Source: Noviherbaspirillum saxi (GTDB lineage Bacteria; Pseudomonadota; Gammaproteobacteria; Burkholderiales; Burkholderiaceae_D). From it: DNA of 64,000 nt. The stretch lies in assembly GCF_003591035.1 (NCBI RefSeq), contig NZ_QYUO01000003.1, positions 310,001 through 374,000 of the forward strand, given 5' to 3'. Position numbers and translations under genes: made by a program. Of the stretch, positions 1 to 64,000 are shown piece after piece; position 1 is the stretch's first letter; each line of letters opens with the position of its first letter. The notes below the pieces were generated by a model. It had not been told where the DNA came from and searched no databases. It worked only from the letters and a program-made list of their open reading frames with translations.

Positions 1-72
1 AAAGAGCCAGCGGCCGGTTCGGGTCACGGGACATCTGACACACCTGATTGATATAGTCCCAACTTATACACG

Positions 73-345
73 TCAGTTCACTGCCGAAATGCCGCCATCG
101 ATTGCCAAGACCTGACCAGTCACGTGTTTGTCGGCATACGATGCAAACAGCAATGCCGCACCTTTCAAGTCCTCGTCATCGCCGATGCGCTGCAGCGGCG
201 TGCGCCGGGCGATATCGTCCTCGCCCATTTTTTCCAGCGTGTCCTTGGTCATCTTGCACGGGAAGAAGCCTGGCGCCAGCGCGTTCACCGTGATGCCGTA
301 ACGACCCCACTCCCCCACCAGCGTACGGGTGAAATTGAATAAGTC
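73..345 (-). pseudogene. C-terminal remnant of a short-chain dehydrogenase/reductase (SDR)
   Basis: The minus-strand reading frame ends at a TGA at 73-75. It encodes about 90 residues that read like the C-terminal third of a FabG-type SDR: a GEWGRYGITVNALAPGFF segment, then a helix region and the usual ending VTGQVLAIDGG. The N-terminal two thirds, with the TGxxxGxG nucleotide-binding loop, the NNAG motif and the catalytic Tyr-x-x-x-Lys, are absent. Similarity stops at about 345-355, just where the YxxxK element should lie, and the DNA beyond is unrelated intergenic sequence. An ATG at 421-423 could open the frame, but its first 25 codons look non-coding. I read this as a gene truncated by a rearrangement, almost certainly non-functional. 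Confidence 0.75.
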
Positions 346-695
346 GGTTGTCTTTTCCGGGGCGGCGTGAACCTTTTTCAAACGCGTCTGTATCGATGGA
401 AAACCGATCGCTGGCCGCTGCACGAGAAGACGACAAAACGGCTTTCCCCATCATGTGGCGCAAAACCGGATACCTCCTCATGCAATTCCCAATCGTTGCT
501 TTGTACGATTGCCAAGGTACGACAACCTATCCCCCTCTTCACCTCCCCTTGCGGACGAGGAGGTCTGAAGCGAAGCGCGTCACCGGCCAGCGTCGCTGGA
601 GGCACTCCGCACCCTCGCTTTTGGAGGGGGGCGTGGTAGCGTCCTCGCAGACTAGTCTTTGCATCTGGAATGAAAAGAAATGCAGGGACAATCAA
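346..695. other. Intergenic region with C-rich repeat, upstream of the aldehyde dehydrogenase
   Basis: No gene is supported here. The region runs from the SDR breakpoint to the aldehyde dehydrogenase start. Bases 511-525 (GCCAAGGTACGACAA) recur exactly at 25904-25918, and both copies are followed by a C-rich tract containing CCTCCCCTTGCGGACG. The stretch at about 543-640 has pyrimidine-rich and purine-rich arms (ACCTCCCC..., ...GGAGGGGGG) that could form a long imperfect hairpin. The promoter of the downstream gene probably lies here, but I cannot assign its elements. Confidence 0.5.
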
Positions 696-2156
696 ATGAA
701 AACCGTAATGAAACTGGCAGATTCTGGTTTGCTAAAGAATCGTGCATTTATTGATGGCGCATGGGTAGCGGCAGATGACGGGGCCACTTTCCCGGTGACC
801 GATCCGGCGACCGGCGAGGTGCTGGCCAATGTGGCATCGCTCGGTGTTGCCGAAACCCGGCGCGCGATTGCAGCGGCGGAGACCGCGCAGCGGAAATGGC
901 AGAGTAAATCTGGCAAGGAGCGCGCCAATATACTTCGCGCCTGGTATGACGCGATCATCGCCAATCTGGAAGACCTTGCAATTCTGATGACACATGAACA
1001 AGGCAAGCCGCTGGCGGAATCGCGTGGCGAAATCCAGTACGCGGCATCTTTCGTCGAATGGTTCGCTGAGGAAGCCAAGCGCATTACCGGCGACGTCTCA
1101 CATCATCCACAGGCGGATAAGCGCATTATCGTGCTGAAGCAGCCTGTCGGCGTGTGCGCCGCGATCACGCCATGGAACTTCCCGGCCGCGATGATCACGC
1201 GCAAAGTAGCACCCGCACTTGCTGCCGGTTGCTCCATCATCGTCAAGCCTGCTTCTCAGACGCCGTTGTCCGCGTTGGCATTGGCAGCGCTCGCAGAGCG
1301 TGCCGGCGTTCCGCATGGCGTGATCCAGGTACTTACCGGAAACGCCCGCATGATCGGCGGCGAGCTGACTGCGAGTCCCGTCGTTCGCAAACTGTCCTTC
1401 ACCGGCTCGACCGAGATTGGCCGCACACTCATGGAGCAATCGGCGCCGACCATCAAGCGTTTGTCGCTGGAGCTTGGTGGCAATGCACCCTTCATCGTCT
1501 TCGACGACGCCGACCTGCACAATGCGGTCGAAGGCGCTGTCGCCGCTAAATATCGCAACAGCGGTCAGACCTGCGTGTGCGCCAACCGCATCCTGGTACA
1601 AGACGGAATTTACGACGCCTTTGTGGACGCACTCGCGGCACGCGTCAGCAAACTTCAAGTTGGCAACGGCCTCGATCCGCAGACTGTGCAAGGACCGTTG
1701 ATCGACGAAGCCGCGGTAGCCAAAGTGGAAGAGCTGATTGCTGACGCTACAGCGCTCGGCGCACGCGTGGTAACCGGCGGCAAACCGCACGCGCTCGGCG
1801 GAACCTTCTATCAACCGACTGTGCTCGCCAATGCAAGCGCGCACATGCGCGTCGCCCGCGAAGAAATCTTCGGTCCGGTTGCGCCGGTCTTCCGCTTCCA
1901 TGACGAAGCCGATGCCATTACGCAAGCCAACGATACCGAGTTCGGCCTCGCTGCATACTTGTACACCCGCGACATCAGCCGATCCTGGCGTATCGCCGAG
2001 GCTCTGGAGTGCGGCATGGTCGGCCTCAATACCGGCCTGATCTCCAATGAGGTCGCACCCTTCGGCGGCATCAAGCATTCCGGCTTCGGACGTGAGGGCT
2101 CACGCTATGGCATAGACGAGTATCTCGAACTCAAATATATCTGCACGCAGTTATGA
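696..2156 (+). CDS. gabD: NAD(P)-dependent aldehyde dehydrogenase, succinate-semialdehyde dehydrogenase type
   Basis: This 486-residue protein belongs to the aldehyde dehydrogenase superfamily and most resembles GabD, which oxidises succinate semialdehyde to succinate in the cytoplasm. The segment ITPWNFP, the NAD-site FTGSTEIGR, the general base Glu259 in LELGG and the catalytic Cys293 in GQTCVC are all present, as is the EEIFGPV segment. Length and catalytic spacing match GabD. The frame is open upstream to 348, but the start is placed at ATG 696 because AGGGA lies at a good distance and similarity begins here. It sits 17 bases before an iron-type alcohol dehydrogenase, so an alcohol to aldehyde to acid pair is likely; 4-hydroxybutyrate would be one candidate substrate. 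Substrate identity is inferred only. Confidence 0.88.
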   Translation: MKTVMKLADSGLLKNRAFIDGAWVAADDGATFPVTDPATGEVLANVASLGVAETRRAIAAAETAQRKWQSKSGKERANILRAWYDAIIANLEDLAILMTHEQGKPLAESRGEIQYAASFVEWFAEEAKRITGDVSHHPQADKRIIVLKQPVGVCAAITPWNFPAAMITRKVAPALAAGCSIIVKPASQTPLSALALAALAERAGVPHGVIQVLTGNARMIGGELTASPVVRKLSFTGSTEIGRTLMEQSAPTIKRLSLELGGNAPFIVFDDADLHNAVEGAVAAKYRNSGQTCVCANRILVQDGIYDAFVDALAARVSKLQVGNGLDPQTVQGPLIDEAAVAKVEELIADATALGARVVTGGKPHALGGTFYQPTVLANASAHMRVAREEIFGPVAPVFRFHDEADAITQANDTEFGLAAYLYTRDISRSWRIAEALECGMVGLNTGLISNEVAPFGGIKHSGFGREGSRYGIDEYLELKYICTQL

Positions 2157-2173
2157 TTCGGAGGTAGAGCATC

Positions 2174-3328
2174 ATGACCGCATTCGAATTCAGCACCGTC
2201 CCCTCGATCATCGCCGAATATGGTGCTATGCGCCGTTTCGGCGTCATTCTGCGCGAACGTTTTGCACAGGAGCGCTTGTGCCTGATCACCGACCGATTCT
2301 TGCGGGACAGCGGGCTGCTTGCGCCGGCGCTCGCGAGCCTGCATGGAACCGGTTGGAAGGTGACCATCATCGACGATGTGGTTGCCGATCCTCCGGAAGA
2401 GGTCGTGCTGGCTGCGGCCGAACGTGCGCTTGCATCCGGTGCGGAACTCATCGTCGGCTTCGGCGGCGGCTCGTCGATGGACGTGGCGAAATTGATCGCC
2501 GCGCTTCTCGGATCAAACCAGTCACTACAAACGATGTATGGTGTCGGCAACATCACCGGCCCTCGACTTCCCCTCGTGCAGGTACCGACCACCGCAGGTA
2601 CCGGCTCCGAAGTCACGCCGATTTCGATTGTCACCACTGGCGCAACCACCAAGGCGGGCGTCGTGTCGCCCATGCTGTACGCGGACCTGACGGTGCTCGA
2701 TGCCGAACTGACCGTTGGCTTGCCGCCGCATGTGACCGCAGCCACCGGAATCGATGCGATCGTGCATGCGATCGAGGCCTATACCTCCAGGCACAAGAAG
2801 AATCCGCTATCGGACATGCTGGCGCGCGAAGCTCTTCGATTGCTCTCCACCAATCTGCTGCCAGTCTTCCGAAATGGCAGCGACCGCAAGGCACGCGAAG
2901 CGATGCTGCTGGGTGCGATGCTTGCGGGCCAGGCATTTGCCAATGCGCCGGTCGCCGCAGTGCACGCGCTCGCCTATCCGATCGGCGGCATCTTTCATGT
3001 TCCGCATGGATTGTCGAATTCGCTGGTACTGCCCCACGTGCTGCGCTTCAATGCGCCGGCCGCAAGCGCGCTTTATAGTGAGCTGGCAGAGATCGTGGTG
3101 CCCAATTGCAGCGGTAGCGATGAAGCGCGCTGCCATGCACTGATTCAAGCCCTCGAAGGACTCGCGGCCGCGACGGGTATCGAGCGCAAGTTGCGCGAGG
3201 TCGGCATCAGCGACGCGGACCTGCCACGCTTGGCCTCCGATGCGATGCTTCAAACGCGCCTCCTGGTCAATAATCCCCGCGAGGTAAGCGAAGTGGATGC
3301 CCTCGCCATTTATCTGGCCGCGTACTAA
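2174..3328 (+). CDS. Iron-containing (group III) alcohol dehydrogenase
   Basis: This 384-residue cytoplasmic protein has the hallmarks of the iron-activated alcohol dehydrogenase family, which reversibly oxidises primary alcohols with NAD(P). The cofactor-binding GGGSSMDVAK lies near residue 97, followed by PTTAGTGSEVT, and the metal ligands are expected in DAIVHAIEAY and in HALAYPIGGIFHVPHG. Length is typical for the family. A strong GGAGGT ribosome site precedes the ATG. It follows the aldehyde dehydrogenase closely and is very probably co-transcribed with it. 4-hydroxybutyrate or 1,3-propanediol dehydrogenases are the closest functional types I can name, but the sequence does not decide between them. 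The stop codon lies inside the left arm of an inverted-repeat element. Confidence 0.88.
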   Translation: MTAFEFSTVPSIIAEYGAMRRFGVILRERFAQERLCLITDRFLRDSGLLAPALASLHGTGWKVTIIDDVVADPPEEVVLAAAERALASGAELIVGFGGGSSMDVAKLIAALLGSNQSLQTMYGVGNITGPRLPLVQVPTTAGTGSEVTPISIVTTGATTKAGVVSPMLYADLTVLDAELTVGLPPHVTAATGIDAIVHAIEAYTSRHKKNPLSDMLAREALRLLSTNLLPVFRNGSDRKAREAMLLGAMLAGQAFANAPVAAVHALAYPIGGIFHVPHGLSNSLVLPHVLRFNAPAASALYSELAEIVVPNCSGSDEARCHALIQALEGLAAATGIERKLREVGISDADLPRLASDAMLQTRLLVNNPREVSEVDALAIYLAAY

Positions 3329-3553
3329 TACTACTGCGTCACAAAATTTCGTCGTAAGGTTCCCTCCCCCATGCAGGGGGAGGGCTAGGGGCGCCCGGCG
3401 TAGGGTGGGGGTAGTACGGTTGAGTTATTGCAGTGATATCTCGAGCACCCTACCCCTGCGCGGGCCGCCCCATCCCAACCTTCCCCCTACGCCGGGCGCC
3501 CCTGCAAGGGGGAAGGAGCCTGACAGCGATGGACTTATGACGCAGTAGTACTA
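3326..3553. repeat. About 228-bp element with terminal inverted repeats spanning two convergent stop codons
   Basis: The left end (TAATACTACTGCGTCA, 3326-3341) is matched in inverted orientation at the right end (3538-3553) with one mismatch. The arms include the TAA of the alcohol dehydrogenase and the stop of the convergent AraC gene. Inside are two C/G-rich hairpins (about 3361-3386 and 3481-3520), each carrying GCGCCCGGCGTAGG or its complement, a motif also present at 20799-20812. There is no open reading frame of note. It may be a non-autonomous mobile element or a large bidirectional terminator. Confidence 0.6.
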
Positions 3554-4495
3554 ATGTCCGGCACCGAAGCGCAAAGTTTGAGACGGCAATTCGCCGAAAA
3601 ACTGCCGGTAGTCGTTCGAGAAACTTCCCAGATGGAAGAAGCCCCAACGTGCCGCTGCTTCGCTGATTGTCATTTGAGAAGCGGGGATCGAGCGTAAAAG
3701 GCGCCTCACGCTGCCCAGGCGTATCTTGCGCAGATAGGAAGAAGGCGACATGCCCATGATGTGCGTGAAACTCGTTTGCAGCGTGCGCCGGCACACGCGA
3801 AGTTCCGTACATAGATCGAGTACCGAGGGCGGATCTTCAGGATTGCCCAGTACCAGGTCCTGGCTACGTTTCACGATATCGTTGTAAGTCTGGCGCGTCA
3901 GATTGGGACGCCCAGCCACTTCCGCTTCCTGCAGGGCGCAGAAGATCGCATCGAGCAACTGCTTGCGCAGCATGGCGCGCACCTGCTCGCGGTCGAGGTG
4001 CTCGACATGATTTTTCAATTCATCAATGCCCAAACGCAGTACAGAAAATGCATGACTGTCGTGCATGAACTTAATGTGCCGGCTGGCGTTTCGCTTTGTT
4101 GCGAATCCTAAAGGTTCAACAAGCCGATCGAATTCCGCAGCCGACATGGTGATGCCAGACACCTCCATGCCGCCAGCCACGCGGTACATCCAATCCCCTC
4201 CGCCGCGCTTGAATCCGGAATGCACGTGGCTGCCGTTGTTTCGGTCGCTTGCGTCCAAAGAATGCGCAGGAACGGTCCATGCCAACACGACGGCACTCGG
4301 TAAAACACCGCCGCACTGGACGATGTCGCAATTGGTGCGCTCGTGGAAGGCATGGATACCGTCGAGATCGATTTGCTGCAGGGTGCTTTGGAAACGACCC
4401 TTGTCGATTTGAAAATAATCCTGAGTGAGATTGACGACACTTCTTCCGTGCTCATTCGCATCAGAAAAACACTGCACTGAATAGTAAGTTTTCAT
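3551..4495 (-). CDS. AraC-family transcriptional regulator
   Basis: This cytoplasmic DNA-binding regulator of about 314 residues has a divergent N-terminal sensing region and a C-terminal double helix-turn-helix of the AraC/XylS type (SVLDLCTELRVCRRTLQTSF ... ISEAAARWGFFHLGSFSNDYRQFFGELPS). The overall form resembles the EutR/OruR branch. I placed the start at ATG 4495 (MKTYYSV); an in-frame ATG at 4537 would add 14 residues, and neither has a clear ribosome site. It is divergent from the flavin amine oxidase at 4706 and convergent with the alcohol dehydrogenase, so it probably controls one or both flanking catabolic units. The inducer is unknown. Confidence 0.85.
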   Translation of the reverse strand: MKTYYSVQCFSDANEHGRSVVNLTQDYFQIDKGRFQSTLQQIDLDGIHAFHERTNCDIVQCGGVLPSAVVLAWTVPAHSLDASDRNNGSHVHSGFKRGGGDWMYRVAGGMEVSGITMSAAEFDRLVEPLGFATKRNASRHIKFMHDSHAFSVLRLGIDELKNHVEHLDREQVRAMLRKQLLDAIFCALQEAEVAGRPNLTRQTYNDIVKRSQDLVLGNPEDPPSVLDLCTELRVCRRTLQTSFTHIMGMSPSSYLRKIRLGSVRRLLRSIPASQMTISEAAARWGFFHLGSFSNDYRQFFGELPSQTLRFGAGH

Positions 4496-4705
4496 TTCTG
4501 CATCTCGTTTGGGACTCGCCGCAGTACTTGCGTCCATGCAAAGACGGATTGAGGGTCTATACGCGGGAGTCTACACAATCTTGTGCCAAGTGCACACCGC
4601 GTCCACTCTTACACCGAACGGCTTGCCAATTTCTGATAAAGGGTTTTGCGTCCCCTGCCCTATGCTCGTTGCATCGTCCATTGAGAACTGAAACGAGAGG
4701 CAAAC
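4496..4705. promoter_or_regulatory. Divergent regulatory region between araC-type gene and amine oxidase
   Basis: The two genes point away from each other across about 210 bases, so both promoters should be here. A short inverted repeat, TGTGC-N5-GCACA, lies at 4582-4596 and could be part of a regulator site. No promoter hexamers are assigned with confidence. Confidence 0.35.
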
Positions 4706-6187
4706 ATGCAAGACAAAGAGCAAAACAGCAACACGCCGTTGGATTTCAATCGGCGCGACTTCATGCGCCGCGCAGGTGCAAGCGCAGGCGCGGTGGCTGC
4801 TGGCGGTGTCCTCGGCACAGCTTCCTCGGCGGCGAATGCAGGCGGTGCGCAACGCAAGGCAAAGACCAAGGGCGTCGACTACGACGTGATCGTGCTGGGC
4901 GGCGGTTTTGCCGGCGTGACGGCAGCACGCGACAGTTCCAAGAATGGTTACAAGACGCTGCTGCTGGAAGCGCGCGACCGTCTGGGCGGGCGCACCTTCA
5001 CCAGCGAGTTCGCCGGTCACAAAGTTGAACTTGGCGGCACCTGGATTCACTGGACCCAGCCGTTCGTCTGGGCCGAAGTGCAGCGCTACCAGCTCGACGT
5101 GGTCGAGACGCCCAAAGGCAAGATCGTTGAGCCGGGCACGACGCTCAAGGTACTGGTCGACGGGCGCTGCGAGACGCTGGACAAGCCGGAGCAGCTCGGC
5201 CCGGTGTTTGGCGCGTTCAACAAGTATTTCGCCGATGCCAGCGCGATCTGGGAGCGTCCGTACGACACAGCATTTTGCTTGCCGGAGGTCCTCAAGCACG
5301 AAAAGCTGAGCGCGCTGGATGCTGCGCAAAAGATGAACCTCACACCGGTGCAGCGGGTCGTGCTGGAAGCTTATCTAATGGGCTTGTCGCACGGCCCGGC
5401 CAGCCAGGCAGCGTATGTCGAAGTCAGCCGCTGGTGGGCTCTGCCGGGCGGCAATATGAAAGCGCTCTTCGATGCGGGCGGCCGCTACACCTTCAAGGAT
5501 GGCACGGTCAGCCTGATCAACAAGATGATCGAGGATGGCAAGTTCGAGATGCGTCTGAAGACGCCGGTCAAGTCAGTCGATGACCGTGGCGATCATGTGG
5601 TCGTAACCACGGTGAACGGACAGCGTTATACAGCCGCTGCCGTGATCGTGGGCCTGCCGATGAACGTGGTGCACAACGTCCAGTTCACGCCGGCGCTGGA
5701 CCCGCGGGTGGTCGAGGCCGGGCGCGAGAAGCATGTGGGCTGCGGCATCAAACTGATGATCAAGGTCAAGGGACGTCTGGCGAAAAACAAGGTGACTGCG
5801 CTGGGCCCCGCATCGCATCCGCTGCCGATCGTCTCGACCTATGTGGCTGAAGACGACTACACCATCATGACGATGTTCGGCTCCGATCCCAAACGCATCG
5901 ACTACCGCGACAAGGCGGCGGTGCAGGCCGCGCTGCGCGATTACTTCCCGGAGGCGGTCGTCGAGCAAGTCCATTTCAATCCGTGGACGGACGATCCCTA
6001 CAGCCAGGGCACCTGGTGCGACTACAAGCCGGGCTGGTTCGAAAAATACCTTCCTCATTTCCAGAAGGATCGCGGCCGGGTGGTCTTCGGCCAGGGCGAT
6101 CACGGCGAGGGATGGCGCGGCTTCATCGATGGCGCGATCGGTGCCGGCATGGGCGCGGCCGTTCGCGTCAAGGCACGGCTCGGCTGA
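4706..6187 (+). CDS. Tat-exported FAD-dependent amine oxidase (monoamine oxidase family)
   Basis: This 493-residue flavoprotein of the amine oxidase family would oxidise a primary or secondary amine to an imine/aldehyde with release of H2O2 or transfer to an acceptor. The N-terminus carries a twin-arginine signal (NRRDFMRRAG, then an Ala/Gly-rich hydrophobic stretch to about residue 48), so it acts in the periplasm after folding with FAD. The dinucleotide motif VIVLGGGFAGVTAARD is followed by the typical EARDRLGGRTFTS and GGTWIHW segments, and the C-terminus has the second FAD contact (HGEGWRGFIDGAIGAG). A GAGAGG ribosome site precedes the ATG. It has its own promoter, divergent from araC. 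Product aldehydes might feed the dehydrogenases at 696-3328, but the substrate is not visible. Confidence 0.87.
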   Translation: MQDKEQNSNTPLDFNRRDFMRRAGASAGAVAAGGVLGTASSAANAGGAQRKAKTKGVDYDVIVLGGGFAGVTAARDSSKNGYKTLLLEARDRLGGRTFTSEFAGHKVELGGTWIHWTQPFVWAEVQRYQLDVVETPKGKIVEPGTTLKVLVDGRCETLDKPEQLGPVFGAFNKYFADASAIWERPYDTAFCLPEVLKHEKLSALDAAQKMNLTPVQRVVLEAYLMGLSHGPASQAAYVEVSRWWALPGGNMKALFDAGGRYTFKDGTVSLINKMIEDGKFEMRLKTPVKSVDDRGDHVVVTTVNGQRYTAAAVIVGLPMNVVHNVQFTPALDPRVVEAGREKHVGCGIKLMIKVKGRLAKNKVTALGPASHPLPIVSTYVAEDDYTIMTMFGSDPKRIDYRDKAAVQAALRDYFPEAVVEQVHFNPWTDDPYSQGTWCDYKPGWFEKYLPHFQKDRGRVVFGQGDHGEGWRGFIDGAIGAGMGAAVRVKARLG

Positions 6188-6222
6188 TTCGATCTTCATG
6201 ATCTGTGCTCCTTACCCGTGCA

Positions 6223-6487
6223 AGGCATGGGTAGCTACACATCTCCAGGCTTTGCTCGCAGGCGGGCGCTTGAGTTGAATTTTTCTGTATTTCTACCCCC
6301 GTCGTCCCCGAGAAATCGGGGACCCATGGTGAGTTCGCGGTTCAGCGCTGGTATGGAAGGAAACGGATTCTGCAACCGGCTTATGGGTTCCCGTTTTCAC
6401 GGGAACGACGGGGCTAGGTTGGTAAAAAAAATACACACAGTCACCCGCACGCGAGCGAAGGATGGAGATGTGTAGATACCCATGCCT
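6223..6487. repeat. Nested inverted-repeat element (MITE-like)
   Basis: The outer arms (6223-6246 and 6464-6487) are inverted copies with one mismatch over about 24 bases (core GGGTA[G/T]CTACACATCTCC). A second pair of inverted arms, CCCCGTCGTCCC at about 6297-6308 and GGGAACGACGGGG at 6401-6413, is nested inside. Small perfect hairpins lie next to them, including GTCCCCGA-GAAA-TCGGGGAC at 6304-6323 and GTTCCCG/CGGGAAC at 6387-6406. No coding capacity is evident. It fills most of the gap between the amine oxidase and the DUF1302 gene. Confidence 0.65.
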
Positions 6488-6616
6488 GCAAGGTTGACGC
6501 GGCGACGGCAGTAAAGGGAGGAATTCAGTACACAACATTAGGAAAACCAGCAGGATGCCCAGCCGCATCCACGCGGCAGACAAAAACAATCCACAAGCAA
6601 TTCCAGGGAGACGTGA

Positions 6617-8275
6617 ATGAACAACAAAAAACAAGTCCGATTCGGCACACTTCGCCGCACCGCCCTCGTCATGGCGGCAGCTGCACTGTGCGCCGGCGTG
6701 TGCGGCAGCGCCGCCGCCTTCCAGATCGATACCGGCAACGAGGACTTCCAGGTCCACTGGGACAACACGGTCCGCTACAACTTCGGCAAGCGCGTCGAAG
6801 CGCAAGACCCAGCGATTCTGGCAAATCCGAACAAGGATGACGGCAACCGCAATTTCGGCAAGGGCAGCGCGGTCACCAACCGCCTCGATCTGCTGACCGA
6901 ACTCGATATCGTGTACAAGGAGAATTTTGGCGCGCGCGTGTCGGCCGCAGGCTGGTATGACCAGGCGTATTCGGGCGGGTTCGACAACACCAGCGTCGCC
7001 ACTTCCAACCACTTGCTCAACGGCGCGCCGGCCCTGGGTTTGTCCAACTATACCAAGCGCTATTTCAAGGGACCGTCCGGCGAATGGCTCGATGCCTTCC
7101 TGTTCGGATCCTTCGATCTCGGCACCATGCCGATGACCGTGCGCGCGGGACGGCATACGGTGTACTGGGGCGAGAGCCTGCTGGACCCGGTGAACGGCAT
7201 CGCCTACGGACAGGCGCCGCTGGACCTGGGCAAGGGCCTGTCCACCCCCGGGGTCGAGGCCAAGGAATTGTTCCGCCCCATCACACAGATTTCCGGCACG
7301 CTGCAGGCCACGCCGACACTGTCACTGGCCGGCCAATATTTCCTCAAGTGGGAAGAAAACCGGTTTCCGGAATCCGGCAGCTATTTGATGGACATCGATC
7401 CGCTGCTGCGTGGCGGGGAATCGTACATTCTCGGACCAGGATTCTCGCTGACGCAAGGAAAGACCATCGAGCCGAAGAACCGCGGCGAATGGGGCCTGGC
7501 AGCACGCTGGAGTCCGCAATGGCTGGACGGCACGGCGGGCTTCTACGTGCGCCGCTTCGCCGACAAGATGCCGCAACTCATTGTGAATATGGCCACCGGC
7601 GAGTACCTGACCAACTATGCCGCAGATGTCGACATGGTTGGCTTCAGCCTGTCCAAGCAGATCGCCGGTGTGAGCGTCGGCATGGACCTGAACTACCGCA
7701 AGAACATGCCGCTCAATAACGAGGGCGCACTCGTCTTCTCGAATGCGGAACTGCCTGCACTGGGCCAAACGCTTGCTCCGCGCGGCAAGACGCTGCACGG
7801 CGTGTTGAATGCACTTGGTTCGATCAAGCAAACACCGGTGTTCGATAGCGCGAGCTGGATCGCCGAACTTTCCTGGACCCGCTTGCTGTCGGTGACGAGC
7901 GATCCGCAAGACATCTTTACCGGCCGCGCCGCATACACGGATATCGACAGGGCAACCAAGGATTATGTGGGGATCGGCCTGAAGTTCACACCGAAGTGGT
8001 ACCAAGTGTTCCCGGGTGCGGATTTGTCGATGCCGATCGCCTATTCGCGCGGCTTGTCGGGTAATTCGGTGGTACTCGGTGGCGGCAACAAGGATAGCGG
8101 CAGCTATTCGATCGGGCTGGGTCTGGACGTCTACAGCAAGTACCGCTTCGACCTGCAGTATGCCGATTACTTCGGACCGTACCGGACGGAAGACGGCGCA
8201 GTCGTCACCGCCAGCGGCAATGCCGCCGTCAAGGACCGCGGCACGGTTTACCTGACATTCAAGACCACATTCTAA
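6617..8275 (+). CDS. DUF1302 family outer-membrane protein
   Basis: This 552-residue protein starts with a Sec signal peptide (about residues 1-35, ending CGSAAA before FQIDTG) and matches the DUF1302 family of predicted outer-membrane beta-barrels. The mature protein is rich in alternating aromatic/polar strands and ends VYLTFKTTF, a terminal phenylalanine typical of BAM-assembled barrels. The ribosome site CCAGGGAGA precedes the ATG. It lies 11 bases before a DUF1329 gene; the pair is a conserved partnership often found in hydrophobic-compound catabolic clusters. A role in uptake or envelope handling of a hydrophobic substrate is plausible but unproven. I see no truncation. Confidence 0.88.
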   Translation: MNNKKQVRFGTLRRTALVMAAAALCAGVCGSAAAFQIDTGNEDFQVHWDNTVRYNFGKRVEAQDPAILANPNKDDGNRNFGKGSAVTNRLDLLTELDIVYKENFGARVSAAGWYDQAYSGGFDNTSVATSNHLLNGAPALGLSNYTKRYFKGPSGEWLDAFLFGSFDLGTMPMTVRAGRHTVYWGESLLDPVNGIAYGQAPLDLGKGLSTPGVEAKELFRPITQISGTLQATPTLSLAGQYFLKWEENRFPESGSYLMDIDPLLRGGESYILGPGFSLTQGKTIEPKNRGEWGLAARWSPQWLDGTAGFYVRRFADKMPQLIVNMATGEYLTNYAADVDMVGFSLSKQIAGVSVGMDLNYRKNMPLNNEGALVFSNAELPALGQTLAPRGKTLHGVLNALGSIKQTPVFDSASWIAELSWTRLLSVTSDPQDIFTGRAAYTDIDRATKDYVGIGLKFTPKWYQVFPGADLSMPIAYSRGLSGNSVVLGGGNKDSGSYSIGLGLDVYSKYRFDLQYADYFGPYRTEDGAVVTASGNAAVKDRGTVYLTFKTTF

Positions 8276-8286
8276 GGGACGAGAAC

Positions 8287-9642
8287 ATGACGAAATTAAC
8301 TAAAGCAATGCTTGCTGCCGGCTTGCTGGCGGCGCAGATGGATGCCGTGCACGCTGCCGTGACTGCGGAGGAAGCGAAGAAGCTGGGTACTACGCTCACG
8401 CTTGTCGGCGCAGAAAAAGCGGGCAACAAGGACGGCACCATTCCGGAATACACTGGCGGCCTGACCACAGCACCAGCCGGCTTCACCAAAGGCAGCGCCG
8501 TGCGCCCCGATCCATTCGCCGGCGAAAAGCCCTTGTTCTCGATCGATGCGAAGAATATGGCGCAGTATGCCGACAAGCTCACCGAAGGCACGAAAGCCTT
8601 GATGAAGACCCACTCTGGCTATCGCGTCGACGTCTACAAGACGCACCGTACCGCGGCACTCCCGAAGTGGGTTCTCGATAACACGGCCAAGAACGCGACT
8701 CGCGCCAAGAGCTCCGACGATGGCCTTTCCATGCATGGCGCACAAGCCGGCGTTCCATTCCCGATCCCGAAGAACGGCAATGAAGTCATGCATAACTATC
8801 TGTCAAGCTTCCAGGGCACGGCGATCGTGATTCCGAAGTTCAGCGCCTGGAACGTCGACAGCGCCGGCAAAACCATTCTGTCCGCACAAGGCGTATGGAC
8901 ACAGGATTTCCCGTACTACGATCAAAAGGCGGAAGACCGCTCGGTGCTTTATCGGGCGCGTGTCACTTACACTGGACCGGCGCGCCGTAACGGCGAGGGG
9001 CTGATGATGGTGGAGCCGTTGGACTACACGGCCAACCAGTCTCGTGCCTGGGCCTATTTGCCGGGCCAGCGTCGGGTGCGCCTGGCGCCGGATCTTGCCT
9101 ACGACGCGCCCAATTCGAGCACGGCCGGCATGTCGACCATCGACGACGTCAACCTGTTCAACGGCAAGCAGGACCGCTACGACTTCAATCTGGTCGGCAA
9201 GAAGGAAATGTACGTGCCGTACAACACCTATCGCTTGACCTACACCGACAAGCCGGAAGACGTTTTGCAGGCCAAGTTCATCAACCCGGATATGGTGCGT
9301 TGGGAATTGCACCGGGTGTGGGTGGTCGATGCGAAACTGAAGGAAGGACAACGCCATATTTATTCGCGCCGCACGTTCTATGTGGATGAGGACAGCTGGA
9401 ACATCATCGCCGTAGATCAGTATGACGGGCGCGGCCAATTGTGGCGCCCGGGCTTTGCGTACCAGGTCCAGAACTATGACGTGCCGGCCCCGAGCAACAT
9501 GACCGCAGGCCATTACGACCTTATCGCCGGCAGCTACTACCTCAACACTTGGCCCGGCGCGGGCGGCATGAGGATTGGAGACATGCTGCAACCGGCATCG
9601 TCCTGGAGTCCCGATAACCTGGCGGGCAAGGGTATCCGCTAA
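8287..9642 (+). CDS. DUF1329 family periplasmic or outer-membrane-associated protein
   Basis: This 451-residue protein has a short signal peptide ending HAA before VTAEEAKKLG. The body fits the DUF1329 family, whose fold resembles LolB and which travels with DUF1302. Conserved-looking segments include TLVGAEKAGNKDGTIPEYTGG, GQRRVRLAPDLAYDAPN and RTFYVDEDSW. It is probably co-transcribed with the upstream DUF1302 gene (gap 11 bases), followed by a strong terminator. A second gene of identical length and very similar sequence lies at 19088-20443 on the other strand, without its own DUF1302 partner. A lipid- or hydrophobic-ligand-carrying role is inferred from the LolB-like fold only. Confidence 0.88.
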   Translation: MTKLTKAMLAAGLLAAQMDAVHAAVTAEEAKKLGTTLTLVGAEKAGNKDGTIPEYTGGLTTAPAGFTKGSAVRPDPFAGEKPLFSIDAKNMAQYADKLTEGTKALMKTHSGYRVDVYKTHRTAALPKWVLDNTAKNATRAKSSDDGLSMHGAQAGVPFPIPKNGNEVMHNYLSSFQGTAIVIPKFSAWNVDSAGKTILSAQGVWTQDFPYYDQKAEDRSVLYRARVTYTGPARRNGEGLMMVEPLDYTANQSRAWAYLPGQRRVRLAPDLAYDAPNSSTAGMSTIDDVNLFNGKQDRYDFNLVGKKEMYVPYNTYRLTYTDKPEDVLQAKFINPDMVRWELHRVWVVDAKLKEGQRHIYSRRTFYVDEDSWNIIAVDQYDGRGQLWRPGFAYQVQNYDVPAPSNMTAGHYDLIAGSYYLNTWPGAGGMRIGDMLQPASSWSPDNLAGKGIR

Positions 9643-9678
9643 AACGCTGCGGCATGAAGTAACGCAAAGTAACGCAAG

Positions 9679-9730
9679 GTGCGTTCCGCGCGCTGGTGCT
9701 CTATGGCATCAGTGCGCGGAACGCACTTTT
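9679..9730 (+). terminator. Strong rho-independent terminator after DUF1329
   Basis: A 13-bp perfect stem (GTGCGTTCCGCGC at 9679-9691 with its complement at 9714-9726) is extended by about seven further pairs across the loop (CTGGTGC with GCATCAG) and is followed directly by TTTT. It would end transcription of the DUF1302-DUF1329 unit and separate it from the sulfatase. Confidence 0.8.
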
Positions 9731-9791
9731 GCACTATGTTTTATTCCAATTCCCGGCTCGGCCGGCAACACAAGTGCACGAGGAGATAACG

Positions 9792-11276
9792 ATGAAGGAT
9801 ACTCAAACTGTGAAGGCGTCCGCCGGTGGCATCCTGGCCAAACTGGTCTCTGCCGCATTGCTGGCAACAAGCACGCTTCAGGCTGCCCCCGTATCGGCGC
9901 AGCCACAGCAGAAACCTAACATCCTGTTCATCCTCGTCGATAACCTCGGCTACGGCGAACTGGGCGTCTATGGCGGCGGCGCCACGCGCGGCGCGCCGAC
10001 TCCGCGCATCGACAAGTTCGCCGGCGAAGGTTTGCGCCTGACCAACATGAACATGGAGCCGCAATGCACGCCCAGCCGCTCTTCCATGCTGACCGGGCGC
10101 CACGCAATTCGCTCCGGCACGTATGCCGTGCCTTACGGCGGCATGGCAGAAGGCCTGACGCAATGGGAAGTGACGATGGCCGAGTCGCTGTCGGACGCCG
10201 GGTATGCGACCGCGCTGTATGGCAAATGGCATCTCGGCAGCGAGAACGGCCGTCTGCCGAACGACCAGGGCTTCGATGAATGGTATGGCATCCCGCGCAC
10301 CACGCATGAGGTGTTGTACGCGACTACGCCCGCTTATTCGCCGCAGATCACGCCGGGGCAACCGATCCTGGAAGGACGCAAGGGCGAGAAGAGCAATGAG
10401 GTGAGGGTCTATGACGTGGAGCAGCGCCGGCTGATGGACGGCGACCTCGCGCGGCGTTCGATCGCCTTCATGGAACGGCAGGCAAAGGCGAAAAAGCCGT
10501 TCTTTGCCTTTGCCTCGCTGACGCAACCGCATATGCCGACGCTGCCCAATCCCAAGTTCGCCGGCAAGACCGGCCACGGCGACTGGGCCGACATGCTGGC
10601 CGAGATGGACGACAACGTTGGACAGATGCTCGATGCCGTGGATCGCCTGGGGATTCGCGACAACACGATTGTGATTTTTGCCAGCGACAACGGCGCGGAA
10701 TTCATGAAGCCGTGGGATGGTTGGTCCGGTCCGTGGCGCGGCAATTATTTCACCGCATGGGAAGGCGGCATCCGCGTGCCCTTCATGATTCGTTGGCCCG
10801 GCAAGATTCCGGCTGCGCGCGTGTCCGACGAGATCGTGCACGGGGTCGACCTGTTCCCGACGCTGGCCAGGATTACCGGCGCCAGGCTGCCGGACGACCG
10901 TCCGATCGACGGCATGGATCAGTCGGCTTTCTTTATGGGCAAGATCGGCAAATCAGCGCGCGAAGGTATCCTGATCTGGGTCGATAACCGCCTGCAGGCG
11001 GTGAAGTGGCGCAACTACAAGCTGCATTTCTATCAACAGGACACGATGGTCTCGCCTGCCGCCAAGCTGTCCGTACCGCTCCTGGTGGACTTGTACACCA
11101 ATCCGCAAGAAGACGAGAACAAGCGTGATATGGCTGCGGGCTGGGCGACGCGCCCCATGCTCAAGATGATCGGCGCCTTCGAAGCCAGCGTGAAGAAATA
11201 TCCATTGATTCCAATGGGGACGCCCGATCCATATCAACCGCCTCAATCGCCTCAACCGCCTGCCACGAAGCCGTGA
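9792..11276 (+). CDS. Secreted type I (formylglycine) sulfatase
   Basis: This 494-residue enzyme belongs to the arylsulfatase/alkaline phosphatase superfamily and would hydrolyse a sulfate ester. A signal peptide runs to about residue 36 (PVSA before QPQQ), placing it in the periplasm. The metal-binding start (NILFILVDNLGYGELG) is followed by the sulfatase signature with Cys92 (CTPSRSSMLTGRH), the residue converted to formylglycine, then GKWHLG and the DNGAE metal site. The frame opens at 9696, but ATG 9792 has a strong AGGAGA site and starts the signal peptide. No maturase (FGE or AtsB) is in this window. The substrate is not visible; proximity to DUF1302/1329 hints at a hydrophobic sulfate ester. 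Confidence 0.9.
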   Translation: MKDTQTVKASAGGILAKLVSAALLATSTLQAAPVSAQPQQKPNILFILVDNLGYGELGVYGGGATRGAPTPRIDKFAGEGLRLTNMNMEPQCTPSRSSMLTGRHAIRSGTYAVPYGGMAEGLTQWEVTMAESLSDAGYATALYGKWHLGSENGRLPNDQGFDEWYGIPRTTHEVLYATTPAYSPQITPGQPILEGRKGEKSNEVRVYDVEQRRLMDGDLARRSIAFMERQAKAKKPFFAFASLTQPHMPTLPNPKFAGKTGHGDWADMLAEMDDNVGQMLDAVDRLGIRDNTIVIFASDNGAEFMKPWDGWSGPWRGNYFTAWEGGIRVPFMIRWPGKIPAARVSDEIVHGVDLFPTLARITGARLPDDRPIDGMDQSAFFMGKIGKSAREGILIWVDNRLQAVKWRNYKLHFYQQDTMVSPAAKLSVPLLVDLYTNPQEDENKRDMAAGWATRPMLKMIGAFEASVKKYPLIPMGTPDPYQPPQSPQPPATKP

Positions 11277-11522
11277 TATCGAATTGTCGCGCCACACGAT
11301 TTGCCGATTTTGAATGTCGCGTGGCGCAGACTGACACTACCAATTCTTTGACTGATCGACGCAGGCAGGCGGTCGGCACCCCCGGAAAAAGGCGCGATGT
11401 CGTGTCATGTCAAGTTATGGGTTGGGATTGGTATAAGCTGCTTCGGTACATGGTCCGGCTGAACGCAGGCAATGGCTTCCAGCGAACATGCATGCCGATG
11501 TGACGTCATGGGGGGTGCGTAT

Positions 11523-12671
11523 TCAAAACAAATGCGTGATACCGATGGCAACAGCGCCCTGTGTCACGCCCAAGCCCTCCGCGGCGTTCGTCTTGCGCGC
11601 GAAATTGGCGCCGTTGCTCCAGTCGCTGCGATCGAGCTCGGCATATAGACTGGTTCGCTTGGATAGTGCATAGCGGGCGACAAGAACACCGACGTCGACT
11701 TTTTCCTTGCCGTCGGGCCGGAACACCGGCAGCGCCACCGTGGACAATTTCACCCGGTAATACGCGCCGGTCAGCGAGAACGCCGGCGAGAAGTGATAGG
11801 TCACGCCTGCCCATCCGCCCTTGATCGTGGTGTCGCCACCGATCGTGTCGGCCTTGTGTTCCGCGTAGCCGACGGCGAGCCGCCACGGGCCGCGGTTGTA
11901 GGCGCCGCCGAAACTGTAGTCGATCTTGTCGGCATCCAGTGCAATACCCGGGTAGTTCGGGAATGCCGGCAGATTCGGGGGGATGGCGTTGCCGGCCTTC
12001 TGTTTCGTGTAAGTGGCGCCGATCAAGAACGGACTCTGCGCGTAGTTGACGCCGATGCCGGCTGCGCTGCCCGTCTTTTCGCTGCCCGGCGCCTCGCCGA
12101 ATGCGTATTCGGCACGCAGCGTCAAACCGCCGAACACGCCGGTGTATTGGATGTCGTTATCGAAGCGCGCGCAAGCGCCGGCCGTAATGGGCCGGCAACC
12201 CGGCGTCGTGCCGCCGGGCGCCAGAAAAACGGTGGGATTGACGGCAGGCAACCTGGCGCTCAGTGCATCGTAGGGTGCCATGGTCTTGTACCCAGCGCTG
12301 TATTGGTGGCCGATGTCGACCGTGCCCCAGGGGCCGCCGAAGCCCACCGTCGCGCTACGGTTGAACAAGCGACCGGCGGCATTGTCCAGCGAGCCAGTAT
12401 CAGGGACGAATCCTGCTTCAAGATTGAAGCGGGCGTTCAATCCGCCACCCAGATCTTCCACACCCCTGAAACCAAGACGGTTGATGTAGTCGTAACCGGT
12501 CACCATGGCCGTCGCGGATCCGACCGGGGTGCCGAGGTCGGGCGGCGCGACCACATTGGTCTGGTGGCGCACGGCGAGATCGACGCTGCCATAAACGGAA
12601 ATGGTCGTTTGGGCGCAAGCGGCACCGGTAAACGTTCCGAGAATGGCAACTACAGAAATCGACTCTTTCAT
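11523..12671 (-). CDS. Gram-negative trimeric porin (Burkholderiales type)
   Basis: This 382-residue outer-membrane porin has a short signal peptide (MKESISVVAILGTFTGAACA) followed by QTTISVYGSVDLAVRH, the standard first strand of neutral porins in this order. Repeated Gly-aromatic strands alternate with loops, and the chain ends GITHLF with a terminal Phe. It forms a general diffusion channel. It is monocistronic, convergent with the sulfatase and divergent from the barrel gene at 12900. The ribosome site is weak. Confidence 0.92.
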   Translation of the reverse strand: MKESISVVAILGTFTGAACAQTTISVYGSVDLAVRHQTNVVAPPDLGTPVGSATAMVTGYDYINRLGFRGVEDLGGGLNARFNLEAGFVPDTGSLDNAAGRLFNRSATVGFGGPWGTVDIGHQYSAGYKTMAPYDALSARLPAVNPTVFLAPGGTTPGCRPITAGACARFDNDIQYTGVFGGLTLRAEYAFGEAPGSEKTGSAAGIGVNYAQSPFLIGATYTKQKAGNAIPPNLPAFPNYPGIALDADKIDYSFGGAYNRGPWRLAVGYAEHKADTIGGDTTIKGGWAGVTYHFSPAFSLTGAYYRVKLSTVALPVFRPDGKEKVDVGVLVARYALSKRTSLYAELDRSDWSNGANFARKTNAAEGLGVTQGAVAIGITHLF

Positions 12672-12899
12672 TTGTTCTGTCTTTCAAGAATATTTCGTAA
12701 ATTGCGGTAGGGGTAGGGACAAATGTTACCCCCCCGAAACGGAGGTAGCCGTCCAGATGATTTGATTTTATGTTAACGCCATATTTATTCATGACGCCTT
12801 GATGCATTCGCCGCCACTGGTGCAGGCGAAAGGTATGGGATAACCGTGGTAGAAAAAACGTTGTTGCATGTTAGCAACTGTTTTAATTTCAGCAAAGAA

Positions 12900-14159
12900 A
12901 TGAAAAATTCAGTCATCCAAACAATCCTCGTATCACTGCTTGGATGCATCCTTTCTCCGCTTACCGGTTTTGCCGAAGACATCAACAACGACGAACGCCT
13001 GCTCACATTGCGCGGTTTCGGCACGATCGGCGCTCTCTATAACACTGTTGACGATGCCGATTACGTGCGGACCCTCTTGCAGCCGGAAGGCGCGGGGCGG
13101 ACGCGCAGGCTGGATCTGGGAACCGACTCCATCCTTGGGGTACAGCTGGACGCCGCTCCCGAGCGCGACCTGAGCGGCATGCTGCAGATCGTCGCCCACC
13201 GCCGTATGGACAAGTCCTACCGGCCGGAAGTGACTTGGGCGTTCGCGAAGTTCAGGCACGACGAGCATACGGAAGCGCGCGTCGGACGGCTAGGGTTCGA
13301 TGTATACATGCTGGCCGATTCCCGCAACGTCGGCTATTCCTACCTGTGGGTGCGTCCACCGGTCGATTTCTTCAGTCCCTGGGCACTTACCTACTTCGAC
13401 GGTGCGGACCTGGTTTTCAAACACGCCTTTCACGGCGCCGAAGCAAAGGTCAAGGTCTATGCAGGCCGCCCCAAGGAAAAGTTGCTGGGCGAGACTGGAA
13501 GCTACGACTGGAGCAAGACGCAGCTGTTCGGCGTCCACGCCGAGTATCAGTCCGACAAGTGGCGTTATCGCCTCGGGTACGCGCAGATCAAGATCACGGA
13601 GGAAGCCCCCGGCGGCGACGCGATTCTGGCCATTCTGAGATCGCCGATTGCGAACGCCCTGAGCGGTTCGGCAAGCAGTGCGTTTGCCGACGACATCGCG
13701 TTGACCGGCAAGTCGATCCGGTTCCTGTCCGCCGGTGCCGTGTACGAGGATGGGCCGTGGCAGGCACAGGGGATGGTTTCGCGCATCAGGGCGGTGAGCA
13801 GCGCCTATCCCGACCTTAAGGCGGGATACATCACGCTGGGTTATCGCAAGGGCGACTGGACGCCTTATTTCACCTTGTCAGCGATTTCTCCCAGCGGCAG
13901 CCCGCGTAGCAGCGGCCTGCCGCCGGCAGGCGCGTTTGCGCCGCTCGTCGCCTGGCTCGACCGCCTGCATCCGAGCCTTGCGGCCTCGCAGACGACACAG
14001 GCTGTTGGTGTCCGCTACGACTTCGCGCGCAACGCCGCCTTCAAGGTGCAGCTGGACAGTGTTCATGTGCGCAACAACACACTGTGGACCAATGCCCAAC
14101 CGGCCGACTGGCGCGGCCGGGCCACCCTGTTCAGCGTTGCTGTGGACTTTATCTTCTAG
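12900..14159 (+). CDS. Predicted outer-membrane beta-barrel protein, first gene of a signalling triad
   Basis: This protein of about 419 residues has a signal peptide (MKNSVIQTILVSLLGCILSP, cut near GFA before EDI) and a mature part built of amphipathic strands with repeated aromatic-x-aromatic patterns, ending FSVAVDFIF. I do not recognise a named family; it looks like a porin-like barrel. The frame is open from 12846, but the signal peptide begins at ATG 12900. Only eight bases separate it from a small PstS-like protein, which is followed by a membrane diguanylate cyclase, so the three genes are very probably one operon. It may be a ligand channel or the outer-membrane partner of that system. 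Confidence 0.75.
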   Translation: MKNSVIQTILVSLLGCILSPLTGFAEDINNDERLLTLRGFGTIGALYNTVDDADYVRTLLQPEGAGRTRRLDLGTDSILGVQLDAAPERDLSGMLQIVAHRRMDKSYRPEVTWAFAKFRHDEHTEARVGRLGFDVYMLADSRNVGYSYLWVRPPVDFFSPWALTYFDGADLVFKHAFHGAEAKVKVYAGRPKEKLLGETGSYDWSKTQLFGVHAEYQSDKWRYRLGYAQIKITEEAPGGDAILAILRSPIANALSGSASSAFADDIALTGKSIRFLSAGAVYEDGPWQAQGMVSRIRAVSSAYPDLKAGYITLGYRKGDWTPYFTLSAISPSGSPRSSGLPPAGAFAPLVAWLDRLHPSLAASQTTQAVGVRYDFARNAAFKVQLDSVHVRNNTLWTNAQPADWRGRATLFSVAVDFIF

Positions 14160-14167
14160 GGCCGGCG

Positions 14168-14596
14168 ATGCGAGTATTTTTTTCCTTCCTTCTCTGCATC
14201 GCAGCCCTGGATAGCGGCTTTGCCGCGGCCGCGGATTACGTCATTATCGTCAACCCCAACAGCGGGGTGGAAAGACTGAGCAAGGACGAAGTCATCAGCA
14301 TCTTCATGGGCAGGCAACGCAAGCTCACGTCGGGCGTGACGGCACTTCCCGTCGACTTGGCCGGGCCGCCAGCCGCCAAGGAACAGTTCTATGCGTCCTT
14401 GGTGGGGAAAAAGCTCTCCGAAGTCAATTCGTACTGGGCACGGGTAATGTTTTCCGGCCAGGGATCGCCGCCGCGCCAGGCCGAAAGCGAAGATGAGGTC
14501 GTCGAGATCGTCGCCTCCAGCAAGGGGGCCATCGGTTACATCGACCGGAAGAAGCTGAATAAGCAAGTCAAGGCCGTGTTCAACCTGACCAACTGA
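14168..14596 (+). CDS. Small PstS-like periplasmic binding protein
   Basis: This 142-residue protein has a signal peptide (MRVFFSFLLCIAALDSGFAA) and a compact domain related to phosphate-type substrate-binding proteins. The motifs LSKDEVISIFMGRQRKLTSG and GAIGYIDRKKL correspond to the segments of PstS-like proteins that read INxIFxGKxxxWxxG and GAIGY. It is about half the length of a full PstS, and no ABC permease or ATPase is nearby, so transport is unlikely. It lies between a barrel protein and a diguanylate cyclase with gaps of 8 and 13 bases. A sensor role, presenting a small ligand or state to the cyclase's periplasmic domain, is the simplest inference. Confidence 0.8.
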   Translation: MRVFFSFLLCIAALDSGFAAAADYVIIVNPNSGVERLSKDEVISIFMGRQRKLTSGVTALPVDLAGPPAAKEQFYASLVGKKLSEVNSYWARVMFSGQGSPPRQAESEDEVVEIVASSKGAIGYIDRKKLNKQVKAVFNLTN

Positions 14597-14609
14597 GCGG
14601 AGGATGCCG

Positions 14610-16205
14610 ATGCTGCAATTGTTCCGCACGAGCCTGGTGTTCCGTACCACGGTGAGCGTGGTGCTGGTCGTGCTGCTGGTTGGCGTCTTCTTCACCGTCG
14701 TCGCGCTGTCCTTGCTCAATGACCGCGAGCGGTTGCAGACAGCAGCGCACCTGGACGAACTCCTCAAGACCGTAGAAAGCACGGTCAGCATCAGCTGCTT
14801 CCTGCAGGACAAGAACTTGGCATCGGAAGTGAGCCGCGGTCTGATGAAGAACCGGGTGGTCAAGAGCGTCATCATCGTGGAAGAAGGAACGGTGCTGGCG
14901 CAGGAAGGCCGACCGTCGGGCACCAGCGGTCTGCGTCGCACGATCACCTCGCCATTCGATGCCTCAAAGCCGATCTGCCAGATCGTGATGGAGCCCAACG
15001 AGGCGGTCATCGAAGAACAGGTGTCGCGAAGTTCACGCCTGATCGTCTACTTGCTCCTGATGCAGGCCGCGGCCGTGGGCCTGACGGTGGTGATCGGCGT
15101 GTGGAAATGGGTCATTGAGCCGATTAAGACCATCTCCGACCAGCTGCACCGCCTGCCGGTGGAAGCCGGGGCCAGACTGCAACTGTCGCGCAAGTATGCC
15201 AAGGACGAAATTGCGCGCATGGTCGGCGATGTCAATGCGCTCATCACCAGCCTCGTCAAGACCCTGCACCAGGAGCGGGAGTTGCGCATATGGCGCGAGC
15301 GCGAGGAAAAGCGATTCCGCACGATCTTCGAGAATGCCGAAACGGGCATCTTCGTCATCGACAAGAACGGCTATATTTTTTCGTATAACCCCGCTTTCGT
15401 ACGTACCTTGGGTATCCAGGAAGGAGACCTGTCCGACAGAACAAAGACCTCGCTTCCCGTCCTGTTGGGTATGTCGATGGAAAGCGGCAATGCAATCATT
15501 GCCAGGTCGCTCACCGAGAACCGCGTGGTTGCCGAGGACGTGCGCATCGATTCCGGAGGGCGCGAGCCGAGATGGATCAGCCTGGTGCTCAACCCCGTGG
15601 AAGAAGGAATGCTGCAGGGCCTGATCAACGACATTAGCGAGCGGAAAAAGTCGGAAGAATCGGCCAACCGGCTCGCCATGACCGACCGACTGACCGGGAT
15701 TGCGAACCGGCTCGCCTTCGAAACGAAGCTGGCGGACCTGGCCGAGAGGGCAGCACTGGATAGTGGCGAACCCTATATCCTGATGCTGATGGATCTGGAC
15801 GGATTCAAGCAGGTGAATGACACGCATGGCCATGATGCTGGCGACGCGGTACTGCGCCATTTCGCCGGGCTGCTCGAGAGCACGGTCCGGAAATCGGATT
15901 TTATCGGCCGGCTTGGCGGCGACGAGTTTGTCATCCTCCTTGAATCGCCGATACCGCGGGAGGGCGTCGAGCGCATTGCGCAGAAGATCATCGCCTCGCT
16001 GGCTGCGCCTATCCGTATCGGCCGCGACGTCGAGGCGAAGGTCGGCGCCAGCATAGGAATCGCCTTCTCGCGAGAGGCAGCGGACAAGGACGCCGTGTTC
16101 AAGCTAGCCGATGAGGCGATGTATCGCGCGAAGCGGGCGGGGAAGAATACCTATCGCATGCATCCGGAGGATGCCGATGCCGATGCGATCGTTGGCTCGG
16201 AGTGA
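14610..16205 (+). CDS. Membrane diguanylate cyclase with periplasmic sensor, HAMP-like linker, PAS and GGDEF domains
   Basis: This 531-residue protein makes cyclic di-GMP. It has an N-terminal membrane segment (about 12-35), a periplasmic domain of about 110 residues, a second membrane segment (about 145-165), a HAMP-like linker, a PAS domain (FRTIFENAETGIFVIDKNG onward) and a C-terminal GGDEF domain with an intact motif at 436-440 (RLGGDEFVILLE). No RxxD inhibitory site is obvious just before it. GGAGG at 14599-14603 abuts an ATG at 14604, so the ATG at 14610, six bases further, is the better start. It is the last gene of the triad; periplasmic sensing through the PstS-like protein is inferred. 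A perfect palindrome follows the stop. Confidence 0.9.
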   Translation: MLQLFRTSLVFRTTVSVVLVVLLVGVFFTVVALSLLNDRERLQTAAHLDELLKTVESTVSISCFLQDKNLASEVSRGLMKNRVVKSVIIVEEGTVLAQEGRPSGTSGLRRTITSPFDASKPICQIVMEPNEAVIEEQVSRSSRLIVYLLLMQAAAVGLTVVIGVWKWVIEPIKTISDQLHRLPVEAGARLQLSRKYAKDEIARMVGDVNALITSLVKTLHQERELRIWREREEKRFRTIFENAETGIFVIDKNGYIFSYNPAFVRTLGIQEGDLSDRTKTSLPVLLGMSMESGNAIIARSLTENRVVAEDVRIDSGGREPRWISLVLNPVEEGMLQGLINDISERKKSEESANRLAMTDRLTGIANRLAFETKLADLAERAALDSGEPYILMLMDLDGFKQVNDTHGHDAGDAVLRHFAGLLESTVRKSDFIGRLGGDEFVILLESPIPREGVERIAQKIIASLAAPIRIGRDVEAKVGASIGIAFSREAADKDAVFKLADEAMYRAKRAGKNTYRMHPEDADADAIVGSE

Positions 16206-16239
16206 CTAGGGCGTGTCATCAATTGATGACACGCCCTAG
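16206..16239. repeat. Perfect 34-bp palindrome between convergent genes
   Basis: The sequence reads CTAGGGCGTGTCATCAA followed by its exact reverse complement, with no spacer. It sits directly after the diguanylate cyclase stop and 26 bases before the stop of the convergent acyl-CoA dehydrogenase. There is no T-run on either side, so it is not a textbook terminator, although a bidirectional terminator role is possible. Two abutting inverted ends of an excised insertion sequence are another reading. Confidence 0.7.
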
Positions 16240-16265
16240 ATATGTTCAGGTTACGTTCAGGTGTA

Positions 16266-17408
16266 TCAGAGGCTGCGCGAAATGATCAGCTTCTGGATAT
16301 GGCTGGTGCCTTCGTAGATCTTGGTTACGCGCACATCGCGGTAATACCGCTCGACCGGGAAGTCATTGACGTAACCGTAGCCACCATGGACTTGCAGCGC
16401 ATCCGAGCACACTTCTTCCGCCATTTCGCTGGCAAACAGTTTCGCCATCGAGGCTTCCTTGCCGCAGGGAATGCCAGCCTCGCACAGGCGCGCCGCATGG
16501 ATCATGAACTGGCGTGCCACTTCGACTTTAGTTGCCATCCCGGCGAGATCGAAAGCCACGCCTTGCAACTTGATGATCGGCGCACCGTAGGCTTCGCGCT
16601 CCTTTGCGTATTGCACCGCGGCGTCCAACGCCGCACGCGCGGTGCCGATAGCTACTGCGGCAATCGCCACACGGCCCTCGGACAAGCCACTCATGATTTT
16701 CTTGTAGCCGCTGCCCTCTTCGCCGACCAGGTTCTCCACCGGCACGCGGAAGTCTTCCAGCTGAATTGCGGCAACATGTGCCGAACGCTGGCCCAGCTTG
16801 TGTTCCACACGCGTCACGGTGTAACCCGGCTCGCTCGGATCGATGATGAACATGCTGGCGCCGTTTTTGCCGGCGGCCTTGTCGGTGACCGACAGCACGA
16901 TGCCGACGCCGGCGTGGTTGCCGTTGGAGATGAATTGCTTGCTGCCATTCAAAACGTAGTGGGAACCGTCGCGCCGCGCCGTGGTGCGGAAGGCGGCGGT
17001 ATCCGAGCCGGCATGCGGCTCGGTCAGCAGGAAGGCGCCGATCTTTTCGCCGGAAGCCAGTGTCGGCAGGTACTTGCGCTTCTGTTCCTCGGTGCCGTCC
17101 TTGGCGATGGCAAAGCCGGCGGAATTGTGCACGTGGATGAGCGTGGCAAAGCCGGTATCGACAGCAGCGAATTCTTCGATGGCAAGGCAATACTCGACGA
17201 AGCTTGCACCGGCGCCGCCATATTCTTCCGGAATCAACATGCCGAGGAAGCCGAGTTCGGCCACGGCGTTCAATTCGTCGCGCGGCCATTCGCCGGTGCG
17301 GTCGCGTTCGGCGGCGGTCGGCGCCACCACTTCCATCGCCACTTTGCGGGCGGAATCGCGAATCATGACTTCCTGTTCGCTCAGGAATGCTGCTGTTGTA
17401 TCACTCAT
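16266..17408 (-). CDS. Acyl-CoA dehydrogenase
   Basis: This 380-residue cytoplasmic flavoenzyme introduces the alpha-beta double bond into an acyl-CoA and passes electrons to ETF. The FAD/substrate motif LTEPHAGSDTAAFRTTA and the SGYKKIMSGLSEGRVAIAA helix are present. So is the C-terminal segment LQVHGGYGYVNDFPVERYYRDVRVTKIYEGTS, whose Glu is the expected catalytic base of the short/medium-chain type. Length is standard. A paralogue at 29099-30244 is nearly the same protein. It is the distal gene of the minus-strand catabolic block 25860-16266. The chain-length preference cannot be read from the sequence. Confidence 0.92.
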   Translation of the reverse strand: MSDTTAAFLSEQEVMIRDSARKVAMEVVAPTAAERDRTGEWPRDELNAVAELGFLGMLIPEEYGGAGASFVEYCLAIEEFAAVDTGFATLIHVHNSAGFAIAKDGTEEQKRKYLPTLASGEKIGAFLLTEPHAGSDTAAFRTTARRDGSHYVLNGSKQFISNGNHAGVGIVLSVTDKAAGKNGASMFIIDPSEPGYTVTRVEHKLGQRSAHVAAIQLEDFRVPVENLVGEEGSGYKKIMSGLSEGRVAIAAVAIGTARAALDAAVQYAKEREAYGAPIIKLQGVAFDLAGMATKVEVARQFMIHAARLCEAGIPCGKEASMAKLFASEMAEEVCSDALQVHGGYGYVNDFPVERYYRDVRVTKIYEGTSHIQKLIISRSL

Positions 17409-17470
17409 TCTTTCCTCTTAAATCGGGCTAATCGCATCAAGCATGGCGGTTCTCTGCGCGAGCCTGCGCC

Positions 17471-17487
17471 CCTCTCTTTGGGAGGGA
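17471..17487. repeat. Short CCTCTC-TTT-GGGAGG hairpin
   Basis: This member of the scattered C/G-rich hairpin family lies between the acyl-CoA dehydrogenase start (17408) and the DUF1254 stop (17492). It is probably an intergenic structural repeat and may act in transcript ends or processing. Confidence 0.4.
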
Positions 17488-17491
17488 CAAG

Positions 17492-18970
17492 CTAATCCAC
17501 TCGCTGCAGCGCAGGCCTCTTCCATTCGCCGTTCAATGCCTCAGCCTTGGGCCAATAAAGACGCAGTGCAGTGAAAAACGGTGCATTCGGTGTAGGCAGC
17601 CAGTTTGATTCCTTATCCGCGCCGGGCGACTCGTGCTGAATGTAGACCGTGATTCCGCCGTCTGCATCGCGTTTCAGGTCAGGCAGCATCGGCGAATTGA
17701 TCAGGTAACGATTGAGCGGATTAGCGACAAGCCGCCGCGCCGGTAGCTCATACATGGTGAGCGACCAGAATGCGTTTGCGGGTGGCAATTGTCCCGGCGC
17801 AAAGCGCAACTTATAACGATTACTCCCACCATTGAGCTTTTGGCCTGCGGAATCGACGTAATAGATCGGATAGATAGCTTCTTCTTTCGACAAGCCCCAG
17901 ATGCCGCCATGGGTCGCTCGCATGCGATAAAGATAATTGTTCTTCAGATGCGCGCGCGACCCAAAGATATCGCCACTGGTCAATTCACCAGAGTTAATCT
18001 GTTTATCCACTTCCGCAATGGCAAGCCATGCATCGGCAATACCGTCTTCGATCGCCTTGCGCGTTTCTGGCGCGAACGCTTGCGCATCGAACTTCTTGCC
18101 TGCACCGATGCCAAGTTGGGCGAAGCGTTCCATGAGCGCTTTTTCGGAGGGATGCGTCGTCGGATAGAACTGCAGGACGAAGTTCAGAATGTCAAAAAAT
18201 TCGAGCGAGTTACGCTGCTGCTCCTTAGTGAGCGGCTTCATGAAATCAATTGGACGCGCAGCTGCCGGAGCAGGCTTGCCGAGGAAAGCGGAAAGCGGCT
18301 GGACCTTGTAGCCGGCCTGGACTTTCTTCACATTCTCGATGTCATCCGGCTTGAAAAGCTGAGTCCGGTAAAAAACGTAGGTCAGTTCCGTTTCGGACCG
18401 GATCACGGCCTTGATGCCTTTTGGCATCTTTCCTTTCCAGTTCGGCCCCGCGACCAGGAAATTGCCAGCGCCGTTACCGGTGGTGCGCGTACCGATATAA
18501 CCGGCGATGTGGGTAAAGAGGTCATTGACTTGAAGCGTGTAGTAGCGGTTTTGTTCGACGGCAGGCACGGACAACACCATCGGTTCCGTCCGCAAATCCA
18601 GACCGAGATTCGAATAAGGCGTATCCGCGTTCGGCGATTGCATCGCCTTGTCATCAGGCGTGAACACGCGCGCATTGTTGTAGATCGTGTTCCACCCGCC
18701 CTTGTATTCAGGATCGTTGCGATCGACGAAATAGGAGTACAGGATGCGATAGCTGTCCACCGGCGAGTACCCGTAGCTATAGGCTTCCTTCGCAATGGCG
18801 CGCGCCTCGGCGGGTGTGAGCGCAACAGACTTCGATTCTGCGGAGGTGAGCTTGGTCGCGGGAGTCATTGCACTGGCGGTCGAGCCCATGACCAGACCGA
18901 TGCCGGCCAGCGATGCAGAGATGGCCAGGCGGATTGCCTTGCTTGCGATGGAGCGTTGTTTGATTTTCAT
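17492..18970 (-). CDS. Exported DUF1254/DUF1214 family protein
   Basis: This 492-residue protein has a signal peptide (about 1-34, ending GSTASA). The N-terminal half fits DUF1254 (ALTPAEARAIAKEAYSYGYSPVDSYRI, then NNARVFTPDDKAMQSPNADTPYSNLGLDLRTEPMVLSVP). The C-terminal part fits DUF1214 (ANAFWSLTMYELPARRLVANPLNRYLINSP, ending ALRLYWPKAEALNGEW). The biochemical function of these families is not established; they are exported and often sit in catabolic clusters. It lies between a DUF1329 gene (117-base gap) and an acyl-CoA dehydrogenase, on the same strand, so it belongs to this envelope and CoA-catabolic block. Confidence 0.88.
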   Translation of the reverse strand: MKIKQRSIASKAIRLAISASLAGIGLVMGSTASAMTPATKLTSAESKSVALTPAEARAIAKEAYSYGYSPVDSYRILYSYFVDRNDPEYKGGWNTIYNNARVFTPDDKAMQSPNADTPYSNLGLDLRTEPMVLSVPAVEQNRYYTLQVNDLFTHIAGYIGTRTTGNGAGNFLVAGPNWKGKMPKGIKAVIRSETELTYVFYRTQLFKPDDIENVKKVQAGYKVQPLSAFLGKPAPAAARPIDFMKPLTKEQQRNSLEFFDILNFVLQFYPTTHPSEKALMERFAQLGIGAGKKFDAQAFAPETRKAIEDGIADAWLAIAEVDKQINSGELTSGDIFGSRAHLKNNYLYRMRATHGGIWGLSKEEAIYPIYYVDSAGQKLNGGSNRYKLRFAPGQLPPANAFWSLTMYELPARRLVANPLNRYLINSPMLPDLKRDADGGITVYIQHESPGADKESNWLPTPNAPFFTALRLYWPKAEALNGEWKRPALQRVD

Positions 18971-19087
18971 GCGAGCGTGTCTCCTAATTTACGATCGGTG
19001 GTGTCGTGCTACTGCTTGAAAAATGCAACGATGCACGGCCGCTGGGGAAAAACTGATCGCCAGCGGCCATGACGGACGATAGGCTCG

Positions 19088-20443
19088 TCAGCGTACACCT
19101 GCTCCTGCAAGGCCTTCCGGCGACCAGGCCGAATCAGGCTGGCGTTCGTCGGCGATCTTCACGCCACCCGAGCCTGGCCACAGGTTGATGTAATACGTAC
19201 CGGCGATCAGGTCGAAATGACCTACCATGGTCGCAGTCGAAGCCAACATATCGTAAGACTGCGTCAAGTACGCAAAACCCGGACGCCATAGTTGTCCGCG
19301 GCCGTCGTACTGGTCGCTGGCAAGAGCAATCCAGCTATCCTCGTCCACGTAGAAGGTGCGTTTCGAGTAGATGTGGCGCTTGCCTTCCTTCAGCGTCGCC
19401 TCCACCACCCAAACGCGATGCAGTTCCCAGCGCACCATCGCCGGATTGACGAACTTGGGGCCGAAGACGTCTTCCGCCTTGTCGGTGTAGGTCAGCTTGT
19501 AGGTGTTGTACGGGACGTACATTTCCTTCTTGCCGACCAGCTTCCAATCGAAGCGGTCCATTTTGCCGGCGAACAGATTGATATCGTCGATGGTCGACAT
19601 GCCGGAGGTACTCGGATTCGGTGCGTCATAGGCAAGATCCGGCGCCAGGCGCACGCGGCGCTGCCCCGGCAGGTACTGCCATCTGCGGCTCCCCTTGTCG
19701 CCGTAGACGAGCATTTCCTGAGACAGGATCGCTTCGCCTGCACGGCGCGCCGGCCCGGTGTAGGACACCTTGGCCCGGGCGAGCAGGGTGGGATCCCCTG
19801 CCTTCGATTCATCATAGTAAACGCTTTCCTGTGTCCAGACGCCCTGGGTCGACAGCACCGCCTTGCCTGAGCTGTCGACGTTGTAGGCGCGGTACTTTGG
19901 AATCGTGAACCCCTGTCCCTTATAGGCCGTAAGGAAGTTCGTCATTACCTCGGCGCCGGTTTTCGGAATCGGGAATGGGATGCCCGCGCGTGCGCCGTGC
20001 GGATCCAGATTCGCGTCCAGGCTCGCCTTGGTCGCGTTCTTTACCGTATTGTCGAGCACGGACTTCGGGTAGGCCGCAGTACGATGTGTCTTGTACACGT
20101 CGATACGATAGTCGGCATTTCCCTTCATCAAAGCCTTCGTGCCATCGGTCAGCTTGTCGGCATACTGGGCCATGTTTTTCGCATCGATCGAGAACAGCGG
20201 CTTTTCGCTGGCGAACGGGTCGGGGCGCACACCGCTCCCCTTGACGAAGCCTGCCGGCGGTGTGGTCAGACCGCCTGTGTATTCGGGAATCGTACCGTCC
20301 TTGTTACCGGCTTTTTCCGCACCGACCAGGGTCAGCGTGGTGCCCAGTTTCTTCGCTTCGTCTGCACTCACGGCTGCGTGGAGTGCTCCTGCTTGGGCAG
20401 CCAGCAAGCCGGCTGCGATCATTGCCTTTACCAAGTGCTTCAT
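19088..20443 (-). CDS. DUF1329 family protein, paralogue of the 8287-9642 gene
   Basis: This 451-residue exported protein has exactly the length of the DUF1329 protein at 8287 and is very similar along the whole chain; both share TLVGAEKAGNKDGTIPEYTGG, FSIDAKNMAQYADKL and GQRRVRLAPDLAYDAPN. The signal peptide ends LHAA before VSADEAKK. Unlike its paralogue it has no adjacent DUF1302 gene; its neighbours are DUF1254 downstream and an acyl-CoA synthetase upstream. It may share the single DUF1302 barrel at 6617, or serve a related substrate. A role in envelope transit of hydrophobic compounds is inferred from family context. Confidence 0.88.
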   Translation of the reverse strand: MKHLVKAMIAAGLLAAQAGALHAAVSADEAKKLGTTLTLVGAEKAGNKDGTIPEYTGGLTTPPAGFVKGSGVRPDPFASEKPLFSIDAKNMAQYADKLTDGTKALMKGNADYRIDVYKTHRTAAYPKSVLDNTVKNATKASLDANLDPHGARAGIPFPIPKTGAEVMTNFLTAYKGQGFTIPKYRAYNVDSSGKAVLSTQGVWTQESVYYDESKAGDPTLLARAKVSYTGPARRAGEAILSQEMLVYGDKGSRRWQYLPGQRRVRLAPDLAYDAPNPSTSGMSTIDDINLFAGKMDRFDWKLVGKKEMYVPYNTYKLTYTDKAEDVFGPKFVNPAMVRWELHRVWVVEATLKEGKRHIYSKRTFYVDEDSWIALASDQYDGRGQLWRPGFAYLTQSYDMLASTATMVGHFDLIAGTYYINLWPGSGGVKIADERQPDSAWSPEGLAGAGVR

Positions 20444-20937
20444 ATTGCTAACTATTTCCTTTTTTGTGGTTCAACTTCAAAACTGCTTCTAAACTTGTTT
20501 CATGAGATTTTTGGCGCGACTGACTTTTTCCGGCTCACTTGGAAGGGCGTCGAATAGGACTGCATCGAGTGGTAGATAGGCGTGTCCGGAAACGCATTCG
20601 CCCATAAGGAGAGAAAACAGAAGAGCGAACTCATGCCGGTAAGGGACATGCCGGCATGAAGCGCCGCGAAGGAAGAACATTGCACATGATGATGCATGGC
20701 CTCCACACGTCTTTATTACAAAGAACGGTTAAGCAGGTTGACAGATATTCTTTGACCCGCGTCAAATGCGCCTCCCCCTCTCTCGCAGGGGGGAGGGGGC
20801 GCCCGGCGTAGGGGTGAGGGTGCTTGCAAGAGCGCGTCCCTTGACAAACACCCTCATCCCCACCCCTTCTCCCGCTTGCGGGAGAAGGGAGCACTGCGGG
20901 CGCAGTCCAGCCCATTACGGCAAGGGCTACAGAACGC
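20444..20937. other. Non-coding region with C/G-rich repeat cluster
   Basis: No convincing gene is seen. The part next to 20443 should hold the DUF1329 promoter. Bases 20766-20890 form a repeat cluster: a hairpin at 20771-20796 (CCTCCCCC...GGGGGGAGG), the motif GCGCCCGGCGTAGGGG at 20799-20814 that recurs in the 3326-3553 element, inverted arms GGGGTGAGGGTG and CACCCTCATCCCC, and a perfect 12-bp stem CCCTTCTCCCGC/GCGGGAGAAGGG at 20864-20889. The cluster lies just after the acyl-CoA synthetase stop and may end its transcript. Confidence 0.6.
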
Positions 20938-22506
20938 CTACGAGACGCGACGCGCCCTGTCCTTCCAGTACTTTTCACGCACCTCGCGGCGCAGCACCTT
21001 GCCGACTACGCTGACAGGCAGCGCATCGACAAACACGACGGTCTTGGGCGCCTTGAAACGGCCGAGTATGCCTTTGACGTGTTCGATCAAGGCTTCGGCG
21101 GTCACTTCCTCGCCGACCTTGAGCTTCACCTCGGCGTGCAAGGCCTCACCCCATTCATCATGCGGTACACCGACCACCGCCGACATCGATACGGCTGGAT
21201 GCGAGCTAAGTGCGGCTTCCACTTCGATCGCGTAGACATTGAAGCCACCCGTGATGATCATGTCCTTCTTGCGGTCGACCAGATAGACGAAGCCTTCCTT
21301 GTCGAGGTGACCAAGATCGCCCGATTTCCAGAAACCGTTCTCGAATTCTGCGGCGGTGCCTTCCGGGTTGTTGTAATAGCCGGAGATGACGCCGCGGCAG
21401 CGGACCCAGATCTCGCCGGTGACGCCGGATGGCACTTCTTTTCCCGCATCGTCGACGATCATCATTTCCACGCCCGGCTGGATTCGGCCAGCAGACCCAA
21501 GCTGATGTTCGGTCGCTGTGAGGTGATCGCTCTTGCCGAGCAGACCGATGGTCTGAAGACATTCGGTCGAACCGTAGAATTGCAGGAATATGTTGCCGAA
21601 GCGTTCTTGCGCTTGCCTGAGCTTGGTCGGGCTCATCGGCGCACCGCCGTAGGCAATGCTGCGCAGTGAAGAAAGATCGTACTTGGTCGCCTCCGGCATT
21701 TCGAGCAGGCGATACACCAGCGTCGGCAGCAGCAAAGTCATCGTGATCTTCTCCGCCTCGATGTTCTTGCACATCAACGCTAGATCCGGGATGTTCTGCG
21801 TGACGGTGCATGCGCCGCGGAACAGGGTTGCCAGCACCCCGAATCCGGAGCCGTGGCTGATCGGTGCCATGTGCAGAAAGCGCGTGTCCGGAAGCTGGAA
21901 CTGATCGGGCTCCATGAACATGGAATCCCGGCATGCCAGCCAGTTGTCCATCGAGTATTGGGCACACTTGCCCTTGCCGGTCGTACCGCCGGTGAAGCGA
22001 TACACCAGAATGTCGTTGCGCGTATCGCTTTCGACATCGGGATTGGCGTCCGATACGCCTTCCAGCAGATCCCAGAAGTACAGCAAGCCTTCGCGCTCGG
22101 CCGGAGGCGGATCCATGCACACCACCGTGGCGCCTTGTGCGCGCAGCCTGTCGTAATACCGATCGAGCAGCGCGGTCTCGATAAACACCACCTTGGGACG
22201 CATGTACTCGGCCTGGCGGCAGTGTTCCTCAAATGAATCGCGGAAATTGGTGTAGGCGACGGCAGCCTCGCCTTTGAGAGCGGTCCAGACATGCATCAGG
22301 GACATGTTGTCGTTCTCAAGGATACAAAGGTAAATATCGCCGCGGCGCAATTGCAAACGCTCGCGCATCATGTTCACGATGCGATTGGTGACCGACTGGA
22401 ATTCGCGGTAGGTATAGCGGCGATTGCGCTCGATATTGACCAGTGCCTCGCAGTCGCCGAAACGTAGGGCGAGATTGCCCATCATGCGTGCGAAATTCGT
22501 TTTCAT
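20938..22506 (-). CDS. AMP-forming acyl-CoA synthetase/ligase
   Basis: This 522-residue member of the ANL (adenylate-forming) superfamily would activate a carboxylic acid with ATP and CoA. The phosphate loop reads YRFTGGTTGKGKC, slightly unlike the usual SGTTGxPKG. The motifs YGSTE, the WxxxGDLG equivalent FWKSGDLGHLDKEGFVYLVDRKKDMIITGGFNVYAIEVE and the C-terminal catalytic lysine region (VGKVLRREVREKYW) are present. The frame is open to 22590, but ATG 22506 has AAGGAGA upstream and begins the similarity. It is in the same block as SDR, thiolase and crotonase genes, so it likely primes a fatty or isoprenoid-type acid for beta-oxidation. The exact acid is unknown. Confidence 0.9.
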   Translation of the reverse strand: MKTNFARMMGNLALRFGDCEALVNIERNRRYTYREFQSVTNRIVNMMRERLQLRRGDIYLCILENDNMSLMHVWTALKGEAAVAYTNFRDSFEEHCRQAEYMRPKVVFIETALLDRYYDRLRAQGATVVCMDPPPAEREGLLYFWDLLEGVSDANPDVESDTRNDILVYRFTGGTTGKGKCAQYSMDNWLACRDSMFMEPDQFQLPDTRFLHMAPISHGSGFGVLATLFRGACTVTQNIPDLALMCKNIEAEKITMTLLLPTLVYRLLEMPEATKYDLSSLRSIAYGGAPMSPTKLRQAQERFGNIFLQFYGSTECLQTIGLLGKSDHLTATEHQLGSAGRIQPGVEMMIVDDAGKEVPSGVTGEIWVRCRGVISGYYNNPEGTAAEFENGFWKSGDLGHLDKEGFVYLVDRKKDMIITGGFNVYAIEVEAALSSHPAVSMSAVVGVPHDEWGEALHAEVKLKVGEEVTAEALIEHVKGILGRFKAPKTVVFVDALPVSVVGKVLRREVREKYWKDRARRVS

Positions 22507-22782
22507 CCAAGTCTCCTTCCTGTATTTCCCGTCGGGCACTCCGCCCATGTTATAAGAGTAAAACCATGCCATGGTACGGATCAATGCCAATCATGCGCCC
22601 TCCCATTGTGGACGCCAAGAATATCCCTTAGTCCGAAGCTGAGGCGGCGCACCGTCGTTGTGCACCTTTCCCCGCTCTTTAAGTCGATACGCACCCGGCA
22701 CCTCTGTCGCGCGAATCCCGGCCCACGCTGAAAGCCGGGATTCCAAAGCCTTACTCACCACTGATCTACATCGGCGAATATC

Positions 22783-23697
22783 TCAAGCCTTCAGGCCCTT
22801 CATGGCGGTTTCGAAGAAGGCCGCCACTTGCTGGTTGGCATCGTCGCGCGGCACCGCCGTGCTCCAGTCGCTGATCTGCGCGAAATGCGCTGCCACGGTA
22901 TCGGGCGTCAGTTCGCCGCCAAGGTACACCGGCGCCGTCTCGACCAGGCGCACCGACGAGAACACGCCGGCGCCCGCCCCCAGAATCACCTTGCTCGGCG
23001 CATCCTCGCTCACCAGGTACAGCGCACCCGGCGTCACTTGTTCCGGACGCACTGCCTTGAGCAGCGCTTCCGGCATCACGTCTTCGGTCATGCGGGTGGC
23101 CGCGATCGGCGCCAGCGTGTTGACCCGGATGTCGTTCTTCTTGCCTTCGATGGCCAGCATGTTCATCAGCCCCGCTACCGCCATCTTCGCCGCGCCATAG
23201 TTGGCCTGGCCGAAGTTGCCGAACAGACCCGCCGCCGAGGTCGTCATCAGGATGCGGCCATAGTTCTGTTCGCGCATCGTGTCCCATACCGCCTTGGTGC
23301 AGTAGGCCGAGCCCATCAGGTGCACATCGACCACCGCGCGGAAGTCGGCCATGTCCATCTTCGACAGGGTCTTGTCGCGCAGGATGCCGGCGTTGTTGAT
23401 CAGGATGTCGACGCGGCCGAACTCGGCCTTGGCCTGCTCGACCATCGCGCTGACTTGCTCGAAGTCCGCCACGTTGGCGCCATTGGCAATCGCCGCCCCG
23501 CCCAGCGCCTTGATTTCCTCGACCACGGCCAGCGCCGCCTCCGACGAACTGCCGCCGCTCTTGCCGTCGCGGCTGCCGCCGAAGTCGTTGATCACCAGCC
23601 TGGCACCAAGCTTGGCCAATTCCAGCGCATGCACGCGGCCCAGGCCGTTGCCGGCACCCGTCACAATGGCCACACGGCCGTCAAAGCGAATTGTCAT
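22783..23697 (-). CDS. SDR-type 3-hydroxyacyl-CoA/hydroxysteroid dehydrogenase (HSD17B4-like)
   Basis: This 304-residue SDR has the cofactor loop TGAGNGLGR, the structural NNAG and the catalytic Ser-Tyr-Lys (TTSAAGLFGN ... YGAAK). The insertion after the second strand (INDFGGSRDGKSGGSSSEAA) and the tail of about 50 residues after the core are typical of the dehydrogenase unit of peroxisomal-type multifunctional enzyme 2, which oxidises (R)-3-hydroxyacyl-CoA. The start is ATG 23697, preceded by GAGGG; an upstream ATG at 23736 lacks a ribosome site. It sits 75 bases after the thiolase gene. Together these suggest a beta-oxidation cycle for a bulky or branched acyl chain. Confidence 0.88.
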   Translation of the reverse strand: MTIRFDGRVAIVTGAGNGLGRVHALELAKLGARLVINDFGGSRDGKSGGSSSEAALAVVEEIKALGGAAIANGANVADFEQVSAMVEQAKAEFGRVDILINNAGILRDKTLSKMDMADFRAVVDVHLMGSAYCTKAVWDTMREQNYGRILMTTSAAGLFGNFGQANYGAAKMAVAGLMNMLAIEGKKNDIRVNTLAPIAATRMTEDVMPEALLKAVRPEQVTPGALYLVSEDAPSKVILGAGAGVFSSVRLVETAPVYLGGELTPDTVAAHFAQISDWSTAVPRDDANQQVAAFFETAMKGLKA

Positions 23698-23772
23698 GGT
23701 ATTACCCTCAAAAAAATTTCGAATTGAAATCATCACGGGCGACCGCTAGTGGCCGCCCGTGCTCAAGCTTGC

Positions 23773-25017
23773 TTAAGCCTTTGCAAATATCCCGACGTGT
23801 TCGGTGGATTCCTCGACGCGCCACAAGCCGCCGCCATTGCCCTGCAGCGCAATGCGCGCGCCGTCGACCTGGCGCTTGCCGCAGTTGCCGCGCAACTGCT
23901 CGACCAGTTCGAAGATCTGGCCGATGCCGGTGGCGCCGATCGGATGCCCCTTCGATTCCAGGCCGCCCGACGGATTGACCGGCAGCTTGCCGCCGAGGGC
24001 GCTGTCGCCGCGCTCGGCCATCACCCCGGACTGCCCCGGCGCGCACAGGCCCAGCGCTTCGATCGACAGCAGCTCGCCGATCGCGGTCGCATCGTGCACT
24101 TCGGCCACGTCGACATCCTTGGGACTGATGCCGGCTTGTTCGAATGCCGCCTTGCCCGCCAGATGGGTGCAGCCCTGGTCGAAGTCATCGGCCGCGCGCG
24201 CCGAGGCCGACCGCACCACCGAGGCCAGCACCTTGATCGCGCGGCGCTTGTCGAAACCGTATTTCTCCAGCGCCGACTCGGTGCACACGATCGCCGCCGC
24301 CGCGCCGTCGGAAATCGGCGAACACATCGGCAGCGTGATCGGATAGGTGATCGGCGGCGCCGCCAGGATTTCCTCGATGCCCATCGCGTTGCGGTATTGC
24401 GAACGCGCGTTGTGCACCGAATGGCCATGGTTCTTCGACGACACGGCCGCCAGCTGGCGCTGGGTGATGCCGAAGCGCTCCATCAGGCCGCCACGGCCCA
24501 GGGCCGCATACACGTCCATGAACGGGCTGTACGGCTTGGGCGACTGCGACCCCTCCGGCGGCACGATGCTCTTGCCCATCGCCGCCAGGTAATGCTTGTT
24601 GTCTTCGAAGGTTTCGATGTCCCACGCCGATTCGAAGGCCGAGAACATCTTGGCCTTGTCGCTGTAGAACATTTTTTCCGCACCGACGGCAATCGCCACG
24701 TCGGCCGCACCCGCCTTGAGCTGGGTGACGGCCAGGTTGAACGCGTGGCTGGACGAGGCGCACGCGCCTTCGAGGTTGTAGATCGGGATGCCGTCCAGGC
24801 CCAGCGGCAACAGCGCCACCTGGCCGCGGATCATGTGCTGGCCGTCGAAGTGGCCTTGCGTGCAGTTGCCGTAGAACGCGGCCTGGATGTGCTTGCGGTC
24901 GCAGCCGGCATCCTGCAAGGCGTCTTCCACCGCCCAGGCGGTCAGTTGCTTGACGGTCTTGTCGGTGTGGCGGCCGAACAGCGTCATGCCGACGCCGACG
25001 ATGTAAATGTTTTCCAT
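23773..25017 (-). CDS. SCP2-type thiolase
   Basis: This 414-residue thiolase would cleave a 3-ketoacyl-CoA. The nucleophile is Cys in EGACASSSHAF, and the C-terminal active-site segments are VHDATAIGEL and GHPIGATG. The lack of the classical CxG motif near the end, together with the NPSGGLESKGHPIGATG form, points to the sterol-carrier-protein-2 branch, which handles branched and steroid side chains. It lies between crotonase and SDR genes. A C/G-rich hairpin (25049-25077) separates it from the crotonase gene. The chain-end chemistry is inferred from the family; the substrate is not determined. Confidence 0.9.
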   Translation of the reverse strand: MENIYIVGVGMTLFGRHTDKTVKQLTAWAVEDALQDAGCDRKHIQAAFYGNCTQGHFDGQHMIRGQVALLPLGLDGIPIYNLEGACASSSHAFNLAVTQLKAGAADVAIAVGAEKMFYSDKAKMFSAFESAWDIETFEDNKHYLAAMGKSIVPPEGSQSPKPYSPFMDVYAALGRGGLMERFGITQRQLAAVSSKNHGHSVHNARSQYRNAMGIEEILAAPPITYPITLPMCSPISDGAAAAIVCTESALEKYGFDKRRAIKVLASVVRSASARAADDFDQGCTHLAGKAAFEQAGISPKDVDVAEVHDATAIGELLSIEALGLCAPGQSGVMAERGDSALGGKLPVNPSGGLESKGHPIGATGIGQIFELVEQLRGNCGKRQVDGARIALQGNGGGLWRVEESTEHVGIFAKA

Positions 25018-25048
25018 GAATGAGTCCTTGTCTTGAGAATCGGTGTAC

Positions 25049-25077
25049 TCCCTTCTCCCGCCTGCGGGAGAGGGGAG
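25049..25077. repeat. C/G-rich hairpin between crotonase and thiolase genes
   Basis: The stem CTCCCTTCTCCCGC pairs with GCGGGAGAGGGGAG around a CT loop, with one G-T pair. The core CTTCTCCCGC also forms the stem at 20864-20889. As it lies inside an apparent operon it may act in mRNA processing rather than termination. Confidence 0.55.
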
Positions 25078-25083
25078 TAAGAA

Positions 25084-25860
25084 TCAATAGCCCTTGAAAT
25101 CGGGCGCGCGCTTTTCGGCGAACGCGCGCAAGCCTTCGGCCATGTCGTACGAGCGCTGGTGGTTGCGCAGCGCCAGCACTTCGTGGCGCAGCGCATCGGC
25201 CACCGACTTGTCAGCCGCTTCGTTGGCCACTTTCTTCATGTTGCGCAACACCAGCGGGCTCTTCCTGGCCAGCTTGTCGCCAATCGCCTGCACGCGATCA
25301 ACCAGTTCGCCATCGGCCACCACTTCGCTGACCAGGCCATAGGTCTTCATGTCCGCCGCCGGCAAGGCATCGCCGGTGAACAGCAGGTACATCGCGATGT
25401 TGTGCGGGATCTTGCGCGGCAGCACGGCGGCGCCGCCACCGCCCGGGAACACGCCGAAGTTCGAATGCGCATCGCCGAACTTGGCGCTGTGCGCCGCGAT
25501 CACGAAGTCGCAGCACAACACCGCTTCCATGCCGCCGGCCAGCGCCAGGCCGTTGACGGCCGCGATCACCGGCTTGGGGAATGCGCGCAGCAAGTCGAAG
25601 AACACCACGATGGTGTCCAGGAAATCCGGTTCGCCCGGCTGCGGCGCACCGCCGGCGGCTTTGAGGTCGGCGCCGGCGCAAAAGGCGGGGCCGGTGCCGG
25701 TCAGCACCACCACGCGCACCGCCTCGTCGTCTTGCCAGTTGCGCAACTGCGCAGTCATGTCTTCGAACATGTCGCGGCTCAAGGCATTCATCGCCTTGGG
25801 GCGGGTCAAGGTGATCCAGCCAACCTGGCCCTTCACCTCGAAAGAAACGTTTTCGCTCAA
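25084..25860 (-). CDS. Enoyl-CoA hydratase/isomerase (crotonase) family protein with TTG start
   Basis: This protein of about 258 residues has the crotonase fold. The oxyanion-hole segments are CAGADLKAAGG and NGLALAGGMEAVLCCD. The first catalytic Glu is conserved (GGMEA), but the position of the second Glu is changed (FGDAHSNFGVFPGGGGA), so it may be an isomerase or a specialised hydratase. No ATG fits the start: the likely initiator is TTG at 25858-25860, with GAGGAG a few bases upstream (MSENVSFEVKGQVGW). It is the first gene of the minus-strand block and divergent from the MalT/AlkS-like regulator. Confidence 0.85.
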   Translation of the reverse strand: MSENVSFEVKGQVGWITLTRPKAMNALSRDMFEDMTAQLRNWQDDEAVRVVVLTGTGPAFCAGADLKAAGGAPQPGEPDFLDTIVVFFDLLRAFPKPVIAAVNGLALAGGMEAVLCCDFVIAAHSAKFGDAHSNFGVFPGGGGAAVLPRKIPHNIAMYLLFTGDALPAADMKTYGLVSEVVADGELVDRVQAIGDKLARKSPLVLRNMKKVANEAADKSVADALRHEVLALRNHQRSYDMAEGLRAFAEKRAPDFKGY

Positions 25861-25903
25861 CTTCTTCTCCTCAATCAAAATCACATGCCGTGTTGCTACC
25901 CAA

Positions 25904-25952
25904 GCCAAGGTACGACAAGCCATCCCTACCATGCCCCTCCCCTTGCGGACGG
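25904..25952. repeat. Second copy of the 511-557 intergenic repeat
   Basis: GCCAAGGTACGACAA at 25904-25918 is identical to 511-525, and the following CCTCCCCTTGCGGACG is also shared. Both copies lie just upstream of a catabolic gene on opposite strands. The function is unknown. Confidence 0.5.
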
Positions 25953-26155
25953 TCTGCCTGCTAGGTCATTTCGAGCGGACAATGCAGTGCTTAATTGCAT
26001 GGTTACGTGCTAGGATAAAAAAGCGTTCCGTGTTCTTTCCTTCGAAAATTGCAATGCGATAAACAGTGCAGATGCGCACGTAACTTTTGTTGGTGTACGC
26101 AAATTAGCGCAATGCAACTCCGAGTCAGCGCCATAAGCACAAGGGCTGAAAATCC

Positions 26156-28867
26156 ATGCAAACGTCTGTAATGAATCCCAAGAATCTTCTCGTCGCGACG
26201 AAATTTTCGCCGCCGCGCATCAATGCCCGCCATATTCCGCGTACCCGCCTGCTTGCCCGCTTGCGTGAGGCACAGCATTACACTGCTGCCTTTATCACTG
26301 GAGGTGCCGGCTTCGGAAAAACCATTTTGCTCGCGCAATGGCGGCAAGAACTCATGCGGGCGGGCATCGAAGTCGCGTGGCTGTCGCTAAGCCACGACGA
26401 CAAGCAGTTCCCAAGTTTCTGCTCCTACCTGCTAGCTGCCTTGCAGCGTCTTGGCATCGACGGCGAAGGCGACATGCTGCATACGGGAGGCAGCGCCCAG
26501 TCGATGGATGCCGTGGTTGCCATCGTGGCCAGCGCTGCGGAAAAAAACGGCAAGGAGCTCTATCTTCTGATCGATGACTACCAGCATGTCGAGGCCCCGT
26601 CCTCGCACAAGTTGATGCAAAAACTGCTCGATCATTGTCCTGCCAACCTGCATATCGTTATTTCCTCGCGTACCACGCCGCCGCTCAGCCTTGGTCGCCT
26701 GCGCATGCAGGGACAAGTCGAAGAAATCGAATTCGCGGAATTGCCTTTCGAATTGGAAGAAACGCGCGCATTCTTTGAACAAAACCTCAGCACGCTGAAG
26801 CTGACTGCGGACGAGGTGCGATTGATCCACGACCTGACCAATGGCTGGCCGGCCAGCCTTCAGCCGATCGCCACCATGTTGCGGATCCGTCCGGCGAAAC
26901 GTTCAAAGCTGCGCTCTCTCCTGTGGAAATCAACGGACCTGCAATCGTACCTGGCCGAGGACGTCGTTGCTTACCTGCCACCGGAACTGGTCGAATTCAT
27001 GGAGCAGATCTCGATCTTCCGTCGCTTCAATGCAGACCTCGCGGAATTCGTCACGGAGAATGCGCACGCCGCCGAACTGATCAAGCGTGCAGAGGACGAG
27101 AACCTTCTGATATACCGCGTCGATTCCGACGATAGCACGCCGTGGTATCGCTTCCATCCGCTGTTCGGCGAATTTCTTGCACAACGCTTATCCCAACGAG
27201 GACAAGCCGCGGTCGACGCTATCCACCGGCGTGCCAGCCAGTGGTTTGCGGAGCACGATCTTCTTGTCGAATCCATTCGCCACGCCAATTTGGGCGGCGA
27301 TCTTGATTATGCGGCCAATGCCATGGAACAAGCCGCCTCGGGAACCTGGGGCTTCGCGTATATCAGCCCCATGCTGCATCTGCTCGACCGCTTGCCGCAG
27401 GAGACATTGTTTTCCCATCCCAAACTCTTTTTTCTTGGATGCCTGACTTACGCGTTTACCGGTAGAGCCGATACGGCGGAACGATGGCTCGAGCAGATTC
27501 GGAAAACGGACGCGGCAAAAAATCCGGCCATTTCCTCCAAATTCGCCTTGATGGATGCTGCAATCGCGGTGCAACGCGAGGACATGGAGCGGGTGATTGA
27601 TTTGCTCGAACCCGCCCACAAGGTGCCGCTCGAAAATCAGACCATGCGCTACGCCAGTCTGGCGGGACTCGCGACAGCATACCTATCGCTTGGCCGCTAT
27701 GAAGATGCGTGCAAGCTTTACGACGACAATCCGATCAATCCCGAAAATCGCGAAAACGATATGGCATTGGTCTTCGCAAGCGTTCGCGCGCAGATGTGTT
27801 TGACGGAAGGGAATGTCAAGGAAGCCGAACGCATCGGCTCAAGCATTCTCGCCCGTTCGGAAGAAACGTTTGGACGCGTGTCAGTCCCTGCGAACATCTG
27901 CGCCGCCGCAGTCTGCGATGCGTACTATGAGCTTGATCGAATCGACGACGCACTCGAAGTCCTTGCCAATCGCACGGGCACTCTTCGGTCTTCAAACCCG
28001 GATGTGATGGGACGCGCCTCGATCTGCCGCGCACGGATTGACGTCTTGCAGGGGGCGCCAAAGGCGGCCTTCGCTTTCCTGGAAACGCAGGCAGCCCATT
28101 TCAATATTCTCGGCCTGGATCGTCCCATGGCGTATATGTTCGCCGAGCAGGTGAAGATTCTTCTTGCGATGGGCGACCATATCCTCGCCGCCGAGCGGGT
28201 GGCGAAACTCAATGCGCTTAGTTCCATTTATCGCGACGCGACCGGTTTTCTTGCCGAGATACCTGCCATTGCGGCGTTTGCGCGCGCACGGCTCGCCCTC
28301 GTTGACTGCAATCCCAAGGAAGCGCTGGAGGCGCTGTCCGAAGCGCGTCGTTTTGCCGAAAAGTACGGGCGCGGCAGAACCATGGTCAGCGCGAATCTGC
28401 TCACGGCAATCGCGCACGACAGCCTCAAGCAAGATGAAGAGACAAGCAGGTGCCTGGTTCAAGCCTTGCAAACGGGAGCAAGGCTTGGTCTTGTCCGGAC
28501 CATTCTCGATGAGTGGGAACACGTTGGAGATTTGCTCGCGGGCCTCCGGGATGCAGCAAGCCTGGATCGCCCGGTTGCGCGATATCTAACTGAACTGCTG
28601 GAAAGAACTGCCCATACCAGCTTGTCGCAGGATGCAGCACCTGCGGCTCGCGGCAACCTTGACATTCAGCGAGGAACGTTGACACCGCGCGAATTGGAAA
28701 TCCTTGGCCTGATGGCGCAAGCGATGTCAAACAAGCGCATCGCGCTGACGCTTAACATCACCTTTGGAACGGTGAAATGGAATGTGAAGAATATTCTGGC
28801 AAAACTGGGCGTATCGAGCCGGTACGATGCAATTGCCGTGGCCCGGCAGCGGGGATTTCTCAAATAG
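26156..28867 (+). CDS. MalT/AlkS-like LuxR-family transcriptional activator (STAND ATPase)
   Basis: This 903-residue regulator has the MalT architecture: an N-terminal STAND ATPase with a Walker A motif near residues 49-56 (GGAGFGKT) after the typical opening ATKFSPPR, a winged-helix and TPR-like superhelical middle, and a C-terminal LuxR helix-turn-helix (about 840-903, LTPRELEILGLMAQAMSNKRIA). Length is close to MalT and to AlkS, the alkane-responsive activator of Pseudomonas. It is divergent from the crotonase-thiolase-SDR-ligase block and probably activates it when an inducer and ATP are bound. Whether it also controls the hydroxylase at 57874 is open. The start ATG has no strong ribosome site; ATG 26168 is an alternative. 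Confidence 0.88.
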   Translation: MQTSVMNPKNLLVATKFSPPRINARHIPRTRLLARLREAQHYTAAFITGGAGFGKTILLAQWRQELMRAGIEVAWLSLSHDDKQFPSFCSYLLAALQRLGIDGEGDMLHTGGSAQSMDAVVAIVASAAEKNGKELYLLIDDYQHVEAPSSHKLMQKLLDHCPANLHIVISSRTTPPLSLGRLRMQGQVEEIEFAELPFELEETRAFFEQNLSTLKLTADEVRLIHDLTNGWPASLQPIATMLRIRPAKRSKLRSLLWKSTDLQSYLAEDVVAYLPPELVEFMEQISIFRRFNADLAEFVTENAHAAELIKRAEDENLLIYRVDSDDSTPWYRFHPLFGEFLAQRLSQRGQAAVDAIHRRASQWFAEHDLLVESIRHANLGGDLDYAANAMEQAASGTWGFAYISPMLHLLDRLPQETLFSHPKLFFLGCLTYAFTGRADTAERWLEQIRKTDAAKNPAISSKFALMDAAIAVQREDMERVIDLLEPAHKVPLENQTMRYASLAGLATAYLSLGRYEDACKLYDDNPINPENRENDMALVFASVRAQMCLTEGNVKEAERIGSSILARSEETFGRVSVPANICAAAVCDAYYELDRIDDALEVLANRTGTLRSSNPDVMGRASICRARIDVLQGAPKAAFAFLETQAAHFNILGLDRPMAYMFAEQVKILLAMGDHILAAERVAKLNALSSIYRDATGFLAEIPAIAAFARARLALVDCNPKEALEALSEARRFAEKYGRGRTMVSANLLTAIAHDSLKQDEETSRCLVQALQTGARLGLVRTILDEWEHVGDLLAGLRDAASLDRPVARYLTELLERTAHTSLSQDAAPAARGNLDIQRGTLTPRELEILGLMAQAMSNKRIALTLNITFGTVKWNVKNILAKLGVSSRYDAIAVARQRGFLK

Positions 28868-28902
28868 TAGCTCGCGCGGCCCCCTGCAAGCATGCCGTGC
28901 GA

Positions 28903-29017
28903 CGATCAGCGTAGCCGGTTGGCCACCACGCTAGCCGGTGACGTAGTTCGATCCCGGGATGCAGAACAGATAGATGGAACCGGCTGCTTCTTCCAGCCTG
29001 CCTTGGCAGCCCCATTC
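28903..29017 (-). pseudogene. Probable decayed C-terminal fragment of an SDR gene
   Basis: One minus-strand frame reads RLEEAAGSIYLFCIPGSNYVTG, then a stop, then RGGQPATLI. This resembles the end of an SDR (EEIA..xxFLxSxxSxYVTG...xGG) interrupted by a stop. No N-terminal part is found before the neighbouring acyl-CoA dehydrogenase. It is short and the match is by eye only. Confidence 0.4.
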
Positions 29018-29098
29018 CTTGGCCAGCGTTTGTGTCGCGATCCATGTACGGCGAAACCAAAGCCATAGGCTTCGCCGAGATCGAATCCCAATGCATCG

Positions 29099-30244
29099 TT
29101 ACAGGTTGCGCGCAATGATCACTTTTTGAATGTGGCTTGTGCCTTCATAAATCTTGGTCACACGCACATCACGGCAATACCGCTCGACCGGGAAGTCGTT
29201 CAGATAACCGTAGCCGCCGTGGATTTGCAAGGCATCGGAGCACACCTTTTCCGCCATCTCGCTGGCGAACAGCTTGGCCATCGACGCTTCCTTTGCGCAG
29301 GGTACGCCCGCTGCATGAAGACGTGCCGCATGCAACACGAATTGGTGCGCGACCTCAACTTGCGTTGCCATGTCGGCCAAGTCGAAAGCGACACCTTGCA
29401 GTTTGATGATCGGAGCGCCATAAGCTTCACGCTCCTTGGCGTACTGCACCGCCGCTTCCAGTGCTGCCCGAGCCGCGCCGACTGCCACGGCAGCGATGCC
29501 GATGCGACCTTCGGACAGCGTGGCCAACAGGCGCGCATAGGCAGTGCCCTCTTCGCCGATGATGTTCTCGACAGGTACGCGGCAGTTGTCCAGCTGGATC
29601 GCCGCAACATGGGCGGAACGCTGGCCCATCTTGTTCTCGACGCGCGTCACGTTATAGCCGGGCGTGCGCGGATCGATGATGATCATGCTGGCGCCCTTCT
29701 TGCCTTCGGGCGTTTCGGTGTGCGCGGCGATAGCGAAGGCGATGCCGGCTTCGTTGCCGTTAGAAATGAACTGCTTGCTGCCGTTCAGAACATAATGCGA
29801 TCCTTCGCGGCGTGCAGTGGTGCGGAATGCCCCCGTATCCGAACCTGCCTGCGGTTCGGTCAAAAGGCCCGCGGCAATCGTCTCGCCCGATGTCATGCCG
29901 CGCAGATATTGACGCTTTTGCTCTTCGGTTCCGACACGGTGCACCATGTCGGCCATGCCGTTGTGAACATGCAAGATGGTGGCAAAGCCGGCATCCGCAT
30001 AAGCGAATTCTTCAATGGCCAGGCAGTATTCGACAAAGCTGAGGCCGGAACCGCCAAATTCCTCCGGAACGTGCATGCCGAGAAAACCGAGTTCGGCGGC
30101 TGCCCTCAACTCATCGCGCGGCCATGCCGCGGTGCGATCGCGCTCTGCTGCCGTCGCCGCTACCACTTCCCTCGCCACCTTCCTGGCAGCGTCGCGAATC
30201 ATGACTTCCTGCTCGCTCAGGAAGACTGCTGATGTATCACTCAT
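29099..30244 (-). CDS. Acyl-CoA dehydrogenase, paralogue of 16266-17408
   Basis: This 381-residue acyl-CoA dehydrogenase closely follows the protein at 16266 in length and sequence. The two share FLSEQEVMIRD, FVEYCLAIEEFA, the FAD motif TEPxAGSDTxAFRTTARR and the C-terminal YGYxNDFPVERYxRDVRVTKIYEGTSHIQK with the expected catalytic Glu. The frame opens at 30388, but ATG 30244 has AGAGGAGA just upstream and begins the similarity. It is a single gene next to an SDR remnant and convergent with the regulator at 26156. Recent tandem-like duplication with relocation is likely; substrate divergence cannot be judged. Confidence 0.92.
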   Translation of the reverse strand: MSDTSAVFLSEQEVMIRDAARKVAREVVAATAAERDRTAAWPRDELRAAAELGFLGMHVPEEFGGSGLSFVEYCLAIEEFAYADAGFATILHVHNGMADMVHRVGTEEQKRQYLRGMTSGETIAAGLLTEPQAGSDTGAFRTTARREGSHYVLNGSKQFISNGNEAGIAFAIAAHTETPEGKKGASMIIIDPRTPGYNVTRVENKMGQRSAHVAAIQLDNCRVPVENIIGEEGTAYARLLATLSEGRIGIAAVAVGAARAALEAAVQYAKEREAYGAPIIKLQGVAFDLADMATQVEVAHQFVLHAARLHAAGVPCAKEASMAKLFASEMAEKVCSDALQIHGGYGYLNDFPVERYCRDVRVTKIYEGTSHIQKVIIARNL

Positions 30245-30426
30245 TTTTCTCCTCTTAATAGACCGGACATTCGATGGAATTACGGGGGTGATATGACTAT
30301 GTTTCAACAGCCTGCTGAAGCGCGACCTGATCGCCAAGCAACGGGCCAGCACAGGCCTGACGATGCGCCCTTGCCTTCGCCATATCACAACGTCTCAAGC
30401 ATGAGCCTCGTCATATGGATTTCGCG

Positions 30427-30443
30427 CCTCCCGTCTTGGGAGG
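30427..30443. repeat. CCTCCC-GTCTT-GGGAGG hairpin
   Basis: This short perfect hairpin of the scattered family lies between the acyl-CoA dehydrogenase start (30244) and the LivK-like gene stop (30525). The rest of this 280-base gap shows nothing else. Confidence 0.45.
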
Positions 30444-30524
30444 GGGAACGCTAGCTCCTTCGTTGTCGATTTACAAAGGATGAATCGCGTGCGTTGACAA
30501 GCGGACGACAGAAAGAGAGTGATG

Positions 30525-31661
30525 TCAGCGACGAATATCGCCATCCCGGGAAAGAAACACCAAGTCGACGTAACGTGTCCCTGAATGGTCGTTCTTGCTG
30601 TAGTTGACACTATAGCCATCGAAGTCGATTCTTCCCATGGTTTCGAGCGTGTGCATGTATCGCTCGCGCGTCAAATCCCGACCGGTGCGGCGCAAGCCTT
30701 CGACGAGGAACTTGGCGTAGAGGAATCCCGCCATCGATTCCTCGGAATATTTCAGTCCACGCTGGCGCATCAGCTTCTGGTATTCCATCACCACCCTACT
30801 GGTCGCGGAGTACGGATACGGCACAATCTCTGTCGCAACCATGCCAGCACCGTCCTTACCCAAGGCCTTGCCGATGACGTGCAATCCCAATGTGCTAGTG
30901 CCAAAATACTGAGCACCGGGCGAACGTCGGTTGTAGGTCTTCACGAAATCGATGGTTTGCCTGCCAGCGGTCAGCAGGAGAACGGCTTTGGGCGCCGACT
31001 TGGCGATATACGCGCTCACCTCGTCCGTGTCAGCCCCGTTAGCCTCCAGGCTGCTCTTCGCGGTGATGGCGATCTTGTTCGCCGCAAGCGCTCGTTCGGC
31101 GAGCGCCAAACCTTCCTCCCCAAACGCGCCATTCATGTACACGACGCCTACCTTGTCGATGCCTCGGACAGCCATGTGCTCGGCAAGCTTATTGACCTCG
31201 TCCGCCATGCCGCACATGACATGAAAGACATACCGGTTGAAGGGCTTGCGTAATGCCTCCGAGGAACTTAGCGGTGCGATACTTGGGATCCCCGCGTCGG
31301 CCAGCAAGGGCATGATCGCCATATTGGCTGCTGCGCCGGCGACACCGAACAGGGCAAAGACCTTGTCCTTCTCGATCAAGCGCTTGACGTTGGCGACAGC
31401 GCGTCCGGGATCGTAGGCGTCGTCGAGCTCGAGCAGGACTATCTTGCGATCATTCACACCTCCCTGCATGTTGATATGGTCCAAATAGACGCCAACGCCG
31501 GTGAATACCTCATTCGCAATGGATGTTATCGGGCCGGACATCGGACGCGAAGTTCCCAGCAACACTTGATCGGATGTCACGCCCTGGGCAAACGCGCCCA
31601 AATGAAAACCAGTAGCCAGGACGAGCACAGCCAAGTAACGCCAAACCCCTGTCATTCCCAT
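30525..31661 (-). CDS. LivK-like (branched-chain amino-acid type) periplasmic binding protein, orphan
   Basis: This 378-residue protein has a signal peptide (MGMTGVWRYLAVLVLATGF, ending GAFA) and the type I periplasmic binding fold of the LivK/AmiC family (VLLGTSRPMSGP, DDAYDPGRAVANVKRLIEKDKVFALFG, GAQYFGTSTLG). It would bind a small solute such as an amino acid, amide or aromatic acid. No permease or ATPase genes are adjacent, so it is either an orphan binding protein or a sensor component. The start is ATG 31661 with GGAGG upstream; the open frame extends to 32063, but that part is repeat-rich and non-coding. It is divergent from etfBA. Confidence 0.85.
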   Translation of the reverse strand: MGMTGVWRYLAVLVLATGFHLGAFAQGVTSDQVLLGTSRPMSGPITSIANEVFTGVGVYLDHINMQGGVNDRKIVLLELDDAYDPGRAVANVKRLIEKDKVFALFGVAGAAANMAIMPLLADAGIPSIAPLSSSEALRKPFNRYVFHVMCGMADEVNKLAEHMAVRGIDKVGVVYMNGAFGEEGLALAERALAANKIAITAKSSLEANGADTDEVSAYIAKSAPKAVLLLTAGRQTIDFVKTYNRRSPGAQYFGTSTLGLHVIGKALGKDGAGMVATEIVPYPYSATSRVVMEYQKLMRQRGLKYSEESMAGFLYAKFLVEGLRRTGRDLTRERYMHTLETMGRIDFDGYSVNYSKNDHSGTRYVDLVFLSRDGDIRR

Positions 31662-32105
31662 TCGTTCCTCCAATTTCCCATTGTGTTTGAAAACGCGAAT
31701 AAGAAAAACTTTGCCTTCTCGATTGCCATCAACCGCACGAGGGCTGTCCTTGCCAGATGCGCTCCCGGTGATCGACGCACAACAATAACCATATGACAAC
31801 GATGTCTCCACCTCTCCATTTGGGAGGGAAGGCGACGCGCCGGCTGATGTGAAATTCCCAACGACCACGGTGGAAACCTTGCCAGCCAGACCACTGCGAC
31901 TCCCACACCCTAACCCTCCCATATCCATACCCCCCCGGAAGGTGGGGAGTCGCCGCTGTTTTGCCGCGGTACATTTACACTCTTCGCCGAAGCGGCCGCT
32001 CTGATTGGGGTTATATCCCTTGCTGGGGTTATCTCCCTTGCGCGTTTCGCTTGGTGACACCATGCCGGCAACGACCGGCTCAATCAGTTTGTGGAGAGCA
32101 TGGGA
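31662..32105. promoter_or_regulatory. Divergent promoter region between the LivK-like gene and etfB
   Basis: No gene is supported in these 444 bases. They hold another short C/G hairpin (ACCTCTCC-ATTT-GGGAGGG near 31804-31824) and a C-rich stretch at 31905-31950. Promoters for both flanking genes should be here, but none is assigned. Confidence 0.45.
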
Positions 32106-32861
32106 ATGAAAGTACTCGTACCGGTCAAACGCGTGTTGGACTTCAACGTAAAGGCGCGCGTGAAATCCGATGGCAGCGGCGTCGAGCTGGGCAATGCCAA
32201 GATGTCGATGAACCCGTTTGATGAGATCGCCGTGGAAGAAGCCGTGCGGCTGAAGGAAGCCGGCGTTGCCACCGAAGTGGTGGTCGTGTCGTGCGGCGTC
32301 AACGCCTGCCAGGAAACCCTGCGCACGGCGCTGGCAATCGGTGCCGACCGCGCAATCCTGGTGGAGTCGGATGCCGAGTTGCAGCCACTGGCCGTGGCCA
32401 AGCTATTGAAAGCCATCGCCGACAAGGAACAACCTGCCCTCGTCATCGCCGGCAAGCAAGCCATTGACGACGATGCCAACCAGGTTGGCCAGATGCTGGC
32501 CGGCTTGATGCGCCGCCCGCAAGCAACCTTCGCCAGCAAGATTGAAGTCGCCGCCGACAAGGCCAGCGCGACCGTCACGCGCGAAATCGACGGTGGTCTC
32601 GAAACCCTATCGATCCAACTGCCTGCGGTGGTCACGAGCGACCTGCGCCTGAACGAACCGCGCTATGTGACTCTACCGAACATCATGAAGGCGAAGAAGA
32701 AGCCGCTGGACGTGGTCAAGGCGGTCGATCTGGGTGTCGATATCGCAGCGCGCCTGAAGACCTTGAAAGTCAGCGAACCGCCACAGCGCAGTGCCGGCAT
32801 TGTCGTGCCGGACGTGAAGACGCTGGTGGAAAAACTAAAGAACACGGCCAAGGTGCTGTAA
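32106..32861 (+). CDS. etfB: Electron transfer flavoprotein beta subunit
   Basis: This 251-residue ETF beta subunit starts [20 protein letters not shown] and has the AMP-binding/anchor region ([21 protein letters not shown]) and the recognition-loop segment [29 protein letters not shown], all standard. With EtfA it carries electrons from acyl-CoA dehydrogenases to the ETF:quinone oxidoreductase. ATG 32106 is chosen because GGAG lies nine bases upstream; GTG 32091 and ATG 32100 fit the ribosome site less well. It is the first gene of etfB-etfA-small protein-acyl-CoA dehydrogenase. Confidence 0.96.
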
Positions 32862-32880
32862 GCGACCCGGAGAAGATGAC

Positions 32881-33816
32881 ATGACGACCCTCGTAATTGC
32901 TGAACACGACAATCAACAACTGAAGGTGGCGACGCTGAATACGGTAACCGCAGCAACACGCTGCGGCGGCGAAGTCCACGTGCTGGTCGCCGGTGCCAAT
33001 TGTGCTGCCGTGGCCCAAGCCGCATCGAAGATTGCGGGCGTAGCCAAGGTGCTGTGCGCCGATGCGCCGCATCTGGGCAATGGGCTTGCGGAGAATGTCG
33101 CCGAACAAGTCCTGGCACTGGCCGGCAACTACAGCCATATCCTGGCGCCGGCAACTGCCTCCGGCAAGAACGTGCAGCCACGCGTGGCGGCCGCACTGGA
33201 CGTGGCGCAGATTTCCGATATCACGCGCGTGGATGCCCCCGACACATTCGAACGTCCGATCTATGCCGGCAATGTCTTGGCGGTAGTGCAGTCGTCCGAC
33301 ATCGTGAAGGTGATCACGGTGCGCGGCACGGGCTTTGACACTGCCGATGCCACCAGCGGTGCGGCCACAGTTGAACAAGTTACGCCGGCCGCCGATGTTG
33401 GCCTCTCGCAATTCGTGTCCCGCGAAGTGACGAAATCGGATCGTCCGGAACTGACTGCCGCCAAGATCATCGTTTCCGGCGGACGCGGTGTCGGTTCAGG
33501 CGAGAACTTCACCATGGTGCTGGAGCCCTTGGCTGACAAGTTGGGCGCGGCACTCGGTGCGTCGCGCGCTGCCGTCGACGCGGGCTTTGTGCCGAACGAT
33601 TATCAGGTCGGACAGACCGGCAAGGTGGTGGCACCCCAACTGTATATCGCCACCGGCATCTCCGGCGCGATTCAGCATTTGGCCGGCATGAAGGACTCGA
33701 AAGTGATCGTCGCGATCAACAAGGATCCCGAAGCACCGATCTTCTCGGTCGCGGACTATGGAATTGTGGGGAACCTCTTCACGTTAGTACCGGAACTCGT
33801 GGCTGAACTGGGGTAA
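32881..33816 (+). CDS. etfA: Electron transfer flavoprotein alpha subunit
   Basis: This 311-residue ETF alpha subunit has the C-terminal FAD domain with [56 protein letters not shown] and the final [21 protein letters not shown], all diagnostic. It begins [15 protein letters not shown] after a GGAGAAG ribosome site, 19 bases after etfB. The heterodimer accepts electrons from the many acyl-CoA dehydrogenases in this window. Confidence 0.97.
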
Positions 33817-33938
33817 GGCTGGGGTAGTGTTGGGGAAAGACCGGCGGCGGGTGCAACACAAGCGTGCCCGCCGACCGGCCGGTCTGGCTCTTTCAGAGGA
33901 GCCGCCCGGATTTTCAATTCGAACTGAAGAGAGCTTCA

Positions 33939-34076
33939 ATGCTGACAGAGCAAAAGCCGACCAAGGAACAGGTTCGGCGGTACATGGAACAGCGCAAGGC
34001 CGAGCACACACCGCCTCCATCCCTGGAAGAGATTCGAAAGCGTCTTGATTGGATATATCAAAAGGACTCCAAGTGA
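33939..34076 (+). CDS. 45-residue conserved-looking small protein between etfA and an acyl-CoA dehydrogenase
   Basis: The frame starting at ATG 33939 (GAGAG upstream) encodes 45 residues: a charged N-terminus, then VRRYMEQRKAEHTPPPSLEEIRKRLDW. The pattern (basic/aromatic helix, PPPS, EEIRRxLxW) looks like a short DNA- or protein-binding helix and recalls small hypothetical proteins of other Burkholderiales, but I cannot name a family. Its TGA overlaps the GTG start of the next gene (GTGA, 34073-34076), implying translational coupling. Upstream, 33845-33873 can form a GC-rich hairpin (CGGCGGG/CCCGCCG) between etfA and this gene. The function is unknown; a role linked to the adjacent dehydrogenase is possible. 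Confidence 0.6.
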   Translation: MLTEQKPTKEQVRRYMEQRKAEHTPPPSLEEIRKRLDWIYQKDSK

Positions 34077-35860
34077 GCCAATATCAGCCTCCTTTGAGCG
34101 ACATCCGCTTCTTGCTGGACAATGTCTTCCCGCTCGCCACCCATGTGCGTGATTGCAACATGGATCTGGAGCTCGATACCGCGCTGGCAGTGGTCGAAGA
34201 AGCGGGCAAGCTGGCCGCTGATTGCCTCGATCCGATCAATCGCAGCGGCGATATGGAACACGCACAGTGGGTCGATTCGCAAGTCGCGACACCTTCCGGC
34301 TTCAAGGACGCCTACCGCGCTTTCTGTGAAGGAGGCTGGAACGGCCTGAAGTTCCCCGCTCCCTATGGCGGGCAGGAACTGCCCAAAGTGGTAGCCACTT
34401 TGGTAGAAGAGATGTGGTTTGCCACCAATCTGAGCTTTGCGATGTGCCCGTCATTGACGAATGGCGCCATCGAGGCATTGCTGATCGCGGGAAGCGAAGA
34501 ACTCAAAGCGCGCTATCTCCCCAAGCTCGTGAGCGGTGAGTGGAGCGGCACGATGAACTTGACAGAACCGCAGGCCGGCTCTGATTTAGCCGCCATCAAG
34601 ACCAAAGCGATGCCGCAAGCGGACGGCACCTATCGTCTCTTCGGCCAAAAGATTTTCATTTCCTTTGGCGAACATGATTTGACGGACAACATCATCCATC
34701 TGGTGTTGGCCCGCACGCCTGACGCGCCACCGGGGGTCAAGGGAATTTCGCTGTTCGTTGCGCCGAAGTTTTTGGTCAATGCAGACGGCTCGCCCGGTTC
34801 GCGCAACGATGTGCGCTGCGGATCCATCGAGCACAAGATGGGCATTCGCGCCAGTCCGACCGCAGTCATGTTGTATGGGGAAACCGATGGCGCAGTCGGG
34901 CATCTTGTTGGCGAGGAAAACCGCGGCATCGAATACATGTTCATCATGATGAACGATGCGCGCTTCGCGGTCGGTTTGCAGGGCTTGGCAATTTCAGAGC
35001 GTGCCTACCAGCACGCGTTGTCGTACGCGGAAGAGCGGGTGCAGGGCAAGCCCGTCAACGAAGATGGCAGTCTTGGCACCACCATCCTGCGCCATCCCGA
35101 TGTACGCCGCTTGCTCCTGTCAATGAAGAGCCACATCGAAGCCATGCGCAGCCTGGCCATGTATGTCGCGATGCAGAAGGATATCGCGCACAGCGCTCTC
35201 TCTGCCGAAGCCCGCCGCGCGGCGCAGGAGCGGATCGAGTTGCTCACCCCGGTCATGAAAGGCTGGCTCACGGAAACGGCCCAATGCGTCACCTATGACG
35301 CGCTGCAGGTCTTTGGCGGGATGGGCTTTATCGAAGAAACCGGTGCAGCACAATACTATCGGGACGCACGCATCATCACGATCTATGAAGGTACCACGGC
35401 CATCCAGGCCAATGACATCGTGGGACGCAAAACGATTCGTGACAAAGGAGCGGCCGCATCTTCTCTGCTCGATGAAATCCTGGAAACCAGTCGCAAGTTG
35501 CAGTTGCTCGGAAGGCCGTCGGCTTCGCGCTTGGCAGATCGCCTCGTCAGCGGCTGCGCCTCTTTGCGCACTGCCATCAAATGGTTACTTGACGAGAACA
35601 CCAAGAACCCGCGTGCGGTATACGCAAGCGCCGTGCCGTATCTCGAACTGTGGGGCGTTGTCTGTGGTGGCTGGATGCATGGCTTGCGACTCGTCGGCAT
35701 CAACAAGGGCAAGATGCAGTCAGACGAGATAGCAGCGCGAGAAGCTTCGGCGGAATTCTTCAGCGAGCATGTGCTAGTGGGCGCCACGGCACTGGAAACG
35801 ACGATTCTGCACGGTGCGAGCGCAGCGGTGGATTATCCCGATACGCAGTGGCGACGGTGA
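34073..35860 (+). CDS. DmdC-like large acyl-CoA dehydrogenase with C-terminal extension
   Basis: This 595-residue acyl-CoA dehydrogenase is about 200 residues longer than the common type and has the layout of the DmdC/FadE5-like group. An N-terminal helical segment (YQPPLSDIRFLLDNVF) precedes the core with LTEPQAGSDLAAIKTKA, then IEHKMGIRASPTAVM, QVFGGMGFIEETGAAQYYRDARIITIYEGTTAIQANDIVGRK and a C-terminal helical domain. DmdC acts on 3-methylmercaptopropionyl-CoA, but relatives use other acyl-CoAs. The start is GTG 34073, with AAGGA six bases before and overlapping the stop of the 45-residue gene. Co-transcription with etfBA gives an obvious electron acceptor. Confidence 0.9.
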   Translation: MSQYQPPLSDIRFLLDNVFPLATHVRDCNMDLELDTALAVVEEAGKLAADCLDPINRSGDMEHAQWVDSQVATPSGFKDAYRAFCEGGWNGLKFPAPYGGQELPKVVATLVEEMWFATNLSFAMCPSLTNGAIEALLIAGSEELKARYLPKLVSGEWSGTMNLTEPQAGSDLAAIKTKAMPQADGTYRLFGQKIFISFGEHDLTDNIIHLVLARTPDAPPGVKGISLFVAPKFLVNADGSPGSRNDVRCGSIEHKMGIRASPTAVMLYGETDGAVGHLVGEENRGIEYMFIMMNDARFAVGLQGLAISERAYQHALSYAEERVQGKPVNEDGSLGTTILRHPDVRRLLLSMKSHIEAMRSLAMYVAMQKDIAHSALSAEARRAAQERIELLTPVMKGWLTETAQCVTYDALQVFGGMGFIEETGAAQYYRDARIITIYEGTTAIQANDIVGRKTIRDKGAAASSLLDEILETSRKLQLLGRPSASRLADRLVSGCASLRTAIKWLLDENTKNPRAVYASAVPYLELWGVVCGGWMHGLRLVGINKGKMQSDEIAAREASAEFFSEHVLVGATALETTILHGASAAVDYPDTQWRR

Positions 35861-35988
35861 TCGGTGTACGAGAGGGCGTATCGCCAGCCAAGGCGGGGTT
35901 CTGTCGCATTGAGCTGCATGACTGTCGGCATCGAGGTACAGTCAGGATAAAACTGCTCTAGCGGTTGGGATGAACTAGTACCCGCCCG

Positions 35989-38016
35989 TTAGGAAACCTG
36001 CGAGCCCTGCCGATGGTCGCGGACCCATTCGAGGAAGGCCGGCCCGTCGAGCGGCGGGGACAGCAGATAGCCCTGCAAGGCCCAGCAGTTCATGGCTTCA
36101 AGCGTATTTCGTTGAAGCTCGGTTTCCACGCCTTCCGCCACCACATCCAGCCCCATGTACCGGCTTATCTCTATGATCGTCCGGATCATGTGCAGGTCGC
36201 GTCCATCCGCACCGAGGTTGCGCACGAACGCTTGGTCGATCTTCAATTCCTGCACAGGCAGCCGACGCAGGTAGGACAGGGACGAGTAGCCGGTGCCGAA
36301 ATCGTCAATGCTGAAACGGACGCCGAATGCATGCAAGGAGTTGATCTTTTCGATTGCGTCTTCCATGTCGCCGATAAACGCACTTTCGGTAATCTCAAGC
36401 GTCAGCCGGGATGGATTGATACCGGTATCCAGAACCTGGCGCCTGACACTCTGTTCATAATCCGTTTGCATGAACTGGCTGGCGCTGACATTGACCGATA
36501 CATGCCCCGTAAATTCGGGGACGACGCGGTTGAAGGTGGCGATGTACTCGCATGCCTGCTTCAGAACCCACTCCCCGATCGGCCGGATCAGGCCGCAACG
36601 CTCAGCCAGCGGTACAAAGACGGCCGGCGGGATAAAGCGGCCCTGCTCGTCTTTCCAACGCAGCAACACCTCGGCGCCGACCACCTCGCCCGATGCCGCT
36701 ACCTGCGGCTGAAAGTACACGGCGAATTCGCTGTTCTGTTGCGCCTGTTGCAGGGCTCTTTCCATGCGCATCCGCGCGGTCATCTCTACCTGCATGCTCA
36801 TGTCATACATCTGTACTTCTCCAGGGCCGGCACGTTTGGCATGCTGTAGCGCGAGGTCGGCACGCCGCAAGATATCCACCTCGGTGTCGCTCGCGACAGG
36901 GAAAATCACGATGCCGATGCCGACCGTGATCTCGACGATATCCGCGTTCAGCACAAAGGGAATCGCCAGTGAGCGCATGACACCGGCCGCCGCTTGCCGT
37001 GCCCCTTTGGCCGCGTAGTCATGCTCCTGACCGAGTTTTGGCATGAGCAAGGCAAAGTCGTCGCTTCCAAGGCGGATGGCGATGCTGTCGTGACACGCAG
37101 CACTCAGGCGGAACGCCACCTCCTTCAGAATCCGATCGCCGATCCGGTGGCCGAGCGTGTCGTTAATGGTCTTGAAATTGTCCAGGCCGATTTGCAACAG
37201 CGCGCCTTTCACGTCGCTTCCGTTGTTCCGTCTGGACAGCAAGACTGCCAGACGCTCTTCGAGGTCGGCACGATTCGGTAGGCCGGTCAGGTAGTCGCGG
37301 AATGCGAGGGAATGGATGTGACGGTTGCGGTCGCGCAACTCGAGGCCAAGTCCGATGGTCATCAACAGAACCAGGCCGAGAAAGGAGAACCCGGTGAAGT
37401 AGAAGATGCGCAGGATACCCAGGTCGACCAGGACGCCGATGATGAGCACCACGACCATGAGCCCAAGCGAAGCGCCGAGAAAACCCGCAGTTCGCCGGTC
37501 ACCGCGCCGGTAGACGCCGGCTGCCGTGTACAGCCCCCACGTCAGGACAAGCCCGGCATACAGGCGGACTATGGCACTCGTAACCGTCATCTTCTGGCCG
37601 GCGATCATGCCCGGCAGCCTTAGTACATCGTCGAGCGCCGGTTCGAGAACGCCCTGGCCGAACAGCGTCATGGCACTCACCGCGATCAGAACTGCGAGCC
37701 ATTTCGTGTAACGCCTCCCCTGCCCTGGATGTGCGTACTGCACGATGAACCAGAATAGCGCGGGAATCAGCGACAGGCTCTGCAGCGGACGCCAGTGGAC
37801 GACCTCGCGCGCGTCCTGCATTGTTGCCTGTGTGTAATACAGGTACTCGGACAGGGGAAAGGTGGATGCAAGCAGGCACAGGATGCCAAAGCTCAGGTAT
37901 AACTGCCGCCGATGGCCGACCGCTGCAAGAATGAATGCTTGAATCGATGTAAAGACAACGAACCCGCTACACAAGAGGAGTGCAATCAAGGTCACGTTGG
38001 TCGGGGTCGCACTCAT
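35989..38016 (-). CDS. Seven-helix membrane protein with degenerate GGDEF and EAL domains (c-di-GMP phosphodiesterase)
   Basis: This protein of about 675 residues has seven predicted membrane segments in the first 230 residues, followed by a GGDEF-like and an EAL domain. The cyclase motif reads RLGSDDFALL, lacking GGDEF, so cyclase activity is doubtful. The EAL signature is EVL (GAEVLLRW), but downstream catalytic parts such as NVSASQF, EITESAF, DDFGTGYSSLSYLRRLPVQELKIDQAFV and AEGVE are intact, so c-di-GMP hydrolysis is likely. ATG 38016 is chosen; a GTG at 38040 would add eight residues, and neither has a clear ribosome site. It is monocistronic, with no linked regulator. The membrane part probably senses an unknown signal. 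Confidence 0.88.
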   Translation of the reverse strand: MSATPTNVTLIALLLCSGFVVFTSIQAFILAAVGHRRQLYLSFGILCLLASTFPLSEYLYYTQATMQDAREVVHWRPLQSLSLIPALFWFIVQYAHPGQGRRYTKWLAVLIAVSAMTLFGQGVLEPALDDVLRLPGMIAGQKMTVTSAIVRLYAGLVLTWGLYTAAGVYRRGDRRTAGFLGASLGLMVVVLIIGVLVDLGILRIFYFTGFSFLGLVLLMTIGLGLELRDRNRHIHSLAFRDYLTGLPNRADLEERLAVLLSRRNNGSDVKGALLQIGLDNFKTINDTLGHRIGDRILKEVAFRLSAACHDSIAIRLGSDDFALLMPKLGQEHDYAAKGARQAAAGVMRSLAIPFVLNADIVEITVGIGIVIFPVASDTEVDILRRADLALQHAKRAGPGEVQMYDMSMQVEMTARMRMERALQQAQQNSEFAVYFQPQVAASGEVVGAEVLLRWKDEQGRFIPPAVFVPLAERCGLIRPIGEWVLKQACEYIATFNRVVPEFTGHVSVNVSASQFMQTDYEQSVRRQVLDTGINPSRLTLEITESAFIGDMEDAIEKINSLHAFGVRFSIDDFGTGYSSLSYLRRLPVQELKIDQAFVRNLGADGRDLHMIRTIIEISRYMGLDVVAEGVETELQRNTLEAMNCWALQGYLLSPPLDGPAFLEWVRDHRQGSQVS

Positions 38017-38358
38017 GTCAGGCAACGGCCGCGGGTGCACTGTTCATCGTTCAAGTATAGACATTGCAAACAAACCTGTATTGGAAGCCAGCTTTGTTGC
38101 ACCACTGATATACGCGGATACGCGGCTAAGCGAAGCGCGGACGTGAGTAGTAGAGATGCAGCCGTGATTTTTTAAGCGCACCTATATGAAGCGGTTAGGT
38201 ATTCTTGCCGAGTGGTACTCATGGGCCAAGTCGTTTTAATTTCGCTTCGGAACTTTAATTCACATATAGAGTTGGCGACAATGATGTTGAAAGGCAGCTG
38301 ATTGATCACACTCAATTATTAAAAAAATGGCAATAGTAGAGTGTGAGAAATTCAATCG
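38017..38358. promoter_or_regulatory. AT-rich divergent upstream region
   Basis: No gene is seen. The right half (about 38230-38340) is clearly more AT-rich than its surroundings, with AATTATTAAAAAAATGG near 38312-38330. It probably holds the promoter for the lipoprotein gene and, on the other strand, that for the EAL protein. The local base composition suggests imported DNA or a promoter under xenogeneic silencing. Confidence 0.4.
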
Positions 38359-40440
38359 ATGGAGCCCGCTTTGAACTCATCTTGTCCCCAACGCGTTTCC
38401 GGATTGCTCATTTTGCTCATCAGCAGCCTGAGCGGATGCGGCGGCGGAAGCGAACCATCCTCAGGACAGAAAGCATCTTCCTCCGCGCAGGCGCCCGAAA
38501 CTTATGTCGAAAGCTGGACCAAGTGCGCGGACGAATACGGTACCTGCGTTGTGCCTGAGACGACACAGGTGCGTTACGGCCTCAACGGCACCTATGCAAC
38601 GCGTCAGGTCAGTGGTTCAATCGCTTGCAGCAACGAGGTGTTTGGCGACCCCTTACCCGGTGCGGACAAGATCTGCGAGTATCGGAGCCTGACTCCTGTG
38701 CCAGCTCCAAGTCCGACACCGACACCGACTCCAACGCCTGCCCCCACGCCGACTCCGACTCCGACTCCGACTCCGACTCCGACTCCGACTCCAACGCCGA
38801 CCCCGACGCCGACACCCACTCCGTCGCCTGCGCCTACGGTCTGGACCAAATGCGCCGATGAGTACGGCACCTGCACCGTTCCGGGAACAAGGCAGGTGCG
38901 CTACGGTTTGAACGGAAGCTATGCGGTGCGCACGGCAACCGGCTCAATCGCCTGTACCAACGACGTATTCGGCGACCCCTTGCCGGGAGCGGACAAGATC
39001 TGCGAATACGCTTCGTCGACTCCAACCCCTTCACCGACACCCACACCGACACCAACACCAACGCCAACACCAACGCCGACACCGACACCAACACCGACTC
39101 CTACGCCAACGCCGTCACCGGCAATTCCTGCGCCAGTCCCGTCATCGACGCCGATGACGATGTCTTGCGTCGGCGGCGCCAGTGTCCAATGCAGCGGCCC
39201 CAGCGTGATCAGGATCGACAACGGTATCGCGCTTTCCAGATCCGGCGTGCAAGTCTACGGAAAATCGACAAACGATCTCGTCAAGCCGATAGCCAATCCC
39301 TCGACGGCTTTCGGGCTTGCGCCGGCTTCCGGCGGCGTGGCGGAGATTCGCGTGACCAAGGCCGGCAACGGCACGATATCATCACCGGCCATCTTGCTGA
39401 GCAACCTCGGTATTTCATGGGATGGCAAAGTCGAACGGCCTCTGATCATCGAGACCTTCCGTACGACACAAGGCCGTGTTCAGCGCGACGCCAACGGTGC
39501 GCTTGTGTTTGGATCGCTGCCGGCCAGTTCCAACCTCGCCTTCTACGATTTCGGCACTAAAGGCTCTGCCGGCACGCAGGGCAACTACGCCAACAACCGC
39601 TATTTCCCGCGTAGCGGCAATCCGTCACGCTGCGCTCCCGACATGAATCCGTGTCCGACTACGGAAACCAGCGGCATACAGTTCCATGCCGGCACCTGGC
39701 GCACCAGCGGTATCAATCCCGATATCACCACGGCCAGTCGCCTGCATGGCGACGGCGACGTGCACGCGGGCGATGGTCCGCCGGATGCCAATGGCAACCC
39801 GACAATACTGCCGGGCGGGAATGGTATTGGTGTGCCCTTCCCCGGTTCCAAGGGATACCGTCACTTTTCCAACTGGGGCTACCAGTATGGCAACCTCGGC
39901 GCATGGCTAACCCAGGATACGGTGGACATCGTCGAATGGACCGGCGGCGCGGGCACCGATGAACATAACCAAAGTCGCAGCGGCATGGTCGCCTATGGCA
40001 ATGTGACCGATCCAGCCACCGTGCCAGGCACGGGGACGGCCAGTTATTACGGCTTTGCCTATGGCTGGTATGTACCAAATGGTAGTTCGGAAGCATCGTT
40101 CTACTACGGCACTGCCACGATGAGCGTCAATTTCAGTAACCGTCAGGTCACGATATCGATTCAGAATACCCAGACCTACGACGCCGCAGCGACGCCAGTA
40201 CCGGCAACCATCAACGCCATGACCTACATGGGTGCGAGCAGCAGCAATGTCGCTGGTTACCTGACCGGCGCAACGAACAATGGCATATTGAGCGGAGGCG
40301 TGAGCGGGCGTTATTTCGGACCGGTTGTGTCCGGCGGCTTGAGCGGTCCCAGCCCGGCCGAACTCGGCGGCGCGTATACGCTGTCAAGTTCGGGGAGCGG
40401 AGCAACGGTCGTGGGCGGTTTCCTTGCACGCAGGCAGTAG
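38359..40440 (+). CDS. Putative surface lipoprotein: duplicated Cys module, Pro-Thr linkers, TbpB-like C-terminal barrel
   Basis: This 693-residue protein has a lipoprotein signal with lipobox LSGC (Cys27). Two copies of a 56-residue module (about 53-108 and 162-217) follow: [38 protein letters not shown], with four conserved cysteines each. Pro-Thr repeats (about 109-161 and 220-262) separate and follow them. The C-terminal part ends with [12 protein letters not shown] and [15 protein letters not shown], then [10 protein letters not shown], closely recalling the eight-stranded barrel of TbpB-like, Slam-exported lipoproteins. I infer surface display with two binding modules on flexible stalks. 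The ligand is unknown. A TTG at 38371, spaced well from TGGAG, is an alternative start. No Slam gene is nearby. Confidence 0.75.
38703..38838 (+). repeat. Hexanucleotide tandem repeat coding for the first Pro-Thr linker
   Basis: Tandem CCGACT-type hexamers, with third-position variants, encode alternating Pro-Thr. The run of nearly identical CCGACT units is longest at about 38752-38792. Because the unit is six bases, copy-number changes would lengthen or shorten the stalk without shifting the frame. Confidence 0.85.
39019..39122 (+). repeat. Hexanucleotide tandem repeat coding for the second Pro-Thr linker
   Basis: A second run, mainly of ACACCG/ACACCA-type hexamers, again encodes Pro-Thr. 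Codon usage differs from the first linker, so the two arrays probably expanded independently. Confidence 0.85.
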
Positions 40441-40455
40441 CCGCTAAGAGAGTCC

Positions 40456-41505
40456 TTAGTCTAGCGTGACACCGGTTTGCTTGACGATCTTGGACCAGCG
40501 CGCCAGTTCCGATTTCACATAGGCGCCATATTCGGCCGGCGTGGAGCCGAGTGGAATCGCGCCTTGCGCCGCAAGCTTTTTCTGCACGTCGGGATTTTGC
40601 AAAGCCTTGGACATCTCTTCATTGAGGCGCTTGATGACAGGCTCGGGAGTTTTCGCCGGCACCATCAATCCTTGCCAGGCGCTGACCTCCAGACCTGGAA
40701 AGCCGGCCTCGGCGAGCGTAGGTACATCCGGAAACAGTTCAATACGCTTTGGCGTGGTGACCGCAAGCAGGCGCATACGCTTGTCGCGCACGAAACTGGC
40801 GACCGAATTAACGGTGTCGGTCATGAACTGGATCTGGCCGCTGACGAGGTCGGCGTCGGCCGGCGCGCTGCCCTTGTAGGGAACGTGCATCGCGTCGATG
40901 CCATTGGCTTGCAGAAGCTGGTATGCGCCGAGATGCGTGATGTTGCCACTGCCTGCGGAGCCATAGGACAGCTTACCCGGATTCGTCTTGGCGTAGGCAA
41001 TGAATTCCTTGGCGTTGTTGACCGGCAGCGAAGGATGGACCACCAGGCCGAGCGGCACGGTAGCGCTCAGCCCCACCGGCGCCAGATCACGCTGGACGTC
41101 ATAGGTCAGGCTTTTATACAGCGACGGACTCAGCACGATCGATGAAGTGTTATACAGCACCGTATAGCCATCGGGCTGCGCCTTTGCTACCAGGGCCGAG
41201 CCGATATTGCCGTTTGCTCCGCCACGATTGTCAACGATGATTTGCTGACCCATTTGCTCCCCCATCTTTTGCGCGAGTACGCGCGCCACAAGATCGGTGG
41301 GCCCGCCTGGCGGGAACGGCACGATCAGCGTGATCGGCTTGCTGGGATAGGCCGTCTGCGCCTGGACCAGCGGTGCGACCAATGTTGCCAGGCCTATCGT
41401 CGCAGCGATGCAGGCTTGCGCGAAACGCGAGCGAAACGGATGTAATACCAATCCCATGCCATAACGCGCCATGACATGGGATTGGTATAAGCGAAATGAT
41501 TTCAT
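40456..41505 (-). CDS. Bug/TctC-family tripartite tricarboxylate-type binding protein
   Basis: This 349-residue periplasmic protein of the Bug family has the usual ITLIVPFPPGGPTDLVARVLAQKM, DNRGGANGNIGSALVAKAQPDGYT and YGSAGSGNITHLG segments and ends with the typical helix. Bug proteins bind carboxylates or other acids for TctAB-type importers or for sensing. Here no tctA or tctB is seen. The start ATG 41505 is backed by AAGGAGA. The N-region before the hydrophobic core (about residue 30) is unusually long because a 14-bp inverted repeat lies in codons 6-21. It is the last gene of the minus-strand operon starting at 48809. Confidence 0.9.
   Translation of the reverse strand: MKSFRLYQSHVMARYGMGLVLHPFRSRFAQACIAATIGLATLVAPLVQAQTAYPSKPITLIVPFPPGGPTDLVARVLAQKMGEQMGQQIIVDNRGGANGNIGSALVAKAQPDGYTVLYNTSSIVLSPSLYKSLTYDVQRDLAPVGLSATVPLGLVVHPSLPVNNAKEFIAYAKTNPGKLSYGSAGSGNITHLGAYQLLQANGIDAMHVPYKGSAPADADLVSGQIQFMTDTVNSVASFVRDKRMRLLAVTTPKRIELFPDVPTLAEAGFPGLEVSAWQGLMVPAKTPEPVIKRLNEEMSKALQNPDVQKKLAAQGAIPLGSTPAEYGAYVKSELARWSKIVKQTGVTLD
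41445..41488. repeat. 14-bp perfect inverted repeat inside the signal-peptide codons of a Bug protein
   Basis: ATACCAATCCCATG (41445-41458) and its exact complement (41475-41488) are separated by 16 bases. It lies within the coding region for residues 6-21. The right arm with flank, GGGATTGGTATAAGC (41478-41492), recurs exactly at 11424-11438 in the gap after the sulfatase, so this is a dispersed repeat. Confidence 0.75.
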
Positions 41506-41618
41506 GCGAAGTCTCCTTTGATTAATATGTGTGGCCTTGTGAGGCGATCGACTGCGATGCTGCCTTGAAACCGGGGTTGCCGTATCTATTCCTGTTTTGC
41601 GTTTTTTCCGTCGCGAAG

Positions 41619-42095
41619 TCAGCCGGCCTGGTCGCGGCCGGCCAGCATCCGGCGTGCGGTATAGGTCATCACGATTTCTTCGCGCTGGTTGAATACGGTG
41701 ATGGTGGAGTCGACAATCGCCCGGCCACCCTTAGAGGTGGGTCGAATACCGTCGACTTCGACAATCGCATGGATGCTATCGCCGACGAGCACGGGCGCAT
41801 GGATCTTTTGCGTCAGTTCGAGCATCGCAAGGCCGGTGCCCTGAATCATGCTTTGCAATAGCAAGCCTTCGATCAGCGTGTAGGTAAGTGCCGCCGGCAC
41901 CGGACGACCGGCTATGCCGCCGGCCAGCGGCTCGCTATCGATGAACATGACTTCCAGCATGCCGGTCACGCCAATGAAGCCGACCAGATCCGCTTCCGTG
42001 ACGGTGCGGCGAAAGGTCTTGAAGCGTTGGCCGGGTTCCAGTTCCTGCCAGTAGTAGCCTTGTCCGAGCTGACGGATTGCTTGTGTATTGCTCAT
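41619..42095 (-). CDS. MaoC-like (hot-dog fold) dehydratase
   Basis: This 158-residue hot-dog protein is related to MaoC-type enoyl-CoA hydratases. The opening GYYWQELEPGQRFKTFRRTVTEADLVGFIGVTG is the typical N-terminal segment, and the usual D-x(4)-H core is replaced by a variant (SEPLAGGIAGRPVPAALTYTLIEGLLLQS). The substitution at the usual catalytic dyad leaves activity uncertain, although related hydratases in CoA-transferase operons have similar sequences. An AAGGG site precedes the ATG. It follows the CoA-transferase gene by 16 bases. Confidence 0.82.
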   Translation of the reverse strand: MSNTQAIRQLGQGYYWQELEPGQRFKTFRRTVTEADLVGFIGVTGMLEVMFIDSEPLAGGIAGRPVPAALTYTLIEGLLLQSMIQGTGLAMLELTQKIHAPVLVGDSIHAIVEVDGIRPTSKGGRAIVDSTITVFNQREEIVMTYTARRMLAGRDQAG

Positions 42096-42111
42096 GTTGC
42101 CCTTTCATTCC

Positions 42112-43266
42112 TCAATTGGTGGAGCGCTTGGCGGATGAGAGACCCGCCAGGACTTCTTCGGTGTGCTCGCCGAGACGCGGCGCCATGTGCACAGGCGGAC
42201 GTTCGCCGTTGAACTTCACCGGCACGCCAGGAAAGGTAAGCGCCCCCATCCCGGGATCGACAATCGTTTCAAAGAAACCGGTCTGGCGCAGATGTTCATC
42301 CTGTTGCAGTTCTTCCAGCCTGCGCATCGGCGATGCGGGAATCTCGAGCCGACTGAATGTCTGCAGCCATTCGTCGGTACTGCGGCCGGCAATGATGTCG
42401 GCCGCAATTTCGTAGAGCGCAACAATATGGCTGGTGCGGGCAGCGATGTTGGTAAAGCGTGCATCGCTGGCAAGGACCGGCCTGCCGGCTTCGATGAAGA
42501 AACGCGACCAGTGCGCATCGGTATACGGCATCGCGCAGATGTACCCGTCGGTCGTGCGGTAAGGCCGCCGCCATTGATTGAGCACGCGCGGATATCCGGG
42601 ATCAGCCAGCGGCGGATCGAAGTGCCGGCCGTAAAAATGTTCGACCAGGTTGAAGGCAACCATGGACTCCAGCATCGGCACTTCGACATACGCACCCTCG
42701 CCGGTACGCTCGCGCTTGAAGAGCGCCGCGAGGATCGCATGGGCCGCGACCAGCGCACAGGTCTTGTCGCCGGCGATGGTCGGAAAATACTGCGGCGTGC
42801 CAGTCTGCTTTTCCATCAAGGCGGCACATCCGGACAAGCCCTGGATAATGTCATCGTAGGCCGGCATGCCCCCATAGGGACCGTCCTCGCTGAAGCCGAG
42901 CAGTCCGACATATACCAGGCGCGGATTGCGCGCGCGTATGACGTCGGGGTCCAGCCCGATGGCGGCCAGCTTTTGCGGCCGGATACTATGGATCAGCACG
43001 TCCGCGGTATCGACTAGCTGGAGCAGCGCTTCACGGGCTGCCGGTGTTTTCAGGTCCAGCACGACGCTGCGCTTGCCGCGATTGACGCCCAGGAAGATCG
43101 CGCTCATGCCGGGCTCGTTGGCAGGTCCTGTCTTGCGGGTCGAATCGCCTTCCGGCGTTTCGATCTTGATGACGTCGGCGCCGTAATCGGCAAGGATCTG
43201 GCTGGCATAAGGGCCGAACACCACGGTGCTCAGGTCAAGTACACGAATGCCGTTCAAAGGAAGCAT
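42112..43266 (-). CDS. CaiB/BaiF-type (family III) CoA-transferase
   Basis: This 384-residue family III CoA-transferase moves CoA between carboxylic acids through an aspartyl-CoA anhydride. The N-terminus (LNGIRVLDLSTVVFGPYASQILADYGADVIKIETPEGDSTR) and GVNRGKRSVVLDLK are standard. The Asp in MPAYDDIIQGLSG is the expected nucleophile. ATG 43264-43266 overlaps the stop of the upstream oxidoreductase (TGATG), so the two are translationally coupled. GGAGAA precedes it. It is one of two CoA-transferases in the operon (the other at 47586), possibly for two different acids or for a heteromer. Confidence 0.92.
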   Translation of the reverse strand: MLPLNGIRVLDLSTVVFGPYASQILADYGADVIKIETPEGDSTRKTGPANEPGMSAIFLGVNRGKRSVVLDLKTPAAREALLQLVDTADVLIHSIRPQKLAAIGLDPDVIRARNPRLVYVGLLGFSEDGPYGGMPAYDDIIQGLSGCAALMEKQTGTPQYFPTIAGDKTCALVAAHAILAALFKRERTGEGAYVEVPMLESMVAFNLVEHFYGRHFDPPLADPGYPRVLNQWRRPYRTTDGYICAMPYTDAHWSRFFIEAGRPVLASDARFTNIAARTSHIVALYEIAADIIAGRSTDEWLQTFSRLEIPASPMRRLEELQQDEHLRQTGFFETIVDPGMGALTFPGVPVKFNGERPPVHMAPRLGEHTEEVLAGLSSAKRSTN

Positions 43267-44321
43267 CAGTTCTCCAGAATCTGTGTAGTGCTGCAAGAGG
43301 CGCAAGCCTGTCTTGCCAAAACCACCTTGCCGATGACGCCACCGTCTTCCACCAGCGCGTGCGCCTTGCGAAGATTGTCGGCAGTCATGCCGTCAAGGCA
43401 GACCTGCGTAGTGCTGCGCAGCCGACCTGCATCGACCAGCGCTGCAACACGTTCGAGTATGCGGTGCTGTTCGATCATGTCGGGGGTCGCATGCAGGGAA
43501 CGGGTAAACATGCCCTCCCAGCTGAACGATGCGCTCTTGCCGCGCAATTCATTCATCGGCAACGGCGACGCACTTTCGACCAACGCACAGATATGCCCGT
43601 GCGGCTTGATCAGCCTGGCCATCGTGCTGAAGTACCGATCGGTATCGGACAGGCAAAGGATGTAATCGACGCCCGGAATATCCTTGCCTGCCAGCTGGGG
43701 AACAAGATCGGTACGATGGTCAATGATTAGTTCAGCGCCAAGCTCGCTGCACCATGCCTGCGACGCAGGACGCGATGCCGTGGCGATGACGCGCAGGCGC
43801 CCGACAATGCTGGCCAGCTGAATTGCCATGGACCCCACGCCGCCCGCGCCACCGATCACAAGCAAGGTCTTGCCCGCATCGCTGCCGGTTGTTGAAATAT
43901 GCATGCGCTCGAACAATGCTTCCCATGCCGCCAGCGACGCCACCGGCAAGGCCGCGGCTTGCGCGAAGTCCAGCGAAGCCGGCATCCTGGCAACCAGACG
44001 CTGATCCGCGAGATGCAGTTCGGCATTGCTGCCTGTCCGCGTGATGCTTCCCGCATAGTAGACACGGTCACCGGGCGCGAACAGCGTTACCTCGGGACCG
44101 GTGTCGATAACGATACCGGCTGCATCCCAGCCGAGGATGCGGGGCCGGCCATCGGCTTGCGGCCGGGCGCCGCGCATTTTGATATCGATCGGATTGACCG
44201 ATACCGCCTGTACGCTGACCAGTATGTCTTGCCCGCGGGCGACCGGCGCTGCGAGCTCAAGGTCGGCCAGGGCCGCCGCGTCGTGACCGGAACTTCCGGC
44301 AGGGATCCCGATCGCCTTCAT
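43266..44321 (-). CDS. Zinc-independent MDR-type quinone/enoyl reductase
   Basis: This 351-residue medium-chain dehydrogenase/reductase is of the quinone-oxidoreductase or zinc-free type. It has the GroES-like N-domain (VQAVSVNPIDIKMRG, GWDAAGIV), the NADPH motif VIGGAGGVGSMAIQLA and no cysteine or histidine zinc ligands. It would reduce an enoyl, quinone or similar substrate. The start is ATG 44321, two bases after the stop of the Bug protein gene; an earlier in-frame ATG at 44366 lies inside that gene. Its role in the pathway could be reduction of an unsaturated CoA ester or ketone; this is inference. Confidence 0.88.
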   Translation of the reverse strand: MKAIGIPAGSSGHDAAALADLELAAPVARGQDILVSVQAVSVNPIDIKMRGARPQADGRPRILGWDAAGIVIDTGPEVTLFAPGDRVYYAGSITRTGSNAELHLADQRLVARMPASLDFAQAAALPVASLAAWEALFERMHISTTGSDAGKTLLVIGGAGGVGSMAIQLASIVGRLRVIATASRPASQAWCSELGAELIIDHRTDLVPQLAGKDIPGVDYILCLSDTDRYFSTMARLIKPHGHICALVESASPLPMNELRGKSASFSWEGMFTRSLHATPDMIEQHRILERVAALVDAGRLRSTTQVCLDGMTADNLRKAHALVEDGGVIGKVVLARQACASCSTTQILEN

Positions 44322-44323
44322 GC

Positions 44324-45307
44324 TTATTGCTGCTCGACTTTCGCTTTGACCGCGATCTGTTTCCACAACTCGATCTCGGTCGCCTGGAAACGACGCATTT
44401 CCTCGGCACCGCCGCTCATCACTTCGGCTCCCTGGCGTTCATAGAACTCGCGGGTTTCCGGCAGGCGGGCAATCTGGGTCAGGAGGGAAGACAGTTTTTC
44501 CGTTTCCGCCTTCGGCGTCTTGGCCGAAACCATCGCACCCACCCAGACATAAGCCTGGTATCCGGGCAACCCGGCTTCAGCGGTGGTCGGTACCTCCGGC
44601 AGTGCCGGGGCACGCCGCTCGGAAGCCACGGCGAGTGCGCGCACCTTGCCGCCCTTGATCAAACCCTGTGCCGCGGTAATGTCTGCAAAGGTCAGGTCGA
44701 CGGTACCGGTGGCGACGCCGGCCAGCGCTTCCGAAGCGCCCTTGTAAGGCACATGCACGGTGCTGACGCCGGCAATATCATTAAAGAGTTCGGCCATCAA
44801 CTGATAGCCGGCGGAGCCGGACGCGTAGTTCAGCTTGCCCGGCTGTGCCTTGGCAGCTTTCACCAGGTCCGATACCGATTTGTAGGGCGAAGCGGGCGGC
44901 ACCGCAAGGACGGCCGGCGCACGCATCATCATCGACAGCGGAGCGAAGTCGGTTTGCGGGTTGTAGGGCAGTTTCTTGAACAGCGCGACATTGACCGCCA
45001 GCGTGGAATTGCTGCCGACGAATACCGTGTAACCATCCGCGGGCGCCGACAATACGTTCTGCACCCCGATAAAGCCGTTCCCGCCCGGGCGGTTTTCCAC
45101 CACGACTGGCTGTCCCGTCAGTTCGGACAGTTTCTTGCCGAAGAAGCGTGCGGAAGTATCGGTGCCGCTGCCTGGCGGAAAAGGCACGACGAACTTGATC
45201 GGGCGGGATGGAAAATCCTGCGCAACCGCCTGCAGCGCCGGCAGCAAGGCAGCGCCACATACGACAGCAGCCGAAAACATCAATCTACGATGTGACTTGT
45301 TTATCAT
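44324..45307 (-). CDS. Bug/TctC-family binding protein
   Basis: This 327-residue periplasmic protein has a signal peptide (MINKSHRRLMFSAAVVCGAA, cut after AVA before QDFPSRP). It carries the Bug motifs IKFVVPFPPGSGTDTSARF, ENRPGGNGFIGVQNVLSAPADGYT and YASGSAGYQLMAELF. It is the second such protein in the operon and differs clearly from the one at 40456, so each may bind a different acid. The start ATG 45307 has GAGGAGA upstream. It lies between an acyl-CoA dehydrogenase and the MDR reductase. Confidence 0.92.
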   Translation of the reverse strand: MINKSHRRLMFSAAVVCGAALLPALQAVAQDFPSRPIKFVVPFPPGSGTDTSARFFGKKLSELTGQPVVVENRPGGNGFIGVQNVLSAPADGYTVFVGSNSTLAVNVALFKKLPYNPQTDFAPLSMMMRAPAVLAVPPASPYKSVSDLVKAAKAQPGKLNYASGSAGYQLMAELFNDIAGVSTVHVPYKGASEALAGVATGTVDLTFADITAAQGLIKGGKVRALAVASERRAPALPEVPTTAEAGLPGYQAYVWVGAMVSAKTPKAETEKLSSLLTQIARLPETREFYERQGAEVMSGGAEEMRRFQATEIELWKQIAVKAKVEQQ

Positions 45308-45354
45308 TTTCAGTCTCCTCTGGGCGTTATCGCCCTGTAGTGAATAAGCGATGG

Positions 45355-46341
45355 TCAAACACTAGCCGAACGCACGAAATCAACGATCCGGTCTTGTCCG
45401 GACTGCAGCAAACTGCGCCCGACAATCTGGTTCCAGTGCGCTTCCGAACCATGCGCGATGCGCCATTCATGCAGGCGGCGGGTCAGCAACTGGAGGTCGT
45501 ATTCCTCGGTTACGCCGATCGCGCCATGCACCGCATGGGAAATCGATGCAACCAGTACCGCAGCTTCGCTGGTACGCGCCTTGGCGATCGCACTTGCAAG
45601 CGGCGGCGGCGTCGGCACACCGGCAGGGAATGCCGCTTCGGCGGCGATCAGCGACGCCGCCACATGCTCGGCCATCACGCTGATCTGGTGCTGGATAGCC
45701 TGGAATTTTCCGATCGACTTGCCGAACTGGGAGCGGTCGTTGGCATATTGCAGCGTCATGTCGAATACCCGGCGCATCGCGCCTGCCAGCAATGCCGCAT
45801 GCAGCGCGGCACCGAAAGCGGACAATGTGCCTGCGGCCAGGTCGGTGTGAATGCTGTCGGCGTCGATCTGCCAGCTCATCGTGGCGACCATGCTGCCGTG
45901 TACTCCGGTCGCTGTCCTTGTCGCGCTCGCGCCGGGCAGAAGCAGCAGGCGGCCTTCATCCTGCGCCAGGACATGATCGGCTATCGTGCCGAACGGCACG
46001 ACCGGACATACGAGACGGCCATCGTTGAGGCGGCGCAATCCCGGCGCGAAGGTCAGCATGCCTTCCGGGATCGTCATCCTGTCCGCCAGCAGCGCGCGTG
46101 CGGCAACGCTTTGCGCCAGCGGCACGGGTATCGCGTAGCCGCCCAGCGCAATCAGAACCGGAAACAATTCAGCCAGCGACAACGCGGCGCCGCCGTCGTT
46201 TTCGGAGGCGAGCAACTCCAGGAAGCCGGCATCACTTATCGCGTTCCACAACACGGCCGGCGATCCACCGGCTTCGATGGCACGCACCACTGCCGGTGTA
46301 CATTGGTCTTTCAGGATTTCTTCGATCGCTTCTGCAAACAT
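45355..46341 (-). CDS. Acyl-CoA dehydrogenase, small-subunit type
   Basis: This 328-residue acyl-CoA dehydrogenase-like protein is shorter than the common 380. The N-terminal helical domain is reduced (MFAEAIEEILKDQ), the FAD-contact loop is weak, and the C-terminal half carries the family's ANDRSQFGKSIGKFQAIQHQISVMAEH and HGAIGVTEEYDLQLLTRRLHEW. Such small forms usually pair with a full-size partner as an alpha2beta2 enzyme, as in steroid side-chain dehydrogenases. The partner is probably the gene just upstream (46353-47510, 11-base gap). Whether it has its own catalytic Glu is uncertain. Confidence 0.87.
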   Translation of the reverse strand: MFAEAIEEILKDQCTPAVVRAIEAGGSPAVLWNAISDAGFLELLASENDGGAALSLAELFPVLIALGGYAIPVPLAQSVAARALLADRMTIPEGMLTFAPGLRRLNDGRLVCPVVPFGTIADHVLAQDEGRLLLLPGASATRTATGVHGSMVATMSWQIDADSIHTDLAAGTLSAFGAALHAALLAGAMRRVFDMTLQYANDRSQFGKSIGKFQAIQHQISVMAEHVAASLIAAEAAFPAGVPTPPPLASAIAKARTSEAAVLVASISHAVHGAIGVTEEYDLQLLTRRLHEWRIAHGSEAHWNQIVGRSLLQSGQDRIVDFVRSASV

Positions 46342-46352
46342 AATGGGTTCCT

Positions 46353-47510
46353 TTAGCGCAAACCGAGTCCGCGCGCGATCATGCCACGCAGGATTTCACG
46401 CGTGCCGCCGCGCAGCGAATACGTCGGGGCCACTTGGCTGACATAGGCAACCGTGCGGTACAGATCGGCATCCACGACGGCCAGCGGATCGGCGGCAATC
46501 GCGGCTTCGATGACGGCCGGAATGCTTTGCTCGAATTCGGTACCGATATCCTTGACCAGTGCTGCTTCGACCACCGGGCTCGCGCCCTGCACTAGCTGGC
46601 TGGTGACCGTCACCGACATGTTGCGCAGCGTCGCTAGATGCGTGGCGAAACGGCCAATGACCGCGACATGGGCTTCGGCGTCTCCGCTGCGGCGCAGGCA
46701 ATCGATCCAGTGATCCAGCAGCATGATGCTGGAGTACAGCCGTTCGGGTCCGCTACGCTCGAACGCAAGCTCGGCTGTCACCTGCTCCCAGCCGCCGCCT
46801 TCCTGACCGATTAATGCATCGTCGGCCAGTTCCACATCGTCGAAGAACACTTCCGAAAAGTGGGCGTCGCCGGCCAGATCGCGAATCGGCCGTATGGTCA
46901 CGCCCGGCAGCGACAGGTCGACAATGAATTGCGACAGGCCGCGCTGACGATCTTCCGGCTTGCCCGAGGTACGTACCAGCGCAATCATGTATTGGCAGCG
47001 CGGTGCATTGGTGGTCCAAATCTTGCGGCCGCTCAGCCGCCAACCCTTGTCAGTGCGAGTGGCGCGCGTGCCGACGCTGGCCAGATCCGAACCCGAATTG
47101 GGTTCGCTCATGCCGATGCAAAAAAATGCCTGGGCAGCGCAAATCTTCGGCAGGTAAAAACGGCGTTGCGCATCGGTGCCGTATTTCAGGATCAGCGGAC
47201 CGCTCTGGCGATCGGCGATCCAGTGCGCGGAAACCGGCGCGCCGGCAACCAGCAATTCTTCCACCAGCACGAAGCGTGAGAAAGCATTCAGGCTGGCGCC
47301 GCCATACTCCTGCGGCAAGGTCATGCCGACCCAGCCGCGTTCGGCCATGGCGCGGCTGAATTCGGCGGAAAAGCCCATCCAGGAACGTGCACGCACATCG
47401 GGCGGCGAATCAGGCATGTGGCTGGCGAGGAAGTCTTTGACTTCCTCGCGAAACGCTTCAGCTTCAGGCGGAAGACTGGCCAGCCGGAAATGATTGAGCA
47501 GAGCGGTCAT
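46353..47510 (-). CDS. Acyl-CoA dehydrogenase, full-size subunit
   Basis: This 385-residue acyl-CoA dehydrogenase has GMTLPQEYGG, the FAD-binding MSEPNSGSDLASVGTRA and DKGWRLSGRKIWTTNAP, and the C-terminal SLRGGTREILRGMIARGLGL, where Glu in GTREI is the expected base. Together with the small subunit downstream it probably forms a heteromeric enzyme that desaturates the CoA ester made by the CoA-transferase(s). An AAGGAAA site precedes ATG 47510. Electrons would go to EtfAB (32106-33816). Confidence 0.9.
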   Translation of the reverse strand: MTALLNHFRLASLPPEAEAFREEVKDFLASHMPDSPPDVRARSWMGFSAEFSRAMAERGWVGMTLPQEYGGASLNAFSRFVLVEELLVAGAPVSAHWIADRQSGPLILKYGTDAQRRFYLPKICAAQAFFCIGMSEPNSGSDLASVGTRATRTDKGWRLSGRKIWTTNAPRCQYMIALVRTSGKPEDRQRGLSQFIVDLSLPGVTIRPIRDLAGDAHFSEVFFDDVELADDALIGQEGGGWEQVTAELAFERSGPERLYSSIMLLDHWIDCLRRSGDAEAHVAVIGRFATHLATLRNMSVTVTSQLVQGASPVVEAALVKDIGTEFEQSIPAVIEAAIAADPLAVVDADLYRTVAYVSQVAPTYSLRGGTREILRGMIARGLGLR

Positions 47511-47585
47511 CGCGGCGCTTTCCTTTTATGAATGGCTAACTGCATGCTGTGGTCCTTAGGCGCGGTGTATTAGCTTGTCGGGGCA

Positions 47586-48809
47586 TCAGACGACGCCTTG
47601 TTCTTTCAGTTCGGCGATGCGTTCCGGCGACAGGCCCAAGCGCGTGCCGAGCACTTCATCGGTGTGTTCGCCCAGCGTCGGGGCGGCACGTTTATACCGG
47701 ATCGGCGTATCGGAAAAGCGGATCGGATTGGCAAGGTTGGGGACCTCTCTGCCGACAGGATGCGGCAGCGACAACTTCATCTGGCGATGCTGCACATGCG
47801 GATCTTCAAATACCTGCTGCATGTTGTTGATCGGCCCACAAGGTACATTGGCCGCTTCCATTTTTTGCACCCATTCGCTCATGCTGCATGCGAGCATGGC
47901 TTCCGCGATGTGAGGAATCAAGGCGTGGCGGTTGACGTTGCGCAGCCCCACCGTGGTAAAGCGCGGATCGACCGCCAGATCGGGTCGCCCGATCACTTCG
48001 CAAAAAGCGCGATACTGCGAGTCATTGCCGACCGCCACGATCACTTCCCCTTCGCTGCAGCGAAACACCTGGTACGGCACCATGTTGGGATGGGCATTGC
48101 CCATGCGCTGAGGGATCTTGCCGGACATGAAGTAATTGAGCGCCTGGTAGCCGTTGATCGCAACGATGCAATCGAGCAGGGCCATGTCGATGTATTGCCC
48201 CTTGCCGCTCACATGGCGATGTTCGAGCGCGGCCAGAATGGCGGTCGTCGCATACATGCCGGTCAACAGATCGGAAATGGCGATGCCGCTCTTGACGGGA
48301 CCGCCGCCCGGTTCGCCGTCGGCTTGTCCGGTAATGCTCATCAGCCCGCCCATGCCCTGGAACACAAAATCGTAACCCGGCAGCGACGCATAGGGGCCGG
48401 TCTGGCCGAAACCGGTGATCGAGCAATAGACCAGGCGCGGGTTGAGTGCCTGCAAGTCTTCGTATGCAAGGCCATACCGCGCCAGGGTGCCTACCTTGTA
48501 GTTTTCCACCAGGACGTCGGCGTCGCGCGCCAGTTCGCGCACGATGCGCTGGCCTTCGGCGGAAGCGAGATCGACGGTGATCGACTTCTTGCCGCGGTTC
48601 GTGCTCAGGTAATACGCCGCATCGCTGGTGTCGCGCCCTTCCGCATCTTTCAGGAACGGCGGCCCCCAGCCTCGCGTGTCATCGCCCGCGCCGGGTCGTT
48701 CCACCTTGATGACCTCCGCGCCCATATCGGCCAGATTCTGGGTCGCCCATGGACCGGCGAGAACGCGGGTAAGGTCGAGCACTTTCAGATGTCCCAAAGC
48801 CGTCTTCAT
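47586..48809 (-). CDS. CaiB/BaiF-type (family III) CoA-transferase
   Basis: This 407-residue family III CoA-transferase starts MKTALGHLKVLDLTRVLAGPWATQNLADMGAEVIKVERP and has GDDTRGWGPPF, STNRGKKSITVDL and the nucleophile Asp in LPGYDFVFQGMGG. The C-terminal EHTDEVLG is typical. ATG 48809 has AGGGA upstream; the frame is open further but without support. It is the first gene of the operon that runs to 40456 and is divergent from the crotonase at 49086. It would activate the pathway's acid, probably from succinyl-CoA or acetyl-CoA. Confidence 0.92.
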   Translation of the reverse strand: MKTALGHLKVLDLTRVLAGPWATQNLADMGAEVIKVERPGAGDDTRGWGPPFLKDAEGRDTSDAAYYLSTNRGKKSITVDLASAEGQRIVRELARDADVLVENYKVGTLARYGLAYEDLQALNPRLVYCSITGFGQTGPYASLPGYDFVFQGMGGLMSITGQADGEPGGGPVKSGIAISDLLTGMYATTAILAALEHRHVSGKGQYIDMALLDCIVAINGYQALNYFMSGKIPQRMGNAHPNMVPYQVFRCSEGEVIVAVGNDSQYRAFCEVIGRPDLAVDPRFTTVGLRNVNRHALIPHIAEAMLACSMSEWVQKMEAANVPCGPINNMQQVFEDPHVQHRQMKLSLPHPVGREVPNLANPIRFSDTPIRYKRAAPTLGEHTDEVLGTRLGLSPERIAELKEQGVV

Positions 48810-48908
48810 TAATGTTCCCTGTATCGTTGCGCTGCTGAAAGCCGCACTGCCAATGTGCAAAGAATAGTGCTGACGCGAACCGTCAGTCCAATATTAATTT
48901 TCTGTAAA

Positions 48909-48929
48909 TTGATATTGAATCGGTATCAA
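48909..48929. promoter_or_regulatory. Candidate LysR-type operator in the divergent promoter
   Basis: TTGATA-N9-TATCAA is an inverted repeat between the divergent CoA-transferase and crotonase genes. LysR-type regulators bind such interrupted dyads (T-N11-A type), and a LysR gene follows the crotonase. A further TTGATATTGG lies near 49017-49026. The assignment is by position and symmetry only. Confidence 0.45.
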
Positions 48930-49085
48930 GTCTGTGTGCCATGCTGCGAAGCAGCATGATTATTTGCCGCTATATAAAGAAGCGAGCAATATCTGATCAG
49001 TATCGGATGAATCGTTTTTGATATTGGACATTCCTATCCGCCTTCAATAATCTTGTTTCCCATCCAATACCAACAGGAGATATGC

Positions 49086-49880
49086 ATGGCCGAATTTTTA
49101 CGCTACGAACAAGATGGACATATCGTTACCCTGACGATGAACGAACCGGACCGTCGCAATCCACTGACCGGCAATACCGCAGTGCCTGAGTTTCTTGCCG
49201 CAATCGCGCGCATCGAAAACGACCGCAGCGTGCGTGCAGTGATTCTTACCGGCGCCGGCAAAGCCTTTTCTTCCGGCGGCGACATCAAGGATATGGAGCG
49301 GCAGGCTTCCGGCCAAGTCACCGGCATGCAGATACGCCAGGAATACCGCCAGGGCATTCAGCGTTTGCCGCTGGCGCTGTTCAACCTGGAAGTGCCGGTG
49401 ATTGCCGCGGTCAATGGTGCAGCCATCGGCGCGGGGCTTGACCTTGCCTGCATGTGCGATATCCGTATTGCATCCGGACATGCCAAGTTCGCCGAAAGCT
49501 TTGTCAAACTGGGGATCATCCCCGGCGATGGCGGCGCCTGGCTGTTGCCGCGCCTGATCGGCCTGTCACGTGCAGCGGAAATGACCTTCACCGGCCAGGT
49601 GATCGATGCCGAACAGGCGCTCGCGTGGAATCTGGTATCCCGGGTGGTCGCGCCAGAAGACTTGTTGCCGATTGCGCGCACGTTGGCTGAGCAGATCGCC
49701 GCCAATCCGCCGCATGCGGTGCGCATGGCCAAGCGCCTCCTGCGCGAAGGCATTCATGCGCGCCTCGATACGCTGCTGGAAATGTCGGCCGCGTTCCAGG
49801 CGTTGTCGCACCAGACGAGCGACCACAGAGAAGCAGTGGCTGCCTTTCTGGAAAAGCGCGAACCGGTGTTCAAGGGCTGA
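49086..49880 (+). CDS. Crotonase-family protein (enoyl-CoA hydratase/isomerase-like)
   Basis: This 264-residue crotonase-fold protein has oxyanion-hole segments SSGGDIKDME and NGAAIGAGLDLACMCD. Both usual catalytic glutamates are replaced: Asp stands at the first site (GLDLA) and the second falls in AESFVKLGIIPGDGG without Glu in place, so ordinary hydratase activity is not assured; hydrolase, isomerase or lyase chemistry is possible. ATG 49086 is preceded by AGGAGA. It is transcribed away from the CoA-transferase operon and is followed by the LysR gene, so it is most likely part of the same pathway. Confidence 0.88.
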   Translation: MAEFLRYEQDGHIVTLTMNEPDRRNPLTGNTAVPEFLAAIARIENDRSVRAVILTGAGKAFSSGGDIKDMERQASGQVTGMQIRQEYRQGIQRLPLALFNLEVPVIAAVNGAAIGAGLDLACMCDIRIASGHAKFAESFVKLGIIPGDGGAWLLPRLIGLSRAAEMTFTGQVIDAEQALAWNLVSRVVAPEDLLPIARTLAEQIAANPPHAVRMAKRLLREGIHARLDTLLEMSAAFQALSHQTSDHREAVAAFLEKREPVFKG

Positions 49881-49953
49881 CGCAGATTCGATGCGCGATC
49901 CTGTGGCACAGGGCAAAGCGGTTATACTGCGGGCCTACGAGAATGCCCCGACC

Positions 49954-50862
49954 ATGGATCTGCGCCGTATCCGTCACTTTGTCGTCCTTGCCGAGACGCT
50001 GAACTTCCGGCGCGCCGCGGAAAGGCTGCACATGGCCCAGCCGCCGCTGTCCGTCTCCATCCAAAAGCTGGAAGCGGAACTCGGCACCAAGCTCTTCGTT
50101 CGCGCCCCCAACGGCGTCAGCCTGACGCCCAGCGGGGAAGCCGCCTTGGCCGAAGCGCGGCGCCTGCTGTTCCATGGCAGCCAGTTCGCGCAGATCGCCC
50201 AGAGCGCGTCCGACGGCACCGGCGGCACGCTGCAGGTCGGCTTCGTCGGTTCCACTACTTTCGGCATGCTGCAAAAGCTGGTGCCCCTGTTCCGCGCCGA
50301 ATATCCCGGCGTGGAATTGATCTTGCGGGAAGCAACCTCAGCCCGCATCGTCCAGATGGTGGAAGAGGATTCGCTCGACGTGGGCCTGGTGCGCACCCCC
50401 TTGCTGCGCAGCTCGGCCGCCACTCTGGTGCCGCTGGAACGCGATCAATTCATCGCTGCGCTGCCGCGCTCCAATCGTCTGGTCAACAAGGGCCTGCTTG
50501 CCCTCGGCGACCTTGCCGAAGAATCCTTCATCATGTACGCCCGGACCGAAGCGGCCGGCCTGCATGGCGCCGCGATGCTGGCCTGCCAGCAGGCCGGCTT
50601 CCTTCCCCGCATCACGCAGGAAGCGGTGCAGGTGCAAACCGTGCTCGCGCTGGTGGAAAGCGGCCTGGGTGTCGCGCTTGTACCTTCAGTGATGCAACGC
50701 TTCGTCAATGACAAGATCGTGTACCGTGCGTTGACGGATTTTCCCGCATCGGCCGAGATCGGCCTGGCCCTGATCTATCTGCCGCAACGCGAAACCCCTG
50801 CGGCACGGCACTTCCGCATGCTTGCCTGCCGCGAGTTTCCGGTACCAGGCAGAGGGATGTGA
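49954..50862 (+). CDS. LysR-type transcriptional regulator
   Basis: This 302-residue regulator has the winged helix-turn-helix at the N-terminus (MDLRRIRHFVVLAETLNFRRAAERLHMAQPPLSVSIQKLE) and a periplasmic-binding-like effector domain (LQVGFVGSTTFGMLQKLVPLFRAEYPGVELILREATS). I chose ATG 49954 because LysR proteins start just before this helix; ATG 49891 would add 21 residues. It follows the crotonase gene by about 70 bases and probably controls both divergent units. The effector may be an acid or CoA ester of the pathway. Confidence 0.92.
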   Translation: MDLRRIRHFVVLAETLNFRRAAERLHMAQPPLSVSIQKLEAELGTKLFVRAPNGVSLTPSGEAALAEARRLLFHGSQFAQIAQSASDGTGGTLQVGFVGSTTFGMLQKLVPLFRAEYPGVELILREATSARIVQMVEEDSLDVGLVRTPLLRSSAATLVPLERDQFIAALPRSNRLVNKGLLALGDLAEESFIMYARTEAAGLHGAAMLACQQAGFLPRITQEAVQVQTVLALVESGLGVALVPSVMQRFVNDKIVYRALTDFPASAEIGLALIYLPQRETPAARHFRMLACREFPVPGRGM

Positions 50863-50928
50863 CGAACCGAACAGATGCAATGGACAGGAAAGCTGGCGGT
50901 TTGGGCTGCGGTCGCTTCGTAGCGGCGT

Positions 50929-51918
50929 TCATTGCTCCCTTATCCAGACCAGTTTGGTACTTGCCCCGTTGCGTTCGATCAGGGCCTGCACCTCTAGTGC
51001 AGACCGGTTCATGCGCACCTTGCTGTGGACCAGAAAATACTCGGATGCCACCGCAAGTTCGCCGCTCGACAGCTTGGCAGCCCGTCCGGGCAGGCGTTGG
51101 GAAATATCGGCTAGATCGCGAAAGCTGGCCGTCTTGCGAGCGGTGAGCAGCACATACGCGTCCGCAACAGAGAGTGTGTCAATTCTCGCAGCCAGCACCT
51201 CGGCGGATGCGGTGTTGGCATTCACCGGGGTCACGCGCGGCAGGAATACGACGAACTCCCTTAACTTGATGATCATGTCCGGCGTAAATCCCGGTACCAC
51301 GAGCAGATCGTCGATCTGCCCCAGCGGCATGGGATGCGGCACGCCGCCCGCAGCCGCGCCGACCGCAGGCTTACGCTGCGAGGCAGCCATCGCCTCGGCG
51401 GTCGCCATCGCCAGCGCCGGGCTGACCTGCAGGTTGCCCAGCAGCCGCTCGAACACCGCGACCTCCTTGCGGTTGATCGACCCGCCCACCGACAGATTGG
51501 AGAGGTTATAACGGGACTGCGCATCGACGATGTTTCCCGACAAGGTAGCGCCGGACGCATCGGTGTCGGCCTTGCCGTTTTCCACGAATTGATCAAGCCG
51601 GGTCGCTGTCAGTGGCACCGCCCAAGGCTCATCGAGGGTGTCGGCCTTGGAATACCTTGCATCCTCGTGCAGAATCAACTCGGCCCAGTCCAGCGCGCCG
51701 CGCAACATCCACTGTTTTTGCAGTTGCAGCCTCTGGTTCTCAATGAAGCGCACCTGCACCTGCTGTTGCCAGAACAGGTTAGCGACAACGGTCATGGCCA
51801 GCGTCGTGAGCAGCAGCGCAGTGACCACAGCGACGCCGCGCTGACGCACGCTGCGCAGGCCCGGCTCCCGCATGCGATTGGTCCGACGCCTGACGCAGCA
51901 CGAAGCGCTTTGCTTCAT
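50929..51918 (-). CDS. gspK: Orphan GspK-like minor pseudopilin
   Basis: This 329-residue protein has a type III (prepilin-like) signal, RQRG before VAVVTALLLTTLAM, and the large GspK periplasmic domain: YNLSNL after DAQSR, LLVVPGFTPDMI, VNANTASAEVLAA and a final segment on residue-level inspection typical of type II secretion protein K. GspK caps the pseudopilus together with GspI and GspJ. None of those, nor any other gsp gene, is in the window, so it is separated from the usual operon or serves a different pilin-like assembly. ATG 51918 has AGGAGA. It lies 201 bases after the Cys-rich gene on the same strand. Confidence 0.82.
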   Translation of the reverse strand: MKQSASCCVRRRTNRMREPGLRSVRQRGVAVVTALLLTTLAMTVVANLFWQQQVQVRFIENQRLQLQKQWMLRGALDWAELILHEDARYSKADTLDEPWAVPLTATRLDQFVENGKADTDASGATLSGNIVDAQSRYNLSNLSVGGSINRKEVAVFERLLGNLQVSPALAMATAEAMAASQRKPAVGAAAGGVPHPMPLGQIDDLLVVPGFTPDMIIKLREFVVFLPRVTPVNANTASAEVLAARIDTLSVADAYVLLTARKTASFRDLADISQRLPGRAAKLSSGELAVASEYFLVHSKVRMNRSALEVQALIERNGASTKLVWIREQ

Positions 51919-52119
51919 GGATGTCTCCTGCTGCGGAAATGAAGACCATGCCTGGAACTGCCCTTGTGCGCATTACAGGCTTCCCGAAAGGCGCAAATGG
52001 GTGAGCTGGTAACAGCCGCCCCTTATATCAATCCGGACCTTAGGGAGCGACTGCCCTAGTAAAAACTGCCTCCTTTGCCGTGGCGGGTATCGGCCACGGC
52101 GGGTAAGCCAGAGTCAAAA

Positions 52120-52881
52120 TCAACAGAGAGGAAACGGAAATGGATTTAATGAGCACTGGGCAGGACCGTTGAACGGACGGGATTGGCCTGCGCACTGCGC
52201 CGTACAAAATGCGTTTCTGTCAGCTTCACTCATGGCTAGACAGTTGTCAAAGCAGGCATAGATGCCGAAGTCTTGCGGGTTGGGAAAAGTCGTGCATTGG
52301 CAGAATATATGATTCAGCGTAGTGCAAGCCCCGTCAGAACATATCCCGTAACAACACGTTCCATTGCAAAGCGTCGCGCCGGACGGGCATCCGCAAGCTC
52401 CGCTGATACAGGGTTGTCCCGAGGGGCAGCATGTTTGGCCACAACCCGTTTCGCCACTATTGCAACAAATGTTATTACTGCATACCTTGCCACTGGCACA
52501 GCATGTCCCGCTGCAGCAGGCAATGCCTGCGTTACAGTAGGAAGCGCCGCAGCAGGCAGCACCGCTCGGGGCACAAACAAATGCGCCGAACTGGCCGCAG
52601 ATTCGATTGGTGTCGCCATTGCACTGCAGGCAGACATTCATGCATTGTTGCCGACTCCTTGGGTTGGTGGAGTTCCTGGAGCAGAAATTGCTGCAGGCTT
52701 GGTTAGCACTTCCGCCGCCGCTTCCGCCTCCACCTGGCGTTCCGGGCGGCTTGGCACCGTATCCTACGAGCGGTGTGCCGAGCAGCATGCCGCCCACTAT
52801 CCCACTCAGCCATCGCAGCGCCTCACGCCGCGTCTGTTCCGTTGCCATGGCTTTGGCAACGACATCAAATTTGTGGTCCAT
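52120..52881 (-). CDS. Cysteine-rich Tat-exported protein of unknown function (36 cysteines)
   Basis: This 253-residue protein has a basic N-terminus with TRREALRWLSG followed by a hydrophobic stretch (GIVGGMLLGTPLVGYG), consistent with a twin-arginine signal. A Gly-rich spacer leads to a mature part of about 190 residues with 36 cysteines, many as CC pairs in short repeats (ACCGASYC, ACCSGTCC, ICCNSG, TCCPSGQPC, GTCCYG). The first five lie in a CxxxC/CxxxCxxC arrangement. I do not recognise a named family; the repeats are disulfide- or metal-like. ATG 52881 has AGGAGA upstream. The gene directly upstream encodes a double redoxin, suggesting that its disulfides need dedicated handling. Confidence 0.8.
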   Translation of the reverse strand: MDHKFDVVAKAMATEQTRREALRWLSGIVGGMLLGTPLVGYGAKPPGTPGGGGSGGGSANQACSNFCSRNSTNPRSRQQCMNVCLQCNGDTNRICGQFGAFVCAPSGAACCGASYCNAGIACCSGTCCASGKVCSNNICCNSGETGCGQTCCPSGQPCISGACGCPSGATLCNGTCCYGICSDGACTTLNHIFCQCTTFPNPQDFGIYACFDNCLAMSEADRNAFCTAQCAGQSRPFNGPAQCSLNPFPFPLC

Positions 52882-52934
52882 GATGCATCTCCTGTGAAAT
52901 GGACCACTCCCTGCCAATTGTTCTTTGGATCGAT

Positions 52935-54038
52935 CTATGCTGTGCGGGCTACCTCGCGAATCACTGGCTCGCTAGCCTTCTTCAGTAAGGCCAGGATCGG
53001 CTCCACGCCCGTAGCCACGTCGCTGGCAATCACGCCATGTTCATCGATCAGGTAGCCAAGCGGCGTGGCAAACATCGCGTACAGCCTGGAAATCTCCCAC
53101 TGCTTTTGCAGCACGATAGGAAACTGCAAGCCATGCTCCTTGGCCTTGGCCAGATTCGCTTCCTTGTCGCCGCGACTGACCATCAGAATCTGCACCGCCG
53201 ATTTCGGCGACCACACCTCTTTCAACCGCGCCGACAACTGCTGGCACGGCCCGCATCCGGGATCGGAAAAGATCAGCAGCACCTTGCGGCCTCGGAACTC
53301 ATCCAGCGCCAGTTCGCCGCCATCGAGCTGGGGTAGCCGGAACCTTGGTGCCGGTGTGCCAGCCGACAAGCCATCGCGCTTGATCTTGCTATGGGTAAGC
53401 TCGTGTCCGACCTTGGGCGCAGCCTTGCCGGCATGCGTTTGCCCAGCGTGTGACTGCGCCGCCAACTCCAGCAACGCCGCAGCGCCCGTCGCCATGTCGC
53501 TGGCGATGTTGCTCTGTTCATCGATGAGGTAACCGATGGGCGTGCCGGAGACGCGGTATTGCGACGCGACTTCCATCTGCTGTTGCAGCAGCACCGGGCA
53601 GCGGATGCTATGTTCCTCGACCATCCTGCGGTTGTCTTCTGCACTGCCGGTACTCACCAGCAAAGGCATGGGCTTGCTGTTGTCGTCCAATGGCATGGCG
53701 GCAATATCCAGAGCCATCTGTCGGCAAAAGCCGCAACCGGGATTGAAGAAGATCAATAGCAAGTGGCGGCCACGCCATGTCGACAGGCTGTGCTGCTGAC
53801 CGGAGAGGTCTGGCAATGTCAAGGCAGGGGCCGGTGTACCGATCGGCAGACCAGCAGGCATGGAGGGCGCGGCTTGTGGAGCAGCGATTGCTGGCGCGGG
53901 CCGGTTTTTCAGTTCGGCCAGTTGCTGCTCCAGCGATTCCAGGTGCAGCAGGATGCGGCCATTTTGCTTGACCAACAGGTACCCGATCCAGCAGCCAATG
54001 CCGACGATGGCCCACGCCAGAACAACGAGCACCTCCAT
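52935..54038 (-). CDS. Membrane-anchored tandem TlpA/MauD-like redoxin
   Basis: This 367-residue protein has one N-terminal membrane anchor (VVLAWAIVGIGCWIGYLLV), a short coiled-coil-like segment and two thioredoxin-fold redoxin domains in tandem. Their active sites are Cys102-Gly-Phe-Cys105 and Cys262-Gly-Pro-Cys265, each with a cis-Pro loop (SGTPIGYLID, FATPLGYLID). The N-terminal part recalls MauD, which helps fold the disulfide-rich small subunit of methylamine dehydrogenase. The duplication within one chain is unusual. ATG 54038 has AAGG upstream. It lies 53 bases before the 36-cysteine Tat protein, its likely client, so periplasmic disulfide exchange is inferred. Confidence 0.87.
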   Translation of the reverse strand: MEVLVVLAWAIVGIGCWIGYLLVKQNGRILLHLESLEQQLAELKNRPAPAIAAPQAAPSMPAGLPIGTPAPALTLPDLSGQQHSLSTWRGRHLLLIFFNPGCGFCRQMALDIAAMPLDDNSKPMPLLVSTGSAEDNRRMVEEHSIRCPVLLQQQMEVASQYRVSGTPIGYLIDEQSNIASDMATGAAALLELAAQSHAGQTHAGKAAPKVGHELTHSKIKRDGLSAGTPAPRFRLPQLDGGELALDEFRGRKVLLIFSDPGCGPCQQLSARLKEVWSPKSAVQILMVSRGDKEANLAKAKEHGLQFPIVLQKQWEISRLYAMFATPLGYLIDEHGVIASDVATGVEPILALLKKASEPVIREVARTA

Positions 54039-54275
54039 GGTGCACCTTCTTTCCCACTGGCTTCTTCGTGCCGGGGAGCCCGCAGTTGCTTTCCATCGGC
54101 TTCTGGCGGCTGGCCGAAGAAGCTGCCCATAACAGTCTATGAGCGTGATCACGCGAAACAAGAGAAGCGCAATGTATTTGTCTGCTAAATGAAAGCTTGG
54201 TTGAGCTTCCTCAAAGTTGGAAATACCGAAGTTTGCTGTAAAAGGACCCTTTTTCTGTGTTGAGTCATAGCGCAG

Positions 54276-56327
54276 TCACGCCTCATCCGGCACCTCTTTA
54301 TGCTGGCTGGCCATGCGCTGCTGCATGCCAGGCGGTACAGGGTCGTAGTGACTGAAGCTGACGGTATAACTGCCGCGTCCGGCGGTACTGGAATGCAGCT
54401 GCGACTGGTAACCGTTGAGTTCGGACAGCGGAATCTGGCCGCTGACGATCGTCGCGTCGCCATGGCCCTTGCGCATGCCACTGATCTGTCCGCGCCGCGC
54501 CGACAAATCGGATGTCACGTCGCCCATCTTTTCTTCCGGCACCGATACTTCGATGTTCACGATCGGTTCCAGTAGCAATGGACGCGCCTTCAGCACCGCA
54601 TCCCGAAAAGCCTTGCGCCCGGCCACCATGAAAGCGATGTCTTTCGAATCGACGGGGTGACTCTTTCCATCGTGCACCGTGACCCGTACATCCTGCATCG
54701 GAAAGCCCGCAACCGGTCCGCTTTCCATCGCCTGCAGCACGCCTTTTTCAACGGCAGGAAGAAATTGGCGGGGGATCACGCCCCCCTTGACCGCATCGAC
54801 AAACTCGAAACCCGCGCTACGCGGCAGGGATTCAACTTTCAGAAACACTTCTCCGAATTGCCCGGCGCCGCCGCTTTGTTTTTTGTGGCGGTAATGTCCC
54901 TCGCCGCCCGCGGCAATCGTCTCGCGATAGGCGATCTTGGGCGGATGGGTGTCGACTTCGGTCTTGTAAATTTCGGTCAGACGATCAAGCACGCTGCGCA
55001 AATGGAGTTCGCCCAAACCGGACATGACAGTTTCGCCGGTGCTCATCAACCTGTCCACACGCAGGCACGGATCTTCGGCGCACAGCTTTTGCAGAATGTC
55101 CCACAGGCGCTGCTCGTCGCCGCGCTTGCACGCCTCGATGGACAAGCCATAGATGGGCTGAGGAAGAGGAGGCGGTTCAAGATGGATGTGTGCATCCTCT
55201 GCGGCATCATGCAATATGGAATCGTAGGAGATATCCTCGATTCTGGTTACCGCGCAGATATCACCCGGCACGCCTTCCGCGATTTCAATCTGTTCCTTGC
55301 CTTGCAAGCGATAAAGATGGGCAACACGAAAGGGTTTGCGGATATCGCCGATATAGAGCGTGCCGTCGCGCCGGACCGTTCCTTGATGGATGCGGAATAC
55401 ACTCAGTTTGCCGACATACGGGTCCATTACGGTCTTGAACACATGCGCCAGGACATGGCGCGCCGGATCTTGCACTGCCTTGATGGTCGTATGCTTGTGC
55501 GCCGCATCGGGTTCTTCCTGGTAGAAGAGCGGCGGATTGCCTTCCGTCGGGTTTGGCATCAGCCTGATGAAGATATCGAGCAATTGCGCAATGCCTGCGC
55601 CGTTGCGTGCGGAGACAAAGCAGATCGGGATCAGGTGCCCTTCCCGCAAGGCTTGTTCAAAAGGGGCATGCAGTACCTCCGGCGCAATGTCGCCCTGTTC
55701 GAGATAAGTCTCCATGAATGCGGGATCGACCTCCACTACCTGGTCGATCAGGGCCCTATGCACCAATGCCACACTGGAAAAGTCGGCGTCGCCATCCGGA
55801 TTAAAGAAGCAGTCGATCACCTCGCTGCCACCAGCGGCCGGCAAATTGATCGGGAGACATTCCTTGCCGAACACTTCCTGAATACCTTTGACCAGCCCCG
55901 GCAAGTCGATATCAGGCGCATCGATCTTGTTGACGATGATCAACCTGCACATTGCGCGTTCCCGAGCCAGCTCCATCATGCGCAGGGTAATCATTTCGAT
56001 GCCGTTTTGGGCGTCGATGACCACTGCCGCAGTATCGGCGGCAGGCAGCGCGCTGATCGCCTGTCCGATGAAATCCGGATAGCCCGGCGTATCCGCCAGA
56101 TAAATGCGCGTATCGCGATGATCGATATGGAGCAGGGAAGAGTACAGTGAATGCTGGTATGTGCGCTCGAGCGGGTCGTAATCGGACACGGTGCTTCCAC
56201 GTTCCACGCTTCCCTGAGAGGCAATCATTCCTGATGCATGCAGCAATGCTTCCGACAGTGCCGTCTTGCCACTGCCACTATGCCCGACCAGGGCAATATT
56301 ACGTATTTCTTCTGTGCGGTAAGGCAT
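54276..56327 (-). CDS. EF-G-family translational GTPase (FusA paralogue)
   Basis: This 683-residue GTPase of the EF-G family has the G1 loop GHSGSGKT, the DTPG and NKID motifs, then domains II-V (GTLYIGD, HLRSVLDRLTE, RQFLPAVEKGVLQAM, VDSKDIAFMVAGRKAF, LLEPIVNIEVSVPEEKMGDV). The switch I region (QGSVERGSTVSDYDPLERTYQHS) differs from canonical FusA but follows the EF-G2-type pattern. It is not near the str operon (rpsL, rpsG, tufA), so it is a second EF-G-type factor whose role (ribosome rescue, tetracycline or fusidane tolerance, growth-state) is not established. ATG 56327 has GGAGG upstream. Confidence 0.88.
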   Translation of the reverse strand: MPYRTEEIRNIALVGHSGSGKTALSEALLHASGMIASQGSVERGSTVSDYDPLERTYQHSLYSSLLHIDHRDTRIYLADTPGYPDFIGQAISALPAADTAAVVIDAQNGIEMITLRMMELARERAMCRLIIVNKIDAPDIDLPGLVKGIQEVFGKECLPINLPAAGGSEVIDCFFNPDGDADFSSVALVHRALIDQVVEVDPAFMETYLEQGDIAPEVLHAPFEQALREGHLIPICFVSARNGAGIAQLLDIFIRLMPNPTEGNPPLFYQEEPDAAHKHTTIKAVQDPARHVLAHVFKTVMDPYVGKLSVFRIHQGTVRRDGTLYIGDIRKPFRVAHLYRLQGKEQIEIAEGVPGDICAVTRIEDISYDSILHDAAEDAHIHLEPPPLPQPIYGLSIEACKRGDEQRLWDILQKLCAEDPCLRVDRLMSTGETVMSGLGELHLRSVLDRLTEIYKTEVDTHPPKIAYRETIAAGGEGHYRHKKQSGGAGQFGEVFLKVESLPRSAGFEFVDAVKGGVIPRQFLPAVEKGVLQAMESGPVAGFPMQDVRVTVHDGKSHPVDSKDIAFMVAGRKAFRDAVLKARPLLLEPIVNIEVSVPEEKMGDVTSDLSARRGQISGMRKGHGDATIVSGQIPLSELNGYQSQLHSSTAGRGSYTVSFSHYDPVPPGMQQRMASQHKEVPDEA

Positions 56328-56687
56328 AAGCAGAATCCTCCTGTGAATGACTTTCGTGCCGCTGAACCGGACTTCATCTATTATGGTTCGGGAATCGGGA
56401 ACGGCAAAGGAGAAAACCGACGCCAATGCTGTAGCGAAAAACCTTAAAAAGCGAAATTGCCCTATGCGGCTCAGCCAAAATTAAACGAGGAAAATGTGCC
56501 AGAGCAAAATTCTGTCGTAGGCCGCCAAGAGTTAGCAACTGGCGATCGCTGGTTAGGGCAATTGACCTACAGCAAGGATATCGAGGCAGAAGAATGAAGG
56601 GCTAACCATTTGGTGGACTCTTCTCTTTTTCGGAAGGACAGCGTTGATAGTAAGTAGCCGCGGTGGCCGCTTACTGGTGCTTACAGG
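56328..56687. other. Region between EF-G paralogue and AraC gene
   Basis: Both flanking genes are on the minus strand; the left part should carry the EF-G promoter. Apart from the small possible gene at 56496-56597 nothing is recognised. The sequence at about 56440-56530 is more AT-rich than its surroundings. Confidence 0.35.
56496..56597 (+). CDS. Possible 33-residue small protein (GTG start)
   Basis: A GTG at 56496 preceded by GAGG at a good distance opens a 33-residue frame (PEQNSVVGRQELATGDRWLG then QLTYSKDIEAEE, stop TGA). The residue composition resembles real protein rather than random translation. It could also be the N-terminal remnant of a lost gene. No family is recognised. Confidence 0.28.
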   Translation: MPEQNSVVGRQELATGDRWLGQLTYSKDIEAEE

Positions 56688-57704
56688 TCAACGCGCTGCA
56701 TGGCAGCTACGGTACACAGAGGGGGAAGTTCCCTCCCAGCGCTTGAATGCTCGCCGGAAGTTGGCCAGATCGGAATAACCTAATAAGTAGGCAATTTCTT
56801 GTATAGTCAGATGGTCCGATTTCAAATGCCCGACTGCTATCGTATGCCGTACCTCTTCAAGAATGTCTTTGAAGGACGTGCCCTCCTCTAACAGACGGCG
56901 ATGCAAGGTGCGCGGCGTCAAATGGAACAAACGGGCGACAACGCTGAGCGAAGGGAAACCGTTCTTTTTTTCCAGCATGACTCTCTGCACCTTCGCACCC
57001 AACGTATCGTTCTTCGCCAACTTGTCGAGCTCTCGCTGACAGATAGATGCTGCCTCTTTGAACGTCGTCGAATCAGCCATTTTCAGCGGCAAGTCAACCA
57101 TCTCCAATGGCACCGAGAAACCGGTCCAGGGCTGGCTGAAGCGCACATCGGATTTGAAAACATCTGCCGCCAATGCAGCATAACTGGTTCTCTCGAACGG
57201 GAATGCCACCTCGCTAACCCGGCACGCCCCCATGGTCACGTAATCCAGCACGTTTTTAATAGTGAGCACCACGGCTTCAAGTACAGGGCGACGGATATCC
57301 CCCAAGGGATGTGGCTCCTCGAATTTAACCCGAAATTGCGTACCGTCGACCTCGTGGCAAATAGAGACTAGCGGCGTACGCACAGCGACATAACGCTCAA
57401 ACAATTCGACTGTTTGACGTACCGTACCGCTGCTGATGGCCGCATAGCCGAGAATGCCGTGCGCATTCACCAGAAGCCGTTCTCCCACCAGCAGCCCGAA
57501 TGCCGGTTCCTGCGTCATTGCCATGGCATCTAATATCAGCTTCCGGAAAGTCGCGTAAGGAAGGCGCAACTGCGCATCATCCAGTTGCGTTTCACGGACT
57601 TGATTCCCTTCCAGCCAGCGCTGCATATCACCGCCCATATCTCGGATCTGATCTGCAACTTGGCGCAAGTAGTACACCGGCACTGTGAAATCCGAGTTGT
57701 GCAT
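56688..57704 (-). CDS. AraC-family regulator with Arabinose-binding-like (OruR-type) N-domain
   Basis: This regulator of about 338 residues has an N-terminal ligand domain of the AraC-binding type seen in OruR (VYYLRQVADQIRDMGGDMQRWL, FGLLVGERLLVNAHGILGYAAISSGTVRQTVELFERYVAVRTPLV). The C-terminal helix-turn-helix pair reads PSLSVVARLFHLTPRTLHRRLLEEG ... LTIQEIAYLLGYSDLANFRRAFKRWEGTSPSVYR. It is divergent from the hydroxylase fusion and very probably activates that operon; XylS of the TOL pathway is a functional parallel. The start at ATG 57704 is my best choice, without a clear ribosome site; the frame is open to 57833. Confidence 0.88.
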   Translation of the reverse strand: MHNSDFTVPVYYLRQVADQIRDMGGDMQRWLEGNQVRETQLDDAQLRLPYATFRKLILDAMAMTQEPAFGLLVGERLLVNAHGILGYAAISSGTVRQTVELFERYVAVRTPLVSICHEVDGTQFRVKFEEPHPLGDIRRPVLEAVVLTIKNVLDYVTMGACRVSEVAFPFERTSYAALAADVFKSDVRFSQPWTGFSVPLEMVDLPLKMADSTTFKEAASICQRELDKLAKNDTLGAKVQRVMLEKKNGFPSLSVVARLFHLTPRTLHRRLLEEGTSFKDILEEVRHTIAVGHLKSDHLTIQEIAYLLGYSDLANFRRAFKRWEGTSPSVYRSCHAAR

Positions 57705-57757
57705 TTGATATTTGTACGCTGTTGCTTGCAATAAGGAATCATGAGTGGCGCGCTGAT

Positions 57758-57784
57758 TGTCAATAAATGACCCATGAATGTCAA
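57758..57784 (+). promoter_or_regulatory. Candidate AraC-type operator upstream of the hydroxylase
   Basis: TGTCAA occurs at 57758-57763 and 57779-57784, a direct repeat spaced 21 bases, which is two helical turns and the usual geometry for AraC-family half sites. It lies about 90 bases before the hydroxylase start. The match is short and could be chance. Confidence 0.35.
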
Positions 57785-57873
57785 CTGCGGCTCTGTTTGA
57801 GATTTGATCCGCTCTGCAAACTCGAGCTCTCACAAAAAAACAAAAATTTCATCTATTCGATACAGGAGATCAT

Positions 57874-60123
57874 ATGTTGGCACTTCTCTCTCGTAGAAAG
57901 GCGACAACCGCACATATCAACCTGCGGCCAGTCACAGTCAACCCAAAGGAGACCTTGTTGCAGGCGGCGCTACGCGAAGGAATTCCCTTTCCTAATAGTT
58001 GCCGTGTAGGAGGATGTGCCACCTGCAAATGCAAGCTTGTCCGCGGCAAGGTCAAGGAACTGACCGAGTCGGGCTATATCCTTTCCGATGAAGAAGTCAG
58101 GGAGGGCTATATCCTGGCATGCCAAAGCGTGCCGCAAACTGATGTCAGCATCGATGTTGAGCTTCTTCGTCCCGCGTCGCATCGCAAGACGAGCGGACGT
58201 GTCATTGGTCAGGAAAAGCTGACGCACGATATTACCCGCCTGCGTGTGCAACTGGACGCTCCCCTTCAATACAGGGCAGGTCAATTTGCCGATATTGGTA
58301 TTGCCTCTTTGCCTGGCATCAGCCGAAGTTACTCTTTTGCCGCCCCCACTCGCTCCGACGGTCAGGTCAGCTTTTTTGTCCGCAAGGTCGCGGGAGGTGA
58401 GTTTTCTTCCCTGATTAACGACAGTAAGGTTATCGGCCAGTCCGTGCTTCTGGATGGTCCTTCGGGAGATTTTTGGTTACGTCCTGGGGAAGCCCCGTTA
58501 TTGCTGGTGGCGGGGGGAAGCGGCCTCGCGCCAGTGCTGGCATTGCTTCAGGAGGCGGCAGCGAACGGCGTATCGCGATCCGTCATTTTGCTTTTTGGCG
58601 CACGCGAGGAAAAGGACCTTTACGCGCTCGAGGAAATCAATCGCATCGCAAGTCAATGGCGGGGGACGTTTCGGTTTGTTCCAGTGCTTTCCGATACTCC
58701 TGCAGAGTCGACGTGGGCAGGCGAACGCGGCCTGGTTGTCGACAAGATTCCAGAGTTGCTGGAAGCCGGTTCTCATGCATACCTCTGCGGTCCGCCGCCC
58801 ATGATCGATCGCGGCATTGCGCTGCTTGAAGAACACGGCATCGCACGCGAGCACATTCATGCGGATCGTTTTCTCACTCGGCACGATGCCCCCGCCGCTG
58901 TAGCAAAGGTAGCAAAGGCTTCTTCCGCGCGAGTCCTTCAACACGCTTCTACGAGTGCAGGCGTACTGCATTACCTGAAGTACTTCCTGTTCCATGCCAT
59001 TGGACTGATCGCACTGGCAGCGACACTCGCAGGCGGGTCTTTTATTACCGCAGGGCTGGCGGCCATCCTTGCGATTTATCTGCTGGGAGACGCGGTGCTC
59101 GGTGATGACACCTCCACGCCGCAGTTCCGGCACCCTGGCATCTTGACCGCGCAACTATGGCTGGCCTTGCCGCTGCTGGCATTGATCGTTTTTGCGGCGG
59201 TATGGCACGTCAGTCCAGGCGATCCATTCGGCTTTGGGAACTGGATTGCGCATCTCACCGGCTATGACGTCATTGCCGCTCGCGACGCAACGTCTTTTGG
59301 CGCGCACGTGTCCTTGACCTTCCTTACAGGGCTGATGATCGGAATGGTCGGCACCATACCCGCACACGAATTGACACACCGCACCTGGGATCCCGTGTCG
59401 ATGTTGATTGGGCGCTGCTTGTTGGCATTCAGCTTTGACACCGTCTTCTCCATCGAGCATGTGTATGGCCACCACCGTTACGTCTCTACCGAGGAAGATC
59501 CTGCGACTGCCCCGCGCGGACGAAACGTGTACCACCATGTCGTCGCCTCTACCGTCAAGGGCAATATCAGTGCGTGGAACATTGAACAAAAGCGTCTGGC
59601 GCGTAAAGGCTTGCGATTGTTCTCCTGGCGTAATGCGGTCATCAGAGGGCACCTGATGAGCCTGCTGCTGGTCGTCGCTGCCTGGGCAGCCGGCGGATGG
59701 CAGGCAGCGGTGTACTTTACGCTGTTCGGCCTGTGGGGAAAAAGCCTTCTGGAGATCGTGAACTATATGGAACACTATGGAATGGTGCGTAACCCGCAAG
59801 TGCCCGTGCAGCCGCGCCACTCCTGGAACACGAACAAACGCATCAGCTCCTGGACCATGTTCAACCTGACGCGGCATTCCCATCACCACGCGCAAGGCGA
59901 GGTTCCCTATCAGGATCTCAAGCCGTTTCCCGACGCGCCAATAATGATCGGCGGTTACCTGACAACCATCGTCGTCGCGATGATTCCACCGCTCTGGCAC
60001 AAGTTGATGACGCCGAAAGTACTCGCCTGGGACCGCGACTTTGCCAACGCCGAAGAGCGCCAGTTGGTCGCCCGTGCCAATGCCCGAAGCGACATCCCGG
60101 CCTTTCAGCGGGTAATCAAATGA
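57874..60123 (+). CDS. Ferredoxin-reductase-AlkB/XylM fusion: single-chain diiron membrane hydroxylase
   Basis: This 749-residue protein joins three modules. Residues about 12-95 are a plant-type [2Fe-2S] ferredoxin (Cys43, Cys48, Cys51, Cys83). Residues about 105-340 are an FNR-type reductase with FAD motif RSYS, the NAD segment GGSGLAPVLALL and CGPPPMID. From about 360 an AlkB/XylM hydroxylase with membrane helices follows, with histidine boxes H498-ELTH, E528-HVYGHH and R-H668-SHHHA plus NYMEHYG at 630-636. The first two modules have the layout of XylA, the reductase of xylene monooxygenase; the third corresponds to XylM/AlkB. It would hydroxylate alkyl or methyl groups with NADH and O2. 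AGGAG precedes the ATG. The substrate is not determined. Confidence 0.92.
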   Translation: MLALLSRRKATTAHINLRPVTVNPKETLLQAALREGIPFPNSCRVGGCATCKCKLVRGKVKELTESGYILSDEEVREGYILACQSVPQTDVSIDVELLRPASHRKTSGRVIGQEKLTHDITRLRVQLDAPLQYRAGQFADIGIASLPGISRSYSFAAPTRSDGQVSFFVRKVAGGEFSSLINDSKVIGQSVLLDGPSGDFWLRPGEAPLLLVAGGSGLAPVLALLQEAAANGVSRSVILLFGAREEKDLYALEEINRIASQWRGTFRFVPVLSDTPAESTWAGERGLVVDKIPELLEAGSHAYLCGPPPMIDRGIALLEEHGIAREHIHADRFLTRHDAPAAVAKVAKASSARVLQHASTSAGVLHYLKYFLFHAIGLIALAATLAGGSFITAGLAAILAIYLLGDAVLGDDTSTPQFRHPGILTAQLWLALPLLALIVFAAVWHVSPGDPFGFGNWIAHLTGYDVIAARDATSFGAHVSLTFLTGLMIGMVGTIPAHELTHRTWDPVSMLIGRCLLAFSFDTVFSIEHVYGHHRYVSTEEDPATAPRGRNVYHHVVASTVKGNISAWNIEQKRLARKGLRLFSWRNAVIRGHLMSLLLVVAAWAAGGWQAAVYFTLFGLWGKSLLEIVNYMEHYGMVRNPQVPVQPRHSWNTNKRISSWTMFNLTRHSHHHAQGEVPYQDLKPFPDAPIMIGGYLTTIVVAMIPPLWHKLMTPKVLAWDRDFANAEERQLVARANARSDIPAFQRVIK

Positions 60124-61550
60124 CGAACATGTTTCGTATGCGAGAAGACAGGGCACAGGAGGAGTTGACTGACGCACTGACCAGGCAGCGCGACGCCCAG
60201 CGACAAGAGCCGCTGCCGACGTGGGAGGTAAGAGCCGATCGCCTTCGCCGTCTTCGTGCATTGGTCAAGGAAAGCCGTGCAAGCATTGCCGCAGCCATTC
60301 ATCGTGACTTCTCCCATCGGCCGCAGGCCGAAACCGATCTGCTGGAGATATTCCCGTCGATAGGCGGCATCGACCACGCGCTGCGCCACGGGAAGAAATG
60401 GATGAAGCCGCGCCGGCGTCAAACCGGTTTGTGGTTCAAGCCTGCACGGTCGGTACTGCTCCCCCAGCCATTGGGTGTGATCGGCATCATCGTTCCATGG
60501 AACTATCCGTTGTTCCTGGCCGTGGGGCCGCTAACATGTGCGCTGGCAGCGGGAAATCGGGCGATGGTGAAACTGTCCGAGCTAACGCCTGAATTCGCCG
60601 CGCTTTTTGCGGAGCTTATCCGCGCACATTTTGATCCGGCCGAAGCTACCGTCCTCAATGGCGATGCGGATGTCGCACGCGCCTTCAGCAGCCTGCCGTT
60701 TGATCACCTGCTGTTTACTGGTTCAACCCGCATCGGACGAGACGTAATGCGTGCGGCCAGTGCGAACTTGACGCCAGTTACGCTGGAGCTCGGTGGGAAA
60801 TCCCCGGCTGTCATCGGCACCAACGCTGATTTCGATGCAGCTGTAACGTCCATTTTGCGTGGCAAGCTGTTCAATGCGGGACAGACCTGTATCGCGCCTG
60901 ACTATGTGCTGCTGCCCAAAGGTAAAGAAGCAAGATTCATTGAAACCGCGCGAAGAGTCTTTGACAAGCTGTATCCGCCCAGCCGGCAATTCCAGGACTA
61001 CGCGAGCATCATTACCGAGCGGCACCGCAATCGTCTGTTGTCGCTTATCGATGACGCCGCTCAAGCCGGCGCTACGGTTCATCCGCTGGCGGCAAGCAGC
61101 GAACCTCCGAGCGGGCGCTGCTTGCCTCCGGTGCTGATAACGGGCGTCGCCGACAACATGGCAGTCATGCAGGAAGAAATCTTTGGGCCGATTCTGCCGG
61201 TATTGAGTTATGCCTCGCTCGATGAAGCAGTCCATTACATCAACACACGGCCGCGCCCGCTGGCGCTCTACATGTTCGATCGCGATCGCGGCAGCATTGA
61301 TCGCATGATCACGCAGACCGTAGCCGGCGGCGTAACGGTCAACGATACGTTGCTGCACATTGCACAGGACGACCTTCCGTTTGGTGGAGCCGGCGACAGC
61401 GGCATGGGGGCATACCATGGAAAGGACGGCTTCGACACGTTTTCAAAACTCAAGCCGGTCGTCTACCAATCGCGCCTGAACGGCATGTGGCTGATCCAGC
61501 CCCCATATGGCAAGCGCTTCAAGCAGATGATGCGACTGATGCTCCCATAA
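60120..61550 (+). CDS. Aldehyde dehydrogenase of the coniferyl/fatty-aldehyde type
   Basis: This 476-residue aldehyde dehydrogenase has VIGIIVPWNYPLFLAVGPL, FTGSTRIGRDVMRAAS, Glu223 in LELGGKSP and catalytic Cys257 in GQTCIAPDY, with EEIFGPILPV. The form, with an N-terminal segment DRLRRLRALVKESRASIAAAI and a basic, hydrophobic C-terminus, matches the coniferyl-aldehyde/fatty-aldehyde (class 3) group, which is often membrane-associated. Its ATG overlaps the stop of the hydroxylase gene (ATGA), so the two are coupled. It would oxidise the aldehyde made from the hydroxylated product to a carboxylic acid. Confidence 0.93.
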   Translation: MTNMFRMREDRAQEELTDALTRQRDAQRQEPLPTWEVRADRLRRLRALVKESRASIAAAIHRDFSHRPQAETDLLEIFPSIGGIDHALRHGKKWMKPRRRQTGLWFKPARSVLLPQPLGVIGIIVPWNYPLFLAVGPLTCALAAGNRAMVKLSELTPEFAALFAELIRAHFDPAEATVLNGDADVARAFSSLPFDHLLFTGSTRIGRDVMRAASANLTPVTLELGGKSPAVIGTNADFDAAVTSILRGKLFNAGQTCIAPDYVLLPKGKEARFIETARRVFDKLYPPSRQFQDYASIITERHRNRLLSLIDDAAQAGATVHPLAASSEPPSGRCLPPVLITGVADNMAVMQEEIFGPILPVLSYASLDEAVHYINTRPRPLALYMFDRDRGSIDRMITQTVAGGVTVNDTLLHIAQDDLPFGGAGDSGMGAYHGKDGFDTFSKLKPVVYQSRLNGMWLIQPPYGKRFKQMMRLMLP

Positions 61551-61618
61551 CCCGCCGACGCATGCCAACAAGACCGGCTGATAAAAAGACCGGAAATCCG
61601 AAAAACATAAGGAGACAT

Positions 61619-62137
61619 ATGTCAAAAGCTCTTTCTCGCCGATCCTTCCTGAAGGTCGGTGTTGTCGGCGGATTGGCGCTCGCTACGGCAGGCAGCATTT
61701 ACCGCCTTGTTCGAGACCCCGAGACGCCACGTCGTTTTGTTCTCGATGAGCGCACGCGCAACGTTCTGGCAGCGGTCGCTCCGGTGATCCTCACGGGTGC
61801 GCTTCATCCGGGATCAGACGACGTGCAGGCCGTGATCGAGCGCATTGAGGGGGCGATCCAGCAATTACCCCTGAAGGTGCAAAAGGAAATCCAGGATCTG
61901 TTCGCGTTGCTCACGCTGGCACCCACCCGCCGCTTCCTGGCAGGCCTGCCTGATGACTGGCGTATTGCGAAGCAGGAAGAGATCGCCGCTTTTCTGCAAA
62001 GCTGGCGACTGCACCGCATCGGCATGTTGCAAACCGCATATCACGCGCTGCATGACCTCGTCGTTGGCCCCTGGTATGCCGACGAATCGACATGGGCATC
62101 CATTGGTTACCCCGGCCCGATCAAGGAACTCAGCTGA
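61619..62137 (+). CDS. Small Tat-signal protein, probable partner subunit of the GMC oxidoreductase
   Basis: This 172-residue protein starts with a clear twin-arginine signal (SRRSFLKVGVVGGLALATAG). The mature part is helical, with TRNVLAAVAPVILTGALHPG and LQSWRLHRIGMLQTAYHALHDLVVGPWYAD, without cysteines or obvious cofactor sites. It resembles the small subunits that accompany GMC-type dehydrogenases such as gluconate 2-dehydrogenase subunit 3 in size, signal and position, though sequence identity was not tested. AAGGAGA precedes ATG 61619. The downstream GMC gene starts eight bases after its stop. It may export the flavoprotein as a complex by the Tat route. Confidence 0.8.
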   Translation: MSKALSRRSFLKVGVVGGLALATAGSIYRLVRDPETPRRFVLDERTRNVLAAVAPVILTGALHPGSDDVQAVIERIEGAIQQLPLKVQKEIQDLFALLTLAPTRRFLAGLPDDWRIAKQEEIAAFLQSWRLHRIGMLQTAYHALHDLVVGPWYADESTWASIGYPGPIKELS

Positions 62138-62145
62138 GAAAAACA

Positions 62146-63792
62146 ATGACAACGACGATGACAACGACAATCATGAACACGAACCCCATTCCCGATCCGA
62201 TCCAGGCCGGTCTTGCCTCCGGCTGGAATGTCATCGATGCGTCCGCACTCGACGCCAACCGTCAATTCGAAGTGGATGTCGCGATCATCGGCACCGGTGC
62301 CGGTGGCGGCGTGACCGCGGAAATCCTCAGCATGGCAGGCTTGAAGATTCTTCTGATCGAGGAGGGACCGTTAAAGTCGTCGAAGGACTTCAAGATGCGC
62401 GAAGCGCAAGCCTACCCGGAGCTGTACCAGGAGTCGGCTGCGCGCAAGACCAAGGACAAGGCGATCAACATCATGCAGGGACGCAGCGTCGGCGGGTCGA
62501 CGACGGTCAACTGGACCTCAAGCTTTCGTACACCGGAGGACACCCTGCACTACTGGCAAAAGAACTTTGGCCTTCAGGATTATGCTCCTCAGGCGTTAGC
62601 GCCGTGGTTCGACCAAATGGAGCGGCGCTTGCATGTCACCCCCTGGGCTGCCGCGCCGAACGAAAACAACGACCTGTTGCGACGTGGTGCAGAAAAACTG
62701 GGAATTTCTACTGCCGTCATTCCTCGCAATGTGAACGGGTGCTGGAACCTTGGCTACTGTGGCATGGGTTGTCCGACCAATGCCAAGCAATCGATGCTGG
62801 TGACCACGATCCCCGCGGCACTGTCGCGCGGAGCGGTCCTGCTTACACGCACCCGCGCTGAAAAGCTGAACTTCAAGGGCGACAGAGTCGACAGCCTGTC
62901 GTGCGTGGCGATAAGCGCAGACGGCCTTGCTCCGTCCGGCAAGACGATTACTGTGCGTGCCCGTCATTATGTCGTGTCCGGCGGTGCCATCAATTCGCCC
63001 GGCCTTCTCCTGCGCTCCAATGCGCCGGACCCGCACCGAATTCTTGGCAAGCGCACCGTCCTGCACCCGGTCGTGCTGTCGGCAGCACTCTACGACCACA
63101 AGGTCGACAGTTTCGCCGGTGCGCCGCAGTCGATCTATTCCGACCATTTCCTGAACACTGATGCGATCGACGGGCCGATCGGCTACAAACTGGAGGTGCC
63201 ACCGCTGCATCCGCTACTGATCTCCGCCACGCTCAGTGGCTTCGGTGAACATCACTCACACCTCATGAAGCGGTTCGCGAACCTGCATGCAATCATTGCG
63301 TTGCTGCGCGATGGCTTTCACGAACAATCGGTCGGCGGCACGGTGGAACTGCGTGACGGCGGTTCTCCGGTACTGGATTACCCGATCACCGACTTTGTTT
63401 GGGACGGTATCCGACGCGCGCTACTCACGATGGTGGAAATCCAGTTCGCCGCCGGCGCAAAGATCGTGTATCCGGTACACGAATTGGCGGATGGCTATAC
63501 CAGTTGGTCCAGCGCGAAAAAGGCGATCGAGGCGCTGCCATACAAGCCGCTGTTCACGCGCGTCGTTTCCGCACATGTGATGGGTGGCTGCACCATGTCC
63601 GACGACACGAAGCTTGGTGTGGTGTCGTCCACGGGGCGCTACCATGGCGTGAGCAACCTCTCCGTGCACGATGGCTCGCTATTCCCGACGTCTATCGGCG
63701 CCAACCCGCAATTATCGATCTACGGCATCACCTGTCGTCTGGCCAGCATGCTGGCGCAGCAGTTGACTGGCAAGCCGGCGCCGGTGCTGTGA
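62146..63792 (+). CDS. GMC-family FAD oxidoreductase (alcohol dehydrogenase/oxidase)
   Basis: This 548-residue GMC flavoprotein would oxidise a primary or secondary alcohol. The FAD-binding motif VAIIGTGAGGGVTAEILSMAG is followed by GRSVGGSTTVNW and, near the end, HVMGGCTMSD and the His/Asn active-site region GANPQLSIYGITCRLA. It has no signal peptide of its own, so hitch-hiking with the small Tat protein is likely. It is last in the hydroxylase operon and completes an alcohol step between the hydroxylase and the aldehyde dehydrogenase. Three near-start ATGs exist (62146, 62158, 62173); the ribosome site is weak. The electron acceptor could be a cytochrome or quinone. Confidence 0.9.
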   Translation: MTTTMTTTIMNTNPIPDPIQAGLASGWNVIDASALDANRQFEVDVAIIGTGAGGGVTAEILSMAGLKILLIEEGPLKSSKDFKMREAQAYPELYQESAARKTKDKAINIMQGRSVGGSTTVNWTSSFRTPEDTLHYWQKNFGLQDYAPQALAPWFDQMERRLHVTPWAAAPNENNDLLRRGAEKLGISTAVIPRNVNGCWNLGYCGMGCPTNAKQSMLVTTIPAALSRGAVLLTRTRAEKLNFKGDRVDSLSCVAISADGLAPSGKTITVRARHYVVSGGAINSPGLLLRSNAPDPHRILGKRTVLHPVVLSAALYDHKVDSFAGAPQSIYSDHFLNTDAIDGPIGYKLEVPPLHPLLISATLSGFGEHHSHLMKRFANLHAIIALLRDGFHEQSVGGTVELRDGGSPVLDYPITDFVWDGIRRALLTMVEIQFAAGAKIVYPVHELADGYTSWSSAKKAIEALPYKPLFTRVVSAHVMGGCTMSDDTKLGVVSSTGRYHGVSNLSVHDGSLFPTSIGANPQLSIYGITCRLASMLAQQLTGKPAPVL

Positions 63793-63793
63793 T

Positions 63794-64000
63794 CCGCATA
63801 GTCAGCGAAACACTCATCGGTGGGAATCCTCGTCGCGAATCATCGCCGCCGAGGGGCCCGGTTTGTTGCTCGAACAGGCGCTGGGCAATGACTGGAAAGG
63901 AAAGACGTCGCTGCTTCTCTATGTCGCAGGCGTCGTTGTATCGTTCTGGCTCCATTGGCTTTCGCAGGCAATCACGTATTCGTTGCGCTGATATGGCTTA
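63794..64000 (+). pseudogene. Frameshifted C-terminal remnant of a TMEM175/DUF1211-like membrane protein
   Basis: One frame reads AEGPGLLLEQALGNDWKGKT then SLLLYVAGVVV; after a shift near 63935-63950 another frame continues VLAPLAFAGNHVFVALIWL up to the window edge. Together this matches the end of TMEM175-type potassium channels, which read GxDxKGKxSxxLYxxAIPLAF...YVxVALxWLIPDRR. No in-frame ATG or N-terminal helices are found before 63840. The gene is therefore truncated and frameshifted; the right end continues outside the window. Confidence 0.5.

Follow-up and report, generated by a model that had tools for sequence, protein, structure and literature searches.

A fused ferredoxin, reductase and AlkB-type hydroxylase of Noviherbaspirillum saxi, very probably a self-sufficient alkane 1-monooxygenase

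Introduction

In the window, by which we mean the whole analysed stretch of 64,000 nucleotides from Noviherbaspirillum saxi (contig NZ_QYUO01000003.1, positions 310,001 to 374,000), one gene encodes a [2Fe-2S] ferredoxin, an FAD/NAD reductase and an AlkB-type hydroxylase, in this order and in one frame, which is the layout of the ferr_ferrR_AlkB enzymes. We conclude with high confidence that its product is a membrane-bound, terminal alkane 1-monooxygenase of this known fusion class, self-sufficient in the sense that NADH alone would drive it; by analogy with relatives described in the literature, the NADH-only activity and the use of alkanes are the expected properties.

The three-domain alkane monooxygenases (Nie 2014; Williams 2022) are reviewed in PMC8918992. 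According to passages of that review, a 2014 survey suggested the class, in which AlkB carries an N-terminal fusion to ferredoxin and ferredoxin reductase, and a member was later expressed and found active, without epoxidation of alkenes. Passages of PMC10113152 name Leptospira, Limnobacter and Polaromonas as carriers, and passages of PMC12903215 state that the three-domain form requires NADH alone and prefers C10-C12. The latter passages also describe a 754-aa reductase-AlkB fusion, borne on an ICE in Pseudomonas putida EM2-4, whose AlkB part is necessary for growth on octane; growth was seen on octane and decane, whereas hexane and C12-C16 did not support it. With its oxidoreductase-like residues 1-333, which differ in being named a desaturase by the authors, its AlkB part and its adjoining alcohol dehydrogenase gene (PMC12903215, same passages), the EM2-4 fusion probably belongs to the class of the window protein, a kinship judged from the layout and not from a sequence comparison. 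Enzymes of this kind have already been described and assayed, and the window protein is an ordinary member of the self-sufficient alkane hydroxylase class. The sequence-only reading, in which biochemical knowledge appeared scant, therefore overstated its novelty, as this gap is partly filled in the passages of PMC8918992 and PMC12903215.

Domain organization of the fused protein

The reading frame runs from ATG to TGA over 749 codons with no internal stop, and an AGGAG sequence lies 5 nt 5′ of the ATG. All four Pfam matches of the protein exceed the curated cut-offs, namely the three in the N-terminal half (Table 1) and FA_desaturase on residues 481-683. The [2Fe-2S] cysteines (C43, C48, C51 and C83), the RSYS, GGSGLAP and CGPP motifs, and all of the histidine boxes are intact. 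The frame, the Pfam matches and the motif check thereby confirm the earlier claim of a complete ferredoxin, a reductase and an intact set of histidine boxes in one reading frame. The four cysteines are kept in 200 of 204 aligned rows, with the remaining 4 gapped there. The ferredoxin loop also carries a fifth cysteine, C53 (window 58030-58032; CxxCxC), present in 200/204 family rows (4 gapped) and missing in 4/4 XylA-type rows.

Structure alignment was performed with 89 hand-chosen sequences. The nearest solved structure to the reductase half is GcoB (5ogx), and its nearest NCBIfam models are BenC/MmoC-type reductases, all below the cut-off. Among solved structures, the hydroxylase half matched only two distinct sequences, the alkane 1-monooxygenases 8f6t and 8sbb (E 0.001), and it has the AlkB fold. 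The full-chain model leaves the packing of the domains unsettled (pTM 0.63), which counts against our reading, and its low confidence over residues 334-359 indicates that this linker is probably flexible.

Table 1. Window positions of the fused gene, its parts and the adjacent genes
Feature	Positions	Strand	Remarks
Divergent AraC-type regulator	56688..57704	-	Pfam Arabinose_bd and HTH_18; best NCBIfam match CypR, 169 bits (cut-off 500)
Fused ferredoxin-reductase-diiron hydroxylase	57874..60123	+	749 aa, stop included
[2Fe-2S] ferredoxin domain, residues 20-88	57931..58137	+	Pfam Fer2
FAD-binding domain, residues 109-200	58198..58473	+	Pfam FAD_binding_6
NAD(P)-binding domain, residues 211-312	58504..58809	+	Pfam NAD_binding_1
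Linker, residues 334-359, low model confidence	58873..58950	+	pLDDT <50; stop and start codons in the same stretch in bicistronic relatives
AlkB-fold diiron hydroxylase, residues 360-749	58951..60120	+	
His box HELTHR (H498, H502)	59365..59382	+	
His box EHVYGHHRY (H529, H533, H534)	59455..59481	+	
His box NYMEHYG (E633, H634)	59761..59781	+	
His box RHSHHH (H668, H671, H672; extra H670)	59872..59889	+	
Class-3-type aldehyde dehydrogenase	60120..61550	+	ATG overlaps the hydroxylase stop (ATGA)
Small protein, twin-arginine-like signal (RRSFLKVG)	61619..62137	+	
GMC-family (FAD) oxidoreductase	62092..63792	+	Last gene of the run; start uncertain

Recurrence of the fusion

A search of the whole database with the fused protein yielded 657 significant homologues. 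All 120 matches listed, the query included, are 719-785 aa long and contain the same four domain types, and the fusion is therefore not due to chance or to an artefact. The nearest of the matches listed is P0002, whose full-length identity to the query is 84%. A merger of two genes by faulty assembly or sequencing would be in line with the existence of close relatives in which two genes are separated by a short gap at the position of the linker. However, the 119 other full-length fusions among the matches listed, including P0002, the variation of the linker in sequence and length among the fused rows, and the Sanger resequencing of a fused gene by another group (passages of PMC12903215) all oppose such an error; the independent homologues already refute it, and its probability is practically nil. 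A stop, a frameshift or a fusion unique to one assembly had been named as grounds for abandoning the idea, and none of these is borne out. Close homologues with separate genes do exist, but the two halves are not always separate.

Fused and bicistronic relatives

How did the single chain arise? The hydroxylase half, used as the query, yielded 1715 matches, and the 120 listed are all 384-429 aa long and 75-82% identical to it. Among the best 80 of 359 genome loci, 46 encode one chain and 34 have two adjacent genes, with the reductase first and the hydroxylase second (hydroxylase identity up to 82%); L075 is counted in spite of a partial hydroxylase match, and in L080 the reductase is interrupted by the contig end. 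The reverse gene order is found in XylMA of pWW0, in three other plasmid loci and in G038.

In the hydroxylase tree (95 rows, without the duplicate loci L097-L100), a single clade (98/96) unites the 50 fused and the 35 bicistronic rows, to the exclusion of AlkB, the XylM-type rows and two intermediates, L095 and L096. The phylogeny proposed in the sequence-only reading, with AlkB, XylM and the fused homologues as references, thus places the hydroxylase part in a clade that also contains bicistronic forms. Within it, 45 fused rows share one branch (89/92, not starred), where the window protein clusters with the Limnobacter and Polaromonas fusions, although it branches near the bicistronic forms. 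It is 55% identical to the Limnobacter MED105 fusion, so its substrate range could differ, and its linker differs from the GFYGAVGLP-type linker found in the Limnobacter group. The protein assayed in 2022 was reportedly a Limnobacter one.

The fused label requires 3 changes in the hydroxylase tree and 6 in the tree of the reductase half, and a single origin, with all of the fused rows held together, is not rejected (p-AU 0.196). The reductase-half tree (without L060, L072, L073, L080, L095, L098-L100 and rows shorter than 250 aa) was made by a quick method, has many weak forks, and does not decide for or against several fusions. With the chosen outgroup, several bicistronic groups in this tree branch before the fused ones, and this branching suggests that the fusion is derived from the two-gene state. 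The closest relatives likewise hint that the joined form came from two neighbouring genes. The fusion would then go back to one or a few joinings of a two-gene pair, or may have been partly lost again.

In many of the bicistronic relatives the two frames are in phase, which prompted us to consider programmed stop read-through or frameshifting at their linker. This idea was rejected because in each of the 34 pairs the stop is followed, no more than 78 nt away, by an ATG in frame with the hydroxylase, often preceded by a purine-rich stretch, and because the frame relation varies (0, 1 or 2) and the stops are TGA, TAA or TAG. The excess of in-phase pairs may reflect the ranking of the loci by whole-length matches.

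The bicistronic pairs (for example those of Thalassolituus, Oleispira, Pseudomonas, Aquabacterium and Marinobacter) share the gene order, the clade and the iron ligands with the window protein, and often a divergent AraC gene as well, whereas they consist of two genes, each of which starts and stops at codons of its own. In Thalassolituus oleivorans and Oleispira antarctica, adjacent genes for a Fer2 oxidoreductase and a monooxygenase are co-induced on tetradecane; in O. antarctica the pair adjoins AraC genes, and for Thalassolituus the authors name the adjacent protein a ferredoxin, plus a separate, unlinked ferredoxin reductase (passages of PMC6304351 and PMC7318663). The Thalassolituus and Oleispira loci of our hydroxylase tree fall in the bicistronic group, a match at the level of the genus and not of those very tetradecane-induced proteins. 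Among the papers listed by the literature searches, none was found that treats the fused and bicistronic forms together. In the tree alignment, the hydroxylase halves of L041 (a Maritimibacter MAG contig) and L106 (Hydrocarboniclastica marina plasmid psoil36-7) are identical, which would reflect either a recent transfer or a misbinned plasmid contig.

Diiron site and electron-donor face

The nine iron ligands and the glutamate of AlkB, as given in passages of PMC10113152, have their counterparts in H498, H502, H529, H533, H534, H634, H668, H671, H672 and E633, and this set of nine histidines with a nearby glutamate is that of the AlkB-fold class III diiron hydroxylases. The ligand histidines are present in 169/169 fused rows (168 for the last box, where one row is gapped) and, among the 155 unfused rows, in 154 or 155. 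E633 is found in 324/324 rows, a set that mixes protein matches and loci and contains some genes twice, the window's own among them. Two further histidines are characteristic of these rows. H670 occurs in 322 of the 324 (the other two are gapped or unread there), and its position is occupied by D in 4/4 AlkB rows, as the Asp of the HSDHH box, and by N in 4/4 XylM-type rows. H555, located after the second box, occurs in all 324 and is replaced by F in all 8 AlkB and XylM-type rows. The intermediates L095 and L096 have H670, without H555.

Next, we compared the face to which the electron donor binds. Passages of PMC10113152 describe six arginines facing rubredoxin in the 8f6t enzyme. Only R215 has a basic counterpart here, R577 (R or K in 320/324 rows), while R143, R148, R169 and R287 correspond to T504, M510, Y531 and P644, respectively, and R284 lies in a deleted loop; the four comparison AlkB rows (L103-L107) are not uniform either at R143, R148, R169 and R287. 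These residues were mapped by hand, with a numbering offset of 3 set on H137 that agrees at the other histidines, and around R148, where the alignment is gapped, the assignment could be off by one or two residues. The loop after NYxEHYG, which carries two of the docking arginines, is five residues shorter than in 4/4 AlkB rows. Thus, five of the six positions of the arginine patch of a canonical rubredoxin-dependent AlkB are without a basic counterpart, and these sequence features, together with the shorter loop, are consistent with a ferredoxin donor.

The hydroxylase half is about equally distant from AlkB (28-35% identity) and from the XylM-type rows (27-33%), and this narrow difference counts against the alkane reading, and the low identity to the XylM-type rows against XylM kinship. 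With AlkB/AlkG/AlkT (8f6t, 8sbb), the window protein shares the fold, the nine histidines and the carboxylate, whereas the donor of AlkB is rubredoxin. With XylM/XylA of pWW0, it shares the cofactor chain and the ferredoxin-FAD-NAD order in the reductase, whereas these are separate genes in reverse order. The XylM-type rows form a branch of their own (100/100), with Q and N at the positions of E633 and H670. The assignment to the AlkB/XylM family in the sequence-only reading therefore stands as to the enzyme class, while the label needs refining, since the protein falls in a ferredoxin-using clade of its own that is neither canonical AlkB nor XylM.

XylM was considered as the closest kin on account of the reductase and the side of the tree, and was dropped in view of the very long branches and the low identity, with AlkB hardly nearer. 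A joined XylM and XylA acting on the methyl groups of xylenes or alkylbenzenes, with the aldehyde dehydrogenase oxidizing the aromatic aldehyde, is very unlikely. It would agree with the 40-48% identity of the reductase half to XylA-type proteins of four plasmids, with a branch (95/83) that places the XylM-type rows and L096 on the side of the window clade and AlkB and L095 opposite, with the short loop after NYxxHYG, P644 and R503 that are common to XylM, and with the best NCBIfam match of the aldehyde dehydrogenase, the benzaldehyde dehydrogenase MdlD (303.6 bits, cut-off 550). However, XylM has Q where both the window clade and AlkB have E633, differs in the last box, and sits on a very long branch, and the relatives of the window protein are tied to alkanes.

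We also weighed a more far-reaching proposal, in which the ferredoxin-using hydroxylases, fused and bicistronic, are a lineage of their own, the third next to AlkB and XylM, in which the surroundings of the diiron site are modified. H670 or H555 may then be a tenth iron ligand or a second-sphere residue, which could explain the reported lack of epoxidation by a fused member (passages of PMC8918992), and a two-gene operon would have given rise to the single chain in one or a few events. We consider this proposal, taken as a whole, unlikely.

Gene neighbourhood and substrate

The fused gene is followed by three genes on the same strand and faces a divergent AraC-type gene (Table 1); the frame of the latter extends to 57833, and the ATG at 57704 was judged the likelier start. 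An AraC gene within 1 kb is a recurrent partner, present in at least 30 of 48 fused and at least 25 of 35 bicistronic loci, and this total of 55/83 is a floor, as six loci were omitted where the AraC frame overlapped the stop-to-stop boundaries; 10/83 had less than 1.5 kb upstream. The downstream genes, by contrast, are not conserved neighbours by sequence, which counts against our reading: a homologue of the aldehyde dehydrogenase occurs in 4/83 loci, and homologues of the GMC-family and twin-arginine proteins in 0/83 at the threshold used. As families, GMC enzymes do recur downstream, in 9 of 64 hand-chosen ORFs. In a census of these same-strand ORFs (of 148 heuristic picks) plus two window genes, GMC accounts for 10/66 and aldehyde dehydrogenase for 6/66, each count including one window gene. 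The GMC enzyme is probably an alcohol dehydrogenase, and the small protein, whose ORF (61487-62137) has no Pfam or NCBIfam match, might at a guess be its partner subunit. Downstream of the GMC gene, the next Pfam-matched gene lies on the opposite strand, and promoter and terminator scans gave results not clearly above chance. Beyond the regulator, the minus strand encodes an elongation factor G-like protein (54276-56426; NF009891, 983 bits), a chain with two tandem AhpC/TSA (ResA-like) thioredoxin-fold stretches (52935-54161), and a predicted cysteine-rich protein with an apparent signal sequence (52120-52917).

The host genome (6.5 Mb, 3 contigs) contains no second match to the hydroxylase of the fused gene at E 0.001. 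It has two other desaturase-family matches and two rubredoxin matches, the latter a point against the alkane reading. Among 60 related genomes, its own included, there are 4 matches at E 1e-60 or better, of which two are full-length fusions, those of the window's genome and of the congener G003 (65% identity). L002 (G000:C1:1101046-1102077) is a homologue of the reductase with 33% identity, and two in-frame TGA codons fall within the matching stretch. Since only 2 of 15 genomes of the genus carry the fused gene and their identity is low, separate acquisition by the two is suggested.

In G003, the fused gene lies beside genes for an FA_desaturase-family protein, lycopene cyclase, a phytoene desaturase-like protein, phytoene synthase and polyprenyl synthetase (L109:8020-17820), and an adjacent AraC gene was not seen there. 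This locus weighs against our reading and speaks for a hydroxylase of terpenes, carotenoids or other lipids, an explanation we regard as extremely doubtful. The window neighbours are a regulator and genes for alcohol and aldehyde oxidation, and none of the other 82 loci, compared with flanks of up to 8 kb, matches the carotenoid genes (E 1e-10); the only match is G003's own locus L094. The carotenoid substrate suggested by G003 is thus unsupported in the other loci. Among the alkanes, alkyl aromatics and terpenes that the sequence-only reading had allowed, alkanes are the best supported, while little was found for xylenes or terpenes.

Proposed reaction

For the alkane 1-monooxygenase, we propose the following scheme, in which the substrate, the electron path and the roles of the neighbours are all inferred.

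Electron delivery: NADH would pass a hydride to the FAD of the reductase, from which electrons would move one at a time to the chain's own [2Fe-2S] ferredoxin. The ferredoxin, tethered by the flexible linker, would then reduce the histidine-rich diiron site.

Hydroxylation: The diiron site would activate O2 and hydroxylate a terminal C-H bond, most likely that of a medium-chain n-alkane (about C8-C14).

Further oxidation: Two products of the same gene run, the GMC enzyme and the aldehyde dehydrogenase, may convert the alcohol into the fatty acid, and the divergent AraC protein probably senses the alkane or a product.

Significance

This analysis adds the bicistronic sister forms, the absence of the rubredoxin patch and two histidines specific to the clade, and the latter two findings offer concrete targets for mutagenesis. 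The close fused and bicistronic forms provide a natural test of the fusion, since one and the same enzyme occurs in them both with the linker and without it. Single-chain alkane hydroxylases require no matching of redox partners, which makes them useful for biocatalysis, and they are also useful for studying the delivery of electrons to the AlkB diiron site.
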